A DNA stretch of 64,000 nt from Catellatospora paridis (lineage in GTDB: Bacteria; Actinomycetota; Actinomycetes; Mycobacteriales; Micromonosporaceae): NCBI RefSeq assembly GCF_009720365.1, contig NZ_ML769314.1, forward strand, positions 425,264-489,263, given 5' to 3'. The translations under genes were made by a program, and so were the position numbers. The notes below the pieces were generated by a model that was not told where the DNA came from, ran no database searches, and worked only from the letters and a program-made list of their open reading frames with translations. Below, one piece after another: positions 1 through 64,000 of the stretch (position 1 is its first letter; every line of letters starts with the position of its first letter).

Positions 1-17
1 CCGCCTTCACGGCAGCG

Positions 18-623
18 TCAGAGCCAGCCCTGGGCGCGGGCGGTCTGGACGGCTTCCATGCGGTTGCGGGTGCCGGTCTTGCCGATCGCGGCGGACAGGT
101 AGTTGCGCACGGTGCTCTCGGACAGGTGTAGGCGGATGGCGAGGTCGGCGATGGTCGCGCCGTCGGCGGCGCTGGCCAGCACCTCGCGTTCGCGTTCGGT
201 CAGCGGGTTGGGGCCGGCCGCCAGCGCGGCTGCCGCCAGCGCGGGGTCGATGACGGTCTGTCCGGCGAGCACCCGGCGGACCGCCTCGGCCAGGTCCTCG
301 ACCGGGCCGTCCTTGACCAGGAAGCCACGCGCTCCGGCGTCCATGGCCCGGCGCAGGTAACCGGGGCGGCCGAAGGTGGTCAGGATCAGCACCTTGCACC
401 CCGGGGCCGCGGTGCGCAGCAAGGCGGCGGCGTCCAGGCCGGACAGGCCGGGCATCTCGATGTCGAGCAGCGCCACGTCCGGCGACGCCGCCGCGGCGGC
501 CGCGGCCACCTCGTCGCCCCGGCCCACCTGGGCGACCACCTCGATGTCGGGTTCCAGGCCGAGCAGCAGCGCCAGCGCGCCGCGCATCATGCCCTGGTCC
601 TCGGCCAGCAGCACCCGGATCAC
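18..623 (-). CDS. LuxR-family response regulator
   Basis: Two-domain response regulator of 201 residues, partner of the adjacent kinase. The N-terminal receiver starts VIRVLLAEDQ with the acidic pair, has the phospho-acceptor Asp in VALLDIEMPG and the conserved Lys in FLVKDG. The C-terminal LuxR helix-turn-helix reads LTEREREVLASAADG then LSESTVRNYLS. The GTG start overlaps the kinase stop by four bases (GTGA at 620-623), so the two are translationally coupled. It is the last gene of a minus-strand ABC ATPase-permease-kinase-regulator operon, a common actinobacterial layout in which the two-component pair controls the exporter. The signal is unknown. The family assignment is firm, and the link to the exporter is inferred from gene order. 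Confidence 0.93.
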   Translation of the reverse strand: MIRVLLAEDQGMMRGALALLLGLEPDIEVVAQVGRGDEVAAAAAAASPDVALLDIEMPGLSGLDAAALLRTAAPGCKVLILTTFGRPGYLRRAMDAGARGFLVKDGPVEDLAEAVRRVLAGQTVIDPALAAAALAAGPNPLTEREREVLASAADGATIADLAIRLHLSESTVRNYLSAAIGKTGTRNRMEAVQTARAQGWL

Positions 624-1908
624 GCGGGGCCTCCGGCGGGGACGGTGGCGCGCAGCACGAAGCCGCCGCCGGACAGGTCCACGGTCGACAGCGTGCCACC
701 GACCAGCGCCAGCCGCTCGGCCAGGCCGCGCAGGCCGTTGCCGGGCGAGGCGTCGGCGGGGATGCCGCGGCCGTCGTCGCGCACCTCCAACTGCCAGCGG
801 TCGGTGCGGCTGAGCGCGATGACGCACGAACCGGCGCCGCTGTGCCGGATGACGTTGGTGGCGGCCTCGCGCACCGCCCAGGCGAAGGCGTCGTCGACGG
901 CGGTCGGCAGCGGGTCGGCGGTGGTGCGCACGGTGGGCTCGATGCCCGCGTCGGCCAGCGCCGCCCCGGCGGTGGCCAGCTCGGCGGCGAAGGCGCGGGC
1001 GCGGTAGCCGGTCACCGCCTGGCGCACCTCGGCCAGCGCGGTGCGCCCGATCTGCTCGATCTCGGCGGCCTCCCGGGCGGCGGCGTCGGCGTCGCGCCCG
1101 GCGGTGCGGCGTACCACCTCGGCCTTGACGACGATCAGGGAGAGGCTGTGGCCGAGCAGGTCGTGCAGGTCGCGGGCGAAGCGCAACCGCTCGCTCTCCA
1201 CCGCGGCGCGGGCCAGTTCCTCCCGGGTCGCGCTCAACTCCCGGATGAGGCGCATCATGCGGCGGACGACCATGATCAGCGCACCGGCCATGATCGTGTT
1301 GAAGACCGACTCGGCGATCTCCCGGCCGGGCTCGCCGTGCAGCATGCCCAGTCCGACCTGCACCACGACCATGGCGGCCAGCCAGAGGTAGGCCACCGGC
1401 AGCGCGTAGAGCGCCACCCCGGCGGCGGCCAGGTACAGCACCAGTCCCAGCCAGCCGCCGGGCTGCCCGCCGTACGCCGCCGCGAGGGTCACCCCGATGA
1501 CGGTGACCAGGGCGAGCAGGCCCTGGTTGCGCAGGCTCGGCTGGTTCGTGGTGCTGAAGCCCTGCACCACGACGAACAGGTACAGCGTGATGAAGGCGGC
1601 CAGGCCGACTCCGGCTGCCAGGGGGGCGGCGACCTGCCCGACCAGTACCGCGTGGATCGCCGGGGCCATCGGCCACAGCCAGAGCGCGGCGAACAGCGCT
1701 CCGCGCCGCTGTCCGCGCCGCTTGGCCCCACGGGACGCGGCAGAGCCGGGGGGGGGGGGGGGGGGGGGGGCCCCCCCGCCCCGGCCCGGGGCCGAGGGGG
1801 GGCGCCCCCCCCCGGCGGGCGCGCTTCGCCCCCGGGGGCGGGGGCCGGGGGGGGGGGGTGGTCCTGGGCCCCCCCCCCCCGGCTCAGGCCGTCCAGGAAG
1901 CGGGACAT
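620..1908 (-). CDS. Sensor histidine kinase, reading frame broken by a homopolymer tract
   Basis: DesK-like histidine kinase (HisKA_3 plus HATPase). An uninterrupted frame runs from 1669 to 620: membrane helices, the H-box ARDLHDLLGHSLSL, N-box REAATNVIRHSG and G-box DDGRGIP. Upstream of the ATG at 1669 the same frame continues through a likely first membrane helix (GALFAALWLWP), so that ATG is internal. A natural start exists at 1908 (MSRFLDGLSR), where ATGA overlaps the permease stop, but it is out of frame with the body (239 nt apart). Between them, about 1748-1880, lie runs of 23 G, 12 G and 12 C. The intact gene would encode about 430 residues, normal for the family. A sequencing or assembly error is more likely than a true mutation. 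Confidence 0.8.
1748..1883. other. Poly-G/poly-C low-complexity tract, probable assembly artefact
   Basis: About 135 bases made almost only of G and C runs, including 23 consecutive G, 12 G and 12 C. Nothing similar occurs elsewhere in the window except the short (GGGGC)n repeat at 13.2 kb. It lies inside the N-terminal coding part of the histidine kinase gene and shifts its frame. Real actinomycete coding DNA has codon structure, and this stretch has none. Confidence 0.75.
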
Positions 1909-2645
1909 CACCGCAGTGCCGCCGAGCGCCGGTAGGCCCAGGCCGCGAGCCCGCCGAAGATCAGGGCCCAGGCGGCGAGGATGGCGACCCCGCCGACGGG
2001 CGGCGCCTGCCCGGCCACCACGGACCAGCCCAGCTCGGCGAAGCGGTTGCTGGGCAGCCAGGTCGCGATCGACGCGAGCACGTGCGGCATCACGGCGACC
2101 GGCACGAACAGCCCGCCGAGGAACGCCAGGCCGAACACGCCCAGCATGCTCACCGGCTGGGTCAGCTGGGGCGGCAGGGTGAAGCCCAGCGCCAGGCCGA
2201 ACGCCGCGAAGGGCAGGCTGCCCAGCCACATCAGCAGCACCAGCGCGACCCACTGCCCGGCGCTGAACGACACGCCGTGCGCGAACGCGGCGACCAGGCC
2301 CACCGAGACCACCGGCGGGATCGCCAGCAGCGAGGCCAGCAGCGCCTTCACGGCGACCACCTGGGTCGGCGCGAGCGGCGTGATCCGCAGCTGGCGCAGC
2401 CAGCCGTTGGCGCGCTCCTGGGACACGGCGATGCCGACGGACAACGCGCCGACCAGCGCGCCGTACGCGGCCATGCTGACCATGAGGTACGCGGCGACGT
2501 CGACGCCGCCGACCTGCCCGGCTTCCTCGGAGCTGCCGCTGCTGATCGTGTAGATCAGCACCGGCAGCACCACGGTGAAGATCGCCATGCGCGGCTCGCG
2601 GATCAGGCGGCGCAGTTCGAAGACGAGATAGGCGCGCACGGTCAC
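1908..2645 (-). CDS. ABC-2 type transporter permease
   Basis: Membrane subunit of an ABC-2 exporter, 245 residues, with six predicted membrane helices in the usual ABC-2 arrangement. Examples are IFTVVLPVLIYTI near the N-terminus and GVFGLAFLGGLFVPVAVMP in the middle, the latter a typical ABC-2 motif region. It overlaps the ATPase gene upstream by four bases (ATGA at 2642-2645) and the kinase gene downstream by ATGA at 1906-1909, so the four genes form one translationally coupled unit. The substrate cannot be told from sequence. Homologues export drugs, lipids or peptides. Confidence 0.92.
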   Translation of the reverse strand: MTVRAYLVFELRRLIREPRMAIFTVVLPVLIYTISSGSSEEAGQVGGVDVAAYLMVSMAAYGALVGALSVGIAVSQERANGWLRQLRITPLAPTQVVAVKALLASLLAIPPVVSVGLVAAFAHGVSFSAGQWVALVLLMWLGSLPFAAFGLALGFTLPPQLTQPVSMLGVFGLAFLGGLFVPVAVMPHVLASIATWLPSNRFAELGWSVVAGQAPPVGGVAILAAWALIFGGLAAWAYRRSAALR

Positions 2646-3535
2646 TCCTTGCCGGCGGATGCGGTCAGGGACAGGAAGGCCTCTTCCAGGCCCGCCCCGG
2701 TGATCTCCAGGTTGCGCCAGGCGTGGCCTTCGGCGAGCAGGGCGCGCACGGTGCGGTCGGAGTCGTCGCAGCGCAGCAGTGCGCGCTCGCCGCGCTGCTC
2801 GGCCTCGACCACGCCGGGCAGGCGGCGCAGCATGTCGAGGTCGGTGCCGGCGCGGTCGAAGCTGACCGTACGCCCGCCGGTGAGCTGCTTGATGTCCGCG
2901 CCGCTGCCGTCGGCGACGACCCGGCCCCGCGCGATCACGATGACGCGGTCGGCGAAGTCGTCGGCCTCTTCGAGGTAGTGCGTCGCGAACAGCACGGTGC
3001 GGCCGGTCGCGGCGTAGCGGCGCATGGCCGCCCAGAACGCCTGGCGGCTCTCCACGTCCAGCGCGGCGGTCGGCTCGTCGAGCACGAGTAGTTCGGGGTT
3101 GCCGGCCAGGGCGAACGCGAAGCGCACCCGCTGGGTCTGACCGCCGGAGAGCTTGTCGAGCCGCCGTCCCGCCAGGTCCGCGAGGTCGGCCGTGGCCAGG
3201 ATCTGCGCGGTGGGCAGCGGGTCGCGATACAGCGCACGGGCGAGTTCGACCAGCTCCCGTACGGTGGCGTTGGCGGCGAAGCCCGACTCCTGCAGCATCG
3301 CGCCGACCTTGCCGGCCCGCACCGCCTCGGTCGGGCTGCCGCCGAACAGGCGCACCGTGCCGGCCGTCGGCTCCAGCAGGCCGAGCAGCATGTTGATGGT
3401 GGTGGACTTGCCTGCTCCGTTGGGGCCGAGCAGCGCCACCGTCTGGCCGCGGGCGATGGACAGGTCGATGCCGTCCACCGCCCTCACCGGGCCGTAGTCT
3501 TTCGCGACCGCTTGCAGCCGCACCGCTTCCGTCAT
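2642..3535 (-). CDS. ABC transporter ATP-binding protein
   Basis: Nucleotide-binding subunit of the ABC-2 exporter, 297 residues. It shows Walker A GPNGAGKST, the signature LSGGQTQRVRF, Walker B LLVLDEPTAALD and the switch His in VLFATHYLEEAD. The C-terminal 80 residues form the extra domain typical of DrrA/CcmA-like exporters. It is the first gene of the minus-strand exporter/two-component operon. The ATG at 3535 is followed by MTEAVRLQAVAKDYGPVRAV, the usual N-terminal strand of the fold. The family is clear and the substrate is unknown. Confidence 0.95.
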   Translation of the reverse strand: MTEAVRLQAVAKDYGPVRAVDGIDLSIARGQTVALLGPNGAGKSTTINMLLGLLEPTAGTVRLFGGSPTEAVRAGKVGAMLQESGFAANATVRELVELARALYRDPLPTAQILATADLADLAGRRLDKLSGGQTQRVRFAFALAGNPELLVLDEPTAALDVESRQAFWAAMRRYAATGRTVLFATHYLEEADDFADRVIVIARGRVVADGSGADIKQLTGGRTVSFDRAGTDLDMLRRLPGVVEAEQRGERALLRCDDSDRTVRALLAEGHAWRNLEITGAGLEEAFLSLTASAGKE

Positions 3536-3606
3536 GCGTCCGACGCTAGGCGGAGCCGGGACGGCCGGGCAGATCCGGCGATCCCGACTCCGGCAGGACA
3601 GATGTC

Positions 3607-4233
3607 CTAGGCCTTGGTGGGGACGACCGGGTCACCGATCTTGACCTGCGGGTTCGGCATGCGCATGCGGCGGAAGGTGATCCCGCGCATGACCGCGTAC
3701 ATGTACAGCGAGCCCATGCGCTGGGTGGTCTTGGGGTAGTTCGCCTTGATCAGCTTCTTGATCTTCCGGCAGATGAAGAAGCTGTCCACGATCACGGCCA
3801 GCGCCAGCAGCAGCCAGATGATGTTCGCGGCCACCGCGATGCGCGGGTCGCGGACCTGGATCAGGAAGAAGATCAGGAAGGCGCCGCCGAAGAACCAGGT
3901 GCCTACGGTGCGCCGGGAGTCGACGTAGTCGCGCACCAGCCGCCGCTCCGGGCCCTTGTCCCGGGGCAGCAGGAAGCGCTCGTCGCCCGCCTTCATGCCG
4001 GCCATCGACTCGGCCCGGTCGGCACGCGACTTCTCGCGGGCGCGCTTGAGGGCCTCGCGGCGGTTCGCCGGCGGCGGCTCGGCCTTGCGGCGCTGGGCCT
4101 CGGTGCGCTTCGGCGTCGCCTTGCCCTTGGCGGGCGTGTACGAGCGCGACGCGCGCACGATCTCCGAGCCCTCGGGCTCGGAGGCCGAGGCCTCGGCGGG
4201 AACGTCAGTGGTCTTGCGGGAGAACAACGGCAC
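3607..4233 (-). CDS. DUF3043 membrane protein
   Basis: Conserved actinobacterial membrane protein of 208 residues, function unknown. The N-terminal half is charged and probably cytosolic, rich in Arg, Lys and Glu (PTPKRTEAQRRK-type stretch). Two adjacent membrane helices follow (roughly WFFGGAFLIFFLIQV and IIWLLLALAVIVDSFFI), then a basic tail with IKKLIKANYPKTTQRMGSLYMY. The start is taken as the GTG at 4233 (VPLFSRKT), where homologues begin. An upstream extension to 4305 would add an Arg-rich segment that looks like translated leader. A homologue sits near glycerate kinase and adenosine kinase in mycobacteria (from memory), matching the order here. Confidence 0.85.
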   Translation of the reverse strand: MPLFSRKTTDVPAEASASEPEGSEIVRASRSYTPAKGKATPKRTEAQRRKAEPPPANRREALKRAREKSRADRAESMAGMKAGDERFLLPRDKGPERRLVRDYVDSRRTVGTWFFGGAFLIFFLIQVRDPRIAVAANIIWLLLALAVIVDSFFICRKIKKLIKANYPKTTQRMGSLYMYAVMRGITFRRMRMPNPQVKIGDPVVPTKA

Positions 4234-4574
4234 GCAGCAAGGGTAGCCGACCCGCGGCCATCGCCGACGCCCACCGCGTGGCGACCTGTGACGAACCGCT
4301 CGCACCGACCACCACCAGCCCCGCCTGCCCCTGCCTCACCCCGACGCGCACCACGCGACGCGAACACCTCGCGCCGCGCCCTGCGCGCGTGGCGGTGGCG
4401 CGCCGCGGGAGGTCTGGGCGGCCGTGCGTCGCCTCGCCGAAAATAGACGTTGGCCTATCTGGATGAGAAAATAAAGATCATTCTCATCCAGATAGGCCAA
4501 CGTCTATGGTAGTCGGGCCTGGGGCCAGGGCCGGGCGGCGCGGGCCGCCGGGCGGGTCGCGGGTGGGGCGGGTG
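4234..4574. other. 341-bp intergenic region with hairpin
   Basis: This stretch between the DUF3043 start and the murA stop holds no credible gene. Its one clear structure is the long perfect hairpin at 4444-4508 described separately. The remaining part near 4234-4443 is GC-rich without codon periodicity and presumably carries the DUF3043 promoter on the minus strand. Confidence 0.6.
4444..4508 (-). terminator. 27-bp perfect hairpin, repeat family A copy 1
   Basis: Two 27-base arms (4444-4470 and 4482-4508) are perfectly complementary around an 11-base AT-rich loop. The arms contain ACGTTGGCCTATCTGG. The element lies just past the murA stop, so it most likely ends murA transcription on the minus strand. 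The same arm sequence recurs in the hairpin at 13154-13217. Confidence 0.75.
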
Positions 4575-5903
4575 TCAGCGGGAGACGGTGGCGCCGAGGC
4601 CGGCGAGCTTGGCCTCGAAGTCCTCGTAACCGCGGTTGATCAGGTCGACGCCGTGCACCCGGGAGGTGCCCTCGGCGGCCAGGGCGGCGATCAGGTGGCT
4701 GAAGCCCGCCCGCAGGTCCGGGATGATCAGGTCGGTGGCGTGCAGCTTGGCGGGGCCGGCGATGACGGCGGAGTGGCGGAAGCCCATCCGGCCGAACCGG
4801 CACGGGGTGCCGCCGAGGCAGTCCTGGAAGACCTGGATGTGCGCGCCCATCTGGTTCAGCGCGCTGGTGTAGCCGAAACGCTTCTCGTACACCGTCTCGT
4901 GCACCACGGACAGGCCGTTGGCCTGGGTCAGCGCCACGACCAGCGGCTGCTGCCAGTCGGTCATGAAGCCGGGGTGCACGTCGGTCTCCAGCGCGACGGG
5001 GCGCAGGTCGCCGCCGGGGTGCCAGAAGCGGATGCCGCCGTCGACCGGGTTGTCGTCGATCTCGAACTCGCCGCCGATGGACCGGAAGACGTTGAGATAC
5101 GTGGTCATGTCGGCCTGGCGGGCGCCCCTGACGGTGATGTCACCCCGGGTGGCCAGCGCGGCCGAGGCCCAGCTGGCGGCCTCGATGCGGTCGGGGATGG
5201 GGCGGTGCGAGAACCCGCCCAGGCGCGGCACGCCCTGGATCTCGATCACCCGGTTGGTGTGCACCTTGATGATCGCGCCCATCTTCTGCAGGATGCAGAT
5301 CAGGTCGATGATCTCGGGCTCGACCGCGGCGTTGCTCAGCTCGGTGACGCCCTCGGCGCGCACGGCGGTGAGCAGGATCTGCTCGGTGGCGCCGACCGAC
5401 GGGTAGTCCAGCTCGTACTTGATGCCGTGCAGGCCGTCCGGGGCGGACAGGTGCAGGCCTTCCGGGGTCTTGTCGACGACGGCACCGAAGCGCCGCAGCG
5501 CCTCCAGGTGGTAGTCGATGGGGCGCGGGCCGATGTGGCAGCCGCCCAGATCAGGGATGAACGCATGGCCGAGCCGGTGCAGCAGCGGGCCGCACAGCAG
5601 GATCGGGATCCGGCTGGAACCGGCGTGCACGTTGATCTCGTCGATGCCGGCGCGCTCGACGTTGGACGGGTCGAACCGCAGCTCACCATCGAGGTCGCCG
5701 TTGGTCACCTTGACGCCGTGCAGCTCCAGCAGGCCTCGCACGATCTCGACGTCGCGGATGCGCGGAACGTCGTACATGCGGCTCGGACTCTCGCCCAGCA
5801 CGGTCGCGACCATGGCTTTGGAGACCAGATTCTTGGCCCCGCGAACCCGCACCTCGCCCTTGAGCGGGCTACCTCCGCTGACGATGAGCACGTCGTCCGA
5901 CAA
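4575..5903 (-). CDS. murA: UDP-N-acetylglucosamine 1-carboxyvinyltransferase (MurA)
   Basis: Transfers enolpyruvate from PEP to UDP-GlcNAc, the first committed step of peptidoglycan synthesis, in the cytoplasm. The protein has 442 residues, normal for the family. It shows the substrate-binding GAKN motif (residues 22-25), SSRIP near 98 and the catalytic Cys in GGCHIGPRPID (C122, equivalent to Cys115 of the E. coli enzyme, hence the fosfomycin-sensitive type). The start is the TTG at 5903, which has an AGGAGG site seven bases upstream. The longer frame to 5978 lacks one. A hairpin at 5991-6031 separates it from nadA upstream and a 27-bp hairpin lies downstream, so it is probably transcribed alone. 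Confidence 0.93.
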   Translation of the reverse strand: MSDDVLIVSGGSPLKGEVRVRGAKNLVSKAMVATVLGESPSRMYDVPRIRDVEIVRGLLELHGVKVTNGDLDGELRFDPSNVERAGIDEINVHAGSSRIPILLCGPLLHRLGHAFIPDLGGCHIGPRPIDYHLEALRRFGAVVDKTPEGLHLSAPDGLHGIKYELDYPSVGATEQILLTAVRAEGVTELSNAAVEPEIIDLICILQKMGAIIKVHTNRVIEIQGVPRLGGFSHRPIPDRIEAASWASAALATRGDITVRGARQADMTTYLNVFRSIGGEFEIDDNPVDGGIRFWHPGGDLRPVALETDVHPGFMTDWQQPLVVALTQANGLSVVHETVYEKRFGYTSALNQMGAHIQVFQDCLGGTPCRFGRMGFRHSAVIAGPAKLHATDLIIPDLRAGFSHLIAALAAEGTSRVHGVDLINRGYEDFEAKLAGLGATVSR

Positions 5904-5990
5904 GGCGACCTCCTGGGTGTGGCGCGAGTGAAAAGCAAACCCCGGCAGCATAGCGCTGAGTGATGTGTGACGGAACACGGGAAGATTAAA

Positions 5991-6031
5991 TGAGTACGAG
6001 CACCGCGATTCGGACGCGATGCTCGCACTCA
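5991..6031 (-). terminator. nadA terminator hairpin
   Basis: Seventeen-base arms (5991-6007 and 6015-6031) flank a 7-base loop. Read on the plus strand there are two mismatches (A-C and C-A). Read on the minus strand both become U-G/G-U wobbles, so the stem is continuous only in the minus-strand transcript. This matches its place just downstream of minus-strand nadA. Confidence 0.7.
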
Positions 6032-6045
6032 GGGTAATCAGTTGC

Positions 6046-7197
6046 CTACGGCAATGCCAGCATCTGGTCCAGCGCGACCCGGGCGTGGTGCGCCGTGTCG
6101 GGATCGACCGTGATCTGGTTGGGCACCCGGCCCGCGACCAGCTCCTCCAGCGCCCAGACCAGGTGCGGCAGGTCGATGCGGTTCATCGTGGAGCAGTAGC
6201 AGACCGTCTTCTCCAGGAACATGACCTGCTTGTCCGGATGCGCGGCGGCCAGGCGGCGGACCAGGTTGAGCTCGGTGCCCACGGCCCAAGCCGAGCCGGG
6301 CTCGGCCGCCTCCAGCGCCTTGATGATGTACTCCGTCGAGCCGACGTAATCGGCCGCGGTGACCACCTCGTGGCGGCACTCCGGGTGCACCAGGATGTTG
6401 ACGCCCGGCACCTGCTCGCGCACGGCCTGCACGTTCTCCAGGGTGAACCGGCCGTGCACCGAGCAGTGCCCGCGCCACAGGATCATCTTGGCGTCGCGCA
6501 GCTGCTGGTCGGTCAGGCCGCCGTTGGGCTTGTGCGGGTCGTAGAGCACGCAGTCGTCGAGGGAGTAGCCCATCTCCAGCACCGCGGTGTTGCGCCCCAG
6601 GTGCTGGTCCGGCAGGAACAACACCTTCTCGCCCTGGGCGTACGCCCAGTCCAGCGCGCGCTTGGCGTTGGAGGAGGTGCAGACCACGCCGCCGTTGCGG
6701 CCGACGAAGCCCTTGATGTCGGCGGAGGAGTTCATGTAGGTGACGGGCACCACGGATTCCGCGATACCCAGGTCGCTCAGCAGGTCCCAGCACTGCTCGA
6801 CCTGCTCCAGCACGGCCATGTCGGCCATGGAGCAGCCCGCGGCCAGGTCCGGCAGGACCACGCGCTGGGCCTCGGAGGTGAGGATGTCGGCCGACTCGGC
6901 CATGAAGTGCACGCCGCAGAACACGATGAACTCGGCGTCGGGCCGGGCCGCGGCCTCGCGGGCCAGCTTGAACGAGTCGCCGGTCACGTCGGCGAACTGG
7001 ATGACCTCGTCGCGCTGGTAGTGGTGGCCGAGCACGAAGACCCGGTCACCGAGCGCGGCCTTGGCCGCGGCGGCGCGCTCGACCAGGCCGGGGTCGCTGG
7101 GCGCGGGCAGGTCGCCCGGACAGTCGACGCCGCGTTCCGAGTTCGAGTCCTTGCCGCGGCCGAGCAGCAGCAGTACGGGAGCAGTCACGCCTCCCAT
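6046..7197 (-). CDS. nadA: Quinolinate synthase NadA
   Basis: Condenses iminoaspartate with dihydroxyacetone phosphate to quinolinate in NAD synthesis, using a [4Fe-4S] cluster. The protein has 383 residues. Recognisable blocks are LGHHYQRDEVI, FCGVHFMAESADIL (first cluster Cys), CSMADM, YMNSSADIKGFVG, CTSSNA, FLPDQHLGRNTA, HPEC and the C-terminal VCYCSTMNRIDLPHL. The start is the ATG at 7197; a GTG three codons in (7188) is the alternative. nadB and nadC are not next to it here, unlike many genomes where the three form an operon. Confidence 0.95.
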   Translation of the reverse strand: MGGVTAPVLLLLGRGKDSNSERGVDCPGDLPAPSDPGLVERAAAAKAALGDRVFVLGHHYQRDEVIQFADVTGDSFKLAREAAARPDAEFIVFCGVHFMAESADILTSEAQRVVLPDLAAGCSMADMAVLEQVEQCWDLLSDLGIAESVVPVTYMNSSADIKGFVGRNGGVVCTSSNAKRALDWAYAQGEKVLFLPDQHLGRNTAVLEMGYSLDDCVLYDPHKPNGGLTDQQLRDAKMILWRGHCSVHGRFTLENVQAVREQVPGVNILVHPECRHEVVTAADYVGSTEYIIKALEAAEPGSAWAVGTELNLVRRLAAAHPDKQVMFLEKTVCYCSTMNRIDLPHLVWALEELVAGRVPNQITVDPDTAHHARVALDQMLALP

Positions 7198-7367
7198 CGT
7201 CGCACCAACCGGGCGCGACAGGCTCGCCCGCACGGCTGTGGCCTGCCCCACGGCGGGCGTCTGCCGCACGGGGCCGGGGCGCTCCGCCGGCGCAGGGTTC
7301 GCCGTTCGTCGGGGCCGGGGCGTGGGACGCGGCCACGCCGGTCGTCCGGGCGGCCGGGGCGGGTCAC

Positions 7368-7373
7368 TATCGT
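7368..7373 (+). promoter_or_regulatory. Predicted -10 box, leaderless glycerate kinase
   Basis: TATCGT fits the actinobacterial TANNNT -10 hexamer and ends seven bases before the ATG at 7381, with no ribosome binding site between. This is the spacing of a leaderless transcript. Confidence 0.45.
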
Positions 7374-7380
7374 GCAGCCC

Positions 7381-8583
7381 ATGCGAGTGTTGATCTGTCC
7401 CGACAAGTTCGCCGGCACGCTCACCGCGGTGGAGGCGGCCCAGGCCGTCGCCGAAGGCTGGCGGACGGCCGCCGCGGCGGATGAGCTGATCTGCCGCCCC
7501 ATCGCCGACGGCGGCCCCGGTTTCGTCGAGGTGCTGCACGCCTCGATCGGCGGCGAGCTGATCGAGGTGGACACGACCGACCCGCTGGGCCGCCCGGTTC
7601 TCGGCTCGGTGCTGCTGGCCGGGGACGAGGCGGGCACGGCGTACGTCGAGAGCGCGCAGGCCTGCGGCCTGCACCTGGTCGAGCCGGGGGAGCGGGACCC
7701 GAAGGTCACCTCCTCGTACGGCCTGGGCGCGCTGATCGAGGCCGCGGTGGCGCACGGCGCCCGGCGCGTGGTGATCGGGCTCGGCGGCTCGGCCACCAAC
7801 GACGGCGGCGCGGGACTGCTCGCCGCCCTCGGTGCGGTCGGCCTGGACGCCGCGGGCGAGCCGCTGCCCCCCGGCGGCGCGGCCCTGACCGCCTGCACGT
7901 CTCTCGCCCTCGCGGACAGCGCGCCGGACTCGGCCGACGCGACCGCCCCCGACGGCGCGACCCGCGCGGACGGGTCGGCCGGATCGGGCCTGCTGCCCGC
8001 CGGGGTCGAGCTGATCGCCGCCACCGACGTCGACAACCCGCTGACCGGCCTGCACGGCGCGTCGGCGGTGTACGGCCCGCAGAAGGGCGCCACCCCGCAG
8101 GACGTGACACTGCTCGACGCGGCGCTGGCGAACTGGGCCGCGGTGCTGGAGCGGGAGCTGCCCGGGTGCCCGGCGAAGCTGTCGGAGCTGCCCGGTGGCG
8201 GCGCGGCGGGCGGGCTCGGCGCGGCGATCCTGGCCCTGGGCGGCACGGTCGCCTCCGGCATCGACCTGATCCGCGAGCTGACCGGCCTGGACCAGGTGCT
8301 GGAGAACGTCGACCTGCTGATCACCGGCGAGGGCTCGTTCGACCACCAGTCGTTGCGTGGCAAGGCCATCTCCGGGCTGGCCGGCGCGGCCCGTGACCTC
8401 GGCATCCCGTGCGTGGTGCTGGCGGGTCGGGTCACCACCGGGCGCCGCGAGCAGGGCGCGGCCGGCGTCACCGAGGCGTATGCCCTGGTCGACCACTTCG
8501 GCAGCGTCGACCTCGCCCTCGCCGAACCCGCCCGCGGCCTCCGCGAACTCTCCGCCCGCCTGGCCGGCCAGTGGTCCCGCTGA
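7381..8583 (+). CDS. Glycerate kinase (GckA/GlxK family)
   Basis: Phosphorylates glycerate with ATP to phosphoglycerate, feeding glyoxylate or serine carbon into glycolysis. The protein has 400 residues of the type-2 glycerate kinase fold. Family blocks are LICPDKFAGTLTAVEAA, PIADGGPG, VIGLGGSATNDGG, PGGGAAGGLGAA and LLITGEGSFDHQSLRGK. An Ala/Asp/Ser-rich insert at about residues 180-205 is not conserved in the family. No Shine-Dalgarno site precedes the ATG, but a TANNNT hexamer sits seven bases upstream. It is divergent from nadA, and the terminator at 8593-8642 closes the gene. Confidence 0.92.
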   Translation: MRVLICPDKFAGTLTAVEAAQAVAEGWRTAAAADELICRPIADGGPGFVEVLHASIGGELIEVDTTDPLGRPVLGSVLLAGDEAGTAYVESAQACGLHLVEPGERDPKVTSSYGLGALIEAAVAHGARRVVIGLGGSATNDGGAGLLAALGAVGLDAAGEPLPPGGAALTACTSLALADSAPDSADATAPDGATRADGSAGSGLLPAGVELIAATDVDNPLTGLHGASAVYGPQKGATPQDVTLLDAALANWAAVLERELPGCPAKLSELPGGGAAGGLGAAILALGGTVASGIDLIRELTGLDQVLENVDLLITGEGSFDHQSLRGKAISGLAGAARDLGIPCVVLAGRVTTGRREQGAAGVTEAYALVDHFGSVDLALAEPARGLRELSARLAGQWSR

Positions 8584-8592
8584 CCTGAACCG

Positions 8593-8642
8593 AAGGAAGG
8601 GCACCTTCTACACGGACGTCCGTTAAGAAGGTGCCCTTCCTT
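8593..8642. terminator. Bidirectional terminator, repeat family B copy 1
   Basis: Perfect 17-base arms (8593-8609 and 8626-8642) containing AGGAAGGGCACCTTCT. The 16-base loop itself holds the palindrome ACGGACGTCCGT. It sits between convergent glycerate kinase and oxidoreductase genes. The same stem recurs at 58097-58144. Confidence 0.75.
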
Positions 8643-8653
8643 TGTCCTGGGCG

Positions 8654-9565
8654 TCAGGTGACGTCGAGGATGGCCTTGCCGTTGACGCGGCGGGCGAGGA
8701 GGGCCTCGGCGGCTTCGGCCGCCCGGTCCCAGCCGCCGCGCCAGCCGATCTGCGGATCAAGGCGGCCCGCGGCGATCAGGCCGACCAGGTATGCCAGGTC
8801 CGGTCCGTTGCCACCGGCGACGCTGCCGATGAACGACTCCAGCCGACGCCGCCGCCCGATGGTGGAGTACGCCGGGAACACCGTCGGCTCGCCCGACGCC
8901 GCCCCGATCGAGATGACCGCCCCGTCGACGGCCAGCAGCTCCCAGAGCGCGGCCAGGTCCGGACCGCCCACGTTGTCCAGCGCCCCGTGCACCGGCTCGG
9001 TGATCTCGGCGAGCGAGCCGACGACCTCGGCCGCGCCCAGTTCGCGCAGCCCCTTGGTCCGTTCGGGGCGGCCGGCCACCGCGATGACATGCGCCCCGGC
9101 CAGCGCTCCGAGCTGGACGGCGAACCGCCCGACGCCGCCCGCCGCGCCGGTGACCACCACCCGCCGGTCGAGCAGCGGGCCGAGCCGGCGCAGTGCGCTC
9201 AGTGCGGTGATGCCCGCCACGGGCAGCGCGGCGGCCGCGCCGAAGTCGACCTCCTCCGGCAGTTCCGCGAGTTCGCCGGTGGGCACGGCGCGGCGGGTGG
9301 CCCAGGCGGGTCCGGGGCCGAAGGTCACCACGCGGGTGCCGACGGGCGGGCCGGAGCCGTCGGCCGCGGCGGCGACCACCACGCCGGCCGCGTCCCAGCC
9401 GCTGACCGCGCCGTCGGGCAGGTCGCGGACGTGGGACACGTCGCCGTAGTTGAACGAGATCGCCTTGACCTCGACCAGCGCCTCCTGCGGCGTGGGTACG
9501 GGATCCGGGGCGTCGCCGATCCGCAGCCCGGCGGGTGCCGAGCGGTCGGCCAGCAGTGCGCGCAT
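8654..9565 (-). CDS. Quinone oxidoreductase-like MDR dehydrogenase
   Basis: Zinc-independent medium-chain dehydrogenase/reductase of 303 residues, likely reducing quinones or enones with NADPH. The nucleotide-binding motif is VTGAAGGVGRFAVQLG in the middle. The N-terminal catalytic half contains SFNYGDVSHVRDLPDG, as in NADPH:quinone reductases, and lacks the structural zinc Cys cluster. An AGAGG site precedes the ATG at 9565. It is read in the same direction as the MFS gene 30 bases upstream (start at 11074), so both probably share the MarR-controlled promoter, suggesting a stress or xenobiotic response pair. Confidence 0.88.
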   Translation of the reverse strand: MRALLADRSAPAGLRIGDAPDPVPTPQEALVEVKAISFNYGDVSHVRDLPDGAVSGWDAAGVVVAAAADGSGPPVGTRVVTFGPGPAWATRRAVPTGELAELPEEVDFGAAAALPVAGITALSALRRLGPLLDRRVVVTGAAGGVGRFAVQLGALAGAHVIAVAGRPERTKGLRELGAAEVVGSLAEITEPVHGALDNVGGPDLAALWELLAVDGAVISIGAASGEPTVFPAYSTIGRRRRLESFIGSVAGGNGPDLAYLVGLIAAGRLDPQIGWRGGWDRAAEAAEALLARRVNGKAILDVT

Positions 9566-9595
9566 ACGCGTTCCTCTCTGAGTGGGGGCGGCGGT

Positions 9596-11074
9596 TCAGG
9601 CCGCGTTGTCCGGCGCGAGGAACCGGTCCCCGGCGGAGTCGGCGGCGGACGTGCGGTCGCGCCGGCCCAGCACGGCAGCCAGCAGGCCGAGCAGGGAGAT
9701 CGCGGTGACCAGGCCGATGGCGGCCAGGAAGGTGTCCGGCAGGCGGCCCGGCACGATGGCCCCGCCGCCGACCACCGCCGACGTGACGGCCAGCGCGACC
9801 GCCCCGCCGACCTGGAACGAGCTCTGCACCAGCCCGGAGGCCAGCCCCTGCTCGTCGTCGGCGACCCCGTTGGTCGCCTGCACGTTCAGGGCGGAGAAGG
9901 ACAGTGCGAAGCCCAGCCCGAGCAGCAGCGCGGTCGGCAGGATCACGGTGAGGAACTCCGGCTCCGGCCCGGCGCGCAGGAACAGGGCGTACGCGGCGAC
10001 GAACGCCACCATGCCCAGCGCGATCAGCCGCCGGGTGCCGTACCGCGTGATCAGCCTGCCCACCAGCGGGCCGGAGCTCGCCACGATGACGCCGGCGGGC
10101 AGCAGCGACAGCGCCATCTGCAGCGGCGACCACTGCAGCACGTTCTGCAGGTACAGCGCGACGATGAACTGGAAGCTCAGGTAGCCGCCGGAGACGGCCA
10201 TCGCGGTGAGGTCGGCCCGGACCAGGCTGCGGTTGGCGAAGATGCCCAGCCGCACCAGCGGGTGCGCGACGGTGCGCTCGGCCACGACGAAGGCGACGGC
10301 GAGCCCTGCGACCACGGCCAGCGAGCCCAGCGTGCGCAGCGAGGTCCACCCCGCCTCGGGGGCGTTGACCACGGTGAACACCAGCAGCAGCAGTGCGCCG
10401 GTCGAGGTGGCCGCGCCGAGCACGTCGTAGCCGCCGGGGTTGCGGCTGCCGTCGCGCGGGATGAGCCGCAGCCCGGCGACCAGGGCGATCAGCGCCAGCG
10501 GCGCGGGCAGCAGGAAGGTCACCCGCCAGTCGATCTCGGTGAGCAGCCCGCCCAGGATCAGGCCGGAGGAGAAGCCGCTGGCCCCGAACACGGTGTAGAT
10601 GCCCAGCGCCCGGTTGCGCACCGGCCCCTCGGGGAAGGTCGTGGTCAGGATGGACAGCCCGGCGGGCGCGGTGAACGCCGCGGCCAGGCCCTTGACGAAC
10701 CGCGTCGCGATGAGCAGCGTGCCGTCCTCGACCAGACCGCCGAGCACGGACGCGCCGGCGAAGACGGCGAGGGCGATCAGCAGCACCCGGCGCCGGCCGA
10801 GCAGGTCGGCGGTGCGTCCGCCGAGCAGGAGCAGGCCGCCGTAGCCGAGCACGTAACCGCTGACGATCCACTGCAGCGTGGCGGTGGACAGGCCGAGGTC
10901 GGACTGGATGGCCGGCAGGGTGACGCCGACCATCGAGATGTCGAGGCCGTCGAGGAAGAGCACCGCGCACAGCACCAGCAGCGTGCCCCACAGCCGCGGG
11001 GTCCAGCGCTGGTCCGCGGGGGCCGGAGGGGGAGAGGCAGGGGCAGGTGGCGACAGCGTCGCGGTGGAAGACAT
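9596..11074 (-). CDS. MFS drug exporter, DHA2 family
   Basis: Proton-coupled exporter of 492 residues with about 14 membrane helices. It carries motif A GGRTADLLGRRRVL between helices 2 and 3 and a motif C-like GASGFSSGLILGG in helix 5. The start is the ATG at 11074 (MSSTATLSP), preceded at seven bases by TAACGT read on the minus strand, so the mRNA is probably leaderless. The longer frame to 11128 would run through the operator region. It is divergent from a MarR-type regulator, the classic layout for an inducible multidrug exporter. The substrate is unknown. Confidence 0.92.
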   Translation of the reverse strand: MSSTATLSPPAPASPPPAPADQRWTPRLWGTLLVLCAVLFLDGLDISMVGVTLPAIQSDLGLSTATLQWIVSGYVLGYGGLLLLGGRTADLLGRRRVLLIALAVFAGASVLGGLVEDGTLLIATRFVKGLAAAFTAPAGLSILTTTFPEGPVRNRALGIYTVFGASGFSSGLILGGLLTEIDWRVTFLLPAPLALIALVAGLRLIPRDGSRNPGGYDVLGAATSTGALLLLVFTVVNAPEAGWTSLRTLGSLAVVAGLAVAFVVAERTVAHPLVRLGIFANRSLVRADLTAMAVSGGYLSFQFIVALYLQNVLQWSPLQMALSLLPAGVIVASSGPLVGRLITRYGTRRLIALGMVAFVAAYALFLRAGPEPEFLTVILPTALLLGLGFALSFSALNVQATNGVADDEQGLASGLVQSSFQVGGAVALAVTSAVVGGGAIVPGRLPDTFLAAIGLVTAISLLGLLAAVLGRRDRTSAADSAGDRFLAPDNAA

Positions 11075-11081
11075 GGTGGGT

Positions 11082-11153
11082 ACGTTAGTTGCACGTGCAT
11101 TGAATGCGCAAGCATAAAATGCGTTCACATTTACTGCACCTGCATGTTAAGCT
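11082..11153. promoter_or_regulatory. Divergent MFS/marR promoter-operator region
   Basis: Two TANNNT hexamers face outward: TAACGT (minus strand, 11082-11087, seven bases from the MFS start) and TAAGCT (plus strand, 11148-11153, six bases from the marR start). Between them lie the palindrome TGCACGTGCA (11090-11099), two GCAT-N3-ATGC repeats (11097-11107 and 11112-11122) and a TGCACCTGCA near-copy (11135-11144). These are good MarR operator candidates. Confidence 0.6.
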
Positions 11154-11159
11154 CCCGGC

Positions 11160-11540
11160 ATGCACGACGAGGTGGCCGTGAAGGCGTGGCGAGAGCTGTC
11201 CCGGCAGTACGCGGCGCTCTCGTGCGCGCTGGAGAGCGCGCTGCAGGAGCAGCACAAGCTCGGCATGAGCGAGTTCGAGGTGCTGGACCGCCTGGTCGGC
11301 GCGCAGGACTGCACCGGGCTGCGGATGCAGGAGCTGGGCGAGCAGATCCACCTCAGTCAGAGCGCGCTGTCGCGCACCGTCGCCCGCCTGGAGAAGGACG
11401 GGCTGGTGGAGCGGCAGCTCTGCACCTCCGACCGGCGTGGGGTGTTCGTGCACCCCACCGACGCCGGGCGGGAACGGCACGCCGCGGCGCGGCCCACGCA
11501 CCGCGCAGTCATCAACACCACACTGGCGAGTAGCCAGTGA
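11160..11540 (+). CDS. MarR-family transcriptional regulator
   Basis: Small winged-helix repressor of 126 residues that probably controls itself and the divergent MFS exporter. The recognition helix region reads LGEQIHLSQSALSRTVARLEKDGLVER, followed by the wing TSDRRGVFVHPTDAGRE. The C-terminal dimerisation helix is short: the frame ends in THRAVINTTLASSQ, roughly 15-20 residues before typical family members stop. This could be a natural variant or a late frameshift. The start has no ribosome binding site but has TAAGCT six bases upstream. Confidence 0.9.
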   Translation: MHDEVAVKAWRELSRQYAALSCALESALQEQHKLGMSEFEVLDRLVGAQDCTGLRMQELGEQIHLSQSALSRTVARLEKDGLVERQLCTSDRRGVFVHPTDAGRERHAAARPTHRAVINTTLASSQ

Positions 11541-11570
11541 GGCGCTCTGGGGAATCAAACCGCAGCGCGC

Positions 11571-11576
11571 TAGCGT
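11571..11576 (+). promoter_or_regulatory. Predicted -10 box of erpA
   Basis: TAGCGT fits TANNNT and would start transcription about 37 bases before the GTG at 11620, leaving room for the GGGGAG ribosome binding site. No clear -35 box is seen. Confidence 0.35.
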
Positions 11577-11619
11577 TACCTCGAAGGATTATCAGCACTT
11601 CACGCTTGGGGAGCACCAC

Positions 11620-11973
11620 GTGACGACGCCCGACATCAAGACGGACGCCACCGGCATCAACCTCACCGAGGTCGCGGCCGGCAAGGTCAAGGCTCTGCTG
11701 GAGCAGGAGGGTCGCGACGACCTCCGGCTGCGGGTCGCGGTCCAGCCTGGTGGCTGCTCCGGCCTGCGTTACCAGCTCTTCTTCGACGAGCGCGAGCTCG
11801 ACGGCGACATCGTCCAGGAGTTCGGCGGTGTCGAGGTCGTGGTCGACCGGATGAGCGCGCCGTACCTGGCAGGCGCCACCGTCGACTTCGCCGACCGCAT
11901 CGACGCGCAGGGTTTCACCATCGACAACCCGAACGCCGGCGGCTCCTGCGCCTGCGGCGATTCGTTCCACTGA
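11620..11973 (+). CDS. erpA: A-type iron-sulfur carrier (HesB/IscA/ErpA)
   Basis: Carries nascent Fe-S clusters to apoproteins. The protein has 117 residues with the three cluster Cys in the canonical places: GGCSGLRY and the C-terminal SCACGDSF. The start is the GTG at 11620 with GGGGAG eight bases upstream; upstream codons read through a leader. A strong hairpin at 12063-12093 follows. Fe-S proteins that might be clients lie nearby (NadA, the Rieske subunit QcrA), although this is only context. Confidence 0.93.
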   Translation: MTTPDIKTDATGINLTEVAAGKVKALLEQEGRDDLRLRVAVQPGGCSGLRYQLFFDERELDGDIVQEFGGVEVVVDRMSAPYLAGATVDFADRIDAQGFTIDNPNAGGSCACGDSFH

Positions 11974-12062
11974 CGCGAAGCGGCGGTGGAACCGGCGACA
12001 CGGTCACTGATCGGTCGCACGATCAACTGAGCTTCACGCCGCCCGATGTGGGCGACGACACA

Positions 12063-12093
12063 AGCGGCACTCCGGCCCCGCCGGAGTGCCGCT
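12063..12093 (+). terminator. erpA terminator
   Basis: Perfect 13-base arms (12063-12075, 12081-12093) around a 5-base loop, followed by a T-containing tract, 90 bases past the erpA stop. Confidence 0.75.
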
Positions 12094-12155
12094 GTCGTCT
12101 GCCCGCCAACCGGTACGCTTTCCGCGCCCATCTTTCGCCGACCTGAAGGTCAACC

Positions 12156-13130
12156 ATGAAGATCTGCGTTACCGGATCGATCGCCACGGATCACCTGATG
12201 CACTTCCCGGGCCGCTTCGCGGACCAGCTCATCGCCGACCAGCTGGACAAGGTCTCGCTGTCCTTCCTGGTCGACGACCTCGTGATCAGGCGTGGCGGCG
12301 TGGCGGCGAACATGGCCTTCGGCATGGCCAAGCTCGGCCTGCGGCCGGCCCTGGTCGGCGCGGTCGGCGCGGACTTCGCCGACTACCGCTCGTGGCTGGA
12401 GCGCCACGGCGTCGACTGTGACTCGGTGCACGTCAGTGAGGTGGCGCACACCGCCCGCTTCGTCTGCACCACCGACGAGGACCTGTGCCAGGTCGCCTCG
12501 TTCTACGCCGGCGCCATGAGCGAGGCCCGCAACATCGAGCTGTCCCCGGTGCACCAGCGCCTCGACGGCCTCGACCTGGTCATCGTCGGCGCGAACGACC
12601 CGGTGGCGATGGTGCGCCACTCGCAGGAGTGCCGCGACCGCGGGTACCCGTTCGCCGCAGACCCGTCCCAGCAGCTGGCCCGCATGGGCGGCGACCAGGT
12701 GCTCCAGCTCATCGACGGTGCGGAGTACCTGCTCACCAACGAGTACGAGAACTCGCTGCTGGAGCAGAAGACCGGCCTGACCTCGGACGAGGTGCTGGAG
12801 CGGGTCAAGGTGCGGGTCACCACGCTCGGCAAGAACGGCGTGCAGATCACCGGCCGCGGCTTCGCGCCGATCCGGGTGCCGGTCGCCCGCGAGATCCAGG
12901 TGTACGACCCGACCGGCGTCGGGGACGGCTTCCGCGCCGGCTTCTTCGCCGCGCTGTCCTGGGGGCTGGGCCTCGAGCGCGCCGCGCAGGTCGGGGCACT
13001 GCTGGCCACCCTCGTCCTGGAGACCGTCGGCACGCAGGAGTACGAGGTCGAGCCGGACAACTTCCTCAAGCGGCTGGCCGAGTCCTATGGCGAGGACGCC
13101 GCCGCCGACATCCGCCCGCACCTGAACTGA
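12156..13130 (+). CDS. adoK: Adenosine kinase, PfkB family
   Basis: PfkB-type sugar/nucleoside kinase of 324 residues. The N-terminus VTGSIATDHLMHFPGRF, the block HTARFVCTTDED, SFYAGAMSEARNIEL, AADPSQQLARM and the C-terminal DPTGVGDGFRAGF (anion hole and catalytic Asp) match, from memory, the mycobacterial adenosine kinase AdoK in both sequence and length (also 324). It would phosphorylate adenosine to AMP in purine salvage. A GAAGGTCA site precedes the ATG, and TACGCT at 12115 is a possible -10. The family-A hairpin lies downstream. Confidence 0.88.
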   Translation: MKICVTGSIATDHLMHFPGRFADQLIADQLDKVSLSFLVDDLVIRRGGVAANMAFGMAKLGLRPALVGAVGADFADYRSWLERHGVDCDSVHVSEVAHTARFVCTTDEDLCQVASFYAGAMSEARNIELSPVHQRLDGLDLVIVGANDPVAMVRHSQECRDRGYPFAADPSQQLARMGGDQVLQLIDGAEYLLTNEYENSLLEQKTGLTSDEVLERVKVRVTTLGKNGVQITGRGFAPIRVPVAREIQVYDPTGVGDGFRAGFFAALSWGLGLERAAQVGALLATLVLETVGTQEYEVEPDNFLKRLAESYGEDAAADIRPHLN

Positions 13131-13153
13131 CGCCGTTCCCGCCCGGCTCTTAC

Positions 13154-13217
13154 ATAAACGTTGGCCTATCTGGTTGAGAATGATCGCGAATTTCTCACCT
13201 GGATAGGCCAACGTCTA
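13154..13217. terminator. Hairpin, repeat family A copy 2
   Basis: Imperfect inverted repeat whose arms share ACGTTGGCCTATC with the murA hairpin at 4444-4508. It lies between the convergent adenosine kinase and TusA-like genes, so it can stop transcription from both sides. The arms differ by two or three positions, so this copy is diverged. Confidence 0.65.
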
Positions 13218-13220
13218 TTC

Positions 13221-13280
13221 GGGGCGGGGCGGGGCGGGGCGGGGCGGGGCGGGGCGGGGGGCGGGGCGGGGCGGGGCGGG
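13221..13280. repeat. (GGGGC)n pentanucleotide repeat
   Basis: About twelve GGGGC units in tandem with a single irregular unit of six G, abutting the TusA-like stop codon. The G-tracts on the plus strand can form G-quadruplexes, and the minus-strand transcript would carry GCCCC repeats in its 3' end. Confidence 0.85.
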
Positions 13281-13520
13281 TCAGGTGAGGCGGCGGACGT
13301 CGAAGGCGGGGGAGCCGTCGACGGAGACCGCGCCGAGGTACTCCTGGGCGCGCATGCGGCACCAGGCGGGAATGTCCACGGCGGCGGCCGGGTCGTCGGC
13401 GAGCACCCGGACGACCGCGCCGACGGGCATCGTGGGCAGCCGCTTGGCCAGCGCGATCACCGGCAGGGGGCAGCGCTGCCCGAGGCAGTCGAGCACGTCG
13501 ACCGGGGTGTCGGCTTTCAC
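13281..13520 (-). CDS. TusA/SirA-like sulfurtransferase
   Basis: Small sulfur-carrier protein of 79 residues with the diagnostic CPLP (CPxP) motif in DCLGQRCPLPVIALAKRL; the Cys takes persulfide sulfur. The GTG start overlaps the stop of the cysteine desulfurase upstream by four bases (GTGA at 13517-13520), so sulfur donor and acceptor are made together. Probable clients are cofactor or tRNA thiolation pathways, which cannot be fixed from the window. Confidence 0.9.
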   Translation of the reverse strand: MKADTPVDVLDCLGQRCPLPVIALAKRLPTMPVGAVVRVLADDPAAAVDIPAWCRMRAQEYLGAVSVDGSPAFDVRRLT

Positions 13521-14644
13521 ATGCCCACCTCCGCCCGCAGCGCGGTGACGATGCCGGGCAGTTCGGCCAGGAACCGGTCGACCTGCTCGGCGGTGCTGTC
13601 GCGGTGCAGCGACAGCCGGATGTTGCCGTGGGTCAGCACGCCCATCGCCGCCAGCACGTGACTCGGCTGGAGTGTCGAGGACGTGCAGGCCGAGCCCGAC
13701 GACACCGCGAAGCCGCGCCGGTCCAGGGCGGTGAGCAGCGCCTCACCGTCGACGTACAGGCAGGAGAAGGTCACCACGTGGGGCAGCCGGTCCACCGGGT
13801 CGCCCACGATCTCCACGTCGGGCACAGTCGCCGCGACGGTCGTGCGGACCCGGTCCACCAGCTCCGACAGGCGCTTGCCCTCCTGCGCCGCGGTCTCGTG
13901 CACGGCGTGCAGTGACGCCGCCGCCGCGATGATCGCGGGCAGGTCGGGTGCGCCGGGGAAGCGGCCGGACTCCCGGTCGTCAGCCGGGTAGGGCGACACC
14001 CACCGGGTGCCTTTACGCACCACCAGCAGGCCGACACCGGGCGGACCACCCCACTTGCGGGCCGAGCCGGACAGCAGGGACCAGCCGTCCGGCACGGGCA
14101 TCCGGCCCAGTGACTGTGCGGCGTCGACATACAGCGGCACGCCGCAATCACGGCACGCCGCCGCGGCGGCCGCGACGGGCTGCACCGTGCCGACCTCGTG
14201 GCTCGCGCTGATCAGTGAGGCGAGCGCCACACCGGGGGCGGACACCGCCCGCGCCCACGCGTCGAGGTCGACCCGGCCGAGCCGGTCCACAGGCACCTCC
14301 GCCTCGGTGCCGCCGGCGCGGACGTGCCGCTCTCCGGCGTGCAGCACGGCGGAGTGCTCGATCGCGGAGCGGACCAGGGCCGCCCCGGCGCGACGGCGGC
14401 CGGCCAGTCCACCCAGGACGGCGGCGTGCGCCGCGGTGGTGCCGCTGCCGGTGAAGGTCACCTCGTCCGGGCGTACGCCCAGGACCTGCGCGAACGTGTC
14501 GCGCGCCGCGTCGAGCAGTAGGCGCGCGCGGCGGGCCTGGGTGTAGAGCTTGCCGGGGTCGGCCCAGCCGTCGTCGAGCGCGCCGAGCAGCGCCTCGCGC
14601 GCGGCCGGGTGCAGCGGCGTCGCGGTCGCCGCATCGAAATACAC
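13517..14644 (-). CDS. Cysteine desulfurase (IscS/NifS-like, class V aminotransferase)
   Basis: PLP enzyme that moves sulfur from cysteine to an acceptor, 375 residues. Evidence is YFDAATATPLHP at the N-terminus, IEHSAVLH, SASHEVGTVQP, YVDAAQSLG, the PLP-Lys region SGSARKWGGPPGVG and the catalytic-Cys loop SSGSACTS near the C-terminus. The start is placed at the GTG at 14644; a GTG about 18 codons further upstream is possible. It is coupled to the TusA-like gene, which would be its direct sulfur acceptor. Confidence 0.92.
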   Translation of the reverse strand: MYFDAATATPLHPAAREALLGALDDGWADPGKLYTQARRARLLLDAARDTFAQVLGVRPDEVTFTGSGTTAAHAAVLGGLAGRRRAGAALVRSAIEHSAVLHAGERHVRAGGTEAEVPVDRLGRVDLDAWARAVSAPGVALASLISASHEVGTVQPVAAAAAACRDCGVPLYVDAAQSLGRMPVPDGWSLLSGSARKWGGPPGVGLLVVRKGTRWVSPYPADDRESGRFPGAPDLPAIIAAAASLHAVHETAAQEGKRLSELVDRVRTTVAATVPDVEIVGDPVDRLPHVVTFSCLYVDGEALLTALDRRGFAVSSGSACTSSTLQPSHVLAAMGVLTHGNIRLSLHRDSTAEQVDRFLAELPGIVTALRAEVGM

Positions 14645-14883
14645 ACCACGGACGTTCTCGCCCTGATCGATTGGTCCGGCCTGCCGGGGATCTCCCACCC
14701 CTCGACGGTATCGTGATCTAGCGGTGACGGCAGTCGTCGCCGCCACCAGTTCCCGCGGACACGCCGGATCACCGGGCCGACCCCAGGCCCGGCCGGAGCC
14801 CCGGGGTGAAGTACTCTGCGACCGTCGGTCACGCCCCTCACCGGTGCGTCCGAAGGTGGCGCTGCTAAGGGAGGCAGGAGCAG

Positions 14884-15753
14884 GTGGTCGCAACACGAGC
14901 CCGCAGGCGAACCGTCGGCTTGAGCGCGATGTCGGTCGTCGCCGTGACGCTGCTCGCGGGGTGCAACGTCGGCGAGGCGTTCGGCGGTTTCGGCTGGCCC
15001 GAGGGCGGCATCACCGAGCAGTCCGAGCGGATGTACGACCTGTGGGTCGGTTCGGTCGTCGCGGCTCTCGCGGTGGGCGTCTTCGTGTGGGGTCTGATCT
15101 TCTGGTGCGTGGCGGCCTACCGCCGCAAGCGCGGTGACGCCGAGCTGCCCACGCAGACGCGGTTCAACCTGCCGATCGAGATCCTGTACACGGTGCTGCC
15201 GTTCCTGGTGATCGCGGTGCTGTTCTACTACACCGCCGTCGTGCAGACCGACGTGAACAGGCTGACCAAGAACCCGGACGCCACCGTCGAGGTTGTCGCG
15301 TTCAAGTGGAACTGGCAGTTCAACTACCTCTCCAACCCCGGCCTCGACGCCGAGAGGGTGGAGAGCACGCCCGGTGACAGCAACTACATCCCGGTCGTGG
15401 TCGTGCCGACCGGCAAGACGGTGCGCTTCATCGAGCACAGCAACGACGTCATCCACTCGTTCTGGGTGCCGGAGCTGCTGTTCAAGCGGGACGTCTTCCC
15501 CGGCAACGTGATCAACGAGTTCGAAGTGAACGTCATCCAGACGGGCAGCTACGTCGGCCGGTGCGCCGAGCTGTGCGGCACGTACCACTCGATGATGAAC
15601 TTCGAGCTGCGGGCCGTGACGCCGGAGAAGTACGCGCAGTTCGTGGCGGCGCTGAAGTCGGGCAAGAGCACTCCGGAGGCGCTGACGGCGATCGGCGAGG
15701 TCCCCTACGCCACGACGACCGAGCCGTTCCCGACCCTGCGCACCGCGAACTGA
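14884..15753 (+). CDS. ctaC: Cytochrome c oxidase subunit II (CtaC)
   Basis: CuA-bearing subunit of the aa3 oxidase, 289 residues. It starts with a lipoprotein signal (lipobox LLAGC), followed by two membrane helices (about WVGSVVAALAVGVFVWGLIF and FLVIAVLFYY) and a cupredoxin domain. CuA ligands are visible in HSFWVPE and in CAELCGTYHSMM. GTG start at 14884 with GGGAGGCAGGAG upstream. It takes electrons from the cytochrome cc subunit QcrC encoded 4 kb away. The catalytic subunit I gene (ctaD) is not in the window. Confidence 0.96.
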   Translation: MVATRARRRTVGLSAMSVVAVTLLAGCNVGEAFGGFGWPEGGITEQSERMYDLWVGSVVAALAVGVFVWGLIFWCVAAYRRKRGDAELPTQTRFNLPIEILYTVLPFLVIAVLFYYTAVVQTDVNRLTKNPDATVEVVAFKWNWQFNYLSNPGLDAERVESTPGDSNYIPVVVVPTGKTVRFIEHSNDVIHSFWVPELLFKRDVFPGNVINEFEVNVIQTGSYVGRCAELCGTYHSMMNFELRAVTPEKYAQFVAALKSGKSTPEALTAIGEVPYATTTEPFPTLRTAN

Positions 15754-15763
15754 GGCTGGAGAC

Positions 15764-16189
15764 ATGAAGACCGAATACCGCATCTTCGTCGGCGTGGCGC
15801 TGTTCCTGATCGTCGTCGCGGTGGTGTACGGCTGGTGGACCGACCTGTCCATGGGCGGGGTCGAGTGGATCGGCACCACCGCGCTGGTGCTGTCGTTCCT
15901 GCTGTGCTCGATGTGCGGCGGATACTTCTGGTTCGTCTCGCGGCGCATCGACCCGCGACCGGAGGACCGGCTCGACGCGGAGATCGCGGACGGCGCCGGC
16001 GAGCTGGGCTTCTTCAGCCCGGGCAGCTACTGGCCGTTCGGCATCGCGCTGTCGGCGCTGATCGCCTCGCTCGGTCTGGTGTTCTGGATGTGGTGGCTGA
16101 TCGGGCTCGGCATCGTGTGCGTGCTGCTGTCCACCTCGGCCATGCTGTTCGAGTACTACACCGGCACCCGGCGCACCGCGGAGCACTGA
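15764..16189 (+). CDS. ctaF: Cytochrome c oxidase subunit IV (CtaF, actinobacterial type)
   Basis: Small actinobacterial aa3 oxidase subunit, 141 residues, with four membrane helices (YRIFVGVALFLIVVAVVYGW, then LVLSFLLCSMCGGYFWFV and two in the C-terminal half). The block FFSPGSYWPFG is typical of the family. It lies 10 bases after ctaC and is co-transcribed. A 21-bp perfect hairpin closes the operon. Confidence 0.93.
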   Translation: MKTEYRIFVGVALFLIVVAVVYGWWTDLSMGGVEWIGTTALVLSFLLCSMCGGYFWFVSRRIDPRPEDRLDAEIADGAGELGFFSPGSYWPFGIALSALIASLGLVFWMWWLIGLGIVCVLLSTSAMLFEYYTGTRRTAEH

Positions 16190-16207
16190 TTCCCGCGTAC
16201 CGAAAGC

Positions 16208-16252
16208 AAATGAAACCGGCCCCCTCCGCATCGGAGGGGGCCGGTTTCATTT
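16208..16252. terminator. 21-bp perfect bidirectional terminator
   Basis: Arms 16208-16228 and 16232-16252 pair perfectly around a 3-base loop, with A-rich and T-rich outer ends (AAATGAAA and TTTCATTT). It therefore works as an intrinsic terminator in both directions, between ctaF and trpD, which converge here. Confidence 0.85.
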
Positions 16253-16264
16253 CGTATGTCGGCG

Positions 16265-17362
16265 CTATTCGGCGTACTTCGCGGCCGCCGCGGCGGCGAT
16301 CCAGCGCTCCAGCACGGCCGACGCCGCGCCGGAGTCGACGGCCTCGGCGGCGCGGCGCATGTTCGCGTGCAGCGCGTCGGTCAGCTCCTCGACGAGGGTG
16401 TCCGGGTCGGCGGGGCCCACGCCCTTGACCGCCCAGTCGTGGGCGGTCAGCCCGGTAGCCGTGTTGACCAGGACGGCGTCGCGCACCGGGCCGGTCTCCC
16501 CGCCCAGCAGGCGGCGCACCACCTCGGCGTTGAGCGACACGTCGCCGCCGCGCAGGTCGCCCGCGGCGGATCGGGCCACACCGAGGTCGGCGGCGTCGAC
16601 GGTGAGTGGGGTGACCTGCCCGCCACGAGCCACCCAGAGGCGCGTCGGGGCGGCGGTGGTGAACTCGTCCAGGCCGTCCTCGCCGCACAGCACCAGGACC
16701 GTGTCACCGCGATCGGCGAACACCTGCGCCATGACCCCGGCCATCCGGACGTCGGCGCAGCCGATCGCGCCCGCGCGCGGCCGGGCGGGGTTGGTCAGCG
16801 GGCCGAGGAAGTTGAACGCGGTGGGCACACCCAGCTCGCGGCGCACCCCGCCGGCGTGGCGCAGGCCCTGGTGGAACGTGGCGGCGAAGCAGAACGTGAT
16901 GCCGGCCTCCTCGGCGACGGCGGACACCTGCTCCGGGGTGAGGTCCAGTGGGATGCCCAGGAACTCCAGCACGTCGGCGGTGCCGCAGGAGGAGGATGCG
17001 GCCCGGTTGCCGTGCTTGACCACGCGGGCCCCGGCGCCGGCGGCCACGATCGCCGACATCGTCGAGATGTTGACCGTGTGCGCCTGGTCGCCGCCGGTGC
17101 CGACCACGTCCAGGGTGGCGCTGCGCTGCTCGTCGGTCTGCGGCAGCGGGGCCGCGTTCGCCAGCATCGTCGCGACCAGGCCGGACACCTCGCCGGCGGT
17201 CTCGCCCTTGGCCCGCAGCAGCAGCGCGAACCCGGCGATCTGCGCCGGTGTCGCCACGCCCGACATGATCTCGCCCATGGCCCAGGCCGTGTCGTCCGGC
17301 GTGAGCTCCTCCCGGCGCAGCAGCGCACCGAGCAGGTGGGGCCAGGTGTTCCGGTCGCCCAT
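16265..17362 (-). CDS. trpD: Anthranilate phosphoribosyltransferase (TrpD)
   Basis: Second step of tryptophan synthesis, joining anthranilate to PRPP. The protein has 365 residues with the PRPP-binding [16 protein letters not shown], the [12 protein letters not shown] loop and GPLTNPARP. The start is the ATG at 17362 with GGAGG four bases upstream. Other trp genes are absent; solitary trpD next to ctaE/qcr genes is also seen in mycobacteria (from memory). The ATG is 37 bases after the stop of the receiver-like gene upstream, so the two may be co-transcribed. Confidence 0.95.
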
Positions 17363-17403
17363 CGGGCCTCCAGGGGTGAAGGGCGTGGCGCGCGGTGCTC
17401 TCG

Positions 17404-17799
17404 TCAGGCGGCCACGACGTAGTCGTCGTTCAGGAGCGGAGCGATGACCTTCGCGGTCTCGATCGGGTCGAGCGGGTGCATCAGCGTCGCGTCGACGCGG
17501 GCGTACGCCGCCAGCCAGCGGTCGGCCGAGCGGGCGATGACGACACAGCAGGGCGGGCACTCGTCGATCTCGTCCTTGAGCTGACGCGCCACGCCCAGGC
17601 CACCGCCCGGAGTCGCCTCGCCGTCCAGCACCAGCAGATCGATCTCGTAGTCGTCCACGAGCTTGACGCACTCGCCGTAGGTGGACGCCTCGACGAACTC
17701 GACCTCGAGGTCGGGTGCCGGGTGCTCGCCGATGGCCAGTCGCATCCGGTCGCGGACCTGCGGGTCGTCGCTGTAGAGCAGGACGGTCTTGGTACTCAT
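17404..17799 (-). CDS. Stand-alone receiver-like protein
   Basis: Single CheY-like domain of 131 residues with no output domain. The acidic pair (D11, D12) and the phospho-acceptor (D59 in LLVLDGEA) are present. The conserved Lys near the C-terminus is His (LMHPLDP, H108), so phosphorylation chemistry may be altered. It overlaps the CtaG-like gene by ATGA (17796-17799) and precedes trpD, which ties it to oxidase assembly by position only. Possible roles are a phosphate-independent adaptor or a regulator of the neighbouring operon. Confidence 0.8.
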
Positions 17800-18836
17800 G
17801 CGCTCATCCTAAGCGGTGAAGTGATCTCGTGGTCGTGCGGTGCGCCGTCCGCGTCGGCCTGTGCCGACCCGGCCGCCGTACCGGCCGCCGACCCGGCCGC
17901 TGCGGCGGCCTCGGCGGCGGCCTGCGCGGCCTCCTCGCGGTCGAGTTGGCGGTCGATGCGGGCGGCCTCCTGGCGGGACTGCTTGATCCACTGGACGACG
18001 AGGACCGCGAGCATGGTGACCGAGACGAGCTCGCCGCCCGCCCACAGCACGCCGCCCGCGGTCACCTGGTCGGCCCAGGGGTCCATCCAGGACAGGTTCA
18101 GCGATGGATACCAGTCGCCGCCGAGGAGGTTCTTCTGCTGCATGATGGTGAGCCCGAGCACGGTGTGAAACGGGACACTCAACAGCATCAGCAGCGCGCG
18201 GGCCGGATACGGCCAGCGTCCCGGCAGCGGGTCGCGGCCCAGCAGGGGCCAGAAGAACAGGCAGCCGGTGGCGATGAAGTGCGCATGCATGACTTCGTGC
18301 AGCCACTCGTGCCGCAGGGTCTGCTCGTACAGGCTGGTGAAATACAGCGCGAACGGGTTGGCCACGAAGATGCCGAACGCGACCAGCGGGAACGCCAGCA
18401 CCGCGGCGACCTTGCTGTGCAGCGCCGCCAGCAGGGTGCGGCGGGGGCGCGCGGGCAGCGTACGCAGGGCGAGCGTCACCGGCGCGCCCAGCGCCAGGAA
18501 GATCGGCGCGACCATGGACAGCGCCATGTGCTGCAGCATGTGCACCGACAGCAGTGTGGTGTCGTAGCCGCCGATGCCGCTCACCGTGACCAGGGCCAGC
18601 GTGCCCAGGCCGGGGCCGAGGAAGGCGATGGTGCGGCCCACCGGCCACCGGTCGCCGCGCATGCGCAGCCGGTGCGTTCCGTAGAGATAAAGCGCACCCG
18701 CCAGCAGCAGACCGACCGCGAGCCACGAGTCGAGCCGGGCCCCGGTCACCAGGGTCGCCACCGTGAACGGCGGAGTCTCCGCGGTCAAGGTCGCAACGTT
18801 CGAGGTCAGCGCGATGAAATGATCGACAGGCGGCAC
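17796..18836 (-). CDS. Cytochrome c oxidase assembly protein, CtaG-like (Caa3_CtaG)
   Basis: Integral membrane protein of 346 residues with about seven helices, of the caa3_CtaG family linked to aa3 oxidase assembly and copper delivery. Conserved His appear in [21 protein letters not shown] and in [16 protein letters not shown]. The Ala-rich cytosolic tail ends in a HDHE motif. Tandem GTG codons occur at 18839 and 18836. The second is preferred because TAGCCT (minus strand, 18843-18848) then lies six bases upstream, the leaderless spacing seen across this window. It is divergent from ctaE, in line with its role. Confidence 0.88.
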
Positions 18837-18944
18837 CACCCGAGGCTAGACCGTCGGCGGCGGCGGCACTTCGCCGGGTCGCGACACGCCGCCAACCAGG
18901 CACCCCGACGCTCACCGATGCAGGTAGGGGGCAATAATGACCGC

Positions 18945-19550
18945 GTGACTGCCGCCTCAGCCATCGACAAGAGCAGGATCCACTCCCTGACCAGGCCCAA
19001 CATGGTCAGCGTCGGGACGATCGTGTGGCTCTCCAGCGAACTCATGTTCTTCGCAGCGCTTTTCGCGATGTTCTTCGCGATCCGCGCCGCGGACTACGAC
19101 CAGTGGATCCAGCACTCCCACGTGCTCAATCTCCCGTACGCCGTGTTCTTCACGACGATCCTGGTGCTGTCTTCCATCACCTGCCAGATCGGCGTGCTGC
19201 GCGCAGAGCGGGGTGACGTGTACGGGCTGCGGCTCTGGTTCACCATCACGTTCCTGATGGGCCTGACGTTCGTGCTCGGCCAGGTGAACGAGTACCGCGT
19301 GCTGGTCAGCGAGGGCATCAAGATCAACGCTGACGGGTTCGGGTCGATGTTCTACCTGACCACGGGCTTCCACGGCCTGCACGTGACAGGCGGTCTGATC
19401 GCCTTCATCATCTTTATGATCCGCACCACCATGGGACGGTTCACGCCGGCGCAGGCGACCTCGGCGATCGTGGTGTCGTACTACTGGCACTTCGTCGACG
19501 TGGTCTGGGTCGGCCTCTTCTTCATGATCTACCTGCTGGAGCGGATGTGA
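18945..19550 (+). CDS. ctaE: Cytochrome c oxidase subunit III (CtaE)
   Basis: Subunit III of the aa3 oxidase, 201 residues and five membrane helices, as in short actinobacterial forms. It shows the blocks [33 protein letters not shown] and the C-terminal [16 protein letters not shown], all typical. GTG start at 18945 with AGGGGGC upstream; an ATG at 18938 reads into an immediate stop. It heads the ctaE-qcrC-qcrA-qcrB operon, whose products form the bc1-aa3 supercomplex. Its stop overlaps the qcrC start. Confidence 0.95.
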
Positions 19551-20371
19551 GCTCGGCCATGACACCAGACACCCCACGCCCGGCGGCGGGTGCGCCCAAG
19601 CAGCGCGGCCGAGCACGCCGGCGGCTGAACTCGGCGCTGCGCATGTTCGCCGCGCTGGTCTTCGCGGGCGGCATCTACGCGATCGTCGCGCCCGGCGGAG
19701 CCCAGGGCGCCGCCCCGCTCACCCCGGCCGCCGAGGCCGGCAAGGCGCTGTACGACGTGAGCTGCATTACCTGCCACGGCGCGAACGCGCAGGGCGTGCC
19801 CGGCCGCGGTCCGAGCCTGATCGGCGTCGGTTCTGCGGCCGTCGAGTTCCAGGTGGAGACGGGCCGCATGCCGGCCGCCCGCCAGGAGGCGCAGGCCGAG
19901 CGCAAGGACCCGCAATACACCGTGGACCAGGCCCGGCAGCTCGGTGCGTTCATCCAGGAGCTGGGCGGCGGCCCTCAGCTCCCGGAGGGCGAGGACTTCG
20001 CGTCCAAGGGCGACATCGCCCGCGGCGGTGAGCTGTACCGGATCAACTGCTCGTCCTGCCACGCCTTCTCCGGCGGCGGCGGCGCGCTGTCCAGCGGCAA
20101 GTTCGCCCCGAGCCTGGAGCCGGCCACCGACCGGCAGATCTACGCGGCGATGCTCACCGGACCGCAGAACATGCCGGTCTTCGGTGACAACGAACTGTCG
20201 CCGCAGGACAAGTTCGACATCATCGCCTACGTGCAGAACCTGAAGACCGACAGCGACCCGGGCGGCTGGGGCCTCGGCCGGTTCGGCCCGGTCACCGAGG
20301 GCCTGGCCATCTTCCTGGTCGGCGTCGTGGCTCTGGTTTTCGCAGCGCTGTGGATTGCGGGTAAGTCATGA
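19547..20371 (+). CDS. qcrC: Dihaem cytochrome c subunit QcrC
   Basis: Menaquinol-cytochrome c reductase cytochrome cc, 274 residues. A basic N-terminus precedes a signal-anchor helix ([17 protein letters not shown]). Two c-haem sites follow, CITCH at 73-77 and CSSCH at 168-172, each with a downstream Met ligand candidate (GRMPA, QNMPVF). A C-terminal anchor helix ends the protein. Two haems in one protein let it pass electrons straight to CuA of CtaC without a soluble cytochrome c. The GTG start overlaps the ctaE stop (GTGA), and the stop overlaps qcrA (ATGA). Confidence 0.95.
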
Positions 20372-21444
20372 GTGACACGAACACCCAGGTGCGCGACGCC
20401 GCGGGCGTCGACCTGGACAATCCGAACCTGACCCGGTTCGACATCGTGCGCGAGGGCGCGCGGCGCGACGGCGTGGAGATCGTCCACTACGAGGCGCAGT
20501 ACCCGCCGGGCTCGAAGGGCGAGCGGCGCATGACCCGCATCGTCGCCTTCTTCTTCCTGCTCACCGGCATCATGTCGACGCTGTTCGTGATCGCCTTCAT
20601 CTGGTGGCCGTGGGAGTACCAGCTCGGCCCGCACGCCAGCAAGTACTACACCCCGGTTCTCGGCCTGACCCTGGGCCTGGCCCTGGTCGGCGTCGGTCTG
20701 GGCATCCTGACCTGGGGCAAGAAGCTGCTCCCGCACGAGATCGCGATCCAGGAGCGGCACGACGGCCCGTCGTCGCCGGAGGAGCAGAAGCTCACCGGCA
20801 CCACCCTGCAGTACCTCGGCGACGAGATGGGCCTGGGCCGGCGTCCGATCCTGAAGTGGTCGCTGCTCGGCCTGGCCCCGCTGGGCCTGGCGGCCGCGGC
20901 CGTGCCGATCGGCGCCCTCATCAAGGACCCGCACCACCCGGACATCCTGTTCAAGACGGGCTTCGCGGGCGCCACGCCGCAGAACCCGATCCGGCTGATG
21001 CACGACGACGGCACGCTGGTGCGGCCCGAGGAGGTGAGCACCGGTGGTCAGATCACGGTGTTCCCGAACATCCCGGGCGGAGCCACCAACCACTACGCCG
21101 ACTCGCCGACGCTGCTCATCCACCTCCGGGAGGACGACGCGGCGAAGCTGAACGGCCAGCTGTACACGCTCAACCAGGGCAGCACCTGGAGCAGCTTCGT
21201 GGCCTACTCGAAGATCTGCACCCACGCGGGTTGCCCGGCGAGCCTGTACGAGCAGCAGACCAACCGTCTGCTCTGCCCGTGCCACCAGTCCCAGTTCCTC
21301 ATCACCGACAACGCCCGGCCGATCTTCGGCCCGGCGACGCGGTCCCTGCCCATGCTGCCCATCAGCGTGGACAAGGAGGGCTTCCTCGTGGCGACCGGCG
21401 ACTACAAGGTGCCGGTCGGGCCGGCGTTCTGGGAGAAGGACTGA
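20368..21444 (+). CDS. qcrA: Rieske iron-sulfur subunit QcrA
   Basis: Menaquinol-cytochrome c reductase Rieske protein, 358 residues, longer than proteobacterial forms because actinobacterial QcrA has three N-terminal membrane helices. Cluster ligands are C284 and H286 in CTHAGCP and C303 and H306 in CPCHQSQF, with C289 and C305 forming the disulfide. The ATG overlaps the qcrC stop by four bases. It acts at the periplasmic face of the membrane and receives electrons from menaquinol at the QcrB Qo site. Confidence 0.96.
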   Translation: MSDTNTQVRDAAGVDLDNPNLTRFDIVREGARRDGVEIVHYEAQYPPGSKGERRMTRIVAFFFLLTGIMSTLFVIAFIWWPWEYQLGPHASKYYTPVLGLTLGLALVGVGLGILTWGKKLLPHEIAIQERHDGPSSPEEQKLTGTTLQYLGDEMGLGRRPILKWSLLGLAPLGLAAAAVPIGALIKDPHHPDILFKTGFAGATPQNPIRLMHDDGTLVRPEEVSTGGQITVFPNIPGGATNHYADSPTLLIHLREDDAAKLNGQLYTLNQGSTWSSFVAYSKICTHAGCPASLYEQQTNRLLCPCHQSQFLITDNARPIFGPATRSLPMLPISVDKEGFLVATGDYKVPVGPAFWEKD

Positions 21445-21446
21445 CC

Positions 21447-23033
21447 ATGAAGCGTCGCAAGGTTGACTTGAAGGCCCTGCCGGGCAAGACCGCGCAGGAG
21501 GTGGACACCCGGCTGCCGGTCGCGACCCCGTTGCGCGGCATGCTGAACAAGGTGTTCCCCGACCACTGGTCGTTCCTGCTGGGCGAGATCGCGCTGTTCT
21601 CGTTCATCATCCTGCTGCTGACCGGCACGTTCCTCGCGCTGTTCTTCGAGCCCTCGCTGCAGGAGGTGCACTACGACGGCTCGTACCTGCCGCTGCAGGG
21701 CGTGGGCATGTCGCGGGCGTACGAGACGGCGCTGGACCTGTCGTTCGACGTGCGCGGCGGCCTGATCATGCGGCAGATGCACCACTGGGCGGCGCTGCTG
21801 TTCATGGCCGCGATCGTGGTGCACATGTTCCGGATCTTCATGACGGGCGCGTTCCGCAAGCCGCGTGAGCTCAACTGGATCATCGGCCTGAGCATGTTCT
21901 GGCTGGGCTTCACCGAGGGCTTCGCCGGCTACTCGCTGCCCGACGACGCGCTGTCCGGCACCGGCCTGCGCATCGCCTCGGCGATCATGCTGTCCATCCC
22001 GGTGATCGGCTCCTGGGTGACCACGTCGCTGTTCGGCGGCGAGTTCCCCGGCGAGATCATCCTGTCCCGGCTGTACATCCTGCACGTGTTCCTGCTGCCG
22101 CTGATCCTGCTCGCGCTGGTCAGCATCCACCTGGGTCTGGTCTTCGTGCAGAAGCACACCCAGTGGCCGGGCCCGGGCCGGACGAACAAGAACGTGGTCG
22201 GCGAGCGCTTCGTGCCGCGCTACGTCATCAAGCAGGGCGGCTTCTTCATGCTCGTCTTCGCGGTCATCGCGCTGATGGGCGGCCTGTTCCAGATCAACCC
22301 GATCTGGCTGTTCGGCCCGTACGAGGCCGCGGTGGTGTCCGCGGGCAGCCAGCCCGACTGGTACGTCATGTTCCTCGACGGCTCGACCCGTCTGATGCCC
22401 GCCTGGGACATCAGGGTCCTCGGATACAACATCCCACCGCTGTTCTGGCCGACCGTGGTGCTGCCAGGCATCCTGTCAGTCCTGCCGATGGCGTATCCGT
22501 GGATCGAACGGCGCTGGAAGAAGGACTACGAGTCGCACAACCTGCTGCAGCGTCCGCGTGACGTGCCGGACCGCACCGGTCTGGCCGCCATGGCGCTGGC
22601 GTTCTACCTGGTGCTGACGATCTCCGGCGGCAACGACATCGTCGCCGACAAGTTCCACATCAGCCTGAACGCGATGACCTGGGCGGGCCGCATCGGCATC
22701 CTGATCCTGCCGCCGCTGGCGTACTACTTCGCCCGCCGTCTCTCACTCGGGCTCCAGCAGCACGACCGCGAGGTGCTGGCGCACGGCGTCGAGACCGGCA
22801 TCATCAAGCGGCTGCCGGACGGGCGGTTCGTCGAGGTGCACCAGCCGCTGGTCGCTCCCGACGAGCACGGCCACACCGACCTGCCGTACGTCGGCTGGAC
22901 AGTGCCGAAGAAGATGAACCGCCTCGGCGCGCTGGGGCCGGCCGTCCGCGGCTTCTTCCGGCCGATCGAGCAGCCGGCACCGCCGCAGCAGGAGGAGCAG
23001 CCGCGCGAGGAAGTCACCTCCGGCAAACCCTGA
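21447..23033 (+). CDS. qcrB: Cytochrome b subunit QcrB
   Basis: Quinol-oxidising b-type cytochrome, 528 residues. It includes RQMHHWAALLFMAAIVVHMFRIF with haem-ligating His, the second His pair in LSRLYILHVFLLPLILLALVSIHL (split here by helix turns), and a PDWY motif (SQPDWYVMFLDG) in place of the PEWY of the mitochondrial Qo site. The C-terminal part carries extra helices and a Pro/Gln/Glu tail. It starts 3 bases after the qcrA stop. It is the target of drugs such as telacebec in mycobacteria (general knowledge of the family). Confidence 0.96.
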   Translation: MKRRKVDLKALPGKTAQEVDTRLPVATPLRGMLNKVFPDHWSFLLGEIALFSFIILLLTGTFLALFFEPSLQEVHYDGSYLPLQGVGMSRAYETALDLSFDVRGGLIMRQMHHWAALLFMAAIVVHMFRIFMTGAFRKPRELNWIIGLSMFWLGFTEGFAGYSLPDDALSGTGLRIASAIMLSIPVIGSWVTTSLFGGEFPGEIILSRLYILHVFLLPLILLALVSIHLGLVFVQKHTQWPGPGRTNKNVVGERFVPRYVIKQGGFFMLVFAVIALMGGLFQINPIWLFGPYEAAVVSAGSQPDWYVMFLDGSTRLMPAWDIRVLGYNIPPLFWPTVVLPGILSVLPMAYPWIERRWKKDYESHNLLQRPRDVPDRTGLAAMALAFYLVLTISGGNDIVADKFHISLNAMTWAGRIGILILPPLAYYFARRLSLGLQQHDREVLAHGVETGIIKRLPDGRFVEVHQPLVAPDEHGHTDLPYVGWTVPKKMNRLGALGPAVRGFFRPIEQPAPPQQEEQPREEVTSGKP

Positions 23034-23047
23034 TCCGGCAACGGTTT

Positions 23048-23091
23048 CACGACGAAGGGGCATCCGCCACGGCGGGTGCCCCTTCGTCGTG
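23048..23091 (+). terminator. qcr operon terminator
   Basis: Strong stem with CACGACGAAGGGGCA and its complement TGCCCCTTCGTCGTG, 15 bases past the qcrB stop. It ends the ctaE-qcrCAB operon. Confidence 0.8.
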
Positions 23092-23203
23092 CCGGGCGGT
23101 CGCGTGGGCACGGTCACACGGGTGTACGCGCCGTTCCGGACGGATCTTGAAGGCGCGCCATGGCATAGTCGTGACTCGTTCGACCCACCCCAGGAGGCAG
23201 TAC

Positions 23204-23383
23204 ATGTTCACGGCATACCAGGACGGCAACCGCGGCACGGGCACCGCACCGGCAGTGCGCAGGCCCGCCGTTCCGCAGGGTGTCGCCCGGCACGCGATCT
23301 TCAACCGCGCGTGGTCCGTGAACTGCTGCGCGTCGACGCACACCGGCACGGGCTGCCGCCCGATGTCGCTCATGCCCCGCTGA
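23204..23383 (+). CDS. 59-residue Cys-containing peptide upstream of a P450
   Basis: Small gene not resembling any family I recognise. It has an ideal AGGAGG site seven bases before the ATG and nearly all third codon positions are G or C, so it is very likely translated. The first half is polar and Pro/Arg-rich. The second half holds an aromatic stretch (IFNRAWSV) and a Cys/Ser/Thr-rich end, NCCASTHTGTGC, with three Cys. There is no signal peptide. The next gene, 94 bases on, is a P450 with its own predicted -10 box. It could be a ribosomal peptide precursor modified by the P450, a metal-binding peptide or a cysteine-sensing leader. None of these is proven. Confidence 0.65.
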   Translation: MFTAYQDGNRGTGTAPAVRRPAVPQGVARHAIFNRAWSVNCCASTHTGTGCRPMSLMPR

Positions 23384-23438
23384 CCCAGGCACACCCACCG
23401 CGCCCCGGCGGCACGGCGTTCGGCGTGCCCGCCCGTCG

Positions 23439-23444
23439 TAGTCT
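23439..23444 (+). promoter_or_regulatory. Predicted -10 box of the P450 gene
   Basis: TAGTCT fits TANNNT, 34 bases before the P450 ATG, and leaves space for the GGGGGAG ribosome binding site. It implies the P450 can be expressed separately from the small peptide gene. Confidence 0.35.
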
Positions 23445-23477
23445 TCGCTCAGGGACGGCGACGATGGGGGAGCGGCG

Positions 23478-24680
23478 ATGCAGGACGCACTGGCGGCGAT
23501 GCAGGCACTGGCCACGACGGCGGGTCGAGCCGATCCCTACCCGCACTACGAGCGGCTGCGCTCGGCCGGGCCGGTGGCGTCGCTGGGCGACGGGTTCGCC
23601 GTCGTCACCGGGTATGCCGAGGCCGACCAGGTGCTGCGGGACGCCTCGTGCCGGGTCACCGACGCCGTCGCGCTGGACCGGGCGATGCCCGGCTGGCGCA
23701 CCGTCGCCTCCTGGCAGTGGCTGAGCCGCACCATGCTGTGGCACAACGCGCCCGACCACACCCGGCTGCGCCGGCTGGCCGGCTCGGCCTTCACCGCCCG
23801 CCGCGTCGCGGCGCTGCGCGCCGACGTCACCGCGCTGGCCGAGGAGCTCATCGAGCCGATCGCGGCCGCGGGCGGGCCGGTGGACTTCATGGACACGGTG
23901 GCGTATCCGCTGCCGGTGTCGGTGATCTGCGCCCTGCTCGGGGTGCCCGCCGCCGACCGGGACTGGTTCCGGCCGCGGGCCCACGACCTGACCCTGGCCC
24001 TGGAGGTGTTCGCGGGCGACCCGCAGGAGCTGGCCCGCGCCGACGCCGCGAGCGACGAGCTGGCGGAGTACTTCGTCGACCTGCTGGCGCGGCGGCAGCG
24101 CGAACCGGGCGACGACATGATCAGTGATCTGCTGGCGGCGGGCGCGGACGGCCGGATCGGCGGCGCGGAACTCGTCGCGCACCTGGTGCTGCTGCTGGTC
24201 GCCGGTTTCGAGACGACCACCAACCTGCTCGGCAACGGCCTGGCCATGCTGCTCGACCGGCCGGAGCACCTGGCCCGGCTGCGCGCGGACCCGGACCTGT
24301 CCCCGGCGTACGTCGAGGAGATGCTGCGCCTGGACCCGCCGGTGCAGGTGACCTCGCGGTACGTCGGACAGGACACCGAGCTGGCCGGAGTCGACCTGCG
24401 CGAAGGCACCGAACTGCTGGTAGTGCTCGCCGCGACGGGACGGGACCCGCGCCGCTTCACCGCGCCGGACAGCTTCCTGCCGGACCGCCCGTCGGTGCCG
24501 TCACTGTCCTTCGGCGCGGGCGCCCACTACTGCCTGGGCGCGCCGCTGGCCCGCCTGGAAGCCCAGGTCGCCTTCCCGCTCCTGCTGGCCAAGCTGCCCC
24601 ACCTGCGCTCCGCGGGCGTGCCCACTCGCCGCGACCGCCTCGGCTTCCGCGGCTACGCCACCCTGCCCATCGCGGCCTGA
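23478..24680 (+). CDS. Cytochrome P450
   Basis: Soluble bacterial class I P450 of 400 residues. Motifs in order are the I-helix oxygen-activation segment LLLVAGFETTTNL, the K-helix EXXR in EEMLRLDPP, and the haem loop FGAGAHYCLGAPLARLE with the proximal Cys. GGGGGAG lies upstream of the ATG. No ferredoxin or reductase gene is near, so it must borrow redox partners. Downstream it converges with an alpha/beta hydrolase. The substrate is unknown. The Cys-containing 59-residue peptide immediately upstream is a possible partner or substrate. Confidence 0.95.
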   Translation: MQDALAAMQALATTAGRADPYPHYERLRSAGPVASLGDGFAVVTGYAEADQVLRDASCRVTDAVALDRAMPGWRTVASWQWLSRTMLWHNAPDHTRLRRLAGSAFTARRVAALRADVTALAEELIEPIAAAGGPVDFMDTVAYPLPVSVICALLGVPAADRDWFRPRAHDLTLALEVFAGDPQELARADAASDELAEYFVDLLARRQREPGDDMISDLLAAGADGRIGGAELVAHLVLLLVAGFETTTNLLGNGLAMLLDRPEHLARLRADPDLSPAYVEEMLRLDPPVQVTSRYVGQDTELAGVDLREGTELLVVLAATGRDPRRFTAPDSFLPDRPSVPSLSFGAGAHYCLGAPLARLEAQVAFPLLLAKLPHLRSAGVPTRRDRLGFRGYATLPIAA

Positions 24681-24706
24681 CGCCCCGCTCCGCCTCTTGA
24701 TCGTCG

Positions 24707-24765
24707 GACTTGCCCGGCACCTGTGCGTATCTTGGGCCCGCATTCGCCCAGGTGCCTGGCAAGTC
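24707..24765. terminator. Inverted repeat between P450 and hydrolase
   Basis: Seventeen-base arms (24707-24723 and 24749-24765) match at 16 positions around a 25-base loop, containing GACTTGCC and GGCAAGTC at the ends. It lies between convergent genes and is probably a bidirectional terminator. Confidence 0.55.
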
Positions 24766-24811
24766 GAAAGACCTTGGTGCGGATCCTGCCCGCGCCGGTC
24801 ACGGCGGGTGG

Positions 24812-25645
24812 TCAGTGGCGGATCGGGAGCCAGGCGGTGATGCGGGGGGCCAGGGCCGCGCCCGCCTTGACCCACTTGAAGTGGTCCAGGGGTGCGGCGG
24901 CGTCGGCGGAACTGAGGTGGTCGCGGCGGACCTTCGCGCCGGTCAGCGCGGCGACCAGGTGGTCGGTGGTCTCCGGCGGGGTGTACTGGTCGTCGTCGAC
25001 GCTGATCGCGAGCACCGGCAGGTCGACCTCGGACAGACCCGCGCCCGCGCCCAGGTGGGCGGGGAACAGGCCGTGGCGGGCGGTGTACGCCCAGTCCTTG
25101 ATGACGCCGCGGGCCTGGCGGCCGCCGAAGCCCCAGCCGGGCCAGACGCGCAGCAGCGCGGAGACGGCGTTGACGAACTGCGTCATGGCCAGCACGCCCA
25201 GCCGCTGCCGGGGGTAGGCGCGCCAGTACGGCAGCCCGACCGCGATCAGGACCAGCCCGTCCACGCTGTGCCCGGCCCCGCGGGCGGCTTCGCGCGCCAG
25301 GTGCAGCACGCAGACCTGGCCGCCGAGCGAGTGTCCGAGCAGGATGGTGCGCCGCCCGGCGCGGTGCTCGGCCAGCGCCTCCAGGACGGCGGCGACGTCG
25401 TCGGCGAGCTCGGTGTAGCCGTACCGGCTGTCCCGGGCAGGGCGCGGCGCGCTCGTGCCGGTGCCGCGCAGGTCGGCCACCGCGACGCCGAGGCCGGCCT
25501 CGTTCAGCGAGTGCGCGAAGCGGGTGTAGTAGCCGGCCGGCACGCCCATCGCCGGGAAGATGACGACCAGGGGTGCGTCGGGGGCCTGCGCCGGGTGGAG
25601 CTGGACGCCGAGCCGGTCGCTGCCGCGGTCCACGGTGAGCTGCAT
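24812..25645 (-). CDS. Alpha/beta-fold hydrolase
   Basis: Serine hydrolase of 277 residues, probably cytosolic. It shows the oxyanion region FPAMGVPAGYY, VADLRGTGTSA, and the nucleophile elbow LLGHSLGGQ. The acid is likely in ISVDDDQYTP and the His in LDHFKW. Resembles family members annotated as alpha/beta hydrolase with an N-terminal DUF1749-like lid, but no substrate can be named. TAGGCT read on the minus strand lies six bases before the ATG, suggesting a leaderless transcript separate from the Lrp-like gene upstream. Confidence 0.88.
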   Translation of the reverse strand: MQLTVDRGSDRLGVQLHPAQAPDAPLVVIFPAMGVPAGYYTRFAHSLNEAGLGVAVADLRGTGTSAPRPARDSRYGYTELADDVAAVLEALAEHRAGRRTILLGHSLGGQVCVLHLAREAARGAGHSVDGLVLIAVGLPYWRAYPRQRLGVLAMTQFVNAVSALLRVWPGWGFGGRQARGVIKDWAYTARHGLFPAHLGAGAGLSEVDLPVLAISVDDDQYTPPETTDHLVAALTGAKVRRDHLSSADAAAPLDHFKWVKAGAALAPRITAWLPIRH

Positions 25646-25651
25646 GGCAGC

Positions 25652-25657
25652 AGCCTA
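25652..25657 (-). promoter_or_regulatory. Predicted -10 box, leaderless hydrolase gene
   Basis: TAGGCT on the minus strand, six bases before the ATG at 25645 and without a ribosome binding site between. Confidence 0.45.
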
Positions 25658-25729
25658 GACCGCGACGTTACTCACAAGTAAGAAGCGTCGGGTGTGACGC
25701 GGGCCGCTCCGCGAGGGTCACGCGCGCGC

Positions 25730-26005
25730 TCAGAAGCCGATGGCGAACGCCTGCTCCAGGTCGTGGCGCGAGTACGAGCGGAACGCGATGTGCGTGTCGG
25801 TGTTGAGCACGCCGGGCACCTTCGAGATGCCGCCCGCGATGACCTCGGCGATGTGGTCGAACTCGCGTACGCGGATGATCGCGATCAGGTCGACGCCGCC
25901 CGCGACGGAGTACACCTCGCTGACGCCCTCCAGGTTGGCCAGCTCCTCGGCCACCTCCGGGATCGCGTCGGTCGCGCAGTCGATGAGAACGATCGCTGTG
26001 ATCAC
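25730..26005 (-). CDS. Stand-alone Lrp/AsnC ligand-binding (RAM) domain protein
   Basis: A 91-residue effector-binding domain of the Lrp/AsnC family without the helix-turn-helix. The beta-alpha-beta pattern ITAIVLIDCATDAIPEVAEEL and LEGVSEVYSVAGGVDLIAIIR is typical. Such proteins form octamers or decamers that bind amino acids and may modulate partners. It is separated from the nucleotidyltransferase upstream by a 55-nt family-C hairpin element, so it may be transcribed on its own. Confidence 0.9.
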   Translation of the reverse strand: MITAIVLIDCATDAIPEVAEELANLEGVSEVYSVAGGVDLIAIIRVREFDHIAEVIAGGISKVPGVLNTDTHIAFRSYSRHDLEQAFAIGF

Positions 26006-26033
26006 CGGAGACTCCTCGCGTCGTGCGTCTGTC

Positions 26034-26088
26034 GATCATGAAGTTGTGGCCGCGACACGCCGTCGACCCGTGCCACAAGTTCATGATC
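26034..26088 (-). repeat. 55-nt structured element, repeat family C copy 1
   Basis: Imperfect palindrome with 17-base arms (16 pairs and one C-C mismatch in the minus-strand reading), an internal loop and a 4-bp apical stem (CGAC/GTCG). It lies 25 bases past the stop of the minus-strand nucleotidyltransferase gene. Copies 2 and 3 are at 45751-45805 and 60889-60943, each on the same strand as the gene it follows. This copy has a G-C pair where the others have A-T at the same stem position. Confidence 0.8.
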
Positions 26089-26113
26089 ATTGTATCGGGC
26101 CTACGGGGCCATG

Positions 26114-26941
26114 CTATGCCGCGGGGACGGTGAGGTCCCGGCCTACCCGGATCACGCGGTGCAGGTTCTCGTGCGGGGCGACGTACGCGCCGGGCCACAG
26201 CACGCAGTCGCGGACGGCACCGTCCACCCGGGAGCCGGCGCCGAGCACGCTGCCGTGCGCCTCGCCGGTGACCTGCACATCGTCGCCGAACATGTTCACG
26301 CCGCCGGCGGCGTGCAGGTTGGCGGCGAGGTAGTCGGCGGGCGTGCCGCAGTCGAGGTAGCGGCCGGGCAGCGCGATCACGTCGAGCCGCCCGCTCTGCT
26401 CGGCCGGACGCCAGGTGGTGCGGACCAGTTCGCGCGGCTTGTCGGGCAGGGCCGCGACGTCGGCGGCCGGCAGCAGCGACGCGCCCGCGAAGTTGTAGCC
26501 GTGGAACGGGTCGGGCAGCCCGGCCTTGACGCCGTGCATCCGCACCCGCCTGCCGTCCCAGCCGGACAGCAGCGCTGCCAGATCCTCCGGGGCGTCGGCC
26601 GCGACATACGCGTCGGCGTTGAGCACCAGCACCGCCCGACCGTCGATCCAGCCGTGGAGGTTGCCCAGCGCCCCGGCGGTGCCCAGCGGCTCCTCCTCGA
26701 AGGACAGCCGCACCAGGCCGTCGACGTGCTCGGCGATCTGCCCGGCCAGCCAGTGCGTGTTGACCGCGACCCGGTCCGGGCCGGTCAGCCCGACCTCGGC
26801 CAGCCGCTCGAGCGTGCGGTCCAGCAACGTCGCGTTGCCGACCGGGACCAGGGCCTTGGGCCGCAGCATGGTCAGCGGCCGCAGCCGCGTGCCCAGCCCG
26901 GCGGCCAGCACCACGGCGCAGACATCGTCGGGGGCTCTCAC
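26114..26941 (-). CDS. Sugar-nucleotide transferase (NTP_transferase family)
   Basis: Nucleotidyltransferase of 275 residues, GlmU/RmlA/ManC-like. It shows the nucleotide signature LAAGLGTRLRPLTMLRPK at the N-terminus and a metal-binding Asp in VLNADAYV. The C-terminus has short left-handed-helix-type repeats (VTGEAHGSVLGAGSRVDGAV). It would make an NDP-sugar such as GDP-mannose or a glucose-1-phosphate derivative; the sugar cannot be fixed. The GTG start overlaps the Nudix stop (GTGA, 26938-26941), so the two are coupled. GDP-mannose would feed PimB encoded 9 kb away, but that link is inference. Confidence 0.85.
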   Translation of the reverse strand: MRAPDDVCAVVLAAGLGTRLRPLTMLRPKALVPVGNATLLDRTLERLAEVGLTGPDRVAVNTHWLAGQIAEHVDGLVRLSFEEEPLGTAGALGNLHGWIDGRAVLVLNADAYVAADAPEDLAALLSGWDGRRVRMHGVKAGLPDPFHGYNFAGASLLPAADVAALPDKPRELVRTTWRPAEQSGRLDVIALPGRYLDCGTPADYLAANLHAAGGVNMFGDDVQVTGEAHGSVLGAGSRVDGAVRDCVLWPGAYVAPHENLHRVIRVGRDLTVPAA

Positions 26942-27483
26942 CGGGCCACGTCCACCTCGTCGCGCAGGTGCGCCTCCGGCCCGATGCCGTAGTGGCCGAG
27001 TAGCCGGGCCGTGGCCGGGGTCACCACCGGCAGCTCGTCCAGGGCGTACCAGCGGGCCTCCCACACCTCCGCGCCGTCCACGCTGAGCGCGGTGCGGGCG
27101 GCGGGCACCCGGGCCGTGAAGACCATGTCCACCCAGTGCCCGCGGTGGTGCACCACCGCGTTCGGCACCGCCGGGGTGACCTGGTCGGGGGTGAGCCGGA
27201 TGCCGGTCTCCTCGGCCGCCTCGCGGCAGGCCGCCAGGATCGGGGCCTCCCGCCGCTCCAGCAGCCCGGCGGGCAGTGTCCAGCCGCGGCCCGGCGGCTG
27301 GCGCAGCAGCAGGATGCGCTCCGGGCCGTCGGCCTCGCTGTCGAAGATGAGCACCACCGAGCCCACCGAGTAGCGGGCGGTCACCAGCTTCACCATGCGG
27401 TTACGCCAGCGCGGCGGGATCCGGTAGAAGACGCCGTAGCCGAACGAGACCAACTTCAGCCGCAGTGGTGAGCGCCGGTTCAC
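26938..27483 (-). CDS. Nudix hydrolase
   Basis: Pyrophosphohydrolase of 181 residues with a complete Nudix box: G-x5-E-x7-REAAEETGI, beginning at GLLERREAP. A basic N-terminus (FYRIPPRWRNRMVKLV) precedes the fold. The GTG at 27483 has GAGGAG further upstream. It lies 40 bases after the RSH stop and overlaps the nucleotidyltransferase start, forming an RSH-Nudix-nucleotidyltransferase run. The substrate could be a nucleotide sugar or a damaged nucleotide. Confidence 0.9.
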   Translation of the reverse strand: MNRRSPLRLKLVSFGYGVFYRIPPRWRNRMVKLVTARYSVGSVVLIFDSEADGPERILLLRQPPGRGWTLPAGLLERREAPILAACREAAEETGIRLTPDQVTPAVPNAVVHHRGHWVDMVFTARVPAARTALSVDGAEVWEARWYALDELPVVTPATARLLGHYGIGPEAHLRDEVDVAR

Positions 27484-27523
27484 CGGACAACCCTGCGGGG
27501 CTCGTGCGCGCGCTCCTCGTTCT

Positions 27524-29455
27524 TCACCTTGCCAGGCTAGTCGACGAGCGTCGCGGCGGCGTGGCAGCGGCTTCGCCGCGCGGGGCGACCACGTTCACCG
27601 GGGCCGAACGGGCCGCGTCGTTCTGGTTGTCGACGCTGGCGATGAGCTGGTCGACGATGGTGTCCGCGGACACCCGGTGCTCGGCCACCGCCATCAGCAG
27701 CGTGTCGAGATCGGGGTAGTCCAGCGCCTGGGCGAGGCTGATCAGCCGCTGCTCGTCGGCGAGCGCCCGGTCGCGGCGGCGCAGGGCCAGCCCGATCGCG
27801 GCCCGGCCGAGCTGCAGCCGGTCGCTGACGGTGCCGGCGGCGACCTCCGGGTCGGTGAAGCGGCGGCTCAGCCGCAGCCGCGCGTTGGGGGCCTTGACGA
27901 ACTCCAACCACTCCCGGCGCGGGCCGGGATGGTTGCGCGCCCGGCTGACCAGGATGTCGACCACGTCGCCGTCGGTCAGCGCGGCGTTGAGCGGGGTCAG
28001 CACGCCGTTCACGGTCGCCGCGACACAGCGGTCGCCGGTGCGGGTGCCCAGCTCGTACGCCACGTCCACCGGGCTCGCGCCCTCGGGCAGCAGCAGCTGG
28101 CGGCCCCAGGCGAAGACCTGGATCTGCTGCTCGGCCAGGTCGCAGCGCAGCGTCTCGACGAACTGCACCGCGTCGGGCGCGGCCTGCTCCAGGTCCAGCG
28201 CGCGGCGCAGCCAGGCGTGCTCGCCGTGCTGACGCGGCGCGGGCGCGACCTCCCGGGGCGCGGTGCGCGGGTTGAACACGCGCAGCGCCCCGCTGCGCCG
28301 CGACGGGCGGGTCGGGTAGCGGAACGGGGCGACCACGCCGTACTCCACGGCGCGGTGCATCTGCTCGGTGCGGATCAGCACCTCGACCATCTGGTCGCCG
28401 GGGCCCAGCACCGTGGTGTGCAGCGAGCGGTAGAGGTTGTTCTTCGGCGCGGCGATGAAGTCCTTGAACCGGCCGGGGATCGGCTTCCACTGCTGGTGCA
28501 CCGCGCACAGGGCGGCGTAGCAGTCGGGGTCGTCGCCGTCGAGGATCACCACGATGCGGGGCAGGTCCATCGGCACCGGGCTGCCCGCCTGCTGGGTGTC
28601 CTTCCAGATCGAGTAGTAGTGCCGCGGCCGCGGCTTCACCCGGCCGTCGAGCTTCTCCTTGCGCAGCGCGCCCCTGCCCAGCGTGACCAGGTTCTGGACG
28701 TAGTCGTTCCAGTCCGGGCGGTTGGAGACCATGCCGTCGATGCGCTCGTATTCCTCCGGGTCGAGGAAGAGCAGCACCTTGTCCTCGAGTTCGCGCTTGA
28801 GCGCCTGGATGCCGAGCCGATCGCAGAGCGGCACCAGCACCTCGCGGGTCGCGCCGGCGATGCGGGCGCGCGAGGCCGCCGAGCGGGCATCGAGGGTCTG
28901 CATGTTGTGCAGCCGGTCGGCGAGCTTGATGACGAGCACCCGGATGTCCTGCCCCGCGGCGACGATCATCTTGCGGATGGTCTCGGCCTCCGCGCGGGCG
29001 CCGAAGTGCGCCTTGTCGAACTTGGTGACCCCGTCGACCAGGTGTGCGACGTCCGGGCCGAAGTCCTCGCGCAGCTGCGCCAGGGTGTAGCTGGTGTCCT
29101 CGACCGTGTCGTGCAGCAGCGCCGCGGCCAGGGTCGTGCCGTCCATGCCCAGGTGGGCCAGGATCTCCGCGACGGCCAGCGGGTGGGTGATGTAGGGGTC
29201 GCCGCTCTTGCGCATCTGGCCGCGGTGCATCCGCTCGGCGACCAGGTAGGCGCGGCGCAGCAGGGCGACGTCGGAGCCGGAGTGCACCTGGTGGTGCGCC
29301 TTGATCAAAGCGGTGACCGGGTCGGCGGGCGCCGGTGTCCGCTCGCGCATGTTCGGCCAGCTGAGCATTGCTCTGAGCCGGGTGGTGAGCAAGCTCTCCC
29401 CGGCCCGGCCCGTGACCGTAATCCCCGTTGCCACCGTGGCGGCTTCCGCGTCCAC
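27524..29455 (-). CDS. RelA/SpoT-family (p)ppGpp protein, short form
   Basis: Alarmone enzyme homologue of 643 residues. The N-terminal HD hydrolase domain looks intact: SGDPYITHPLAVAEIL, LLHDTVEDT, KLADRLHNMQTL. The synthetase domain keeps the block GRFKDFIAAPKNNLYRSLHT and the likely catalytic Asp (MDLPRIVVILD) and Glu (VEVLIRTEQMH). It has lost the Arg normal in the DLIAIR-type strand (Val here) and the Gln of VQIRT (Leu here). A TGS domain follows (FAWGRQLLLPEGASPVDVAYEL), and then the protein stops without the zinc-finger and ACT domains of full-length Rel (about 750-790 residues). It is probably a second RSH, perhaps biased to hydrolysis. The start is the GTG at 29455; a GTG at 29464 is the alternative. 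Confidence 0.88.
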   Translation of the reverse strand: MDAEAATVATGITVTGRAGESLLTTRLRAMLSWPNMRERTPAPADPVTALIKAHHQVHSGSDVALLRRAYLVAERMHRGQMRKSGDPYITHPLAVAEILAHLGMDGTTLAAALLHDTVEDTSYTLAQLREDFGPDVAHLVDGVTKFDKAHFGARAEAETIRKMIVAAGQDIRVLVIKLADRLHNMQTLDARSAASRARIAGATREVLVPLCDRLGIQALKRELEDKVLLFLDPEEYERIDGMVSNRPDWNDYVQNLVTLGRGALRKEKLDGRVKPRPRHYYSIWKDTQQAGSPVPMDLPRIVVILDGDDPDCYAALCAVHQQWKPIPGRFKDFIAAPKNNLYRSLHTTVLGPGDQMVEVLIRTEQMHRAVEYGVVAPFRYPTRPSRRSGALRVFNPRTAPREVAPAPRQHGEHAWLRRALDLEQAAPDAVQFVETLRCDLAEQQIQVFAWGRQLLLPEGASPVDVAYELGTRTGDRCVAATVNGVLTPLNAALTDGDVVDILVSRARNHPGPRREWLEFVKAPNARLRLSRRFTDPEVAAGTVSDRLQLGRAAIGLALRRRDRALADEQRLISLAQALDYPDLDTLLMAVAEHRVSADTIVDQLIASVDNQNDAARSAPVNVVAPRGEAAATPPRRSSTSLAR

Positions 29456-29691
29456 TGAGGACACCCCCCTCACCGCGTGGAGGTGGAGCGTCGCGCGGCA
29501 CGTACGCGGCCTCGACGCCCCGTCACGACTGCCCACTTCCGAGAGATCTCTGGATATCGCTCCATAGCCTAGTAACGAACGTCGTAGCCGAATGGTCAAG
29601 ACCTTTCATGCGTTCGGTCAAGTAATGGCCGAACGGGTATGCCGACAGTGACGCCGCGGGGGTCGGCGACTCGGCTGTTCAGGGCTGCCCG

Positions 29692-31440
29692 TTACCGGGC
29701 GCCGCCGAGCAGGAGCGTTTTCCAGCGCGCCGCGCCGCGGGCCGGGGAGGCCCAGCCTGACGTCGCCTCCACCAGGCGGGTCTCCGGGCGTTCGAGCCAG
29801 TCCAGGATCCGCTCGGTCTCCTCGGGCGTGGCCGCGGGCGTCGGGCCGGGCGCGGCGAGCACCGTCTCGGCGGTGGGTCGCAGCACGTCCAGGGTCCGTC
29901 GCGGATGGACGCCCGGCTCGGCGGTCGCCGCGGCGGCCAGCCGGCCCCGCCGCACGATGGCGATCTCCCACGCGTTGCGCTCGGTGCGCCGAGCCGCGAT
30001 CAGCTCCTCGATCGACGTCAGCGCGGACAGCCGCTGCATGCGCACGGCTGCGCGCAGGAACGCGGCGAGCCGGTCGCGCACCGCCGCGGCGTCCTCGTAG
30101 CGCTGCGCGTCGGACAGCTTGCGGATGCGGGCCAGCAGCGGATCCACCACCGCGTCCGGGTCGCCGTCGAACGCGGCCCGCAGCGGCGCGGCGGCCAGGG
30201 TGTCGTACTCCTCGACGCTGATCGTGAGCTGGCAGGGCGCCGGGCACTTGCCGAGTTCGGCCAGCGCGCAGGCCGGCGAGGCCTTGCGCGCCGACAGCCG
30301 GGGCGTGCACTGCCGCAGCGGCAGCGCCTCGTGGATCGCGTCCACCGCCGCCTGCGCCGTCGCCCGCCCGGCGAACGGCCCCAGGTAGGCGGCGCCGTCG
30401 GCGGTCAGCTGCCGGACCACGGACAGCCGCGGGAAGGCCTCCGCGGTCAGCTTCAGCCACTGCACCCGCTCCGGGTGCTTGGAGCGCCGGTTGTACGGCG
30501 GTGCGTGCACCGCGATCAGCCGCAGCTCGCGGACCTGTGCCTCCAGCGCGTGGGCGCACTCGACCGCGTCCACCCGCACCGCCGCGCCGAGCATCTCCTT
30601 GATCCGGGCCCGGCGCTCGGCCGCGGTGAAGTAGCTGCGCACCCGGGTGGCGATGTCGTTGGACGTGCCGACGTAGAGCGGGCGGTCGTCGGCGGCCCGG
30701 AACAGATACACCCCCGGCGCGTGTGGCAGGTTCTCGGCCAGGTGCTTCTTGGCCCGCTGCACCGGCGCGACCGCCTTGACGAACTCGATGGTGTCGCCGA
30801 GCGTGTGCACCTTGTGGCCGCCGAGCCGGGCGATCAGCGCGTGCAGCACCCCCACGGTGGCTCGTGCGTCGTCCATCGCGCGGTGGTTGGGCTGGTCGCC
30901 GACCCGGAAGTAGGCGGCCAGGGTGCCCAGCTTGTTGTTGGGCACCTCGTCGCGCAGCAGCACCCGGCGGGCCAGCGCGACGGTGTCCACCACCCGGGGG
31001 TTCGGCCAGCGGTAGCCGTGCGCGGCGCAGGCCGCCTTCAGGAATCCGGTGTCGTACGGCGCGTTGTGCGCGACCAGGACCGCGCCGGACAGGAACTCCA
31101 GCAGCGAGGGCAGCACGGCCTCGATCGGCGGAGCCTCGATCGTCATCGCGGTGGTGATGCCGGTAAGCACGGTGATGAACGGCGGGATCGGCACCCCGGG
31201 GTTGATCAGCGTGCCGAACGAGCCCAGTTCCTCACCGCCGCGTACCTTCACCGCGCCGATCTCGGTGATACCGCCGCCGTCGGGCGCGCCGCCGGTGGTC
31301 TCCAGGTCGAGCACCACGAAGGTGGTGTGCCGCAGGTCGAGCTGCAGCGGGTCGGCCAGCATGCCGTCGAGGGTCGGCTGTTCGAATCGGTCACGCGGCG
31401 CGGCGGGGCGCGCGGACGGCACCTGGGACGGGGACGGCAC
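29692..31440 (-). CDS. DEDD exonuclease with GIY-YIG (UvrC-like) domain
   Basis: Fusion of a DnaQ-like 3'-5' exonuclease and a UvrC/Cho-like GIY-YIG nuclease, 582 residues. Exonuclease motifs are VLDLETTGG (Exo I), VAHNAPYDTGFL (Exo II) and HRAMDDARAT (Exo III). The GIY-YIG part reads APGVYLFRAADDRPLYVGTS, followed by a UvrC-like middle with LGKCPAPC Cys and a UVR-like helical hairpin. It probably acts in DNA repair. The GTG start at 31440 is chosen because TAGCGT lies seven bases upstream. An ATG at 31470 would put the palindrome 31443-31463 inside the gene. Confidence 0.9.
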   Translation of the reverse strand: MPSPSQVPSARPAAPRDRFEQPTLDGMLADPLQLDLRHTTFVVLDLETTGGAPDGGGITEIGAVKVRGGEELGSFGTLINPGVPIPPFITVLTGITTAMTIEAPPIEAVLPSLLEFLSGAVLVAHNAPYDTGFLKAACAAHGYRWPNPRVVDTVALARRVLLRDEVPNNKLGTLAAYFRVGDQPNHRAMDDARATVGVLHALIARLGGHKVHTLGDTIEFVKAVAPVQRAKKHLAENLPHAPGVYLFRAADDRPLYVGTSNDIATRVRSYFTAAERRARIKEMLGAAVRVDAVECAHALEAQVRELRLIAVHAPPYNRRSKHPERVQWLKLTAEAFPRLSVVRQLTADGAAYLGPFAGRATAQAAVDAIHEALPLRQCTPRLSARKASPACALAELGKCPAPCQLTISVEEYDTLAAAPLRAAFDGDPDAVVDPLLARIRKLSDAQRYEDAAAVRDRLAAFLRAAVRMQRLSALTSIEELIAARRTERNAWEIAIVRRGRLAAAATAEPGVHPRRTLDVLRPTAETVLAAPGPTPAATPEETERILDWLERPETRLVEATSGWASPARGAARWKTLLLGGAR

Positions 31441-31442
31441 AG

Positions 31443-31463
31443 ACCGGACGCTAAACGTCCGGT
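31443..31463 (-). promoter_or_regulatory. Palindrome over the exonuclease promoter
   Basis: ACCGGACG and CGTCCGGT flank a 5-base centre. It contains the predicted -10 box TAGCGT (minus strand, 31448-31453), which ends seven bases before the GTG at 31440. A repressor bound here would block the exonuclease gene. Confidence 0.45.
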
Positions 31464-31541
31464 ACGACATGGGTGGTCGGCGGAGACGGCGAGCCGCGAA
31501 CCTGAGCGACAAGATCGGTAAGTCGGTGGAACACTAGGACC

Positions 31542-32906
31542 ATGTCAGCCGCTGAACTTTCGTTCGATGCCTCCTCCGGGGACCCGGTGGGGGCGGCTGA
31601 CTTCATGCCCGAGCCGATCCTGTCCGAGCCCATCCGCCAGCGGGTGGTCGCCCTGGCCGCGGCCGTGCTGACCGCACTGCCCAACGACGAGATGCCGGTC
31701 GCGCTACGCAAGGTCGCCAAATTCGCGCCCAACCGCCGGGCCCGGCTCGGCGGCGCGGCCATCGCGGCGCAGCTCACCGCCGACTCGGTGTTCCGGCAGC
31801 GGATCAGCGGCCGGGTGCTGGCCGACGCGGGCGAGCTGGGCACGGCGGTGCTCGGCGGCATGGCGCCGGCCGCCGCCGACCCGATCGAGGTCGCCGCGCT
31901 GGCCTACCTGGCCCGCCCCGCGGGCTGGCGCGAGCTGCTCGACGCCGCCGGGCAGGCGGTCGCCGCCGAGGCGGAGAGCACCGCCGTCGCCGAGCACATC
32001 CGCGACGCCGAGACGCGGGCCGCCCGTGCCGAGCACGACCGCGCCGTCGCCCGGGTCGAGGCCGACAAGCTGCGCGACGAGCTGGCCCGGGTGCGCGACG
32101 AGCTGGGCCAGCTGCGCGAAGAGGCCCGCGCGAGCGGCAAGGCGCTGCGCGACGCGCAGGCCCAGCTCAAACGGGCCAACGAATTGCTCTCCATCGAGAA
32201 GGGCCGGGCCGCCAAGGGGCACGGCGACCACGAGGCCGAGCTGCGCCGGCTGCGGTCCCGGCTGTCCGACGCCGAGGCGGCGGCAGGGGACGCGCGCCAG
32301 GCCGCCCGCGACACCCGGGCCGTCGACGAGGCGCGGCTGTGGCTGCTGCTGGAGACCATCGGGCAGGCCGCCGTGGGGCTGCGCCGGGAGCTGGCGCTGG
32401 ACCCGGCGAAGGTGCTGCCGGGGGACACCGTCGCCGCGGCGTACGCGGACATGGTCGGCGCCCCCACCGCGACCAACCGGGCCACCGACGGCGACGACCC
32501 GGCCCGGCTCGCCCAGCTGCTCGCGCTGCCCAAGGCGCACCTGGTGGTCGACGGCTACAACGTGACCAAGCGCGGCTTCGCCGAGATGTCGCTGGAGCAG
32601 CAGCGCAACCGGCTCGTCACGGGCCTGGGCGGGGTCGCCGCGCAGACCGGGGCCGAGGTCACCGTCGTCTTCGACGGGGCCGAGCGGGTGCACGGCCTGC
32701 CCGCCCCGCCGCGCGGGGTGCGGGTGCTGTTCTCGCGCAAGGGCGAGACCGCCGACGAGGTGATCCGCCGCCTGGTCCGGGCCGAGCCGCCGGGCCGCCC
32801 CGTCGTGGTGGTCTCCTCCGACCGCGAGGTCGCCGACGGCGTACGCCGCCACGGCGCGTACCCCATGAACTCCGAATCCCTGGTCCGCCGCCTCACCCGC
32901 AGCTGA
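31542..32906 (+). CDS. NYN-domain (YacP/Rae1-like) nuclease with coiled coil
   Basis: Protein of 454 residues. The N-terminal 130 residues are helical. Residues about 140-270 form a long coiled coil rich in Arg, Glu and Ala. The C-terminal 150 residues are a PIN-like NYN domain: HLVVDGYNVTKRG, TVVFDGAE, FSRKGETADEVIRRLV and VVSSDREVADGVRRHGA, carrying the acidic metal residues. The domain is the YacP family, of which Bacillus Rae1 is a ribosome-associated mRNA endonuclease. The coiled-coil extension is an actinobacterial feature. It is divergent from the DEDD exonuclease gene. Confidence 0.87.
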   Translation: MSAAELSFDASSGDPVGAADFMPEPILSEPIRQRVVALAAAVLTALPNDEMPVALRKVAKFAPNRRARLGGAAIAAQLTADSVFRQRISGRVLADAGELGTAVLGGMAPAAADPIEVAALAYLARPAGWRELLDAAGQAVAAEAESTAVAEHIRDAETRAARAEHDRAVARVEADKLRDELARVRDELGQLREEARASGKALRDAQAQLKRANELLSIEKGRAAKGHGDHEAELRRLRSRLSDAEAAAGDARQAARDTRAVDEARLWLLLETIGQAAVGLRRELALDPAKVLPGDTVAAAYADMVGAPTATNRATDGDDPARLAQLLALPKAHLVVDGYNVTKRGFAEMSLEQQRNRLVTGLGGVAAQTGAEVTVVFDGAERVHGLPAPPRGVRVLFSRKGETADEVIRRLVRAEPPGRPVVVVSSDREVADGVRRHGAYPMNSESLVRRLTRS

Positions 32907-32919
32907 CCCCGCCCGGCCG

Positions 32920-32925
32920 TAGGAT
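32920..32925 (+). promoter_or_regulatory. Predicted -10 box, leaderless M48 protease
   Basis: TAGGAT, six bases before the ATG at 32932, with no ribosome binding site between. Confidence 0.45.
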
Positions 32926-32931
32926 CGGGCG

Positions 32932-34173
32932 ATGACGGTGCGGGGCTGGGCCTGGCTGACGTTGATCGTCCTTTGTGGCGCGCTGGCGGTGACCGTGGCG
33001 CTGCTGGTGCCGTGGCACCGGCCGCCCGCGCCGCGCGCCGACCAGCTCGCCGCGCTGGCCACGCTGCCCACCGACCGGGTCGAACAGGCCCGGCAGCTGC
33101 GCGGCGAGCTGCGCTGGATCACGTACCCGGCGATGCTGGTCGGGTTGGGCGTGGCGCTCGTGCTGGGGCTGACCCCGCTGGGCTCCTGGCTGGTGGGGCT
33201 GGTGCCCGGACCGTGGCTGGCCAAGGTGCTCGGCGGCGGGCTGCTGGTGCTGCTGGCCGCGGACCTGATCACGCTGCCGTTCGCGGCCTGGCGGCACACC
33301 GTGGCGGTGCGCTACGGGCTGTCCACCCAAGGCTGGGGCGGCTGGGCGGTCGACCTGCTCAAGGGATACGCCGTCGGCGCGGTGCTCGGCGCGGTCGCCC
33401 TGCTCGGCTTCTACGGCCTGACCAGGCTGGCGCCGAACTGGTGGTGGGCCTTCGGCACGGTCGGCGCGGCCGCGCTCGTGGTGCTGCTCAGCTTCGTGTT
33501 CCCGGTGCTGGTCGAACCGGTGTTCAACAAGTTCACGCCGATGGCCGACGGGCCGCTGCGCACCGAACTCATGGAGCTGGCCCAGCGCGACGGGGTGCCG
33601 GTGCGCGACGTGCTGGTCGCCGACGCGTCCCGGCGCACCACCTCGCTCAACGCATACGTCAGCGGCATCGGCCCGACCCGGCGCATCGTCGTCTACGACA
33701 CGCTGCTGCGCGAGGCCCCGCAGGCGGAGATCGTCGCCGTCGCCGCGCACGAACTGGGCCATGCGAAACGCGGCGACGTGGTGATCGGCACGGTCATCGG
33801 CGCGCTCGGCGCGGCGATCTTCGTGGTCGGCCTCTACCTGCTCGGCGCGTGGAGCTGGCTGCTGCACCGGGCGGGGGTCGAGTCGATCGCCGAGCCGCGC
33901 GCGATCGGGCTGCTGCTGGCCGTCGCGACGGTGGGCGGGCTGCTGGCGGGGCCGGCGCAGGCGTACGTGTCGCGGCTGATCGAGGCGCGCGCCGACGAGC
34001 ACGCGCTGGAGCTGACCGGGGACCCGGCCGGGTTCGAGCAGATGCAGGGGCGGCTCTCCCTGGTCAACCTCGGCGACCCCGACCCGCCCGCCTGGGAGCA
34101 GGCGCTCTTCGGCAGCCACCCCACCACCGTGGAACGCATGGCCGCCGCCCGCGCGTACGCCCGCGACCACTGA
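32932..34173 (+). CDS. M48 family membrane metallopeptidase (Ste24-like)
   Basis: Zinc protease of 413 residues with about six or seven membrane helices, related to CAAX prenyl protease Ste24 and HtpX. The zinc-binding HELGH lies in VAVAAHELGHAKRGD and the third ligand in SRLIEARADEHALELTG. SFVFPVLVEPVFNKFTPM is a Ste24-type block. The C-terminal FGSHPTTVERMAAARAYA is the usual Ste24 ending. Its predicted leaderless promoter separates it from the NYN gene. It probably acts in membrane protein quality control. Confidence 0.93.
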   Translation: MTVRGWAWLTLIVLCGALAVTVALLVPWHRPPAPRADQLAALATLPTDRVEQARQLRGELRWITYPAMLVGLGVALVLGLTPLGSWLVGLVPGPWLAKVLGGGLLVLLAADLITLPFAAWRHTVAVRYGLSTQGWGGWAVDLLKGYAVGAVLGAVALLGFYGLTRLAPNWWWAFGTVGAAALVVLLSFVFPVLVEPVFNKFTPMADGPLRTELMELAQRDGVPVRDVLVADASRRTTSLNAYVSGIGPTRRIVVYDTLLREAPQAEIVAVAAHELGHAKRGDVVIGTVIGALGAAIFVVGLYLLGAWSWLLHRAGVESIAEPRAIGLLLAVATVGGLLAGPAQAYVSRLIEARADEHALELTGDPAGFEQMQGRLSLVNLGDPDPPAWEQALFGSHPTTVERMAAARAYARDH

Positions 34174-34180
34174 CCGAAAA

Positions 34181-34241
34181 CTGACATGTATCAAATCCTA
34201 GCCAGTTCGTTATGAGGTGGCTAGGATTTGATACATGTCAG
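34181..34241 (+). promoter_or_regulatory. 24-bp perfect inverted repeat operator of abiE
   Basis: Arms 34181-34204 and 34218-34241 are perfectly complementary around a 13-base spacer. The right arm holds TAGGAT (34222-34227) and, seven bases on, the abiEi ATG (34235). AbiEi antitoxins are known to bind inverted repeats upstream of their operon and repress it. A repressor bound here would cover the promoter and the start codon, giving tight autoregulation. The same hairpin could act on RNA level as well. Confidence 0.75.
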
Positions 34242-34843
34242 AGCGGGGAGCGCGCCGAGCGCGGGTGCGGGCACTGCCACCCACCTTCACCGCCGCTCGC
34301 GCGCGCGACGCCGGGATCGGCTCGCGCGACCTGCGGCACCTGGCCGACAGCGGAGACGTCGACGAACTGTCCCGCGGGGTGTATCGGCGCTCGGACGCAC
34401 CCGAGTCGGCCTACCTGGACCTGCTGGCCGTCGCCGCCCGCTGCCCGGACGGCGTGGTCTGCCTGGAGTCCGCGCTCTCCCTGCACGACCTCATCGACGA
34501 CCTGCCCGGTGAGGTCCATCTCGCGGTCGCGCGAGGGCATCACGCGCCGCACATCACCTATCCCGTGGTCGACGTGCACCGCTTCGACGACGTGACCTTC
34601 GAGATCGGGGTGGAGTTGTTCGAGGCGGCCCCGGGCGAGCACGTTCGCGTCTACAGCCCGGCCCGCAGCGTCGTCGACGCGATGCGGCTGCGGCACCGGG
34701 TCGGCGACGGGCTGGCATTGCACGCCCTGCGGCGCTACCTGCGCCGGACGGGACAGCGCGGAGTGCCGGAACTGCTGCGGCTCGCGCGATCGTTCCGGGT
34801 CGAGGGGCCGGTTCGTTTTGCCGTCGAGGCGGTGCTCGCCTGA
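34235..34843 (+). CDS. abiEi: AbiEi-like antitoxin of a type IV toxin-antitoxin system
   Basis: Antitoxin of 202 residues. An N-terminal winged-helix region (PTFTAARARDAGIGSRDLRHLADSGDVDELSRGVYRR) is typical of the AbiEi_4 family, and the C-terminal domain counters the toxin without direct binding in characterised systems. The ATG lies within the right arm of a 24-bp inverted repeat, and no ribosome binding site is present, so translation is probably leaderless. The stop overlaps the toxin start (TGATG). The pair sits between two conserved core genes (M48 protease and pimB), which suggests acquisition. Confidence 0.88.
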   Translation: MSERGARRARVRALPPTFTAARARDAGIGSRDLRHLADSGDVDELSRGVYRRSDAPESAYLDLLAVAARCPDGVVCLESALSLHDLIDDLPGEVHLAVARGHHAPHITYPVVDVHRFDDVTFEIGVELFEAAPGEHVRVYSPARSVVDAMRLRHRVGDGLALHALRRYLRRTGQRGVPELLRLARSFRVEGPVRFAVEAVLA

Positions 34844-35751
34844 TGCCCAACCCCCGCCGTGACACCACCGCCGGTCGGGTCTTCAACGACCTGCGCAATC
34901 TGGCCCTGCGCAACGGCCGCAACACCGAGGAACTGCTGATGGCGTACGCCCTCGAACGGTTCCTGCTGAGGTTGAGCATGACCGCGCCGCAGCGGTTCGT
35001 CCTCAAGGGTGGGCTGCTGCTGGCTCTGTTCGGGTCCCGCCGTCCCACGCGCGATGTCGACCTGCTGGGCCGTGGCGTCGTCAACAGCCACGAGGAGATC
35101 AGTAACGAGATCGCCCGGATCTGCGCGGTCGAGGTGGACGACGGTGTCCTGTTCGCCGCGCAGCGGATCAGGACGGCCACCATTCGCGAGGATGCCGACT
35201 ACGCGGGCGTGCGGGTGATCCTGCCTGCGTCGCTGGGGCGAGCTCAGCTCAAGCTGAGTCTCGATGTGAACTTCGGCGATCCGGTGACGCCCGGGCCGCG
35301 TCGGGTCCGGCTGGCGCAACTCCTTTCCGCCGAGACCTTCGACATGCTTGGTTACCCGATCGAGACCGTCATCGCGGAGAAGCTGACCACCGCGGTGGCC
35401 CTGGGCGACGCGAACACCCGTGACCGCGACTACGCCGACATCCACCGGCTCGTCGGCGGCAACGACCTAGCCGGCGATGCGGTCACCGAAGCGGTGCTGA
35501 AGACGGCGGCATATCGCGGGATCGAGCTGACGCCGTTGAGTCAGGTGGTCCACGACCTCGCGGAGCGCAGGCAGAGCGCCTACACCGCGTGGCGACGGCG
35601 GCAGGGCGCGGATGCCGCGGGTTATCCGGAAAGCTTCCGCGAGGTCGTTGAGGGGGTCGTGGAGTTCGCCGATCCGCTGCTCACCGGCGCGGCTGCCGGG
35701 GCGGACTGGTCGGCCGCCACACGTCGCTGGTCGGCCGGATCGGGCCGGTAG
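34843..35751 (+). CDS. abiEii: AbiEii-like nucleotidyltransferase toxin
   Basis: Toxin of 302 residues, DNA polymerase beta-type nucleotidyltransferase. Motif I is KGGLLLALFGS (K55, G64, S65), followed by RDVDL with metal-binding D71 and D73. The third acid is D141 in LSLDVNFGD, and K180 with R193-D199 (RDRDYADI) forms the C-terminal motif. All active-site residues are present, so it looks functional. Characterised relatives such as MenT-type toxins modify tRNA and block phage propagation. Translationally coupled to the antitoxin. Confidence 0.9.
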   Translation: MPNPRRDTTAGRVFNDLRNLALRNGRNTEELLMAYALERFLLRLSMTAPQRFVLKGGLLLALFGSRRPTRDVDLLGRGVVNSHEEISNEIARICAVEVDDGVLFAAQRIRTATIREDADYAGVRVILPASLGRAQLKLSLDVNFGDPVTPGPRRVRLAQLLSAETFDMLGYPIETVIAEKLTTAVALGDANTRDRDYADIHRLVGGNDLAGDAVTEAVLKTAAYRGIELTPLSQVVHDLAERRQSAYTAWRRRQGADAAGYPESFREVVEGVVEFADPLLTGAAAGADWSAATRRWSAGSGR

Positions 35752-35754
35752 GCT
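35749..35754 (+). promoter_or_regulatory. Predicted -10 box, leaderless pimB
   Basis: TAGGCT overlaps the stop codon of the AbiEii gene and lies six bases before the pimB ATG at 35761, with no ribosome binding site. It lets pimB be expressed independently of the toxin-antitoxin operon. Confidence 0.45.
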
Positions 35755-35760
35755 GCGCGG

Positions 35761-36891
35761 ATGCGCACGCTGCTGGTGACCAACGACTTCCCGCCCCGCC
35801 CTGGGGGCATCCAGCAGTTCCTGCACAACCTCGCGATCCGCCAGCCCGACGGCGAGCTCGTCGTCTACGCCTCGACCTGGCGCGACCCGAAGCAGTTCGA
35901 CGCCGAGCAGCCGTATCCGGTGGTCCGGGACCGGACCGGGGTGCTGCTGCCCACGCCACGGGTGGCGAGGCGGGTCGCCGAGCTGGCCCGCGCGGAGGGC
36001 TGCGACCGGGTCTGGTTCGGCGCTGCCGCGCCGCTCGGGTTGCTGGCCCAGGGCCTGCGCCGGCGGGCGGGGATGCAGCGGGCCGTCGGCGTCACGCACG
36101 GGCACGAGATCGGCTGGGCGGCACTGCCGGGTGCGCGCAGCGCGCTGCGCCGTATCGCCGACGGCAACGACGTGCTCACCTACCTCGGGGAGTACCAGCG
36201 CGTCCGGCTGGCCAAGGCGCTGGGGGAGCGGACCAGCCTGCAGCGGCTCGCCCCCGGTGTGGACTCGGCGATGTACCACCCCGACGTGGACGGCGCGGCG
36301 GTGCGGGCCCGGCATGGGCTCACCGGGCGCCCGGTGATCGTGTGCGTGTCCCGGCTGGTGCCGCGCAAGGGCCAGGACACGCTGGTACGCGCGCTGCCGC
36401 TGGTGCGCCGCGCGATCGGTGACGCGGCGCTGCTGCTGGTCGGCGGGGGACCGCACCGGCCCACCGTGCAGCGGCTGGCCCGCGAGCTCGACGTGGCCGA
36501 CCACGTGGTGCTGACCGGCTCCGTGCCGTGGGCCGAGCTGCCCATGCACTACGCGGCCGGCGACGTCTTCGCCATGCCGTGCCGCACTCGAAACCGGGGC
36601 CTCGACGTCGAGGGTTTGGGCATCGTCTACCTGGAGGCGTCCGCGGTGGGCCTGCCGGTGATCGCCGGCGACTCCGGTGGCGCGCCGGACGCCGTCCGCG
36701 AGGGCGAGACCGGATATGTGGTGCCCGGCCGCGACGTGGACGCACTCGCCGCCCGCCTGGTCGAGCTGCTGTCCGACGACGCGCTGCGGACCAAGATGGG
36801 CGCGGCGGGCCGCTCCTGGGTCGAGCAGGAGTGGGGCTGGGACCTCCAGGCCCGCCGCCTGCGCGCCCTCCTCACCACCGCCCCCGCCTGA
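35761..36891 (+). CDS. pimB: GDP-mannose-dependent phosphatidylinositol mannosyltransferase (PimB)
   Basis: GT4 glycosyltransferase of 376 residues. The N-terminus VTNDFPPRPGGIQQFLHNLA carries the Gly-rich acceptor loop. The C-terminal Rossmann half has VSRLVPRKGQDTL and the E-x7-E retaining motif in EGLGIVYLEASAVGLPVIAG. It resembles the mycobacterial PimB' that adds the second mannose to phosphatidylinositol on the cytosolic face of the membrane. This fits an actinomycete with phosphatidylinositol mannosides. Located directly after the AbiE pair but with its own leaderless promoter. Confidence 0.88.
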   Translation: MRTLLVTNDFPPRPGGIQQFLHNLAIRQPDGELVVYASTWRDPKQFDAEQPYPVVRDRTGVLLPTPRVARRVAELARAEGCDRVWFGAAAPLGLLAQGLRRRAGMQRAVGVTHGHEIGWAALPGARSALRRIADGNDVLTYLGEYQRVRLAKALGERTSLQRLAPGVDSAMYHPDVDGAAVRARHGLTGRPVIVCVSRLVPRKGQDTLVRALPLVRRAIGDAALLLVGGGPHRPTVQRLARELDVADHVVLTGSVPWAELPMHYAAGDVFAMPCRTRNRGLDVEGLGIVYLEASAVGLPVIAGDSGGAPDAVREGETGYVVPGRDVDALAARLVELLSDDALRTKMGAAGRSWVEQEWGWDLQARRLRALLTTAPA

Positions 36892-36984
36892 CCCCGCCTG
36901 ACTCCGCCCAAATCCACCCGAACGACCGACCCGCTTCGTGCACCCGCCCCGCCTCCGGAGGCACCCCACCCCGCGCCGGCGGCC

Positions 36985-37044
36985 GCAGTTTCGGGGAAAC
37001 TGCCGGAATCAGGCACGGCGAAGGTGCAGTTTCCCCGAAACTGC
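36985..37044. terminator. Nested inverted repeat after pimB
   Basis: Two 19-base sequences (36985-37003 and 37026-37044), GCAGTTTCGGGGAAACTGC and its exact complement, are separated by 22 bases. Each is itself a hairpin (GCAGTTT/AAACTGC around CGGGG). The region can form one long or two short stems. It lies between convergent pimB and the GCS2-like gene and is probably a bidirectional terminator. Confidence 0.7.
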
Positions 37045-37083
37045 GGGGATGGTGCAGCCCCGTGGCACGGGCTGCGGGGCGGG

Positions 37084-38562
37084 TCAGTCCTCGCGGGGCC
37101 ACTCGTGGACGGGGATGTTCTCGTGCATGTGGGTCATGTAGCGCAGCAGCATCTCGCGTAGGGCTTCGGGGCGTCCCAGGCCGCCGCGTTCCAGGCGGTG
37201 GACCGTGTCGATCTGCCAGGTCGCGCCGTTGCGGCGGAGCAGGCAGCGCTGCTCGATGATGCCCAGCAGCCGGTCCCGCTCGCGCGCCTCCACGCCCCAG
37301 CTCTCCAGGCCCTGGTGGGCCAGTGGCAGCAGCCGCCGCAGCACCAGCTCGTATGCGGTGAGGTAGCCCAGGTCGGGCCAGAACAGGTGGGCGCCGATGC
37401 CCTGCCGCGCGCCGGTGTAGAAGTTCTCGTCGGCCTGCTTGAACGGCATCCGGGACCACACCGGCAGGCCGCCCTCGGCCAGGGTGCGCACCAGCCCGAA
37501 CCAGAACGCCGCGTTGGCCATGATGTCGACGACGGTGGGGCCCGCGGGCAGCACCCGGTTCTCCACCCGTACGTGCGGCATGCCGTCGGAGACGTCGTAC
37601 ACCGGGCGGTTCCAGCGGTAGATGGTGCCGTTGTGCAGGCGCAGCTCGGTCAGCTCGGGCACCTCGCCGCCAGCGAGCTGGTCGGCGGGGTCGTCCTCGG
37701 TGCTGATCGGCAGCAGCGCGGGGAAGTAGCGGACGTTCTCCTCGAACAGGTCGAAGACCGAGGTGATCCAGCGCTCGCCGAACCAGACCCGGGGGCGTAC
37801 CCCCTGGGTCTTGATCTCTTCCGGCCGGGTGTCGGTGGCCTGCTTGAACAGCGGGATGCGGGTCTCGTGCCACAGCTCGTGCCCGAACAGGAAGGGCGAG
37901 TTGGCGGCGATGGCCAGCTGCACCCCGGCGATGGCCTGGGCGGCGTTCCAGTACGCCCCGAACTGGGCCGGGCTGACCTGCAGGTGCAGCTGGGCGCTGG
38001 TGCAGGCGGCCTCGGGCGCGATGGTGTCGGCGGTGACGTTGAGCGGGTCCGGCCCGTCGATGCTGATGCGCAGGTCCTCGCCGCGGGCGGCGAACACCTG
38101 CTCGTTGATGAGTGCGTAGCGGGGGTTGGCCGACAGCGCCGCGCCGGTCAGGTGCTCGGTGCGCAGCGTCGGCAGGATACCGATCATGGCGGTGTGCGCG
38201 CCGACGGTGCGCGCCTTGTCCTCGGCGGCGTTCAGGCTGGCCCGGATCTGCTCCTCGTACGCCGTCAGGCCGCCCTTGGCCAGCTCCCGCGGCGGAATGT
38301 TGATCTCGATGTTGAACTGGCCGAGTTCGGTGACGAACGCCGGGTCGGCGATCGCGGCGAGCACGTCGGCGTTGCGCATGGACGGCTGGCCCTGCTCGTC
38401 GACGAGGTTGAGCTCGATCTCCAGCCCGGTGAGCGGGCGCTCGAAGTCGAACTGGGACTCGCCCAGCATCAGCGCGAACACGTCCAGGCACCGGCGGACC
38501 TTCTCCCGGTACATCGCGCGGTCCGCGCGGGTGAAGACGTGCTGCTGCACCTTCTCGCCCAT
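37084..38562 (-). CDS. Glutamate-cysteine ligase-like (GCS2) carboxylate-amine ligase
   Basis: ATP-grasp-like GCS2-fold enzyme of 492 residues. Blocks are LTGLEIELNLVDEQG, LGQFNIEINIPPRELAKGG (Glu/metal site), LHLQVSPAQF and NRVLPAGPTVVDIMANAAF. Family members form gamma-glutamyl amides. Actinomycetes use mycothiol rather than glutathione, so true glutathione synthesis is doubtful. The substrate is unknown. The ATG at 38562 is preceded by a GGTGAG-like site. The 38655-38693 hairpin separates it from HIT upstream. Confidence 0.82.
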   Translation of the reverse strand: MGEKVQQHVFTRADRAMYREKVRRCLDVFALMLGESQFDFERPLTGLEIELNLVDEQGQPSMRNADVLAAIADPAFVTELGQFNIEINIPPRELAKGGLTAYEEQIRASLNAAEDKARTVGAHTAMIGILPTLRTEHLTGAALSANPRYALINEQVFAARGEDLRISIDGPDPLNVTADTIAPEAACTSAQLHLQVSPAQFGAYWNAAQAIAGVQLAIAANSPFLFGHELWHETRIPLFKQATDTRPEEIKTQGVRPRVWFGERWITSVFDLFEENVRYFPALLPISTEDDPADQLAGGEVPELTELRLHNGTIYRWNRPVYDVSDGMPHVRVENRVLPAGPTVVDIMANAAFWFGLVRTLAEGGLPVWSRMPFKQADENFYTGARQGIGAHLFWPDLGYLTAYELVLRRLLPLAHQGLESWGVEARERDRLLGIIEQRCLLRRNGATWQIDTVHRLERGGLGRPEALREMLLRYMTHMHENIPVHEWPRED

Positions 38563-38654
38563 CGGGCGCTCACCGCCCCTCACGGGATCCTTCGCTAATG
38601 TCCCATAGATCCCTGCCCGGTGGGAGCAGGACGGAAACATGCGGGCCCCGCAGG

Positions 38655-38693
38655 CGAAGGGCGCCCGACCACGGTGCGGTCGGGCGCCCTTCG
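38655..38693 (-). terminator. HIT gene terminator
   Basis: Perfect 16-base arms (38655-38670, 38678-38693), CGAAGGGCGCCCGACC and complement, around a 7-base loop. It lies just after the HIT stop on the minus strand and ends the fadD15-kinase-regulator-HIT run. Confidence 0.8.
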
Positions 38694-38724
38694 GCACGAA
38701 CCCGCCGGAGCGGGCTTCGGATGA

Positions 38725-39243
38725 TCAGGCGAGCCGGGCCAGTTCGGCCGTGATGGCCTCGCGGAGCTGGTCGTACTCCTCCGCCTTCGGGGAGACGAGG
38801 GTGTCGTGCTCCTCGGCGAAGCGCACCTCGTTCGGGTAGCGCCACACCGGGGTGTCGCGGAACTCCCGGGCCTCCCAGGAGTAGCGGGGGTGGATGTGCG
38901 CGTGCAGGTGGTGCAGCGAGTTGCCGAGGATCTCGTAGTTGAGGCGGCGGAACGCGGGGTCGAAACCGTTGCAGGCGGCGAAGACCGCCTCACCGAGCAG
39001 GCCCATGTCGGCCAGGAAGTCCGCGCGCTGGGTGCGGGACAGGTCGGTGAGGTGATCGGCGCCGTCCACGTCGGACAGCAGCACGCAGTATCCAGGCAGG
39101 TGCTGCGTGTCGCCGAAGACGGCGTATCCGCTGTTGAGCTTGGCCATGACGAGGGGGTTGTCGCCGCGCCGGGCAGCACCCAGCCGGTCGGTCCGCCAGT
39201 TGGTGAGCAGTTCGTCACCGCTGGCGTGGGCGTGCCGCCCCAT
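38725..39243 (-). CDS. HIT family protein
   Basis: Nucleotide hydrolase/transferase of 172 residues with the histidine triad HLHAHIH in the segment NSLHHLHAHIHPRY. Probably cleaves nucleoside phosphoramidates or dinucleotides. The ATG overlaps the response-regulator stop by one base (TGATG at 39241-39245). Last gene of the fadD15-kinase-regulator-HIT operon. Confidence 0.9.
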   Translation of the reverse strand: MGRHAHASGDELLTNWRTDRLGAARRGDNPLVMAKLNSGYAVFGDTQHLPGYCVLLSDVDGADHLTDLSRTQRADFLADMGLLGEAVFAACNGFDPAFRRLNYEILGNSLHHLHAHIHPRYSWEAREFRDTPVWRYPNEVRFAEEHDTLVSPKAEEYDQLREAITAELARLA

Positions 39244-39914
39244 CAGGACAGGTTCGGGGCGTCGGGCGCCTGCAGCAGGCCGAGGCGCAGCGCGGTCATC
39301 AGGGCCTGGGCGCGGTTGGCGGCGCCCAGCTTCTCGTAGAGCTTCGAGATGTGGGTCTTGGCCGTCGACTCGCTGACGAACAGCTGCTTGGCGATGCCGG
39401 AGACGCTCATGCCCTCGGCGAGCAGCTTCAGCACCTGGCCCTCGCGCGGGCTCAGCTGCGGGCCGCTCGGGGTCAGCCGGCGCTTCATGGCCTCGGCCAG
39501 GTCGGCGGCGGTGAACGCGCTGGGCGCGCTGGCCGCGTGGCGGGCCGCCGCGACGACCTCGTCGGCCGGGGCGGTCTTGGGCACGAACGCGCTGGCGCCG
39601 GCCTCGAGCGCGCCGAAGAGCTGGTCGTCGCCGGCGTACATGGTGAGCACCACGATGCCCATGGTCGAGCTGGACTTGCGCAGCGTGCGGGTGGCCTCCA
39701 GGCCGCTGCCGTCGGGCAGGCGGAGATCCATGATCACTACGTCGGGGTGCAGGGCGCCGGCCTGGCGTACGGCCTCGGCGGCGGTGCTCGCCTCGCCGAC
39801 CACCTCGAACTGGCGGTCCCGCTCGAACGCGTGGCGAAGCCCCTTGCGGATCAGGTCATGGTCGTCGACGAGCAGGACTTTGGTTCGCCCTGTCGGCACA
39901 GTACTAGTGGACAT
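39243..39914 (-). CDS. LuxR/NarL-type response regulator
   Basis: Response regulator of 223 residues. The receiver has VDDHDL, the phospho-acceptor Asp in VVIMDLRLPDG and the Lys in FVPKTAPAD. The output domain reads LSPREGQVLKLLAEGMSVSGIAKQL then VSESTAKTHISKLYEKLG. The start is the ATG at 39914 (MSTSTVPTG) with GGGGAG upstream; the ATG at 39938 is a weaker choice. Lies 53 bases after the adjacent kinase gene and is its natural partner. Confidence 0.94.
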   Translation of the reverse strand: MSTSTVPTGRTKVLLVDDHDLIRKGLRHAFERDRQFEVVGEASTAAEAVRQAGALHPDVVIMDLRLPDGSGLEATRTLRKSSSTMGIVVLTMYAGDDQLFGALEAGASAFVPKTAPADEVVAAARHAASAPSAFTAADLAEAMKRRLTPSGPQLSPREGQVLKLLAEGMSVSGIAKQLFVSESTAKTHISKLYEKLGAANRAQALMTALRLGLLQAPDAPNLS

Positions 39915-39967
39915 GCCCGCTTTCTCCCCTTCTGGCACCCGCGCTCTGGCTGTGCGGGTGACACACG

Positions 39968-41683
39968 TTATCGCGTCGCCCGGCCCTCTTGTCGAGAGGA
40001 ACCGCCCACGACCACGGCGACGGTGGTTCCCACCGGGTCCCGAGGCCTGATCTCGAGTCGGCCCCGGATACGTTCCGCCCTCTCCGCCATGATCGCAAGA
40101 CCGTAGCGTCCGTCCGTACGCTCATCGGGTATGCCGCGGCCGTCGTCGGACACTTCGATCAGGCCGTACGGCGGGTCCACGGTGCAGGTCACCCACAGAT
40201 TCGCGGCATTGGCGTGCTTTCGCGCGTTCGTGATCGCCTCCTGCGCGATCCGCAGCAGCTCGGACTCGATCGAGGCCGGCAGCCGGCCCGCCTCGTCCAG
40301 GGACAGGTTCACCTTCAGCCCGGCCTGGTTGCCCGAGATGCGGGCGAACTCGGCGATGGCCGCGGTGAGCCCGCCGTGCCGGTCCACCTCGCTGCGCAGC
40401 TCGAACAGGCTCAGTCGCAGCTCGGTGATGACCCGCGTGATCTCGGCGCGGAGCACCCGCAGCTCCTCGGCGGTGTCCTTGGCCTCCTCGGGCAGCGTCG
40501 CCTGCGCGTTGTCCACGCCGTACCCGATCATCACGAGTTCCTGGGCGACGCCGTCGTGGATCTCGCGGGCCAGCCGCTGGCGCTCCTCGTTGGTGGCGAT
40601 CGAGCGCACCTCCTCGAACAGCAGCGCGGCCTCCAGCCGCAGTGCCGCCGGGGTTGCCGCGGCCACGATCCGGCCGGTGAGCGCCGGCGGGTAGCCGTTG
40701 GTGCCGTCGCGTTCCAGGGCCACCAGGCCCACCGTGCGCACGCCGGCGATCAGGGGCACCACCACGGCCGAGACCGGGCCGGTCTGGTCGAACGAACGCA
40801 GCTGGGAGCGCCCGGAGATCTGCGGCTGCTGGCTGGCCCACGCGTCGGCGATGGCCGAGTCGGCGTCGAGGCTGGTCTCCCAGGCGGCCCGGGTCGAGGT
40901 GTCGTCGGCCTCCACGCCGAACTGGGCGAGCACCACCAGGCGGCCCGCGCCGCTGGCGGCCAGCACCGCGGCCCGCTGCGGGCGGCCGATCGGGCGCAGC
41001 TCCTCGAGCAGGTGCTCGGCGATGCTGCCCGGGTCGAGGGTGGCGCCGGGCAGCTGGCGGGCCACCTGGCGCAGCTGGGTGAGCAGCCGGGTGGCCTCCG
41101 CGTACGGCTGGGGGGTGCGGCGGATCAGCGCGGCCCGCTGCATGGCGCCGGTGGTGATGGTGCCGACCGCGGCCAGGATCAGCCACTGCGCGCAGGCGGC
41201 CAGGTAGCCGAAGTGGCTCAGCTGCCGGGTGCCGTCGGGCAGCAGGGTCAGCCAGCCCGCTACGGCCAGCGTGAGCGCGGCGACGCTGAGCAGCCCGGCC
41301 GACTCCAGCGGGCGGTGGTTGAGCATCGCGGCGGTGATCGGCACGGCCAGGTAGGGCAGGATCGCCGAGGCGCCCGCCCCGTCGGACAGCGAGTACATCT
41401 GGTCGGCGGCCAGCGCGACGGCGCTCGCGCCCAGGCCGACCAGGACCGTCTCGGCGAACCGGCCCAGCGAGGCGAGCACCGCGTGCCGGGGCGTGAGCAC
41501 CCCGGGCAGCCCGGCCAGCGCCAGCAGGGCGACCCAGCGCAGCTCCGCCCAGTCCTTGGTGGCGGCCATGATCAGCACGCCCACCAGCAGCAGCATGGTG
41601 CCGCGTACGGCGATCGCGATCAGCTGTGAGGCCGGGATGCGCCGGAGCCGGCGCTTGGGGCGCTCAGCGGTGGTAGATGGCAT
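39968..41683 (-). CDS. GAF-domain sensor histidine kinase
   Basis: NarX/DesK-class kinase of 571 residues. Five or six N-terminal membrane helices (residues about 20-190) are followed by a GAF-like region (about 210-360), the dimerisation H-box LAREIHDGVAQELV and an HATPase with ITNARKHANAAN and DDGRGIPDERTDGRYG. The gene overlaps the end of fadD15 by 20 bases, and the regulator is next. Such an arrangement suggests the pair senses membrane or acyl status, but that is inference from position. Confidence 0.93.
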   Translation of the reverse strand: MPSTTAERPKRRLRRIPASQLIAIAVRGTMLLLVGVLIMAATKDWAELRWVALLALAGLPGVLTPRHAVLASLGRFAETVLVGLGASAVALAADQMYSLSDGAGASAILPYLAVPITAAMLNHRPLESAGLLSVAALTLAVAGWLTLLPDGTRQLSHFGYLAACAQWLILAAVGTITTGAMQRAALIRRTPQPYAEATRLLTQLRQVARQLPGATLDPGSIAEHLLEELRPIGRPQRAAVLAASGAGRLVVLAQFGVEADDTSTRAAWETSLDADSAIADAWASQQPQISGRSQLRSFDQTGPVSAVVVPLIAGVRTVGLVALERDGTNGYPPALTGRIVAAATPAALRLEAALLFEEVRSIATNEERQRLAREIHDGVAQELVMIGYGVDNAQATLPEEAKDTAEELRVLRAEITRVITELRLSLFELRSEVDRHGGLTAAIAEFARISGNQAGLKVNLSLDEAGRLPASIESELLRIAQEAITNARKHANAANLWVTCTVDPPYGLIEVSDDGRGIPDERTDGRYGLAIMAERAERIRGRLEIRPRDPVGTTVAVVVGGSSRQEGRATR

Positions 41684-43448
41684 CGATCTCCTCCGCGTAC
41701 TCCTTCATCACGACCGCGCGCTTGACCTTCAGCGACGGGGTCAGCTCGCCGGTCGCCTCGGTGAAGTCACGGGGCAGGATCGAGAAGACCTTAATGCCTT
41801 CGGCCGCCGACACGGCCTTGTTGGCCTCGCTGACCGCGGCCTGGATCTCGGCGCGCAGGTCGGCGTCGTCGACCAGCGCCGAAACGGGCGTGTCCGGACG
41901 GTTGCGCGCGGCCAGCCAGCCCGGCAGCGCCTCGGGGTCGACGGTGACCAGAGCGGCGATGAACGGCTGCCGGTCGCCGACCACCATGCACTGGCTGACC
42001 AGCGCGTGGGCGCGCACCCGGTCCTCCAGTACCGCCGGTGCGACGTTCTTGCCGCCCGCGGTCACGATGATCTCCTTCTTGCGCCCGGTGATGCGCAGGA
42101 AACCGTCTTCGTCCAGCGAGCCCAGGTCTCCGGTGTGGAACCAGCCGTCGGCGTCGATCGCCTCGGCGGTGGCCGCCGGGTTGTTCCAGTAGCCCGGGAA
42201 GATGACCTCGCCGCGGGCCAGGATCTCGCCGTCGTCGGCGATGCCGATCGTCACCCCGGGCAGCGGCTGGCCGACCGTGCCGATCTTCTGCGCGCCGGCC
42301 CGGTTGAAGGTGATCGCGGGCGAGGTCTCGGTCAGGCCGTAGCCCTCCAGCACGTTGAGCCCGACCCCGCGGAAGAAGTGGCCCAGCCGGTCGCCCAGCG
42401 GCGCGCCCCCGGAGATCGCGCTGTGGCAGCGCCCGCCCAGGGCGGCCCGCAGCTTGCCGTAGACCAGCTTGTCGAAGACCGTGTGGCGCAGCCGCAGACC
42501 CAGGCCGGGACCCGAGGGCGTCTCCAGGGCCTGGCTGTACGCGATCGCGACGGCCTCGGCCCGGTCGAAGATCGCGCCCTTGCCGCCGCTGTGCGCCTTC
42601 TGCCGGGCGCCGTTGTAGACCTTCTCGAACACCCGCGGCACGCTCAGCACGAACGTGGGCTTGAACGCGCCCAGATCCTCGACCAGGTTCTTCACGTCGG
42701 CGGTGTGGCTGGTGCGCACCCGGCCCTGCACCACGCCGATCTGCAGCAGCCGCGCGAAAGCGTGCGCCAGCGGCAGGAACAGCACCGTCGAGGAGCCCTC
42801 CTGGAACAGGATGTCCAGCGCCGGGATGGCGTTGCCGATGTCGGAGAGCATGTTGCGGTGCGTCAGCACGCAGCCCTTGGGCCGGCCGGTGGTGCCGGAG
42901 GTGTAGACGATGGTGGCCGGGTCGTCGGCGCTGCCGGACTTGCGGCGCACCTCGATCTCGGCGGGGTCGACGCCCGCGCCCCGCGTCACCAGCGTGGACA
43001 GGTCGCCGCCCTCGATCTGCCACAGCCGCGTCAGGTCGACGGCGGCCTCGCGCACGGTCGCGGTGTGCGCGGCCGTCTCGGTGAAGCAGCCCACCGTACC
43101 GGAGTCGGCCAGGATCCACCGCACCTGCTCGGCACTGGAGGTCTCGTAGATCGGCACGGTGACCGCGCCGCAGGCCCAGATCGCGTAGTCGATCAGCGTC
43201 CACTCGAACCGGGTGCGGCTCATCAGGGCGACCCGGTCACCCGGCTGCACGCCCGCGGCGACCAGGCCGCGGGCCAGTGCCACCACCTCGGCGTGGAACT
43301 CGGCGCAGGTGACGTCCGCCCAGCCGGACCCGGCGCGGCGGGAGAACTGCACCAGCTGGGGCGTCTGTGCCGCGTTGTCCCACACCGGGTCGGTCAACCG
43401 GTCGGTGTCATCGACGATCACCGCCGGGGCCTGCGAAAACTGCCGCAC
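41664..43448 (-). CDS. fadD15: Long-chain fatty acid-CoA ligase (FadD15-like)
   Basis: AMP-forming acyl-CoA synthetase of 594 residues. Motifs are the P-loop TIVYTSGTTGRPKGC, the adenine-binding GLTETSP, the WFHTGDLGSLDEDGFLRITGRKK hinge (split over the A8 motif), and a C-terminal catalytic Lys region. The start is the GTG at 43448 with AAGGAG upstream; the longer frame to 43529 extends into the promoter. In mycobacteria FadD15 occurs next to the SRPBCC gene as here. Activates long-chain fatty acids for lipid synthesis or degradation. Confidence 0.92.
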   Translation of the reverse strand: MRQFSQAPAVIVDDTDRLTDPVWDNAAQTPQLVQFSRRAGSGWADVTCAEFHAEVVALARGLVAAGVQPGDRVALMSRTRFEWTLIDYAIWACGAVTVPIYETSSAEQVRWILADSGTVGCFTETAAHTATVREAAVDLTRLWQIEGGDLSTLVTRGAGVDPAEIEVRRKSGSADDPATIVYTSGTTGRPKGCVLTHRNMLSDIGNAIPALDILFQEGSSTVLFLPLAHAFARLLQIGVVQGRVRTSHTADVKNLVEDLGAFKPTFVLSVPRVFEKVYNGARQKAHSGGKGAIFDRAEAVAIAYSQALETPSGPGLGLRLRHTVFDKLVYGKLRAALGGRCHSAISGGAPLGDRLGHFFRGVGLNVLEGYGLTETSPAITFNRAGAQKIGTVGQPLPGVTIGIADDGEILARGEVIFPGYWNNPAATAEAIDADGWFHTGDLGSLDEDGFLRITGRKKEIIVTAGGKNVAPAVLEDRVRAHALVSQCMVVGDRQPFIAALVTVDPEALPGWLAARNRPDTPVSALVDDADLRAEIQAAVSEANKAVSAAEGIKVFSILPRDFTEATGELTPSLKVKRAVVMKEYAEEIDAIYHR

Positions 43449-43629
43449 CAAACGCTCCTTGAGCTGCTCGTTCGGGCCACTGGCGCGTCCGCGCCGCCCG
43501 GCGGCCAGCGCCGCTGCCGCCCCCGGCACTGTAGAACGTCGTCCCGGTCCCTCTGCAAACGCTGTCCCTGTTCCGACGGGTTGCCGCCCGTCCGTCGTGG
43601 CGGGTCGGCTATGCCCCGGCCGCTACGGG

Positions 43630-43635
43630 TAGCCT
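43630..43635 (+). promoter_or_regulatory. Predicted -10 box, leaderless SRPBCC gene
   Basis: TAGCCT, seven bases before the ATG at 43643, no ribosome binding site. Confidence 0.45.
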
Positions 43636-43642
43636 GCTGTTC

Positions 43643-44086
43643 ATGGCGGAATCCTCCTCCCAGTCGATCGTGATCAACGCCGACCCGGCCCGCATCGCCG
43701 AGGTCATCTGCGACTACCCCTCGTATCCCCGGTGGACCCAGGCCATCAAGGCCGCTGAGGTGCTCGAGGAGTACGAGGACGGTTACCCGGCCACCGTGCG
43801 CTTCGTCATCGACGCGGGCATCGTGCAGGACGAGTACACCCTGCACTACGACTACGCCGAGGACATCTCGCGGATCGAGTGGCACCTGGTCGCGCCGTCC
43901 AAGATGCAGAAGGCGCAGGACGGGTCCTATGACATCACCGACAACGGCGACGGCACCTGCACGGTGACCTACACGCTGTCGGTGGACCTCTCGATCGGCA
44001 TGCTGGGCATGTTCAAGAAGAAGGCCGAGAAGGCGATCATGGATACCGCCTTGAAGGAGCTCAAGAAGCAGGTCGAGGCGGCCTGA
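43643..44086 (+). CDS. SRPBCC (polyketide cyclase/START-like) family protein
   Basis: Lipid-binding-fold protein of 147 residues. It begins QSIVINADPARIAEVICDYPSYPRW, the standard SRPBCC start, and ends with an amphipathic helix (FKKKAEKAIMDTALKELKKQV). The cavity could bind a lipid or polyketide. A homologue lies next to fadD15 in mycobacteria (from memory). It is divergent from fadD15, and the next gene starts three bases after its stop, so the two form an operon. Confidence 0.9.
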   Translation: MAESSSQSIVINADPARIAEVICDYPSYPRWTQAIKAAEVLEEYEDGYPATVRFVIDAGIVQDEYTLHYDYAEDISRIEWHLVAPSKMQKAQDGSYDITDNGDGTCTVTYTLSVDLSIGMLGMFKKKAEKAIMDTALKELKKQVEAA

Positions 44087-44088
44087 GC

Positions 44089-44661
44089 ATGGAAATCTCG
44101 CCGGGCACTGCCCGAGAGGAGGCGGAGCGGCTGGTGGCGGCGGTGCTCGCGGCCGCGACGCTGGCTGCCAACGCCAATCCGCACCTGGCCACGGGCTCCC
44201 CGGAGTGCTGCGTGTGTCCACTCTGCAAGGTGATCGCGGCGGTCCGTGACCCGGACCCGGAACTGGTCGAGCGGGTCGCGACCGGAGCCGGCGACCTGGC
44301 CGCGGGCCTGGCCAGCTTCCTGCGCAGCGTCTCCACGCACCGTCCCGGCGACGCGGCATGGCGCGACGCCACGGCGCACCCGGGCGGCCCCGCCGAGGGC
44401 GAGGGTGCAGCCGCGGCCCGGAGCGCAGCCGAGGGCGACGGTCCCGGGGGTCCGGCCGACGCCGCACCGCCCGCCGCCTCGGCGGACGCACCGCCCTCCC
44501 GGCCGATGGCCAAGAAGGCGGTCAAGAAGATCGTCAAGAAGGTTGTCACTAACCCGACACCCTCTGTTTCCGAGTCGGAAACACCCCCGTCACCCGCTCG
44601 GGTTAAGGCAGCAAAAAAGGCCGTCCGCAAGGCGGAGCCGCACCCGCCGCCGGAGTTGTGA
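44089..44661 (+). CDS. Conserved actinobacterial protein with CCxCxxC motif and basic tail
   Basis: Protein of 190 residues that I do not recognise beyond similarity to short actinobacterial proteins with the same N-terminus. An alpha-helical first 30 residues lead to PECCVCPLCKVIAAVRDPDPELV (split as Cys at 40, 41, 43 and 46), a likely metal site. The middle is Ala/Gly/Pro-rich and probably disordered. The C-terminus has Lys-rich repeats (KKAVKKIVKKVV; AKKAVRKA) like histone-type tails, hinting at nucleic acid binding. Coupled to the SRPBCC gene (three-base gap). Confidence 0.75.
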   Translation: MEISPGTAREEAERLVAAVLAAATLAANANPHLATGSPECCVCPLCKVIAAVRDPDPELVERVATGAGDLAAGLASFLRSVSTHRPGDAAWRDATAHPGGPAEGEGAAAARSAAEGDGPGGPADAAPPAASADAPPSRPMAKKAVKKIVKKVVTNPTPSVSESETPPSPARVKAAKKAVRKAEPHPPPEL

Positions 44662-44706
44662 CATCGATCTTCGGCGGGCGACGCTCGCCGGGGGTCCTTC
44701 CGGAGT

Positions 44707-44712
44707 TAGGGT
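44707..44712 (+). promoter_or_regulatory. Predicted -10 box of the ROK kinase gene
   Basis: TAGGGT fits TANNNT about 73 bases before the GTG. The leader ends with an AAGGG ribosome binding site. Confidence 0.3.
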
Positions 44713-44784
44713 GTTGCCCAAGTAGCACGGCGTGGGCTCCCCAAAGCGTCACCGCCGGCAAGCCCAGCAAGAAAGGGTTCGGCC

Positions 44785-45729
44785 GTGGCACTCACCATCG
44801 GCGTGGACATCGGTGGCACCAAGGTGCTTGGCGGTGTGGTCGATCCTGACGGCACCGTCGTCGCGACAAACCGTCGCGACACCCCGGCCGGCGACGTCGC
44901 CGCGACCCGGGACGTGATCATCGATGTGGTGAAGGATCTGTCCGCCGAACACGAGGTGGACGCGGTCGGCATCGGCGCCGCCGGATGGATTGACGCGACC
45001 CGGTCGACGGTGCTGTTCGCACCGAATCTGGCCTGGCGTGACGAACCGCTGCGCGACTATGTCGCGAAGGCGGTCAACCTGCCCGTGGTGGTGGAGAACG
45101 ACGCGAACGTGGCCGCGTGGGCGGAGTTCCGCTACGGCGCGGCGGCCGACGCCGAGGACTCGATGGTGATGTTCACCGTCGGCACCGGCATCGGCGGCGG
45201 CATCGTGCTCGGCGGCGGTCTCGTGCGCGGCGCGCACGGCATCGCGGCAGAGATCGGCCACATGCTCGCGGTCCCCGACGGCCACGTCTGCGGGTGCGGC
45301 CGGCACGGCTGCATCGAGCAGTACGCCAGCGGCAACGCCCTGGTCCGCTTCGCCCGCGCGGGAGCGCAGGCCGAGCCGGAGCGGGCGGCACTGCTGCTGG
45401 GCAAGGCCGACGGCAAGGTGGAGAACATCACCGGTCCGATCGTGACCGCGGCGGCGCAGGCCGGCGACGAGGTGGCGATCGACGCGTTCACGCAGATCGG
45501 ATACTGGCTCGGCCAGGGTCTGGCCGACCTGGTCCAGATCCTCGACCCGCAGGTCCTCGTGGTGGGCGGCGGCGTCATCGACGCCGGCGACCTGCTGATG
45601 ACCCCCGCCCGCCAGTCCTACCTGGACAGCCTCGCCCAGCGAGGCCGCCTCCCCGTAGCCGAACTCCGCGCCGCCAAGATGGGCAACGTCGCAGGCCTCG
45701 TCGGCGCCGCCGACCTGGCCCGCCTCTGA
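44785..45729 (+). CDS. glk: ROK family glucokinase
   Basis: Sugar kinase of 314 residues. The ATP-binding GVDIGGTKVLGGVV is at the N-terminus, the catalytic Asp region is VVENDANVAAWAE, and the ROK zinc motif is CGCGRHGCIEQYASG. Probably phosphorylates glucose with ATP and takes part in carbon catabolite control, as in Streptomyces. GTG start with AAGGG upstream. The family-C 55-nt element lies 21 bases past the stop. Confidence 0.92.
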   Translation: MALTIGVDIGGTKVLGGVVDPDGTVVATNRRDTPAGDVAATRDVIIDVVKDLSAEHEVDAVGIGAAGWIDATRSTVLFAPNLAWRDEPLRDYVAKAVNLPVVVENDANVAAWAEFRYGAAADAEDSMVMFTVGTGIGGGIVLGGGLVRGAHGIAAEIGHMLAVPDGHVCGCGRHGCIEQYASGNALVRFARAGAQAEPERAALLLGKADGKVENITGPIVTAAAQAGDEVAIDAFTQIGYWLGQGLADLVQILDPQVLVVGGGVIDAGDLLMTPARQSYLDSLAQRGRLPVAELRAAKMGNVAGLVGAADLARL

Positions 45730-45750
45730 CCCCACCCGCCGTACCGCGAT

Positions 45751-45805
45751 GATCATGAACTTATGGCAAGGCTCGACGGCGTGTCGTGGCCATAACTTCA
45801 TGATC
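45751..45805 (+). repeat. 55-nt structured element, repeat family C copy 2
   Basis: Same 55-nt imperfect palindrome as at 26034 and 60889, here on the plus strand after the ROK kinase. It differs from copy 1 at five positions. Stem position 13/43 is A-T here (G-C in copy 1). The C-C mismatch at 10/46 is conserved. Confidence 0.8.
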
Positions 45806-45836
45806 ATCGTGGTGGGGGTGGGGCATGCTGGGCGGC

Positions 45837-46508
45837 ATGTCGCTGCGGGTTGTGTCGTACAACGTGCATTCGTTGCGGGATGATCTGGCGGCGCTGGCGG
45901 GAGTGGTGCGGGGGCTGGCGCCGGACGTGCTGATCGTGCAGGAGGCGCCCCGGCGCTGGCGGTGGCGGACCAAGTGTGCCGATCTGGCGGCGTCGTTCGG
46001 GATGTTCATGGCGGCGGGGGGCATGCCCAGCCTGGGGAACGTGATCATGACGAGTCTGCGGGTGCGGGTGCTGGACCAGTGGTGCATGCGCTACCCGCTG
46101 ACGCCGGGCCGGCACATGCGCGGGGCGTGCTTCGCGCGGCTGGAGGTGCCGGGGCGGGCGCCGTTCGTGGTGGTCGGCTCGCACCTGTCGACCGACGACG
46201 CCGAGCGCCCCGCCCAGGCGGCGCTGCTCAAGCCCGCGCTGGCGCTGGACGACCCGGTCATCGTGGGGCTGGACCTCAACGAGTGCCCGGACGGCAGCTC
46301 CTGGCAGCTGCTCACCGACCGGCTGGCCGACGCCGCGGCACTGGCCGACCGGGAGGACCGCCACACCTTCCCGACCCCGAACCCGACCCGCCGGATCGAC
46401 GCGATCCTCCTGGACCCACGCCTGGAGCTGGGCAGATACCAGGTGATCACGTCGGACGAGGCGGACCGGGCCAGCGACCACTACCCGTTGGTCGTGGACC
46501 TCGTCTAG
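45837..46508 (+). CDS. Endonuclease/exonuclease/phosphatase family protein
   Basis: EEP-fold enzyme of 223 residues. It begins LRVVSYNVHSLRDD, has VLIVQEAP (metal Glu), VVVGSHLSTDD, VIVGLDLNE and the C-terminal RRIDAILLDP and SDHYPLVVDL. All metal and catalytic positions are present. It could act on phosphodiesters, sugar-phosphates or DNA; the family is too broad to tell. The ATG at 45837 is preferred over 45825. Located right after the family-C element. Confidence 0.85.
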   Translation: MSLRVVSYNVHSLRDDLAALAGVVRGLAPDVLIVQEAPRRWRWRTKCADLAASFGMFMAAGGMPSLGNVIMTSLRVRVLDQWCMRYPLTPGRHMRGACFARLEVPGRAPFVVVGSHLSTDDAERPAQAALLKPALALDDPVIVGLDLNECPDGSSWQLLTDRLADAAALADREDRHTFPTPNPTRRIDAILLDPRLELGRYQVITSDEADRASDHYPLVVDLV

Positions 46509-46581
46509 GAATCCGCGCTTTACAACCTCTGCCGCAAACGGGAAAGATGCTCTGCGTCTTACCTAGTCGTGGAGGTCGCGG

Positions 46582-47994
46582 GTGACGTATTCGGCCGGTT
46601 ACGGCGATCCCGAGTCGGGAGGTCCCGCGACGGCGTGGCGTGACGGCTGGCCGGTCTACGACCGCAGCGGCACGGTCTGCGTCATCGGTGCGGGCCCCAG
46701 CGGGTTGACCGCGATGAAGAACCTCAAGGAGCACGGGTTCGGCGTCGACTGCTACGAGCGCGACACCAGCGTCGGCGGGGCCTGGAACTGGCGGCACGAC
46801 CGCAGCCCGGTGTACGCGAGCACCCACCTGATCTCCTCGAAGCCGTTCAGCCAGTTCCCGGACTTCCCGATGCCGGACAGCTGGCCGGACTACCCCAAGC
46901 ACACCCAGGTGCTGGAGTACCTCGAGCACTACGCCGACCACTTCGACCTCAAGCCGCACATCTGGTTCGGCACCGAGGTCGTCAAGGTCGAGCCGGCCGA
47001 GGGCGAGCGCTGGGACGTGACCACGCGCAGCACCGGCGGCTACGGCGGCGAGCGCATCCACCGCTACGCGGCGGTGGTCATCGCCAACGGCCACAACTGG
47101 TCCCCCAAACGCCCGGAGTACGAGGGCCTGGAGGACTTCAAGGGCGAGGTCATCCACGCCGCGCAGTTCAAGGACGCCGCGCAGCTGCGCAACAAGAAGG
47201 TCCTGGTGATCGGGGCGGGCAACACCGGCTGCGACATCGCGGTGGAGGCCGCCCAGCAGGCCGCGCGCTGCTGGCACTCGACCCGCCGGGGCTACTGGTA
47301 CACCCCCAAGTACACCCTGGGCCGCCCGGCCGACCAGGTGAACGACCTGATGCTGTGGCTGAAGCTGCCGCTGCGGGCCCGGCAGTTCCTGGCCCACCGC
47401 ACGCTGAAGTCGACGGTCGGCGACCTGACCCGGTTCGGTCTGCCCCAGCCCGACCACAAGATCTACGAGACGCACACCATCGTCAACAGCCAGCTGGTCT
47501 ACTACCTGGGCCACGGTGCGGTCTCGCCGGTGGGCGACGTGGCGCGCTTCCACCGCAACAGCGTGGAGCTCAAGGGCGGCGAGGTGATCGAGCCGGACCT
47601 GGTCGTGCTGGCCACCGGCTACCACCCGTCGTTCGATTTCATCGACGGCAACCTGCTCGGCGTCGACGCGTCGGGCCGCCCGCGGCTGGCCATGCACGCC
47701 TTCCCCAAGCGCCAGCCGACGCTGGCCGTGGCGGGGCTGCTGCAGCCCGACTCCGGGTTGTTCCCGCTGGTGCACTGGCAGATGGTGGCGTTCGCCCGGA
47801 TGCTGCGGGTGCGCGAGGCGGCCCCGGCGAAGGCGGTCGCGGTGCAGCGGCGGCTGGAGGCGGAGCTGGACCGGCGATGGACCACGGCGAAGGTGAAGGA
47901 CTCGACCCGGCACTGGTTCGAGATCAGCCACACCACCTATCTCAAGGCCATCCAGCGCCTGCTCGACGAACTCGGCCTGGAGGGGGCGAAGTGA
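46582..47994 (+). CDS. Flavin-containing monooxygenase
   Basis: FMO/Baeyer-Villiger-type oxygenase of 470 residues. The FAD motif is CVIGAGPSGLTAM, the NADPH motif is VLVIGAGNTGCDI and the FMO fingerprint FKGEVIHAAQF lies between them. The C-terminal LATGYHPSFDFI is also a family block. The GTG start has GGAGG six bases upstream. The stop overlaps the next gene start (GTGA), so the FMO and a hydrolase-like protein are co-translated, suggesting a two-step catabolic pair. Confidence 0.93.
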   Translation: MTYSAGYGDPESGGPATAWRDGWPVYDRSGTVCVIGAGPSGLTAMKNLKEHGFGVDCYERDTSVGGAWNWRHDRSPVYASTHLISSKPFSQFPDFPMPDSWPDYPKHTQVLEYLEHYADHFDLKPHIWFGTEVVKVEPAEGERWDVTTRSTGGYGGERIHRYAAVVIANGHNWSPKRPEYEGLEDFKGEVIHAAQFKDAAQLRNKKVLVIGAGNTGCDIAVEAAQQAARCWHSTRRGYWYTPKYTLGRPADQVNDLMLWLKLPLRARQFLAHRTLKSTVGDLTRFGLPQPDHKIYETHTIVNSQLVYYLGHGAVSPVGDVARFHRNSVELKGGEVIEPDLVVLATGYHPSFDFIDGNLLGVDASGRPRLAMHAFPKRQPTLAVAGLLQPDSGLFPLVHWQMVAFARMLRVREAAPAKAVAVQRRLEAELDRRWTTAKVKDSTRHWFEISHTTYLKAIQRLLDELGLEGAK

Positions 47995-48773
47995 AGGTCA
48001 TGCGCGCCCGCGAGTGGGCGTTCCCGATCGCACCGGTACGCCGTGAGGTGCGCCGCGCCACCCCCGAGCTGGACGAGGGCAGGCCGCCGGTGCTGTTCGT
48101 GCCCGGGTTCGGCCACGGCGCGTGGGTGTTCGCCGAGCACTGGCTGGAGCACACCGCCGACCGCGGCTTCCCGGCGTACGCGGTGAGCCTGCGCGGGCAC
48201 GGTGACAGCGCCAAGGCGCCGAAGGCGACGCTGCGGGCGTACGCCCACGATGTGGCCCAGGTCGCCGCCTCCCTGCCGCGCCGCGCGGTGATCGTGGGGC
48301 ACGGGGCGGGCGCCCTGGTGACCGCGCACGCGCTGGCGCGTTACCCGGCCCGCGCGGCGGTGCTGCTGTCGCCGGTCTTCGGCGGTGCGGGCACCGCGCT
48401 GCGCAACCCGATGCTCAGCCTGCCGGCGCTGTTCGGCGGCGGCCTGCGCCTGCCCGCCGGGCAGCTGTTCAGCCGTGAACTGCCGAGCAACGCCTCCCGC
48501 GGGTACGCCGCCCGCCTGGGCCGGGCCTCCACCCGGGCGCAGTGGCAGCTGCTGCGCGGCCGCACCCCGCAGCCGCCGGTCGGCGACCCGCCGGTGCTGG
48601 TGGTGGGCAGCCCCGACGACCGCATCGTGTCCGACACCGCGCTGCGGCGGGTGGCCCGCGGCTACGGCGGGGCTCCGCTGCTGTTCCCGGGCATGGGCCA
48701 CGACCTGATGCTGGACACCCGCTGGCGGGAGCCCATCGACGCGATCCTGGACTGGCTGGAGAAGTCGGCCTGA
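47991..48773 (+). CDS. Alpha/beta hydrolase-fold protein lacking the nucleophile Ser
   Basis: Alpha/beta hydrolase of 260 residues coupled to the FMO gene. PVLFVPGFGHGAWVF, VSLRGHGDSAK, an acid in GSPDDRIVS and a His in GMGHDLML are all in place. The nucleophile elbow reads VIVGHGAGALV, with Gly105 where Ser/Cys/Asp is expected. It may be inactive, a chaperone-like partner, or use another residue. GTG start with GGAGGGG upstream. Confidence 0.85.
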   Translation: MKVMRAREWAFPIAPVRREVRRATPELDEGRPPVLFVPGFGHGAWVFAEHWLEHTADRGFPAYAVSLRGHGDSAKAPKATLRAYAHDVAQVAASLPRRAVIVGHGAGALVTAHALARYPARAAVLLSPVFGGAGTALRNPMLSLPALFGGGLRLPAGQLFSRELPSNASRGYAARLGRASTRAQWQLLRGRTPQPPVGDPPVLVVGSPDDRIVSDTALRRVARGYGGAPLLFPGMGHDLMLDTRWREPIDAILDWLEKSA

Positions 48774-48808
48774 GTAGGCGAGCCCGCGCGGCGGGCTCGC
48801 CTGCTCAG
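48770..48808 (+). terminator. FMO operon terminator
   Basis: Eighteen-base arms (48770-48787, 48791-48808) around a 3-base loop, one wobble pair, overlapping the stop of the hydrolase gene. Confidence 0.8.
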
Positions 48809-48916
48809 ACAGGAGCCCGTCGGAGCGGCCGCTCGGGTGTACGGCCGCAGCGCAGCGGAGGCCGGACGACCGATCAAGGCGCGGAGCGGGCTCCGCATGT
48901 CTCAGCGCGGGCTCCG

Positions 48917-49498
48917 CTAAACAACAGCGCCGTCGTCCGGCGGCAGCTCGTCGTCCTCGTCGCCGGGGCGCAGCCGCATGATCAGCGCGGTGGCCCCGCC
49001 GAGGATGCAGACGAGCGCGAACAGCATGCTCACCCGATCGTTGAAGGGCAGCAGCCGGGTGTCGAAGAACAGCACGAAGCCGAAGACGATCGACAGCACG
49101 GCGACGATCGCGGCGAACGGCACCCGCGGCAGCGGCGGGGGCGGCGGGGGCACGAACTCGTCCGGCGTGTCGTCGGGCAGGCCGCTGCCGAACGAGTCGA
49201 GCGAGTCGAGCAGCGACGGGTCGCCGGGGGAGACCCCTCTGGGGTCGCCGGTCAGCGCGGGGCGGTTGAGGATCGGGCCGCCGGCGGGCCACACCGGGCC
49301 GGCGGGCGCGGGCGGGCCGGCGGGCGGCTCCTCACCGGCCGGCCAGGTCCGGGCGGTCAGCGGCGTGTCGAAACCGGCGACGATGCGAGCGAACTCGGCA
49401 TCCACCTGTTCGGGCGTCGCCTCGTTGCCGGACGGCCCGGGACGCGCGGGTTCGGCCGGCGTGCGGTCCGGATCGTCCGTGGCTGGCACCTGGCACAC
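48917..49498 (-). CDS. Conserved actinobacterial membrane protein
   Basis: Protein of 193 residues of unknown function. The first 125 residues are Pro/Ala/Gly-rich and probably disordered, with the conserved-looking patch ATPEQVDAEFARIVAGF near residue 27. A run of six Pro precedes two C-terminal membrane helices (VPFAAIVAVLSIVFGFVLFF and VSMLFALVCILGGATALIM), and the acidic tail would be cytosolic. It stands alone between convergent and divergent neighbours. Confidence 0.75.
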   Translation of the reverse strand: MCQVPATDDPDRTPAEPARPGPSGNEATPEQVDAEFARIVAGFDTPLTARTWPAGEEPPAGPPAPAGPVWPAGGPILNRPALTGDPRGVSPGDPSLLDSLDSFGSGLPDDTPDEFVPPPPPPLPRVPFAAIVAVLSIVFGFVLFFDTRLLPFNDRVSMLFALVCILGGATALIMRLRPGDEDDELPPDDGAVV

Positions 49499-49578
49499 TC
49501 CTTGGCGGGATAGGGGCTCGTCGTGGGGCCGGTGGGCATCGCTTCAAATCCTGACACGTGACACCCGTGTTCCGGCAG

Positions 49579-49584
49579 TAGGCT
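49579..49584 (+). promoter_or_regulatory. Predicted -10 box of the acyltransferase gene
   Basis: TAGGCT would start transcription near 49591. ATG codons at 49590 and 49594 are out of frame with the enzyme, so translation must begin further on. Confidence 0.35.
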
Positions 49585-49684
49585 CTGCGATGCATGCCAC
49601 AAACTCGGTATGTCCCGGCCGGCCCCTCCGAGCCGGATCGTCAAGCGCCACACCACGTTCGCCGATCGACTTGGACGGGACTCA

Positions 49685-50371
49685 GTGCTCTACTGGCTGC
49701 TGAAATACATCTTCCTCGGCCCCCTGCTGCGGTTGATCTTCAGGCCGCAGGTCGAGGGTCTCGAAAACGTGCCGGGCGGGGGCCCGGCGATCCTCGCCAG
49801 CAACCATCTCTCGTTCTCCGATTCCATCTTCATGCCCCTGGTGGTGAAGCGGAAGGTCACATTCGTGGCCAAAGCGGAATACTTCACCGGCAAGGGTCTC
49901 AAGGGCCGGCTGACGAAGATGTTCTTCGTGGGCACCGGCACCATCCCGGTGGACCGCTCCGGCGGCCGCGCCGCGCAGGCCGCCCTGGACACCCAGCTGC
50001 GGGTGCTGCGCGCGGGCGGGCTGGCCGGCATCTACCCCGAGGGCACCCGCTCGCCGGACGGGCGGCTGTTCCGGGGCAAGACAGGGGTGGCCCGGCTGGC
50101 GCTGGAGAGCGGCGCGCCGGTGGTGCCCGTGGCGATGCTCAACTCCGACGTGGTGCAGCCCACCGGCAAGCTCATCCCCAAGGTGATGCGGGTGAAGATC
50201 CGCTTCGGGACGCCGCTGGACTTCTCCCGCTACGCGGGCATGGCCGGGGACCGGTTCGTCGAGCGGGCGATCACCGACGAGATCATGTACGACGTGATGG
50301 AGCTCTCCGGCCGTGAATACGTCGACACGTACGCCGTGAAGATCAAGAACGTCGCGGCGGCAGGCGTCTAG
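49685..50371 (+). CDS. 1-acyl-sn-glycerol-3-phosphate acyltransferase (PlsC-like)
   Basis: LPLAT-family acyltransferase of 228 residues. The catalytic NHx4D motif is SNHLSFSDSI and the second block is YPEGTRSPDGRLFRGKTG. Start: homologues begin at LYWLLKYIFLGPLLR, so the GTG at 49685 is preferred over the ATG at 49610. The codons just before it (GAT CGA CTT GGA) also have unusual A/T third positions for this genome. The stop TAG lies in CTAG shared with the stop of the opposite cyclase gene. It acylates lysophosphatidate or a related lipid at the membrane. Confidence 0.88.
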   Translation: MLYWLLKYIFLGPLLRLIFRPQVEGLENVPGGGPAILASNHLSFSDSIFMPLVVKRKVTFVAKAEYFTGKGLKGRLTKMFFVGTGTIPVDRSGGRAAQAALDTQLRVLRAGGLAGIYPEGTRSPDGRLFRGKTGVARLALESGAPVVPVAMLNSDVVQPTGKLIPKVMRVKIRFGTPLDFSRYAGMAGDRFVERAITDEIMYDVMELSGREYVDTYAVKIKNVAAAGV

Positions 50372-53300
50372 CCCAGCAGCCCGGTCGCCCGGTTGCGGGC
50401 GGCGAACTCGTGCAGCTCGGCCAGGCCGTCCTCGTCGAGCGCGCCCGCCCGCGCGGCCCAGGCCAGCGAGAGCATCCGGTTGCTGGCGTCGCCGATGCGA
50501 GCGAAGTGCCCGGCCGCCTCGACGTGCTCACCCGCGACGGTGGCCAGCGCCGCCCGGACCCACGGCGTACGCCGCGGGGACCGCGCCAGCATCGTCCGGA
50601 CCCGTTCCCGCTCGCCGGGGCCGAGCAGCGCCGCCGCGTGCCCGGCGGCCGCCACCCACTCGCCGAACGGCAGCATCACCCGGGCCTGCCAATCCCGCTC
50701 CAGCTCACCGAGCAGCGCGGCGGCCTCCTCGGCGCGGCCCTGCAACGCCCGGCACAGCGCGGCAGGTGCCGCGGCGCCCCGCAGCACCCGGTGGAAGCCG
50801 CTGCGGCGGGCGAAGTAGAGCATCTTCTCGATGGCGTCGTCGTCGGGCTCCTCGCCGCGCAGCACCCCGATCCAGGACGAGGTGAGCACGGACATGGCGT
50901 CCCACTCGGCCGCGTTGGAGCGCATCGTCTCGCCGATGGCCCGCATCTGGGTGTCCCAGTCCCCGGCGAAGAAGGCGTCGGCCGCCTCGCGGTGGAAGTT
51001 GGTGGCCAGGCTCAGCCCGCCCGCGATGTCCACCGTGCGCTGTTCGGTCAGCAGCCGGTGGTGCCGGGCCAGGTCGCCCTCCTCCAGGCAGGCCCAGGCG
51101 AAGTTCTGCACCGCCCGGCGACGGCTGGTCAGCCGGTGCTCGCGGCAGTGCTCGGTGAGCAGCTCCAGCTCGCTGAACCCGGTCGGGTCGCCCGCGATGT
51201 AGCGCGCCGTGGCCGAGGTGATGCGGGCGTTGGCGTGCGCCTCGGCCAGGCCCAGCCGGTCGGCGATGTCGGCGGCCGCCTCGGCGGCGCCGATCGCCGG
51301 CTCGGTCTCGTAGTTCATCATGTGCACCCGGGCCAGCTCCAGCAGCGCCTCGGCCTTCTCCAGGGTCTCCGGCAGTTCCTCGTAGCGCTCGACCGCGGCG
51401 TCCAGGTGGGCCAGCGTCGCGGCGCGGTCCGCCCGGCTCCACGCGATCGTGCCGAGCAGTGTCAGCGCGCGGGCGGCGCCGGCCCGCTCGCCGAGCCGGT
51501 CGAGCTCCTCGGCCAGCTCGGCCAGCCGCTGCGGGCCGCCGCTGTCGCCGAAGGACTCCCCGGACCGGAACAGCGAAAGCTCGGCGGCGAACAGGTCCAG
51601 CAGCGGGTCGTTGTCCAGTTTGAGGCTGAGCGCGCGGTCGAGCAGCGTCGCCGCGGCGTCCAGGGCGTGCAGGGCGTACGCCCGCCGTGCCGCGCGGTGC
51701 AGCGCGGTTCGCGCCGCCGGGGCGTACGGCTCGGAGTCCATGCCCAGGGTCCGGGCGATCTCGTGGGCGGCCCAGCGGTGGTTGGCCAGCACCTCGGCGA
51801 GGTCGGTCGCCCGGTTGTCGGTGATCTGCTCCAGCCAGTCGGCGGTGCGCTGGTGCCGGGTGACCCGCTCGGTACGCGGCAGCCGCTGGTAGCAGACGTC
51901 GCGGACCAGGACGTGGCGGAAGGCGTACTCCGGCTCGCCGGCCATCGCCGAGGTCGGGTGCTCGGCGACCAGGTCCCGCTGCTGCAGCCGCTGCAGCGAC
52001 CGGGCCACCACGTCGACGGGCAGACCCAGCGCGCCCGCCACCGCGCCCGGCCAGAACTGGGTGCCCACCACGGCGGCGGCCTGCAGCACCGAGCGGTCGG
52101 TCGATTCCAGCAGGTCGAGCCGGTTGGCGATGACCGCCTGCACCGTCTGCGGCATCGGGGTCGCGTCGCCGTCGGCCAGCGCCCAGTTGCCGCCGACCGG
52201 CCGCAGCTCGCCCCGCTCGACCAGCATGCGCACGAACTCGTGGGCGTAGAGCGGGTTGCCCCCGGCGAGCTCGACCAGCGGGGCGACCCCGGTGGCGGGG
52301 AAGACGGCCTGGCCGAACATCAGCCGGTACATGGCGGCGATGTGCTCGTCGTGCATCGGGCCCAGCGACACCGAGACGGTGCCGGTCACCGCGCTGGTCC
52401 AGCCCGGCCGGCGCTCGCGCAGCTCGGGCCGGGCGGTGGCGACGACCAGCAGCGGCACGCCCGGGCCGATGCTGCCGAGCATCTCGACGAAGCGCAGCAT
52501 GGCCTCGTCGGCCCAGTGCATGTCCTCGAAGACCAGCACGGTCGGGTTGGCCGTGGTCATGGCCAGCAGGAAGCGCCGCCACGCCGACTCCGTCTCGCCC
52601 GGGGTCAGGCCCGCGCCGGGCAGGCCCACCAGCGGGCCGAGCGCGTCGCCCAGCCGGGCCGCCTCCAGCTCGCCGCACATGGCCCGCAGCGCGCTCTCCA
52701 GCCGGCTGCGGGCGGTCTGCTCGTCGTCGGTGTCGAGGATGCCGACCTGTGCCTTCACGATCTCGGCCAGCGCCGAGTAGGTCACGTTCTCGCCGAACGG
52801 CGGGCAGTGCCCGACCCGCCAGCACACCGTGGTCTCCGGGATGCGCTCGGCGTGGCGGGCCAGCTCGCGCAGCAGCCTGCTCTTGCCGATGCCGGCGGGT
52901 CCGAACACGGTGACCAGCTGCGGGCTGCGGTCGCGGATGGTGCGGTGCAGCGCGGTGACCAGCAGACCCCGCTCGTGGTCGCGGTTGACCATCGGGGTGG
53001 ACTCGTCCCGGTCGCGCCGCTGTAGCCGCGCGGACACCGCCAGGAAGACCCGGCTGGTGGCGCTGCGGCCCTTGAGCGTCCTGGGCGGCAGCTCGTCGTA
53101 CTCGATGTCGTCGGCGCTGGCCCGGGCGGTCTCGGCGCACACGAACACCGCGTGCGGCGGGGCGGCGGCCTGCAGCCGGGCTGCGGTGTTGACCACGTCG
53201 CCGGCCACGATGGCCTGCCCGCCGTCGCGGGCGGCGCCCACGTCGACCAGCGCCTCCCCGGTCGCGACTCCGGCCCGGAAGGTGGCAGCGTCGGCCAGCG

Positions 53301-53751
53301 GCCCACGGCTCAGCACCCGCTGCGCCTCCAGCCCGGCCCGCACCGCGCGCAGCGCGTCGGTCTCGGTGGCGACCGGCGCACCGAAGATGGCCATCACCGC
53401 GTCGCCGATGTACTTCTCCACCACGCCGCCGAACTGGCGGACCACCTGGCGCACCGCGCTGAAGTACTCCTGCTGCAGGGTGCGCACCTGCTCCGGGTCG
53501 GTCTGCTCGGCGTACGTCGTGAAGCCGACCATGTCGACGAACAGCACGCTGACCTGTCGCCGGTCCTCCCGGGCGGGCGGGCCCTGCCCCGCGGCCAGCG
53601 GGTTGCCGCAGCCGGTGCAGAAGAGGTCGCCGAAGGCCACCGTACGTCCGCAGTGGACGCAAGGTGGCGTGAGGTTAGCCCCGCAGCCGCCGCAGAACCT
53701 GTCGTCCGGGCCGGCCGCGCGGGAGCAGTGCGCGCAGGTTGGGGTCTTCAC
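50368..53751 (-). CDS. Adenylate cyclase/AAA ATPase regulator with zinc ribbons
   Basis: Large multidomain signalling protein of 1127 residues. Two zinc ribbons are at the N-terminus (C6, C9, C20, C23; C31, C34, C45, C48). A class III cyclase domain follows (about 65-240) with metal Asp D73 and D117, base-specifying K113 and D185, and N188/R192 in GDVVNTAARLQ; all present, so predicted active on ATP. A STAND/AAA module (about 250-560) has Walker A GPAGIGKS (284-291) and Walker B VLVFEDMHW. The remaining 550 residues are TPR-like helical repeats. It may link cAMP production to a sensed ligand. The target is unknown. Confidence 0.93.
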   Translation of the reverse strand: MKTPTCAHCSRAAGPDDRFCGGCGANLTPPCVHCGRTVAFGDLFCTGCGNPLAAGQGPPAREDRRQVSVLFVDMVGFTTYAEQTDPEQVRTLQQEYFSAVRQVVRQFGGVVEKYIGDAVMAIFGAPVATETDALRAVRAGLEAQRVLSRGPLADAATFRAGVATGEALVDVGAARDGGQAIVAGDVVNTAARLQAAAPPHAVFVCAETARASADDIEYDELPPRTLKGRSATSRVFLAVSARLQRRDRDESTPMVNRDHERGLLVTALHRTIRDRSPQLVTVFGPAGIGKSRLLRELARHAERIPETTVCWRVGHCPPFGENVTYSALAEIVKAQVGILDTDDEQTARSRLESALRAMCGELEAARLGDALGPLVGLPGAGLTPGETESAWRRFLLAMTTANPTVLVFEDMHWADEAMLRFVEMLGSIGPGVPLLVVATARPELRERRPGWTSAVTGTVSVSLGPMHDEHIAAMYRLMFGQAVFPATGVAPLVELAGGNPLYAHEFVRMLVERGELRPVGGNWALADGDATPMPQTVQAVIANRLDLLESTDRSVLQAAAVVGTQFWPGAVAGALGLPVDVVARSLQRLQQRDLVAEHPTSAMAGEPEYAFRHVLVRDVCYQRLPRTERVTRHQRTADWLEQITDNRATDLAEVLANHRWAAHEIARTLGMDSEPYAPAARTALHRAARRAYALHALDAAATLLDRALSLKLDNDPLLDLFAAELSLFRSGESFGDSGGPQRLAELAEELDRLGERAGAARALTLLGTIAWSRADRAATLAHLDAAVERYEELPETLEKAEALLELARVHMMNYETEPAIGAAEAAADIADRLGLAEAHANARITSATARYIAGDPTGFSELELLTEHCREHRLTSRRRAVQNFAWACLEEGDLARHHRLLTEQRTVDIAGGLSLATNFHREAADAFFAGDWDTQMRAIGETMRSNAAEWDAMSVLTSSWIGVLRGEEPDDDAIEKMLYFARRSGFHRVLRGAAAPAALCRALQGRAEEAAALLGELERDWQARVMLPFGEWVAAAGHAAALLGPGERERVRTMLARSPRRTPWVRAALATVAGEHVEAAGHFARIGDASNRMLSLAWAARAGALDEDGLAELHEFAARNRATGLLG

Positions 53752-54009
53752 GTCTCCGCCAGGTCGCCGGAGGTCCAGTATGGCCTGACCACCCGGGTCG
53801 ATTCCTTACCGCTGTAGCTAACGCGACAAGGGGTCCGCGCCAACACCGCCGCGCGGCTACAGTTTCGTGCACTGACAGACCGCGGCCTGCGCGCCGGGGT
53901 CTCGTGTGGCGCTGATGGCGAGTAATCGGGGGTCCCGCCGAGGTGGGCCGCCGGTGCGCGCTGCCAGCGGACGCTAACCAATCGATGGTCGTACGTGGGA
54001 GGCCGAACG

Positions 54010-54315
54010 ATGTTGGTGCGACTGGCGCTCGCCTGGACCGATCCCTTCGGGATCGCGCACGGCGTGGGCGAGCTTGTGGACATCGACGCGGTCACCCTCG
54101 CGGAGCTCGAAGAGCAGGGAGTGGTGGAGAACATGACCGAAATCCAGCCGACGCCCGACCAGCCGCAGAAGGCGTGGGTCGGCCCCGGTGCCCCGCCGGC
54201 CGGTGACAAGGCGTGGGTCGGCCCCGGTGCGCCGCCCGCCGAGGAGAAGGCGTGGGTGGGCCCTGGCGCGCCGCCCGCGGACGACCCGGACGCGGAGACC
54301 GACGACCAGCCGTGA
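54010..54315 (+). CDS. Small protein with three tandem KAWVGPGAPPA repeats
   Basis: Protein of 101 residues not assigned to any family I know. The N-terminal 40 residues (LVRLALAWTDPFG and VDIDAVTLAELEEQGVV) look folded. Residues about 54-94 hold three 13-residue repeats, KAWVGPGAPPA followed by GD, EE or DD. An acidic tail ends it. The start is the ATG at 54010; the ATG at 53995 is five codons upstream. Repeats in a small precursor recall multi-core ribosomal peptides, but no modifying enzyme is adjacent. A surface or linker function is equally possible. Confidence 0.7.
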   Translation: MLVRLALAWTDPFGIAHGVGELVDIDAVTLAELEEQGVVENMTEIQPTPDQPQKAWVGPGAPPAGDKAWVGPGAPPAEEKAWVGPGAPPADDPDAETDDQP

Positions 54316-54371
54316 CCGCCTGACGGCGGCATCACCGCCGTCGCACACCATGGCCAGGTGCACGACGTGAC

Positions 54372-54407
54372 GCAGGGGGCGGGCCGGGTGACCGGCCCGC
54401 CCCCTGC
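54372..54407. terminator. 16-bp bidirectional terminator
   Basis: Perfect arms 54372-54387 and 54392-54407 around GTGA, between the convergent repeat-protein and GH5 genes. Confidence 0.85.
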
Positions 54408-54415
54408 CCGTCCGA

Positions 54416-56113
54416 TCAGCCGGCGCTGCAGGCCACCCCGTTGAGCTTCACGTTGCTCGGGGCCGTGGACGGCCCGGAGCCGGTGAAGCTGACCGTCCAG
54501 CTCTGCGCCGGGGCGAGGTTCGGGGCCCAGCCGGGGGCGGTGACCGTCACCGTGCCGCCGCTGCCGGTGAATGTGCCGTTCCAGCCGTTGACGATCACCT
54601 GGCCGCTGCCGAGGGTGAAGGTCAGCACCCAGTTGGTGAACGTGGTGCTGCCGGTGTTGGTCAGCACCAGCGAGGCGTTGTAGCCGTTGGGCCACGAGTT
54701 GTCGATCCGGTACACCGCCCGGCAGCTCGTCCCGGTGCTCGGGCTGGCTGACGCGCTGGGGCTCGGCGGCGTGCTGGCCGACGGGCTTGCGCTGCGGCTC
54801 GGGCTGGGACTGGCGCTCGGGCTCGCGCTGCGGCTGGGGCTGGCGCTCGGGCTCGCGCTGGCCGAGGGGGACGGCGACGGGCTCGCCGAGCGGGACGGGC
54901 TGGCGCTCGGCGACGGGTCGACGACCCCGCTCTTGGCCTTCATGTTCGCCGAGTGCTGCCGGAACACGGCGTGCTCGGGGCAGCCCTGGCCGGAGTCGAA
55001 CCCGCCGCAGTTGCTGTTGGCGGGGAACCACCAGAACGCGTCGCCGTCGCCGCCGGAGGCCTCCATCTCGGCGTACATCTCGGACCACCAGGTGGTCTTG
55101 TCGTCGTGCACGTTCCACTCGCCGAGGAAGAACGGCTTGCCGACGACGGTGTGCGCGTCGCTGATCCAGCGCCGCAGCAGGGCGCGGGCCGAGGCGAAGT
55201 TCAGGCCGGCCCAGCCCTCCGTGGGGTACATGTGCCCCGAGGTGAAGTCGACGTACGGCGAGGACTGGATGTAGGTCCACGGGCCGCCGGAGTCGCCTCC
55301 GTAGCCGTACTTCGTCTCCTGGCCCTCCTGGCCGGTGCCCAGCAGGTGGTTCGGGTCCAGGCTCTTGACCAGCGCGCCCATCTCGTCGACCCAGGCCCGC
55401 AGGGTGGTGCCGGTGGTGTTCTCGTTGGGGGTGGCGTCGGGGTAGCGGGGCTCGTTCATGAGCTCCCAGGCCAGCACCGTCGGGTCGTTCTTCCAGGCCA
55501 CGCCCGTGAACGAGTTGACCCGGGTGAGCGCCTTGGTGACGTAGTCGCGGTACTGCGTGAAGCAGCCGGGGCAGGCGGTCTTGTTGAAGAAGCGCCAGCG
55601 GTTGGCGTATCCGGTGGGCAGGCCCTCCCAGGACAGGCGCTTGTCGATGCCGCCGTACGCCTCCCAGAAGTTCTCGAAGACGGGGATGAGCCGGATGTTG
55701 TGGTCCCGGGCGGACTTCATGACGTAGTCGAAGAGGATGAACGCCTCCTCGGTGTAGACGCCCTCGGCTGCCTCGAAGCCCATCCAGTCCTCGTGGCTGA
55801 ACATCCACAGCCGCAGCACCGACACGTTGTCGCTCTGCAGCCGGGTCATGTGCGCATCGATCTTGGCCTTGTCCACGTACTGCTCGCCGGGCAGCCAGTC
55901 GTAGCCGAAGGTGAACACGTCGTAGGTGTTGGCGCCGGCGAAGTAGTAGGGCTTGCCGTCCAGGCAGAAGCGGATGCCGCAGCGGGTGACGAAACTGTCG
56001 CGCGGGTCGGCCGCCTGGGCGGCGGGCGAGCCGACGAACGGCAGGGCCAGAGCCAGCGTGGCCGTGACCGCCGCCAGCGCGGCGAGCAGGGCACGCCGTG
56101 GAGAACGGGACAT
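54416..56113 (-). CDS. Secreted GH5 glycanase (endomannanase/cellulase-like) with CBM2
   Basis: Extracellular polysaccharide hydrolase of 565 residues. Signal peptide to about residue 34 (AAQA-ADP). The GH5 catalytic domain (about 38-390) begins FCLDGKPYYFAGANTYDVF, with acid/base Glu in WELMNEPRYPD and nucleophile Glu in FFLGEWNVHDD. The style is that of GH5_7 mannanases, though cellulase activity is not excluded. A 70-residue Pro/Ser linker leads to a CBM2 cellulose-binding module (CRAVYRIDNSW to GVACSAG). A CebR-type operator lies 72 bases upstream of the start, implying repression lifted by cello-oligosaccharides. Confidence 0.9.
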   Translation of the reverse strand: MSRSPRRALLAALAAVTATLALALPFVGSPAAQAADPRDSFVTRCGIRFCLDGKPYYFAGANTYDVFTFGYDWLPGEQYVDKAKIDAHMTRLQSDNVSVLRLWMFSHEDWMGFEAAEGVYTEEAFILFDYVMKSARDHNIRLIPVFENFWEAYGGIDKRLSWEGLPTGYANRWRFFNKTACPGCFTQYRDYVTKALTRVNSFTGVAWKNDPTVLAWELMNEPRYPDATPNENTTGTTLRAWVDEMGALVKSLDPNHLLGTGQEGQETKYGYGGDSGGPWTYIQSSPYVDFTSGHMYPTEGWAGLNFASARALLRRWISDAHTVVGKPFFLGEWNVHDDKTTWWSEMYAEMEASGGDGDAFWWFPANSNCGGFDSGQGCPEHAVFRQHSANMKAKSGVVDPSPSASPSRSASPSPSPSASASPSASPSRSASPSASPSPSRSASPSASTPPSPSASASPSTGTSCRAVYRIDNSWPNGYNASLVLTNTGSTTFTNWVLTFTLGSGQVIVNGWNGTFTGSGGTVTVTAPGWAPNLAPAQSWTVSFTGSGPSTAPSNVKLNGVACSAG

Positions 56114-56184
56114 GGGGACTCCTTGGGAACGCGGCCGCGTCCCAGCGATGCGGGCACATCGCGGGCGATGGGAACGGCCGTCAA

Positions 56185-56198
56185 TGGAAGCGCTCCCA
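56185..56198. promoter_or_regulatory. CebR-like operator
   Basis: TGGAAGCGCTCCCA differs at one position from the 14-bp palindrome TGGGAGCGCTCCCA bound by CebR, the LacI-type repressor of cellulose and cello-oligosaccharide genes. It is 72-85 bases upstream of the GH5 start. Confidence 0.8.
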
Positions 56199-56263
56199 TA
56201 CTAGGGCCGGGCCCGCGTCAGGTAAAGCGGTTCAGTAGAGGCCGAACCGGTTGCGCCGCAACG

Positions 56264-56302
56264 GATCGAGGCTCCGTCCCCGTGCGGGGCGGAGCCTCGA
56301 TC
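56264..56302. terminator. Crp gene terminator hairpin
   Basis: Stem with GATCGAGGCTCCG and its complement, one bulged base, after the stop of the minus-strand Crp-like gene and upstream of the GH5 operator region. Confidence 0.75.
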
Positions 56303-56317
56303 AGATGATCCTCGGCG

Positions 56318-57010
56318 TCAGCGGTCCTGCATGCCCGCGCGGCGGCGCAGGGCGGGGACGTCCATCACCACGATGCGGCGGCCCTCGGTGCGCAGCCATC
56401 CCCGGCTGGCGAAGGAGCCGATCGCCTGGTTGACGCTCTGCCGCGAGCCGCCCGCCATCTCGGCCAGCTGGCTCTGGTTCAGCTCGATCGTGATCATCGG
56501 AGCCTGGCTCTCCCCGGCCAGCCGCACCAGCGTCTTGGCGACGCGGCCGGGCAGGTCGAGGAAGACGTGGTCGGCGTTCTGCTCGGTGAGCCGGCGGATC
56601 AGCGCGCCCAGCGAGCGCATGACCGCGTCGAGGATGCGCGGGTTCGAGTGCACCAGCTCCATGAACGCGCCGCGCGACAGCGCCAGCGCGGTGCAGTCCT
56701 CCAGCGCCTCGGCCGAGAGCGAGCGGGCCGCACCGTCCAGAAGGGACACCTCGCCGAGCACGTCCGGCGGGCGCATCACGGACAGCACCGCGCGCTCGCC
56801 GGTCGGGGAGGTGCGGAAGACCGCCACCGATCCGCGCTTGAGCACGATGAGGGACTCGCCGGGGTCGTTCTCGACGAACAGCAACTGCCCCTTGCGGAAG
56901 GTGCGGGGCACCGCCGCGGCGATCACCCGTTGCCGTACCTCAGGCTCCAGACCAGCGAACATGTCGACCCCGGTGAGCGCGTCCGCAGCTTCCGGAATGC
57001 GAATCTCCAC
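56318..57010 (-). CDS. Crp/Fnr-family transcriptional regulator
   Basis: Regulator of 230 residues. The N-terminal cNMP-binding barrel has the phosphate-binding cassette VLGEVSLLDGAARSLSAEA, which keeps the Gly-Glu and Arg-Ser pattern of nucleotide binders. The C-terminal winged helix reads LNQSQLAEMAGGSRQSVNQAIGSFASRGWL. GTG start at 57010 with AAGGGG upstream. The nearby adenylate cyclase (50.4-53.8 kb) could supply cAMP. The divergent neighbour is a kinase-like gene. The target genes are unknown. Confidence 0.93.
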   Translation of the reverse strand: MEIRIPEAADALTGVDMFAGLEPEVRQRVIAAAVPRTFRKGQLLFVENDPGESLIVLKRGSVAVFRTSPTGERAVLSVMRPPDVLGEVSLLDGAARSLSAEALEDCTALALSRGAFMELVHSNPRILDAVMRSLGALIRRLTEQNADHVFLDLPGRVAKTLVRLAGESQAPMITIELNQSQLAEMAGGSRQSVNQAIGSFASRGWLRTEGRRIVVMDVPALRRRAGMQDR

Positions 57011-57197
57011 CGCCTACCCCTTCCGTGTCCCACCCCCGCCGACGCACACGGTCGTGTTCGTCGGCGCAACCCTGGACAGATCATCGCGTGCGTGAGCCGC
57101 CACGTCCACTCCGTGCGTCGCCATCGGAGACTGTCCATTGCCGGATCTACCGCAACGCAGACACCTCCGACGGATACGACAGCGTGCTGCCACATGT

Positions 57198-57203
57198 GAT
57201 AAT
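57198..57203 (+). promoter_or_regulatory. Predicted -10 box, kinase-like gene
   Basis: GATAAT matches five of six bases of TATAAT and ends six bases before the GTG at 57210, without a ribosome binding site. It is the AT-richest segment of the Crp/kinase intergenic region. Confidence 0.4.
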
Positions 57204-57209
57204 CCGCCC

Positions 57210-58091
57210 GTGCTGGCTGACGATACGATCCGCACGACACTTCGGACGGCATGGCACCTTCAGCCGGACGGCTGCACTCCGCTGGACGGTGAGCCGACGA
57301 CATCGACCAGGTCGGTCGCCGCAGGTGACCGGCGGTACCTGGCGGTCCTGGTCGCGGGCGTGGAGCGCCCTCGATTCGAGGCGGGGCTGGCCGCCGCCGA
57401 ACATCTCGCCCGGCAGGGTCTGGACACCGGCGCCCCGGTGCGCGCCGCGGACGGCGCGCTGTGCGTGCCCGCCGACGAGCACGTGCTCGCGCTGCTGGAG
57501 TTCGTGCCCGGCCGCCCGCTCGACGGCGCGGACCCGGTCGACCAGCAGTGGTGGGGCGACCGGCTCGGGGCGGCGCACCGCGGGCTCGCCGGGTTCCGGC
57601 ACCCCGGCCTGCCCGCCTGGCATCCGCTGCGTCCGGACGCGCCGTATCTGTCCGTCGCGGGCTGGCTACGCCCTGCGATCACGGGTGCGGTCACCGCGCT
57701 GACGAAGCTGCAGGTCACCGACCGGCTCACGGTCGGCCCGCTGCACGGCGACCCGCGCCCGGAGGCGTTCCGGCTGGACCCGGCGACCGGCCGCATCGGG
57801 CTGGTCAGCTGGGGTCGCGCGCGGTTCGGCCCGCTGATGTACGACGTGGCCTCGGCCGTGCGCCATGCCGGCGGCCCGGCACGGGCTCAGGAACTGCTGT
57901 CGGCGTACGAGGACAGCGGCCCGGTGCCGGTCGCGGAGATCGAGGGCAGCCTCGACACCCTGCTGCGCTTCCGCTGGGCGATGGAGGCCGACGCCTGCGC
58001 CCGCCGCCTGGCCGGCGCCGCGCCCGACGCCCCCGTCGACCGCTGGCGCACCGCACTCGACCAGGCCCGCATCGCCCTGCTCGACGACTGA
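57210..58091 (+). CDS. Kinase-like (APH/choline kinase fold) protein with lost metal ligands
   Basis: Protein of 293 residues resembling aminoglycoside phosphotransferase-fold proteins. VLALLEFVPGRPLDG matches the linker between lobes. The catalytic loop HGDPRPEAF (H179, D181) keeps the Asp but has Ala where the metal Asn should be. The DFG-equivalent IDWE reads VSWG (Ser200 instead of Asp). It is thus probably a pseudokinase or a ligand-binding relative. GTG start at 57210. GATAAT six bases upstream is a likely -10 of a leaderless transcript. Confidence 0.75.
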   Translation: MLADDTIRTTLRTAWHLQPDGCTPLDGEPTTSTRSVAAGDRRYLAVLVAGVERPRFEAGLAAAEHLARQGLDTGAPVRAADGALCVPADEHVLALLEFVPGRPLDGADPVDQQWWGDRLGAAHRGLAGFRHPGLPAWHPLRPDAPYLSVAGWLRPAITGAVTALTKLQVTDRLTVGPLHGDPRPEAFRLDPATGRIGLVSWGRARFGPLMYDVASAVRHAGGPARAQELLSAYEDSGPVPVAEIEGSLDTLLRFRWAMEADACARRLAGAAPDAPVDRWRTALDQARIALLDD

Positions 58092-58096
58092 GCGAT

Positions 58097-58144
58097 AGGA
58101 AGGGCACCTTCTGCAACGTATGGCGAGGTGAAGGCGCCCTTCCT
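58097..58144. terminator. Terminator, repeat family B copy 2
   Basis: Fifteen-base arms with AGGAAGGGCACCTTC (58097-58111) and its partner (58130-58144). The single mismatch is A-C on the plus strand but U-G on the minus strand. It shares its stem with the terminator at 8593-8642. Between convergent kinase-like and DUF1028 genes. Confidence 0.7.
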
Positions 58145-58148
58145 TCGT

Positions 58149-58973
58149 TCAGGCGCGGAGGTGGGTCAGGACGAGGGGGTCGATGTGGCCGGGGACCATG
58201 CGTTCCTCGAGGTTCTCGATGCCGGCCCAGTCGGACAGGGCCGCGTCGAGATCGGACTGCGCGTGGCCGCGGGCGGCGAGCAGGGCGCGCACCTCGGCGG
58301 CGACGGCGTCGCGCAGGGGCAGCAGGGTGGCCGGGTCGGGCTTGTCGAACAGCAGCGTGTGGATGTCGAGCAGGCGGGCCAGCTCGGCGCACGGGTCGGG
58401 GTGGTCGTCCACGCGCAGGTCCACCACGACGTCGCTGGTGCCGCCATAGCCCTGGCCGGGGGCGACCACGAGCAGCGCCGCGCTCTGCCGCCCGCGCTTG
58501 TCACCGCCCGCGCCGTCGCCCGCGCGCAGCGCCGCGAGCAGCCGCCGCGCCAGCGCCGCCGACGGTGCCGAGGACAGCCAGGCGGTCTCCATCGCGGCGA
58601 CCACCTCCGGCCCAGTGAGGATGTTGCCCTGGACGGCGTACCCGTCGCCGGTGCGGCCGCCCGCCCAGCCGTGGCAGTCCGCTCCGGTGTACGTCGCGCC
58701 GTCGCCGCTGCGGCCCACGACGCCGAGCTGGCGTGATTCGCGACCAGGGTCGGCGGCGGTGAGCCCGGCCACCACGTCGCCCGGCGCGGTGCCGGTGCGC
58801 AGCAGCGCCAGCCCCTGCGGCCGGTAGGCCAGGTTGGCGTAGGACTGGGTGGCCAGTGCGCCGACGGCGGCCTCCGCGGCGGGCACGGCCGCGCCCACGG
58901 CCAGGAACTTGCTGGCTACGGCGACCCCGTGTGCGGCCCCGTCGGCTGAACGCGCGACGATCGAGAACGTCAT
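58149..58973 (-). CDS. DUF1028 family protein (Ntn-hydrolase-like)
   Basis: Protein of 274 residues. It starts MTFSIVARSADGAAHGVAVASKFLAV (the typical DUF1028 opening), with ATQSYANLAYRPQGLALL and YAVQGNILTG. The family has an Ntn-hydrolase-like fold; no activity is established. A C-terminal peptidoglycan-binding-like extension is present (DPATLLPLRDAVAAEVRALLAA). TACCCT on the minus strand lies six bases before the ATG, which suggests a leaderless transcript. Confidence 0.9.
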   Translation of the reverse strand: MTFSIVARSADGAAHGVAVASKFLAVGAAVPAAEAAVGALATQSYANLAYRPQGLALLRTGTAPGDVVAGLTAADPGRESRQLGVVGRSGDGATYTGADCHGWAGGRTGDGYAVQGNILTGPEVVAAMETAWLSSAPSAALARRLLAALRAGDGAGGDKRGRQSAALLVVAPGQGYGGTSDVVVDLRVDDHPDPCAELARLLDIHTLLFDKPDPATLLPLRDAVAAEVRALLAARGHAQSDLDAALSDWAGIENLEERMVPGHIDPLVLTHLRA

Positions 58974-58979
58974 GGCGTC

Positions 58980-58985
58980 AGGGTA
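58980..58985 (-). promoter_or_regulatory. Predicted -10 box, leaderless DUF1028 gene
   Basis: TACCCT on the minus strand, six bases before the ATG at 58973. Confidence 0.45.
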
Positions 58986-59036
58986 GGGGTCCGCGACGCC
59001 GGGCGTACAGGAGAGATCCTCACGACAGGGGAAGAC

Positions 59037-59573
59037 GTGGCCTACCGCTATTTCTACGACTGCGAGTTCATCGAGGACGGAGTCACCATCGACCTGGTCT
59101 CGATCGGCGTGGTCGACGAGTTCGGGCGGGAGTTCTACGCCGTCTCCACCGAGTTCGACCCGTCCCGGGCCATCCCGTGGGTGCGCGACAACGTGCTCAA
59201 CCTGCTGCCGTCCCCGGCGGACAAGGCGTGGCGCTCGCGCGAGCGCATCCGCACCGAGCTGCTGGAGTTCCTCACCGAGCCGCTGCAGGGCCGCCCGCAG
59301 GAGACCATCGAGCTGTGGGCCTGGTACGGCGCGTACGACCACGTGTGCCTGGCCCAGCTGTGGGGGGCGATGGTGACGCTGCCCCGGGCCATTCCGCGCT
59401 TCACCAAGGAGCTGCGCCAGCTGTGGGACGACAAGGGGCGCCCGACGCTGCCCGAGGCGGCGACGGCCCGGCACGACGCGCTCGTCGACGCCCGGCACAA
59501 CCTGGCCCGCTTCCGGGCGATGACGGCGCGTAAGCGCAAGGACGCCAAGCCGCCCGCGGTGGACGCCGGGTGA
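59037..59573 (+). CDS. Polyadenylate-specific 3'-exoribonuclease AS (RNase AS)
   Basis: DEDDh exoribonuclease of 178 residues. D8 and E10 lie in YDCEFIEDG, the third Asp in WYGAYDHVCL, and the His and last Asp in ARHDALVDARHN. Characterised mycobacterial RNase AS (Rv2179c, from memory) removes 3' adenosines from RNA. GTG start at 59037. It keeps the mycobacterial neighbourhood, with class II DAHP synthase 4 kb downstream. Confidence 0.9.
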   Translation: MAYRYFYDCEFIEDGVTIDLVSIGVVDEFGREFYAVSTEFDPSRAIPWVRDNVLNLLPSPADKAWRSRERIRTELLEFLTEPLQGRPQETIELWAWYGAYDHVCLAQLWGAMVTLPRAIPRFTKELRQLWDDKGRPTLPEAATARHDALVDARHNLARFRAMTARKRKDAKPPAVDAG

Positions 59574-59837
59574 ATGCCCGGTGACAGGCCGGGACGGCAC
59601 GGCCCGGGGTGCCGCGGGCGTGTCACGCACGGGTAACCTTGCCATGACGACACTGTTGCGCTCGCCTGGTGAACGGCTTGCGGCCCCGACATCCGGACAG
59701 CGGCGGGGCGTGCTGGCCTAAGCCCGGTGATCCCAGTACAGTGCGCATTTGCGGCCCGCCCCGGCCGGCAACGTAGCCGTGATCACTCGTCTCCCGGGGC
59801 CCGGCAACTGACTACCCGTAATCGGGAGGACGAGAAA

Positions 59838-60863
59838 ATGCGTATCGGCGTACTCACCGGCGGCGGCGACTGCCCCGGTCTCAACGCGGTCATCCGCGCC
59901 GTGGTCCGCAAGGGCGTGGGCACCTACGGGCACGAGTTCGTCGGATTCCGCGACGGCTGGAAGGGACCGCTGGAGGGCATCACCCGCCCGCTGGGCATCC
60001 CTGAGGTCCGCGGCATCCTGCCGCGCGGCGGCACGATCCTGGGCTCGTCCCGCACCAACCCCTTCAAGATCGAAGGCGGCGTGGAGCGGATCAAGCAGAA
60101 CCTGGCCGACATGGGCGTGGACGCGCTCGTGGCGATCGGCGGCGAGGACACCCTCGGGGTGGCCACCAAGCTGACCGAGCTGGGCGTCAACGTCGTCGGC
60201 GTGCCGAAGACGATCGACAACGACCTGGGCGCGACCGACTTCACGTTCGGCTTCGACACCGCGGTCAACATCGCCATGGAGGCGATCGACCGGCTGCACA
60301 CCACGGCCGAGTCGCACCACCGCACCGTGGTCGTCGAGGTCATGGGCCGCCACGCGGGCTGGATCGCGCTGCACGCGGGCCTGGCCGGCGGCGCGAACGT
60401 GATCCTGCTCCCCGAGCAGAAGTTCGACCTGGACAAGGTCGTCGAGCACGTGGAGACCCGGTTCAAGACCAACTACTCGCCGATCATCGTGATCTCCGAG
60501 GGCGCCATGCCGACCGACGGTGACCTGATCACCCTCAACGGCGAGCTGGACGCGTTCGGCCACGTGCGCCTCGGCGGCATCGGCAACTGGCTGGCCGACC
60601 AGCTGGAGAAGCGCACCGGCAAGGAGGCGCGCGCGGTCGTGCTGGGCCACACCCAGCGCGGTGGCACGCCCACCGCCTTCGACCGGGTGCTCGCCACCCG
60701 CTTCGGCCTGCACGCCATCGACGCCGTCCACGAGGGCGACTTCGGCAAGATGGTGGCCCTGCGCAGCACCGAGATCGTCCGCGTCCCCCTCGCCGACGCC
60801 ACCCGCGAACTCAAAACCGTCCCCCCGCACCGCTACGCCGAGGCCGAGGCCTTCTTCGGCTGA
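59838..60863 (+). CDS. pfp: PPi-dependent phosphofructokinase (group III, actinomycete type)
   Basis: Phosphofructokinase of 341 residues. N-terminal GVLTGGGDCPGLNAVIR binds the phosphoryl donor; PKTIDNDL and MGRHAGWIALHAG follow. The two positions that set the donor are D104 in IGGEDTLG and K124 in GVPKTIDND. In characterised enzymes, Asp104 with Lys124 marks PPi use, whereas ATP enzymes have Gly at both. It would therefore be reversible and work in glycolysis or gluconeogenesis. An AGGAGG-like site (GGGAGGA) is nine bases upstream of the ATG. Confidence 0.9.
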   Translation: MRIGVLTGGGDCPGLNAVIRAVVRKGVGTYGHEFVGFRDGWKGPLEGITRPLGIPEVRGILPRGGTILGSSRTNPFKIEGGVERIKQNLADMGVDALVAIGGEDTLGVATKLTELGVNVVGVPKTIDNDLGATDFTFGFDTAVNIAMEAIDRLHTTAESHHRTVVVEVMGRHAGWIALHAGLAGGANVILLPEQKFDLDKVVEHVETRFKTNYSPIIVISEGAMPTDGDLITLNGELDAFGHVRLGGIGNWLADQLEKRTGKEARAVVLGHTQRGGTPTAFDRVLATRFGLHAIDAVHEGDFGKMVALRSTEIVRVPLADATRELKTVPPHRYAEAEAFFG

Positions 60864-60888
60864 GCCGCGGTCAACCCTTGAGCGGGTT

Positions 60889-60943
60889 GATCATGAACTT
60901 ATGGCACGGGTCGACGGTGTGTCGCGTCCATAACTTCATGATC
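60889..60943 (+). repeat. 55-nt structured element, repeat family C copy 3
   Basis: Third copy of the 55-nt element, 25 bases past the pfp stop, same strand as pfp. The outer stem continues beyond the element (GCGGGT paired with ACCCGC). Stem position 13/43 is A-T and the C-C mismatch at 10/46 is again kept. Confidence 0.8.
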
Positions 60944-60974
60944 GACCCGCTTTCGCTTTCTGGAGGGAGCACGG

Positions 60975-61781
60975 ATGTACACCGTTGCCGTGATCGGGGC
61001 GGGGAAGATCGGGGAGGTGCTGCTGTCGGGGCTGGTGAAGGCCGGGTGGCCGGTGGATCAGATCGTCGCGACGGCGCGGCGGGAGGAGCGGGCCGAGCAG
61101 CTGCGCAACCGGTACGGGATCAGGGTGCTGGACAACGCCGAGGCGGTGGCCGCCGCCGACGTGGTGGCGATCGCGGTCAAGCCGCAGGACGCCGGGGCGC
61201 TGATGGCCGAGCTGGGGCCGCAGATCCCGGCGGGCAAGCTGGTGATCTCGCTGTGCGCGGGCCTGCCGACGGGGTTCTTCACCAAGTGGCTGGCCGAGGG
61301 CACGCCCGTGGTGCGGGTCATGACGAACACGCCCGCCCTGGTGGACGAGGCCATGACGGCGATCTCGGCCGGGCCGCACGCCACGGCGCACCACCTGGGG
61401 ATCGCCGAGGAGCTGTTCTCGCCGCTGGGCCGCACCATCCGGGTCCCGGAGAGCCAGCAGGACGCGGTCACCGCGCTGTCCGGCTCCGGTCCGGCGTACT
61501 TCTACTTCCTGGTCGAGGCGATGACCGACGCGGGCATCCTGCTCGGGCTGCCGCGCCAGGTGGCGCACGACCTCATCGTGCAGACCGCGATCGGCTCGGC
61601 CATCATGCTGCGCGACTCGGGCGAGCACCCGGTGAAGCTGCGCGAGGCGGTCACCTCGCCCGCGGGCACCACCATCTCTGCCATCCGCGAGCTGGAGAAC
61701 CACGGCGTGCGCGCCGCGTTCCTGGCCGCGCTGGAAGCGGCCCGAGACCGGGCGAAGGAGATCGCCGACCAGGCCGCCTGA
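60975..61781 (+). CDS. proC: Pyrroline-5-carboxylate reductase (ProC)
   Basis: Reduces pyrroline-5-carboxylate to proline with NAD(P)H, final step of proline synthesis. The protein has 268 residues. It shows the Rossmann motif VIGAGKIGEVLLSGL and VMTNTPALVDEAMTAIS. The C-terminal signature SGSGPAYFYFLVEAMTDAGI is followed by SPAGTTISAI. The ATG at 60975 has GGAGGGA seven bases upstream. Preceded by the family-C element, followed by the terminator at 61803-61834. Confidence 0.95.
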   Translation: MYTVAVIGAGKIGEVLLSGLVKAGWPVDQIVATARREERAEQLRNRYGIRVLDNAEAVAAADVVAIAVKPQDAGALMAELGPQIPAGKLVISLCAGLPTGFFTKWLAEGTPVVRVMTNTPALVDEAMTAISAGPHATAHHLGIAEELFSPLGRTIRVPESQQDAVTALSGSGPAYFYFLVEAMTDAGILLGLPRQVAHDLIVQTAIGSAIMLRDSGEHPVKLREAVTSPAGTTISAIRELENHGVRAAFLAALEAARDRAKEIADQAA

Positions 61782-61802
61782 CCACGGACGCGTGATCCCG
61801 TC

Positions 61803-61834
61803 ACCCCCGCAGGCTCATTCACGCCTGCGGGGGT
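61803..61834 (+). terminator. proC terminator
   Basis: Perfect 12-base arms (ACCCCCGCAGGC and complement) around an 8-base loop, 22 bases past the proC stop, then TCCTGCTGTTC. Confidence 0.8.
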
Positions 61835-61935
61835 TCCTGCTGTTCAGACCGTCGCTTTAGGCTCGGAACAGGGAGTTTGAGCCGAACCCCCGGCCCCGTA
61901 GCTCCGCCCTCGGAGCCACACGCAAGGAGACGGCC

Positions 61936-62298
61936 ATGCGACGTGCCGCAACAGTCATCGGGACCACCCTCGCCGCCCTCATGATCTCCGCCCCGGCCTA
62001 CGCGTACGCCCACGACAAGGTCACCAACCCCGTGCTGCACGCGATCCTCGACGTGCTCACCCTCGCGGTCGTCACCGCTCCGGTGTGGACCGCCTTCGCC
62101 TGGTCCCGCGGCCGCCGCTCGGCAGCGCTGATGCTGCTGATCGGGCTGGTGCAGATCCCGGCGGGAGTGCTGGCGTTCGTGCCCATCCCCGACCCCGTGC
62201 TGCACTCGATGGCCCTGGTCACCAGCCTTGCCATCACGGTCACGTCGATCGTCTACGTACGGCGCGAGGTCGCCGTCGCGGTCGAGGCGGCCGGCTGA
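61936..62298 (+). CDS. Small membrane protein with signal peptide
   Basis: Protein of 120 residues, unknown function. A signal peptide (to about YAYA at residue 24) is followed by an AHDK-type segment with two His and three membrane helices (ILDVLTLAVVTAPVWTAFAW, LMLLIGLVQIPAGVLAFVP, MALVTSLAITVTSIVYV). AGGAGA lies before the ATG. Its end overlaps the opposite-strand gene at 62253 by 46 bases. Confidence 0.75.
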   Translation: MRRAATVIGTTLAALMISAPAYAYAHDKVTNPVLHAILDVLTLAVVTAPVWTAFAWSRGRRSAALMLLIGLVQIPAGVLAFVPIPDPVLHSMALVTSLAITVTSIVYVRREVAVAVEAAG

Positions 62299-62753
62299 GA
62301 GACCCGCTGCCGGGGCGACCCGGCGGACGGAGCGAACCCGCTGTCGGCTGTGTGCGACGAGTCGCGGACGGCCGGCGGCGGTGCGGCGCAACCGCCCGAT
62401 CCGGTGCTGCTGCCGGGTCGGGCGGCGGTGCGCAGGGCCACCCGTTCCCCGTCCAGGTCCAGTTCCAGCAGCTCGCCGCTGCGCCGCACGCGCGGGCAGC
62501 CCGGGTGCGGCGGGCCCCAGGCCCCGTCGGTGCGCCGGTAGGCCGTCCACCGGCAGTGCTCCTCCCCGACGTACCCCCAGGCCATGAAGAGCTCGGTGCC
62601 CAGGTAGCGGTAGAGCCCCACGGTGGCGGTGCGCCCGTCCTCGGGCCGGCGGAAGAACTCGCCGGTCAGCCCCGGTACGACGTGCCCTTCGAGGTCGATG
62701 TCGGACACGATCCGGTGCGGCGCGTACTCCGCCAGGCGCGGCAAGGTGGTCAT
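62253..62753 (-). CDS. Hypothetical protein, divergent C-terminal tail
   Basis: Protein of 166 residues that I do not recognise. The first 115 residues look folded (HVVPGLTGEFFRRPEDGRTATV, GEEHCRWTAYRRTDG). The last 50 are low-complexity Ser/Thr/Ala/Arg that read antisense through the neighbouring membrane gene. The true stop may have been lost by a frameshift near 62330. Confidence is modest for the tail. Confidence 0.55.
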   Translation of the reverse strand: MTTLPRLAEYAPHRIVSDIDLEGHVVPGLTGEFFRRPEDGRTATVGLYRYLGTELFMAWGYVGEEHCRWTAYRRTDGAWGPPHPGCPRVRRSGELLELDLDGERVALRTAARPGSSTGSGGCAAPPPAVRDSSHTADSGFAPSAGSPRQRVSQPAASTATATSRRT

Positions 62754-62761
62754 GCCTCCTC

Positions 62762-62888
62762 CTCGCTGCGCTCGTCGTCGCCAGACGGATCTTCGACATG
62801 ATTCGCTCGCTGCGCTCGCTCATACTCGCTGCGCTCGTCGTCGCCATGACGCGTCTTTGACATGATTCGCTCGCGGTGCTCGCTCATA
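62762..62888. repeat. Tandem direct repeat, about 63 bp x 2
   Basis: Two copies (62762-62824 and 62825-62888) beginning CTCGCTGCGCTCGTCGTCGC and sharing GACATGATTCGCTCGC. They differ at a few positions in the middle. No gene is seen here. It lies upstream of the class II DAHP synthase, between it and the hypothetical gene. Confidence 0.75.
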
Positions 62889-62937
62889 CTCGATCAACGA
62901 GGCCGCGCCCTGGTGGCGACACGTTCGCGCAGGGTGA

Positions 62938-64000
<1,063 letters not shown>

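Follow-up and report, generated by a model that had tools for sequence, protein, structure and literature searches.

The window analysed, by which we mean the whole 64-kb stretch of DNA, belongs to contig C3 of a genome of approximately 9 Mb (G000) and has a G+C content of 72%, which together with its relatives points to an actinomycete. It contains a pair of AbiE-type genes, abiEi and abiEii, located between the genes for an M48 metallopeptidase and a glycosyltransferase, with a perfect inverted repeat at the start of abiEi. The pair was present in two of the 11 genus genomes, G129 being the only other genus genome that carries it. The features of the region are as follows:

32932..34173, plus strand: M48 metallopeptidase gene, the upstream neighbour (Pfam Peptidase_M48)
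33834..34187, minus strand: 117-aa frame, antisense over the end of the M48 gene, with the mirrored ATG of the left arm as its start
34181..34204, no strand: left arm of the predicted operator, 24 bp, mirror of the -10 and ATG (repeat scan; one difference in G129, at 34200)
34205..34217, no strand: spacer of 13 nt, unconserved (5/13 positions differ in G129)
34218..34241, no strand: right arm of the predicted operator, over the -10, the probable transcription start and the start codon (0/24 differences in G129)
34222..34227, plus strand: predicted -10 TAGGAT, 7 nt ahead of the ATG (spacing enriched in relatives)
34235..34843, plus strand: abiEi antitoxin gene, 202 aa, probably leaderless (PADLOC AbiEi 284 bits; Pfam AbiEi_4 26.6 bits, cut-off 25)
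34843..35751, plus strand: abiEii nucleotidyltransferase toxin gene, 302 aa (Pfam AbiEii 118 bits; PADLOC 259 bits; family-invariant residues present)
35749..35754, plus strand: predicted -10 TAGGCT of the glycosyltransferase gene, its TAG being the toxin stop (TAGGCT, 6 nt and ATG in genus genomes)
35761..36891, plus strand: GT4-type glycosyltransferase gene, the downstream neighbour (Pfam Glycos_transf_1), called pimB in the first-pass annotation

The two genes form an operon in which AbiEi comes first, followed by AbiEii, the order expected of AbiE, and the start of abiEii overlaps the stop of abiEi by one base (TGATG); a one-base overlap was also found in a few relatives and a four-base overlap in most others. 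In addition to the Pfam and PADLOC matches, the latter spanning residues 9-202 of AbiEi, the AbiEi profile matches, over positions 12-198, a solved chain of the S. agalactiae-type AbiEi (6y8q; E 1.7e-25), and the toxin profile matches AbiGII (9hlo_B; E 2.7e-54). Together these matches bear out the AbiE identity given to the pair in the first-pass annotation. AbiG (AbiGI-AbiGII, 9hlo), compared by molecule names, was the sole solved match of the toxin profile and a joint best match of the antitoxin profile. When 35 toxins including that of the window were aligned, 27 columns were invariant, among them K55, G56, R67, T69, D71, D73, D141, K180, R193, D196 and D199; by this alignment the nucleotidyltransferase motifs, which we take the invariant residues to represent and to have catalytic meaning, are intact. 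Searches at E 0.001 gave no NCBIfam match for AbiEi or AbiEii and no second copy of either in the genome.

We found that the M48 gene lies upstream of the glycosyltransferase gene in the fetched flanks of eight of the nine genus genomes that lack AbiE, the flank of the ninth (L042) being too short upstream to show it. This agrees with the earlier proposal that the pair interrupts an M48-pimB neighbourhood, and insertion of the AbiE pair between the M48 and glycosyltransferase genes is supported. The name pimB was not confirmed, as the product is a GT4-type glycosyltransferase by its domain and none of the 25 NCBIfam matches listed reached the cut-off. TAGGCT followed by 6 nt and ATG precedes the glycosyltransferase gene in all 11 genus genomes, nine of them without AbiE, so that this predicted promoter must be older than the AbiE insertion. 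The gene had been credited with a promoter of its own inside the last codons of the toxin gene; a separate, conserved promoter is indeed predicted, but it begins at the toxin stop codon. The end of the toxin gene (GGATCG...CCGGTAG) resembles by eye the flanks of the AbiE-less genomes, and its last codons may thus derive from the host side. We also asked whether the residues after the last tryptophan of the toxin mark the insertion joint, but rejected this because six residues at that place are present in L045 and L047 too. In three AbiE-less genomes (L036, L038 and L041), the M48 gene is followed, as judged by eye, by a palindrome centred on TTTGGTGTCATGATCTGCGG or on a sequence close to it; in the genome of the window, this sequence has 12 matches at two mismatches or fewer, which at two places form inverted pairs 5 nt apart.

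The abiEi ATG is located at 34235-34237, and a TGA at 34229, in frame and 6 nt before it, leaves no earlier start possible. The alternative downstream start is a GTG at codon 11; since the three differences from G129 in codons 1-10 are all synonymous third-position changes, the ATG is favoured. Scanning for sigma-70 type promoters gave no -35/-10 pair at abiEi. The spacing of the predicted -10, TAGGAT, and the in-frame stop fit a leaderless start, and we infer that abiEi transcription is leaderless, an architecture backed by the spacing and axis statistics given below.

The arms of the inverted repeat (34181-34204 and 34218-34241) are complementary at 24 of 24 positions with 13 nt between them, comparable to the pair of approximately 23-bp inverted repeats expected in an AbiE promoter. 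As annotated previously, the repeat spans both TAGGAT and ATG; these are located in the right arm, which extends 7 nt into abiEi (ATGTCAG). From base composition alone, approximately 1.6e-6 perfect 24-bp repeats with spacers of 3-100 nt would be expected in 64 kb. No further copy of the whole 24-nt arm was found in the genome within three mismatches, and no tandem second repeat pair was present among the repeats listed for 33900-36000 (25 of 44). Perfect pairing alone is insufficient to call an operator, because the window contains at least three more palindromes that pair perfectly, their arms being 21-27 bp long. The one at 4443-4507 has 27-bp arms and an 11-nt spacer, is AT-richer than its flanks and lies approximately 67 nt beyond the stop of the minus-strand EPSP synthase gene; those at 36983-37046, after the glycosyltransferase gene, and 16208-16252 have arms of 21 bp each.

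Comparison with G129 revealed differences at one of 48 arm positions versus five of 13 spacer positions (Fisher P = 0.001). Between the two genomes, AbiEi has 33 synonymous and one non-synonymous changes (dN/dS 0.01) and AbiEii has 35.5 and 12.5, respectively (dN/dS 0.12), a pattern that suggests purifying selection on both. Synonymous divergence was 0.22 for abiEi and 0.16 for abiEii, compared with 0.10 and 0.12 for the compared parts of the flanking genes; the AbiE genes are thus approximately 1.3-2.3 times as divergent as their neighbours, as if exchanged or evolving separately.

Relatives of AbiEi were found in 50 of 300 family genomes (E <= 1e-3), 27 of 394 class genomes (E <= 1e-10) and 38 of 396 phylum genomes (E <= 1e-15), and the loci analysed were the best 29-30 matches of each search. 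A scan of genome contigs added one relative (L033), and further searches returned already sampled genomes and one new locus (L074). The 60 loci from the family, class and contig searches gave 56 usable and 50 non-redundant loci, in 20 of which TANNNT ended exactly 7 nt before an in-frame start, compared with 1.5 expected and a maximum of six in 200 shuffles; each of the other distances from 0 to 35 was represented by 0-5 loci. The dyad axis, first mapped in the 27 loci whose TANNNT was 6-8 nt from a start, was at -24.0 from the start codon in 21 of the 26 non-redundant loci with the 7-nt spacing, whereas shuffling the DNA upstream of the -10 gave a mean of 0.8 and a maximum of four in 100 shuffles. 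The pool with later loci comprised 38 candidates, in 29 of which the axis preceded the first base of the -10 by 11 nt. This pool, from which the 26 loci also come, partly includes the set in which the rule first emerged; where centres tied, the one listed first was used, and L108 therefore counts as a miss in the pooled tally.

The rule was fixed before the phylum loci and L104-L110 were added. Within the latter group, in which L104-L109 are close to loci already used and L110 is not, L104, L105, L107 and L110 agree with the rule, L108 and L109 agree through a tie, and L106 misses it by 0.5 bp. In L045-L048 the axis is also at -24.0, with the hexamer GACACT instead of TANNNT. The half-site core GTATC(A/G)AATC is common to the window, L054 (both arms) and L110 (one arm), and the repeat of L054 is placed ahead of a Shine-Dalgarno-like stretch. 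The same geometry therefore recurs in many relatives, and the earlier view of an operator layout special to this locus, or unique in including the start codon, was rejected.

The folding of the region as RNA (-51.6 kcal/mol, z -10) and the location of the palindrome only 7 nt from the M48 stop would also suit a transcription-ending hairpin of the M48 gene, its overlap with the AbiE promoter being incidental or a second use. Other perfect palindromes of the window lie after the EPSP synthase and glycosyltransferase genes, and different palindromes follow the M48 gene in the AbiE-less L036, L038 and L041 (by eye). However, the palindrome has no following U-tract and is absent from the terminator scan list, for which loops were limited to 3-8 nt; the axis keeps one position relative to the -10 and start codon among relatives whose repeats differ in sequence; and arm mismatches in the relatives are G-U in 31 of 139 cases (22% versus 18% expected), with no clear bias. 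We consider it quite unlikely that termination is the chief role of the palindrome, although its nearness to the M48 stop and the other palindromes in the window allow for a 3'-hairpin role.

A related reading concerns read-through RNA from the M48 gene, in which the 24-bp stem would hide the AbiEi start codon so that only the leaderless transcript would make antitoxin, a translational insulator that would be added to repression and would be compatible with an AbiEi operator. The RNA fold places the AUG within the stem; the left arm is missing from the leaderless transcript, and 90 nt of RNA starting at the ATG have no unusual structure (z -0.03). Any DNA dyad, however, folds as RNA, and the repeats of the relatives are imperfect and without clear sign of selection for RNA pairing; we regard this insulator as unlikely.

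The perfection of the mirror might instead reflect a divergent leaderless promoter, with the left arm starting the 117-aa frame over the end of the M48 gene. Minus-strand TAGGAT and ATG are exact in the left arm of the window, and the frame is also open in G129, an openness that says little for a frame lying antisense to a conserved gene. Among 27 non-redundant axis-conforming loci, however, a mirrored TANNNT was present in three and a mirrored ATG in one, the window being within both counts and thus the only locus with a mirrored start codon. In G129, which is near-identical and outside this count, the mirrored -10 reads GAGGAT owing to the change at 34200, so even this genome does not conserve a divergent promoter. 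This explanation is very improbable.

For the reading of the repeat as an AbiEi operator, the case rests on the shared position of the repeats, because many of them are weak when taken one by one. A free scan with 16-nt arms placed 22 of 57 loci above every one of 20 shuffles; among the 27 leaderless candidates, 12 exceeded every one of 100 shuffles, and L053 was at chance. The repeats of the window and G129 scored highest (24/26 pairs), the next seen being L046 with 23. The phylum-wide set comprised 29 usable loci, 28 of them outside the class; here the 7-nt spacing was at chance (three loci versus 2.5 expected) and two of the four loci with TANNNT at 6-8 nt missed the axis rule (L086 and L099; L076 and L077 fit). 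Since this set, taken almost wholly from outside the class, did not reproduce the peak, we restrict the claim to near relatives and the class-level loci.

Within the class and family, 63 usable loci gave 58 non-redundant loci, the plasmid locus L110 included; L022, L030, L031, L054 and L085, in which the N-terminus is missing from the match, and L096, in which no start was found, were omitted. Twenty-six of the 58 fit both spacing and axis strictly, a Shine-Dalgarno-like leader is present in 14, and 18 show neither, suggesting that leaderless and leadered forms coexist. Among the 18, the axis is 0.5-2 bp from -24 in L005, L014, L021, L058 (with an axis score not beyond its shuffles) and L106, and at -24.0 in L045-L048. 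Neither L009 nor L033 showed an operator of the start-codon type. Strict matches made up 5/13 of the loci at least 48% identical to the AbiEi of the window, 18/27 at 40-48% and 3/18 below 40%, and 10 of the 14 leadered loci are less than 40% identical to it. In the leadered L024, L026, L028, L052, L053 and L067, the right arm reaches or enters the Shine-Dalgarno-like stretch, not the start codon. Phage records gave three remote matches, and plasmid records gave 131 matches, all below 60% identity (40 of the 131 among the matches listed), and 645 toxin matches (12 among the matches listed). In addition, L022, from another family genome, is a fragment of an AbiE pair with both sides cut off and 71% identity over the C-terminal half of the antitoxin.

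The system is of a known kind. Rv2827c of M. tuberculosis represses its own operon and binds 23-bp repeats arranged in pairs, the two repeats of a pair being separated by 13 bp, and the gene-proximal repeat pair overlaps the -10 and start site (PMC7319586). The Rv2827c-Rv2826c pair, an AbiE-like type IV system, has the same order of an AbiEi-type antitoxin followed by a nucleotidyltransferase-like toxin, and the gap is 13 in both, with arms of 23 bp there and 24 bp here; however, there are two repeat pairs (four half-sites) there and one pair here, and the probe ends at -1, whereas the right arm here enters the coding sequence by 7 nt (PMC7319586). The solved Rv2827c chain gave no match to the AbiEi of the window or its profile up to E 1. 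The same paper describes for the S. agalactiae AbiE 23-bp promoter repeats with a 3-bp gap, negative autoregulation and positive co-operativity (PMC7319586). The likeness to this system lies in the nearly full-length antitoxin profile match (6y8q) and in promoter repeats of approximately 23 bp; the described gap of 3 bp differs from the 13 nt of the predicted operator here. MenT toxins are reported to modify tRNA. In M. tuberculosis, 32 of the 37 toxin-antitoxin pairs for which a primary start is known are leaderless (PMC3898074), and the first gene of such operons is leaderless, as probably is abiEi; the passages considered do not mention an operator held at a set distance from the start codon (PMC3898074). 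No description of an axis-to-start-codon rule was found in the open-access literature searched, and the conserved promoter geometry is, as far as that literature goes, undescribed.

Taken together, these comparisons make it very likely that the locus is an AbiE-type (type IV) operon with one leaderless promoter, repressed by AbiEi through the repeat over the -10 and first codon. AbiEi very probably binds both repeat arms, the axis of which lies 24 nt upstream of the ATG and 11 nt upstream of the -10. Occupation of the right half-site would cover the -10, the putative transcription start and the first codon; because this half-site lies over the promoter core, we propose that AbiEi excludes RNA polymerase and so represses its own operon. 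When AbiEi drops, the transcript would begin at or beside the A of the ATG, the abiEi message would be translated without a Shine-Dalgarno sequence, and the toxin, presumably acting by nucleotidyl transfer, would then be translated via the TGATG overlap. An operator over the -10 and start codon, as first annotated, is therefore probable, predicted from the repeat and the shared spacing in the relatives. Any accompanying implication that operator binding also governs translation was not upheld; the evidence points to repression at the DNA level rather than control of translation itself.

For the class, we lean, by a small measure, towards a large clade of AbiE systems sharing a standardised, phase-locked switch, with the operator axis placed 11 nt ahead of the -10 and 24 nt ahead of a leaderless start codon, so that one half-site is both operator and promoter core and also provides the transcription start and the first codon. 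A lone palindrome would then become a testable rule, a near base-pair-exact geometry of AbiEi operators in relatives with unlike repeats, and the rule predicts operators and start codons for the AbiE pairs of the clade. If true, antitoxin repression would be tied to leaderless translation, and thus to expression under conditions favouring leaderless messages, and the clade would offer a clean system in which to ask whether antitoxin autorepression and leaderless translation are coupled.
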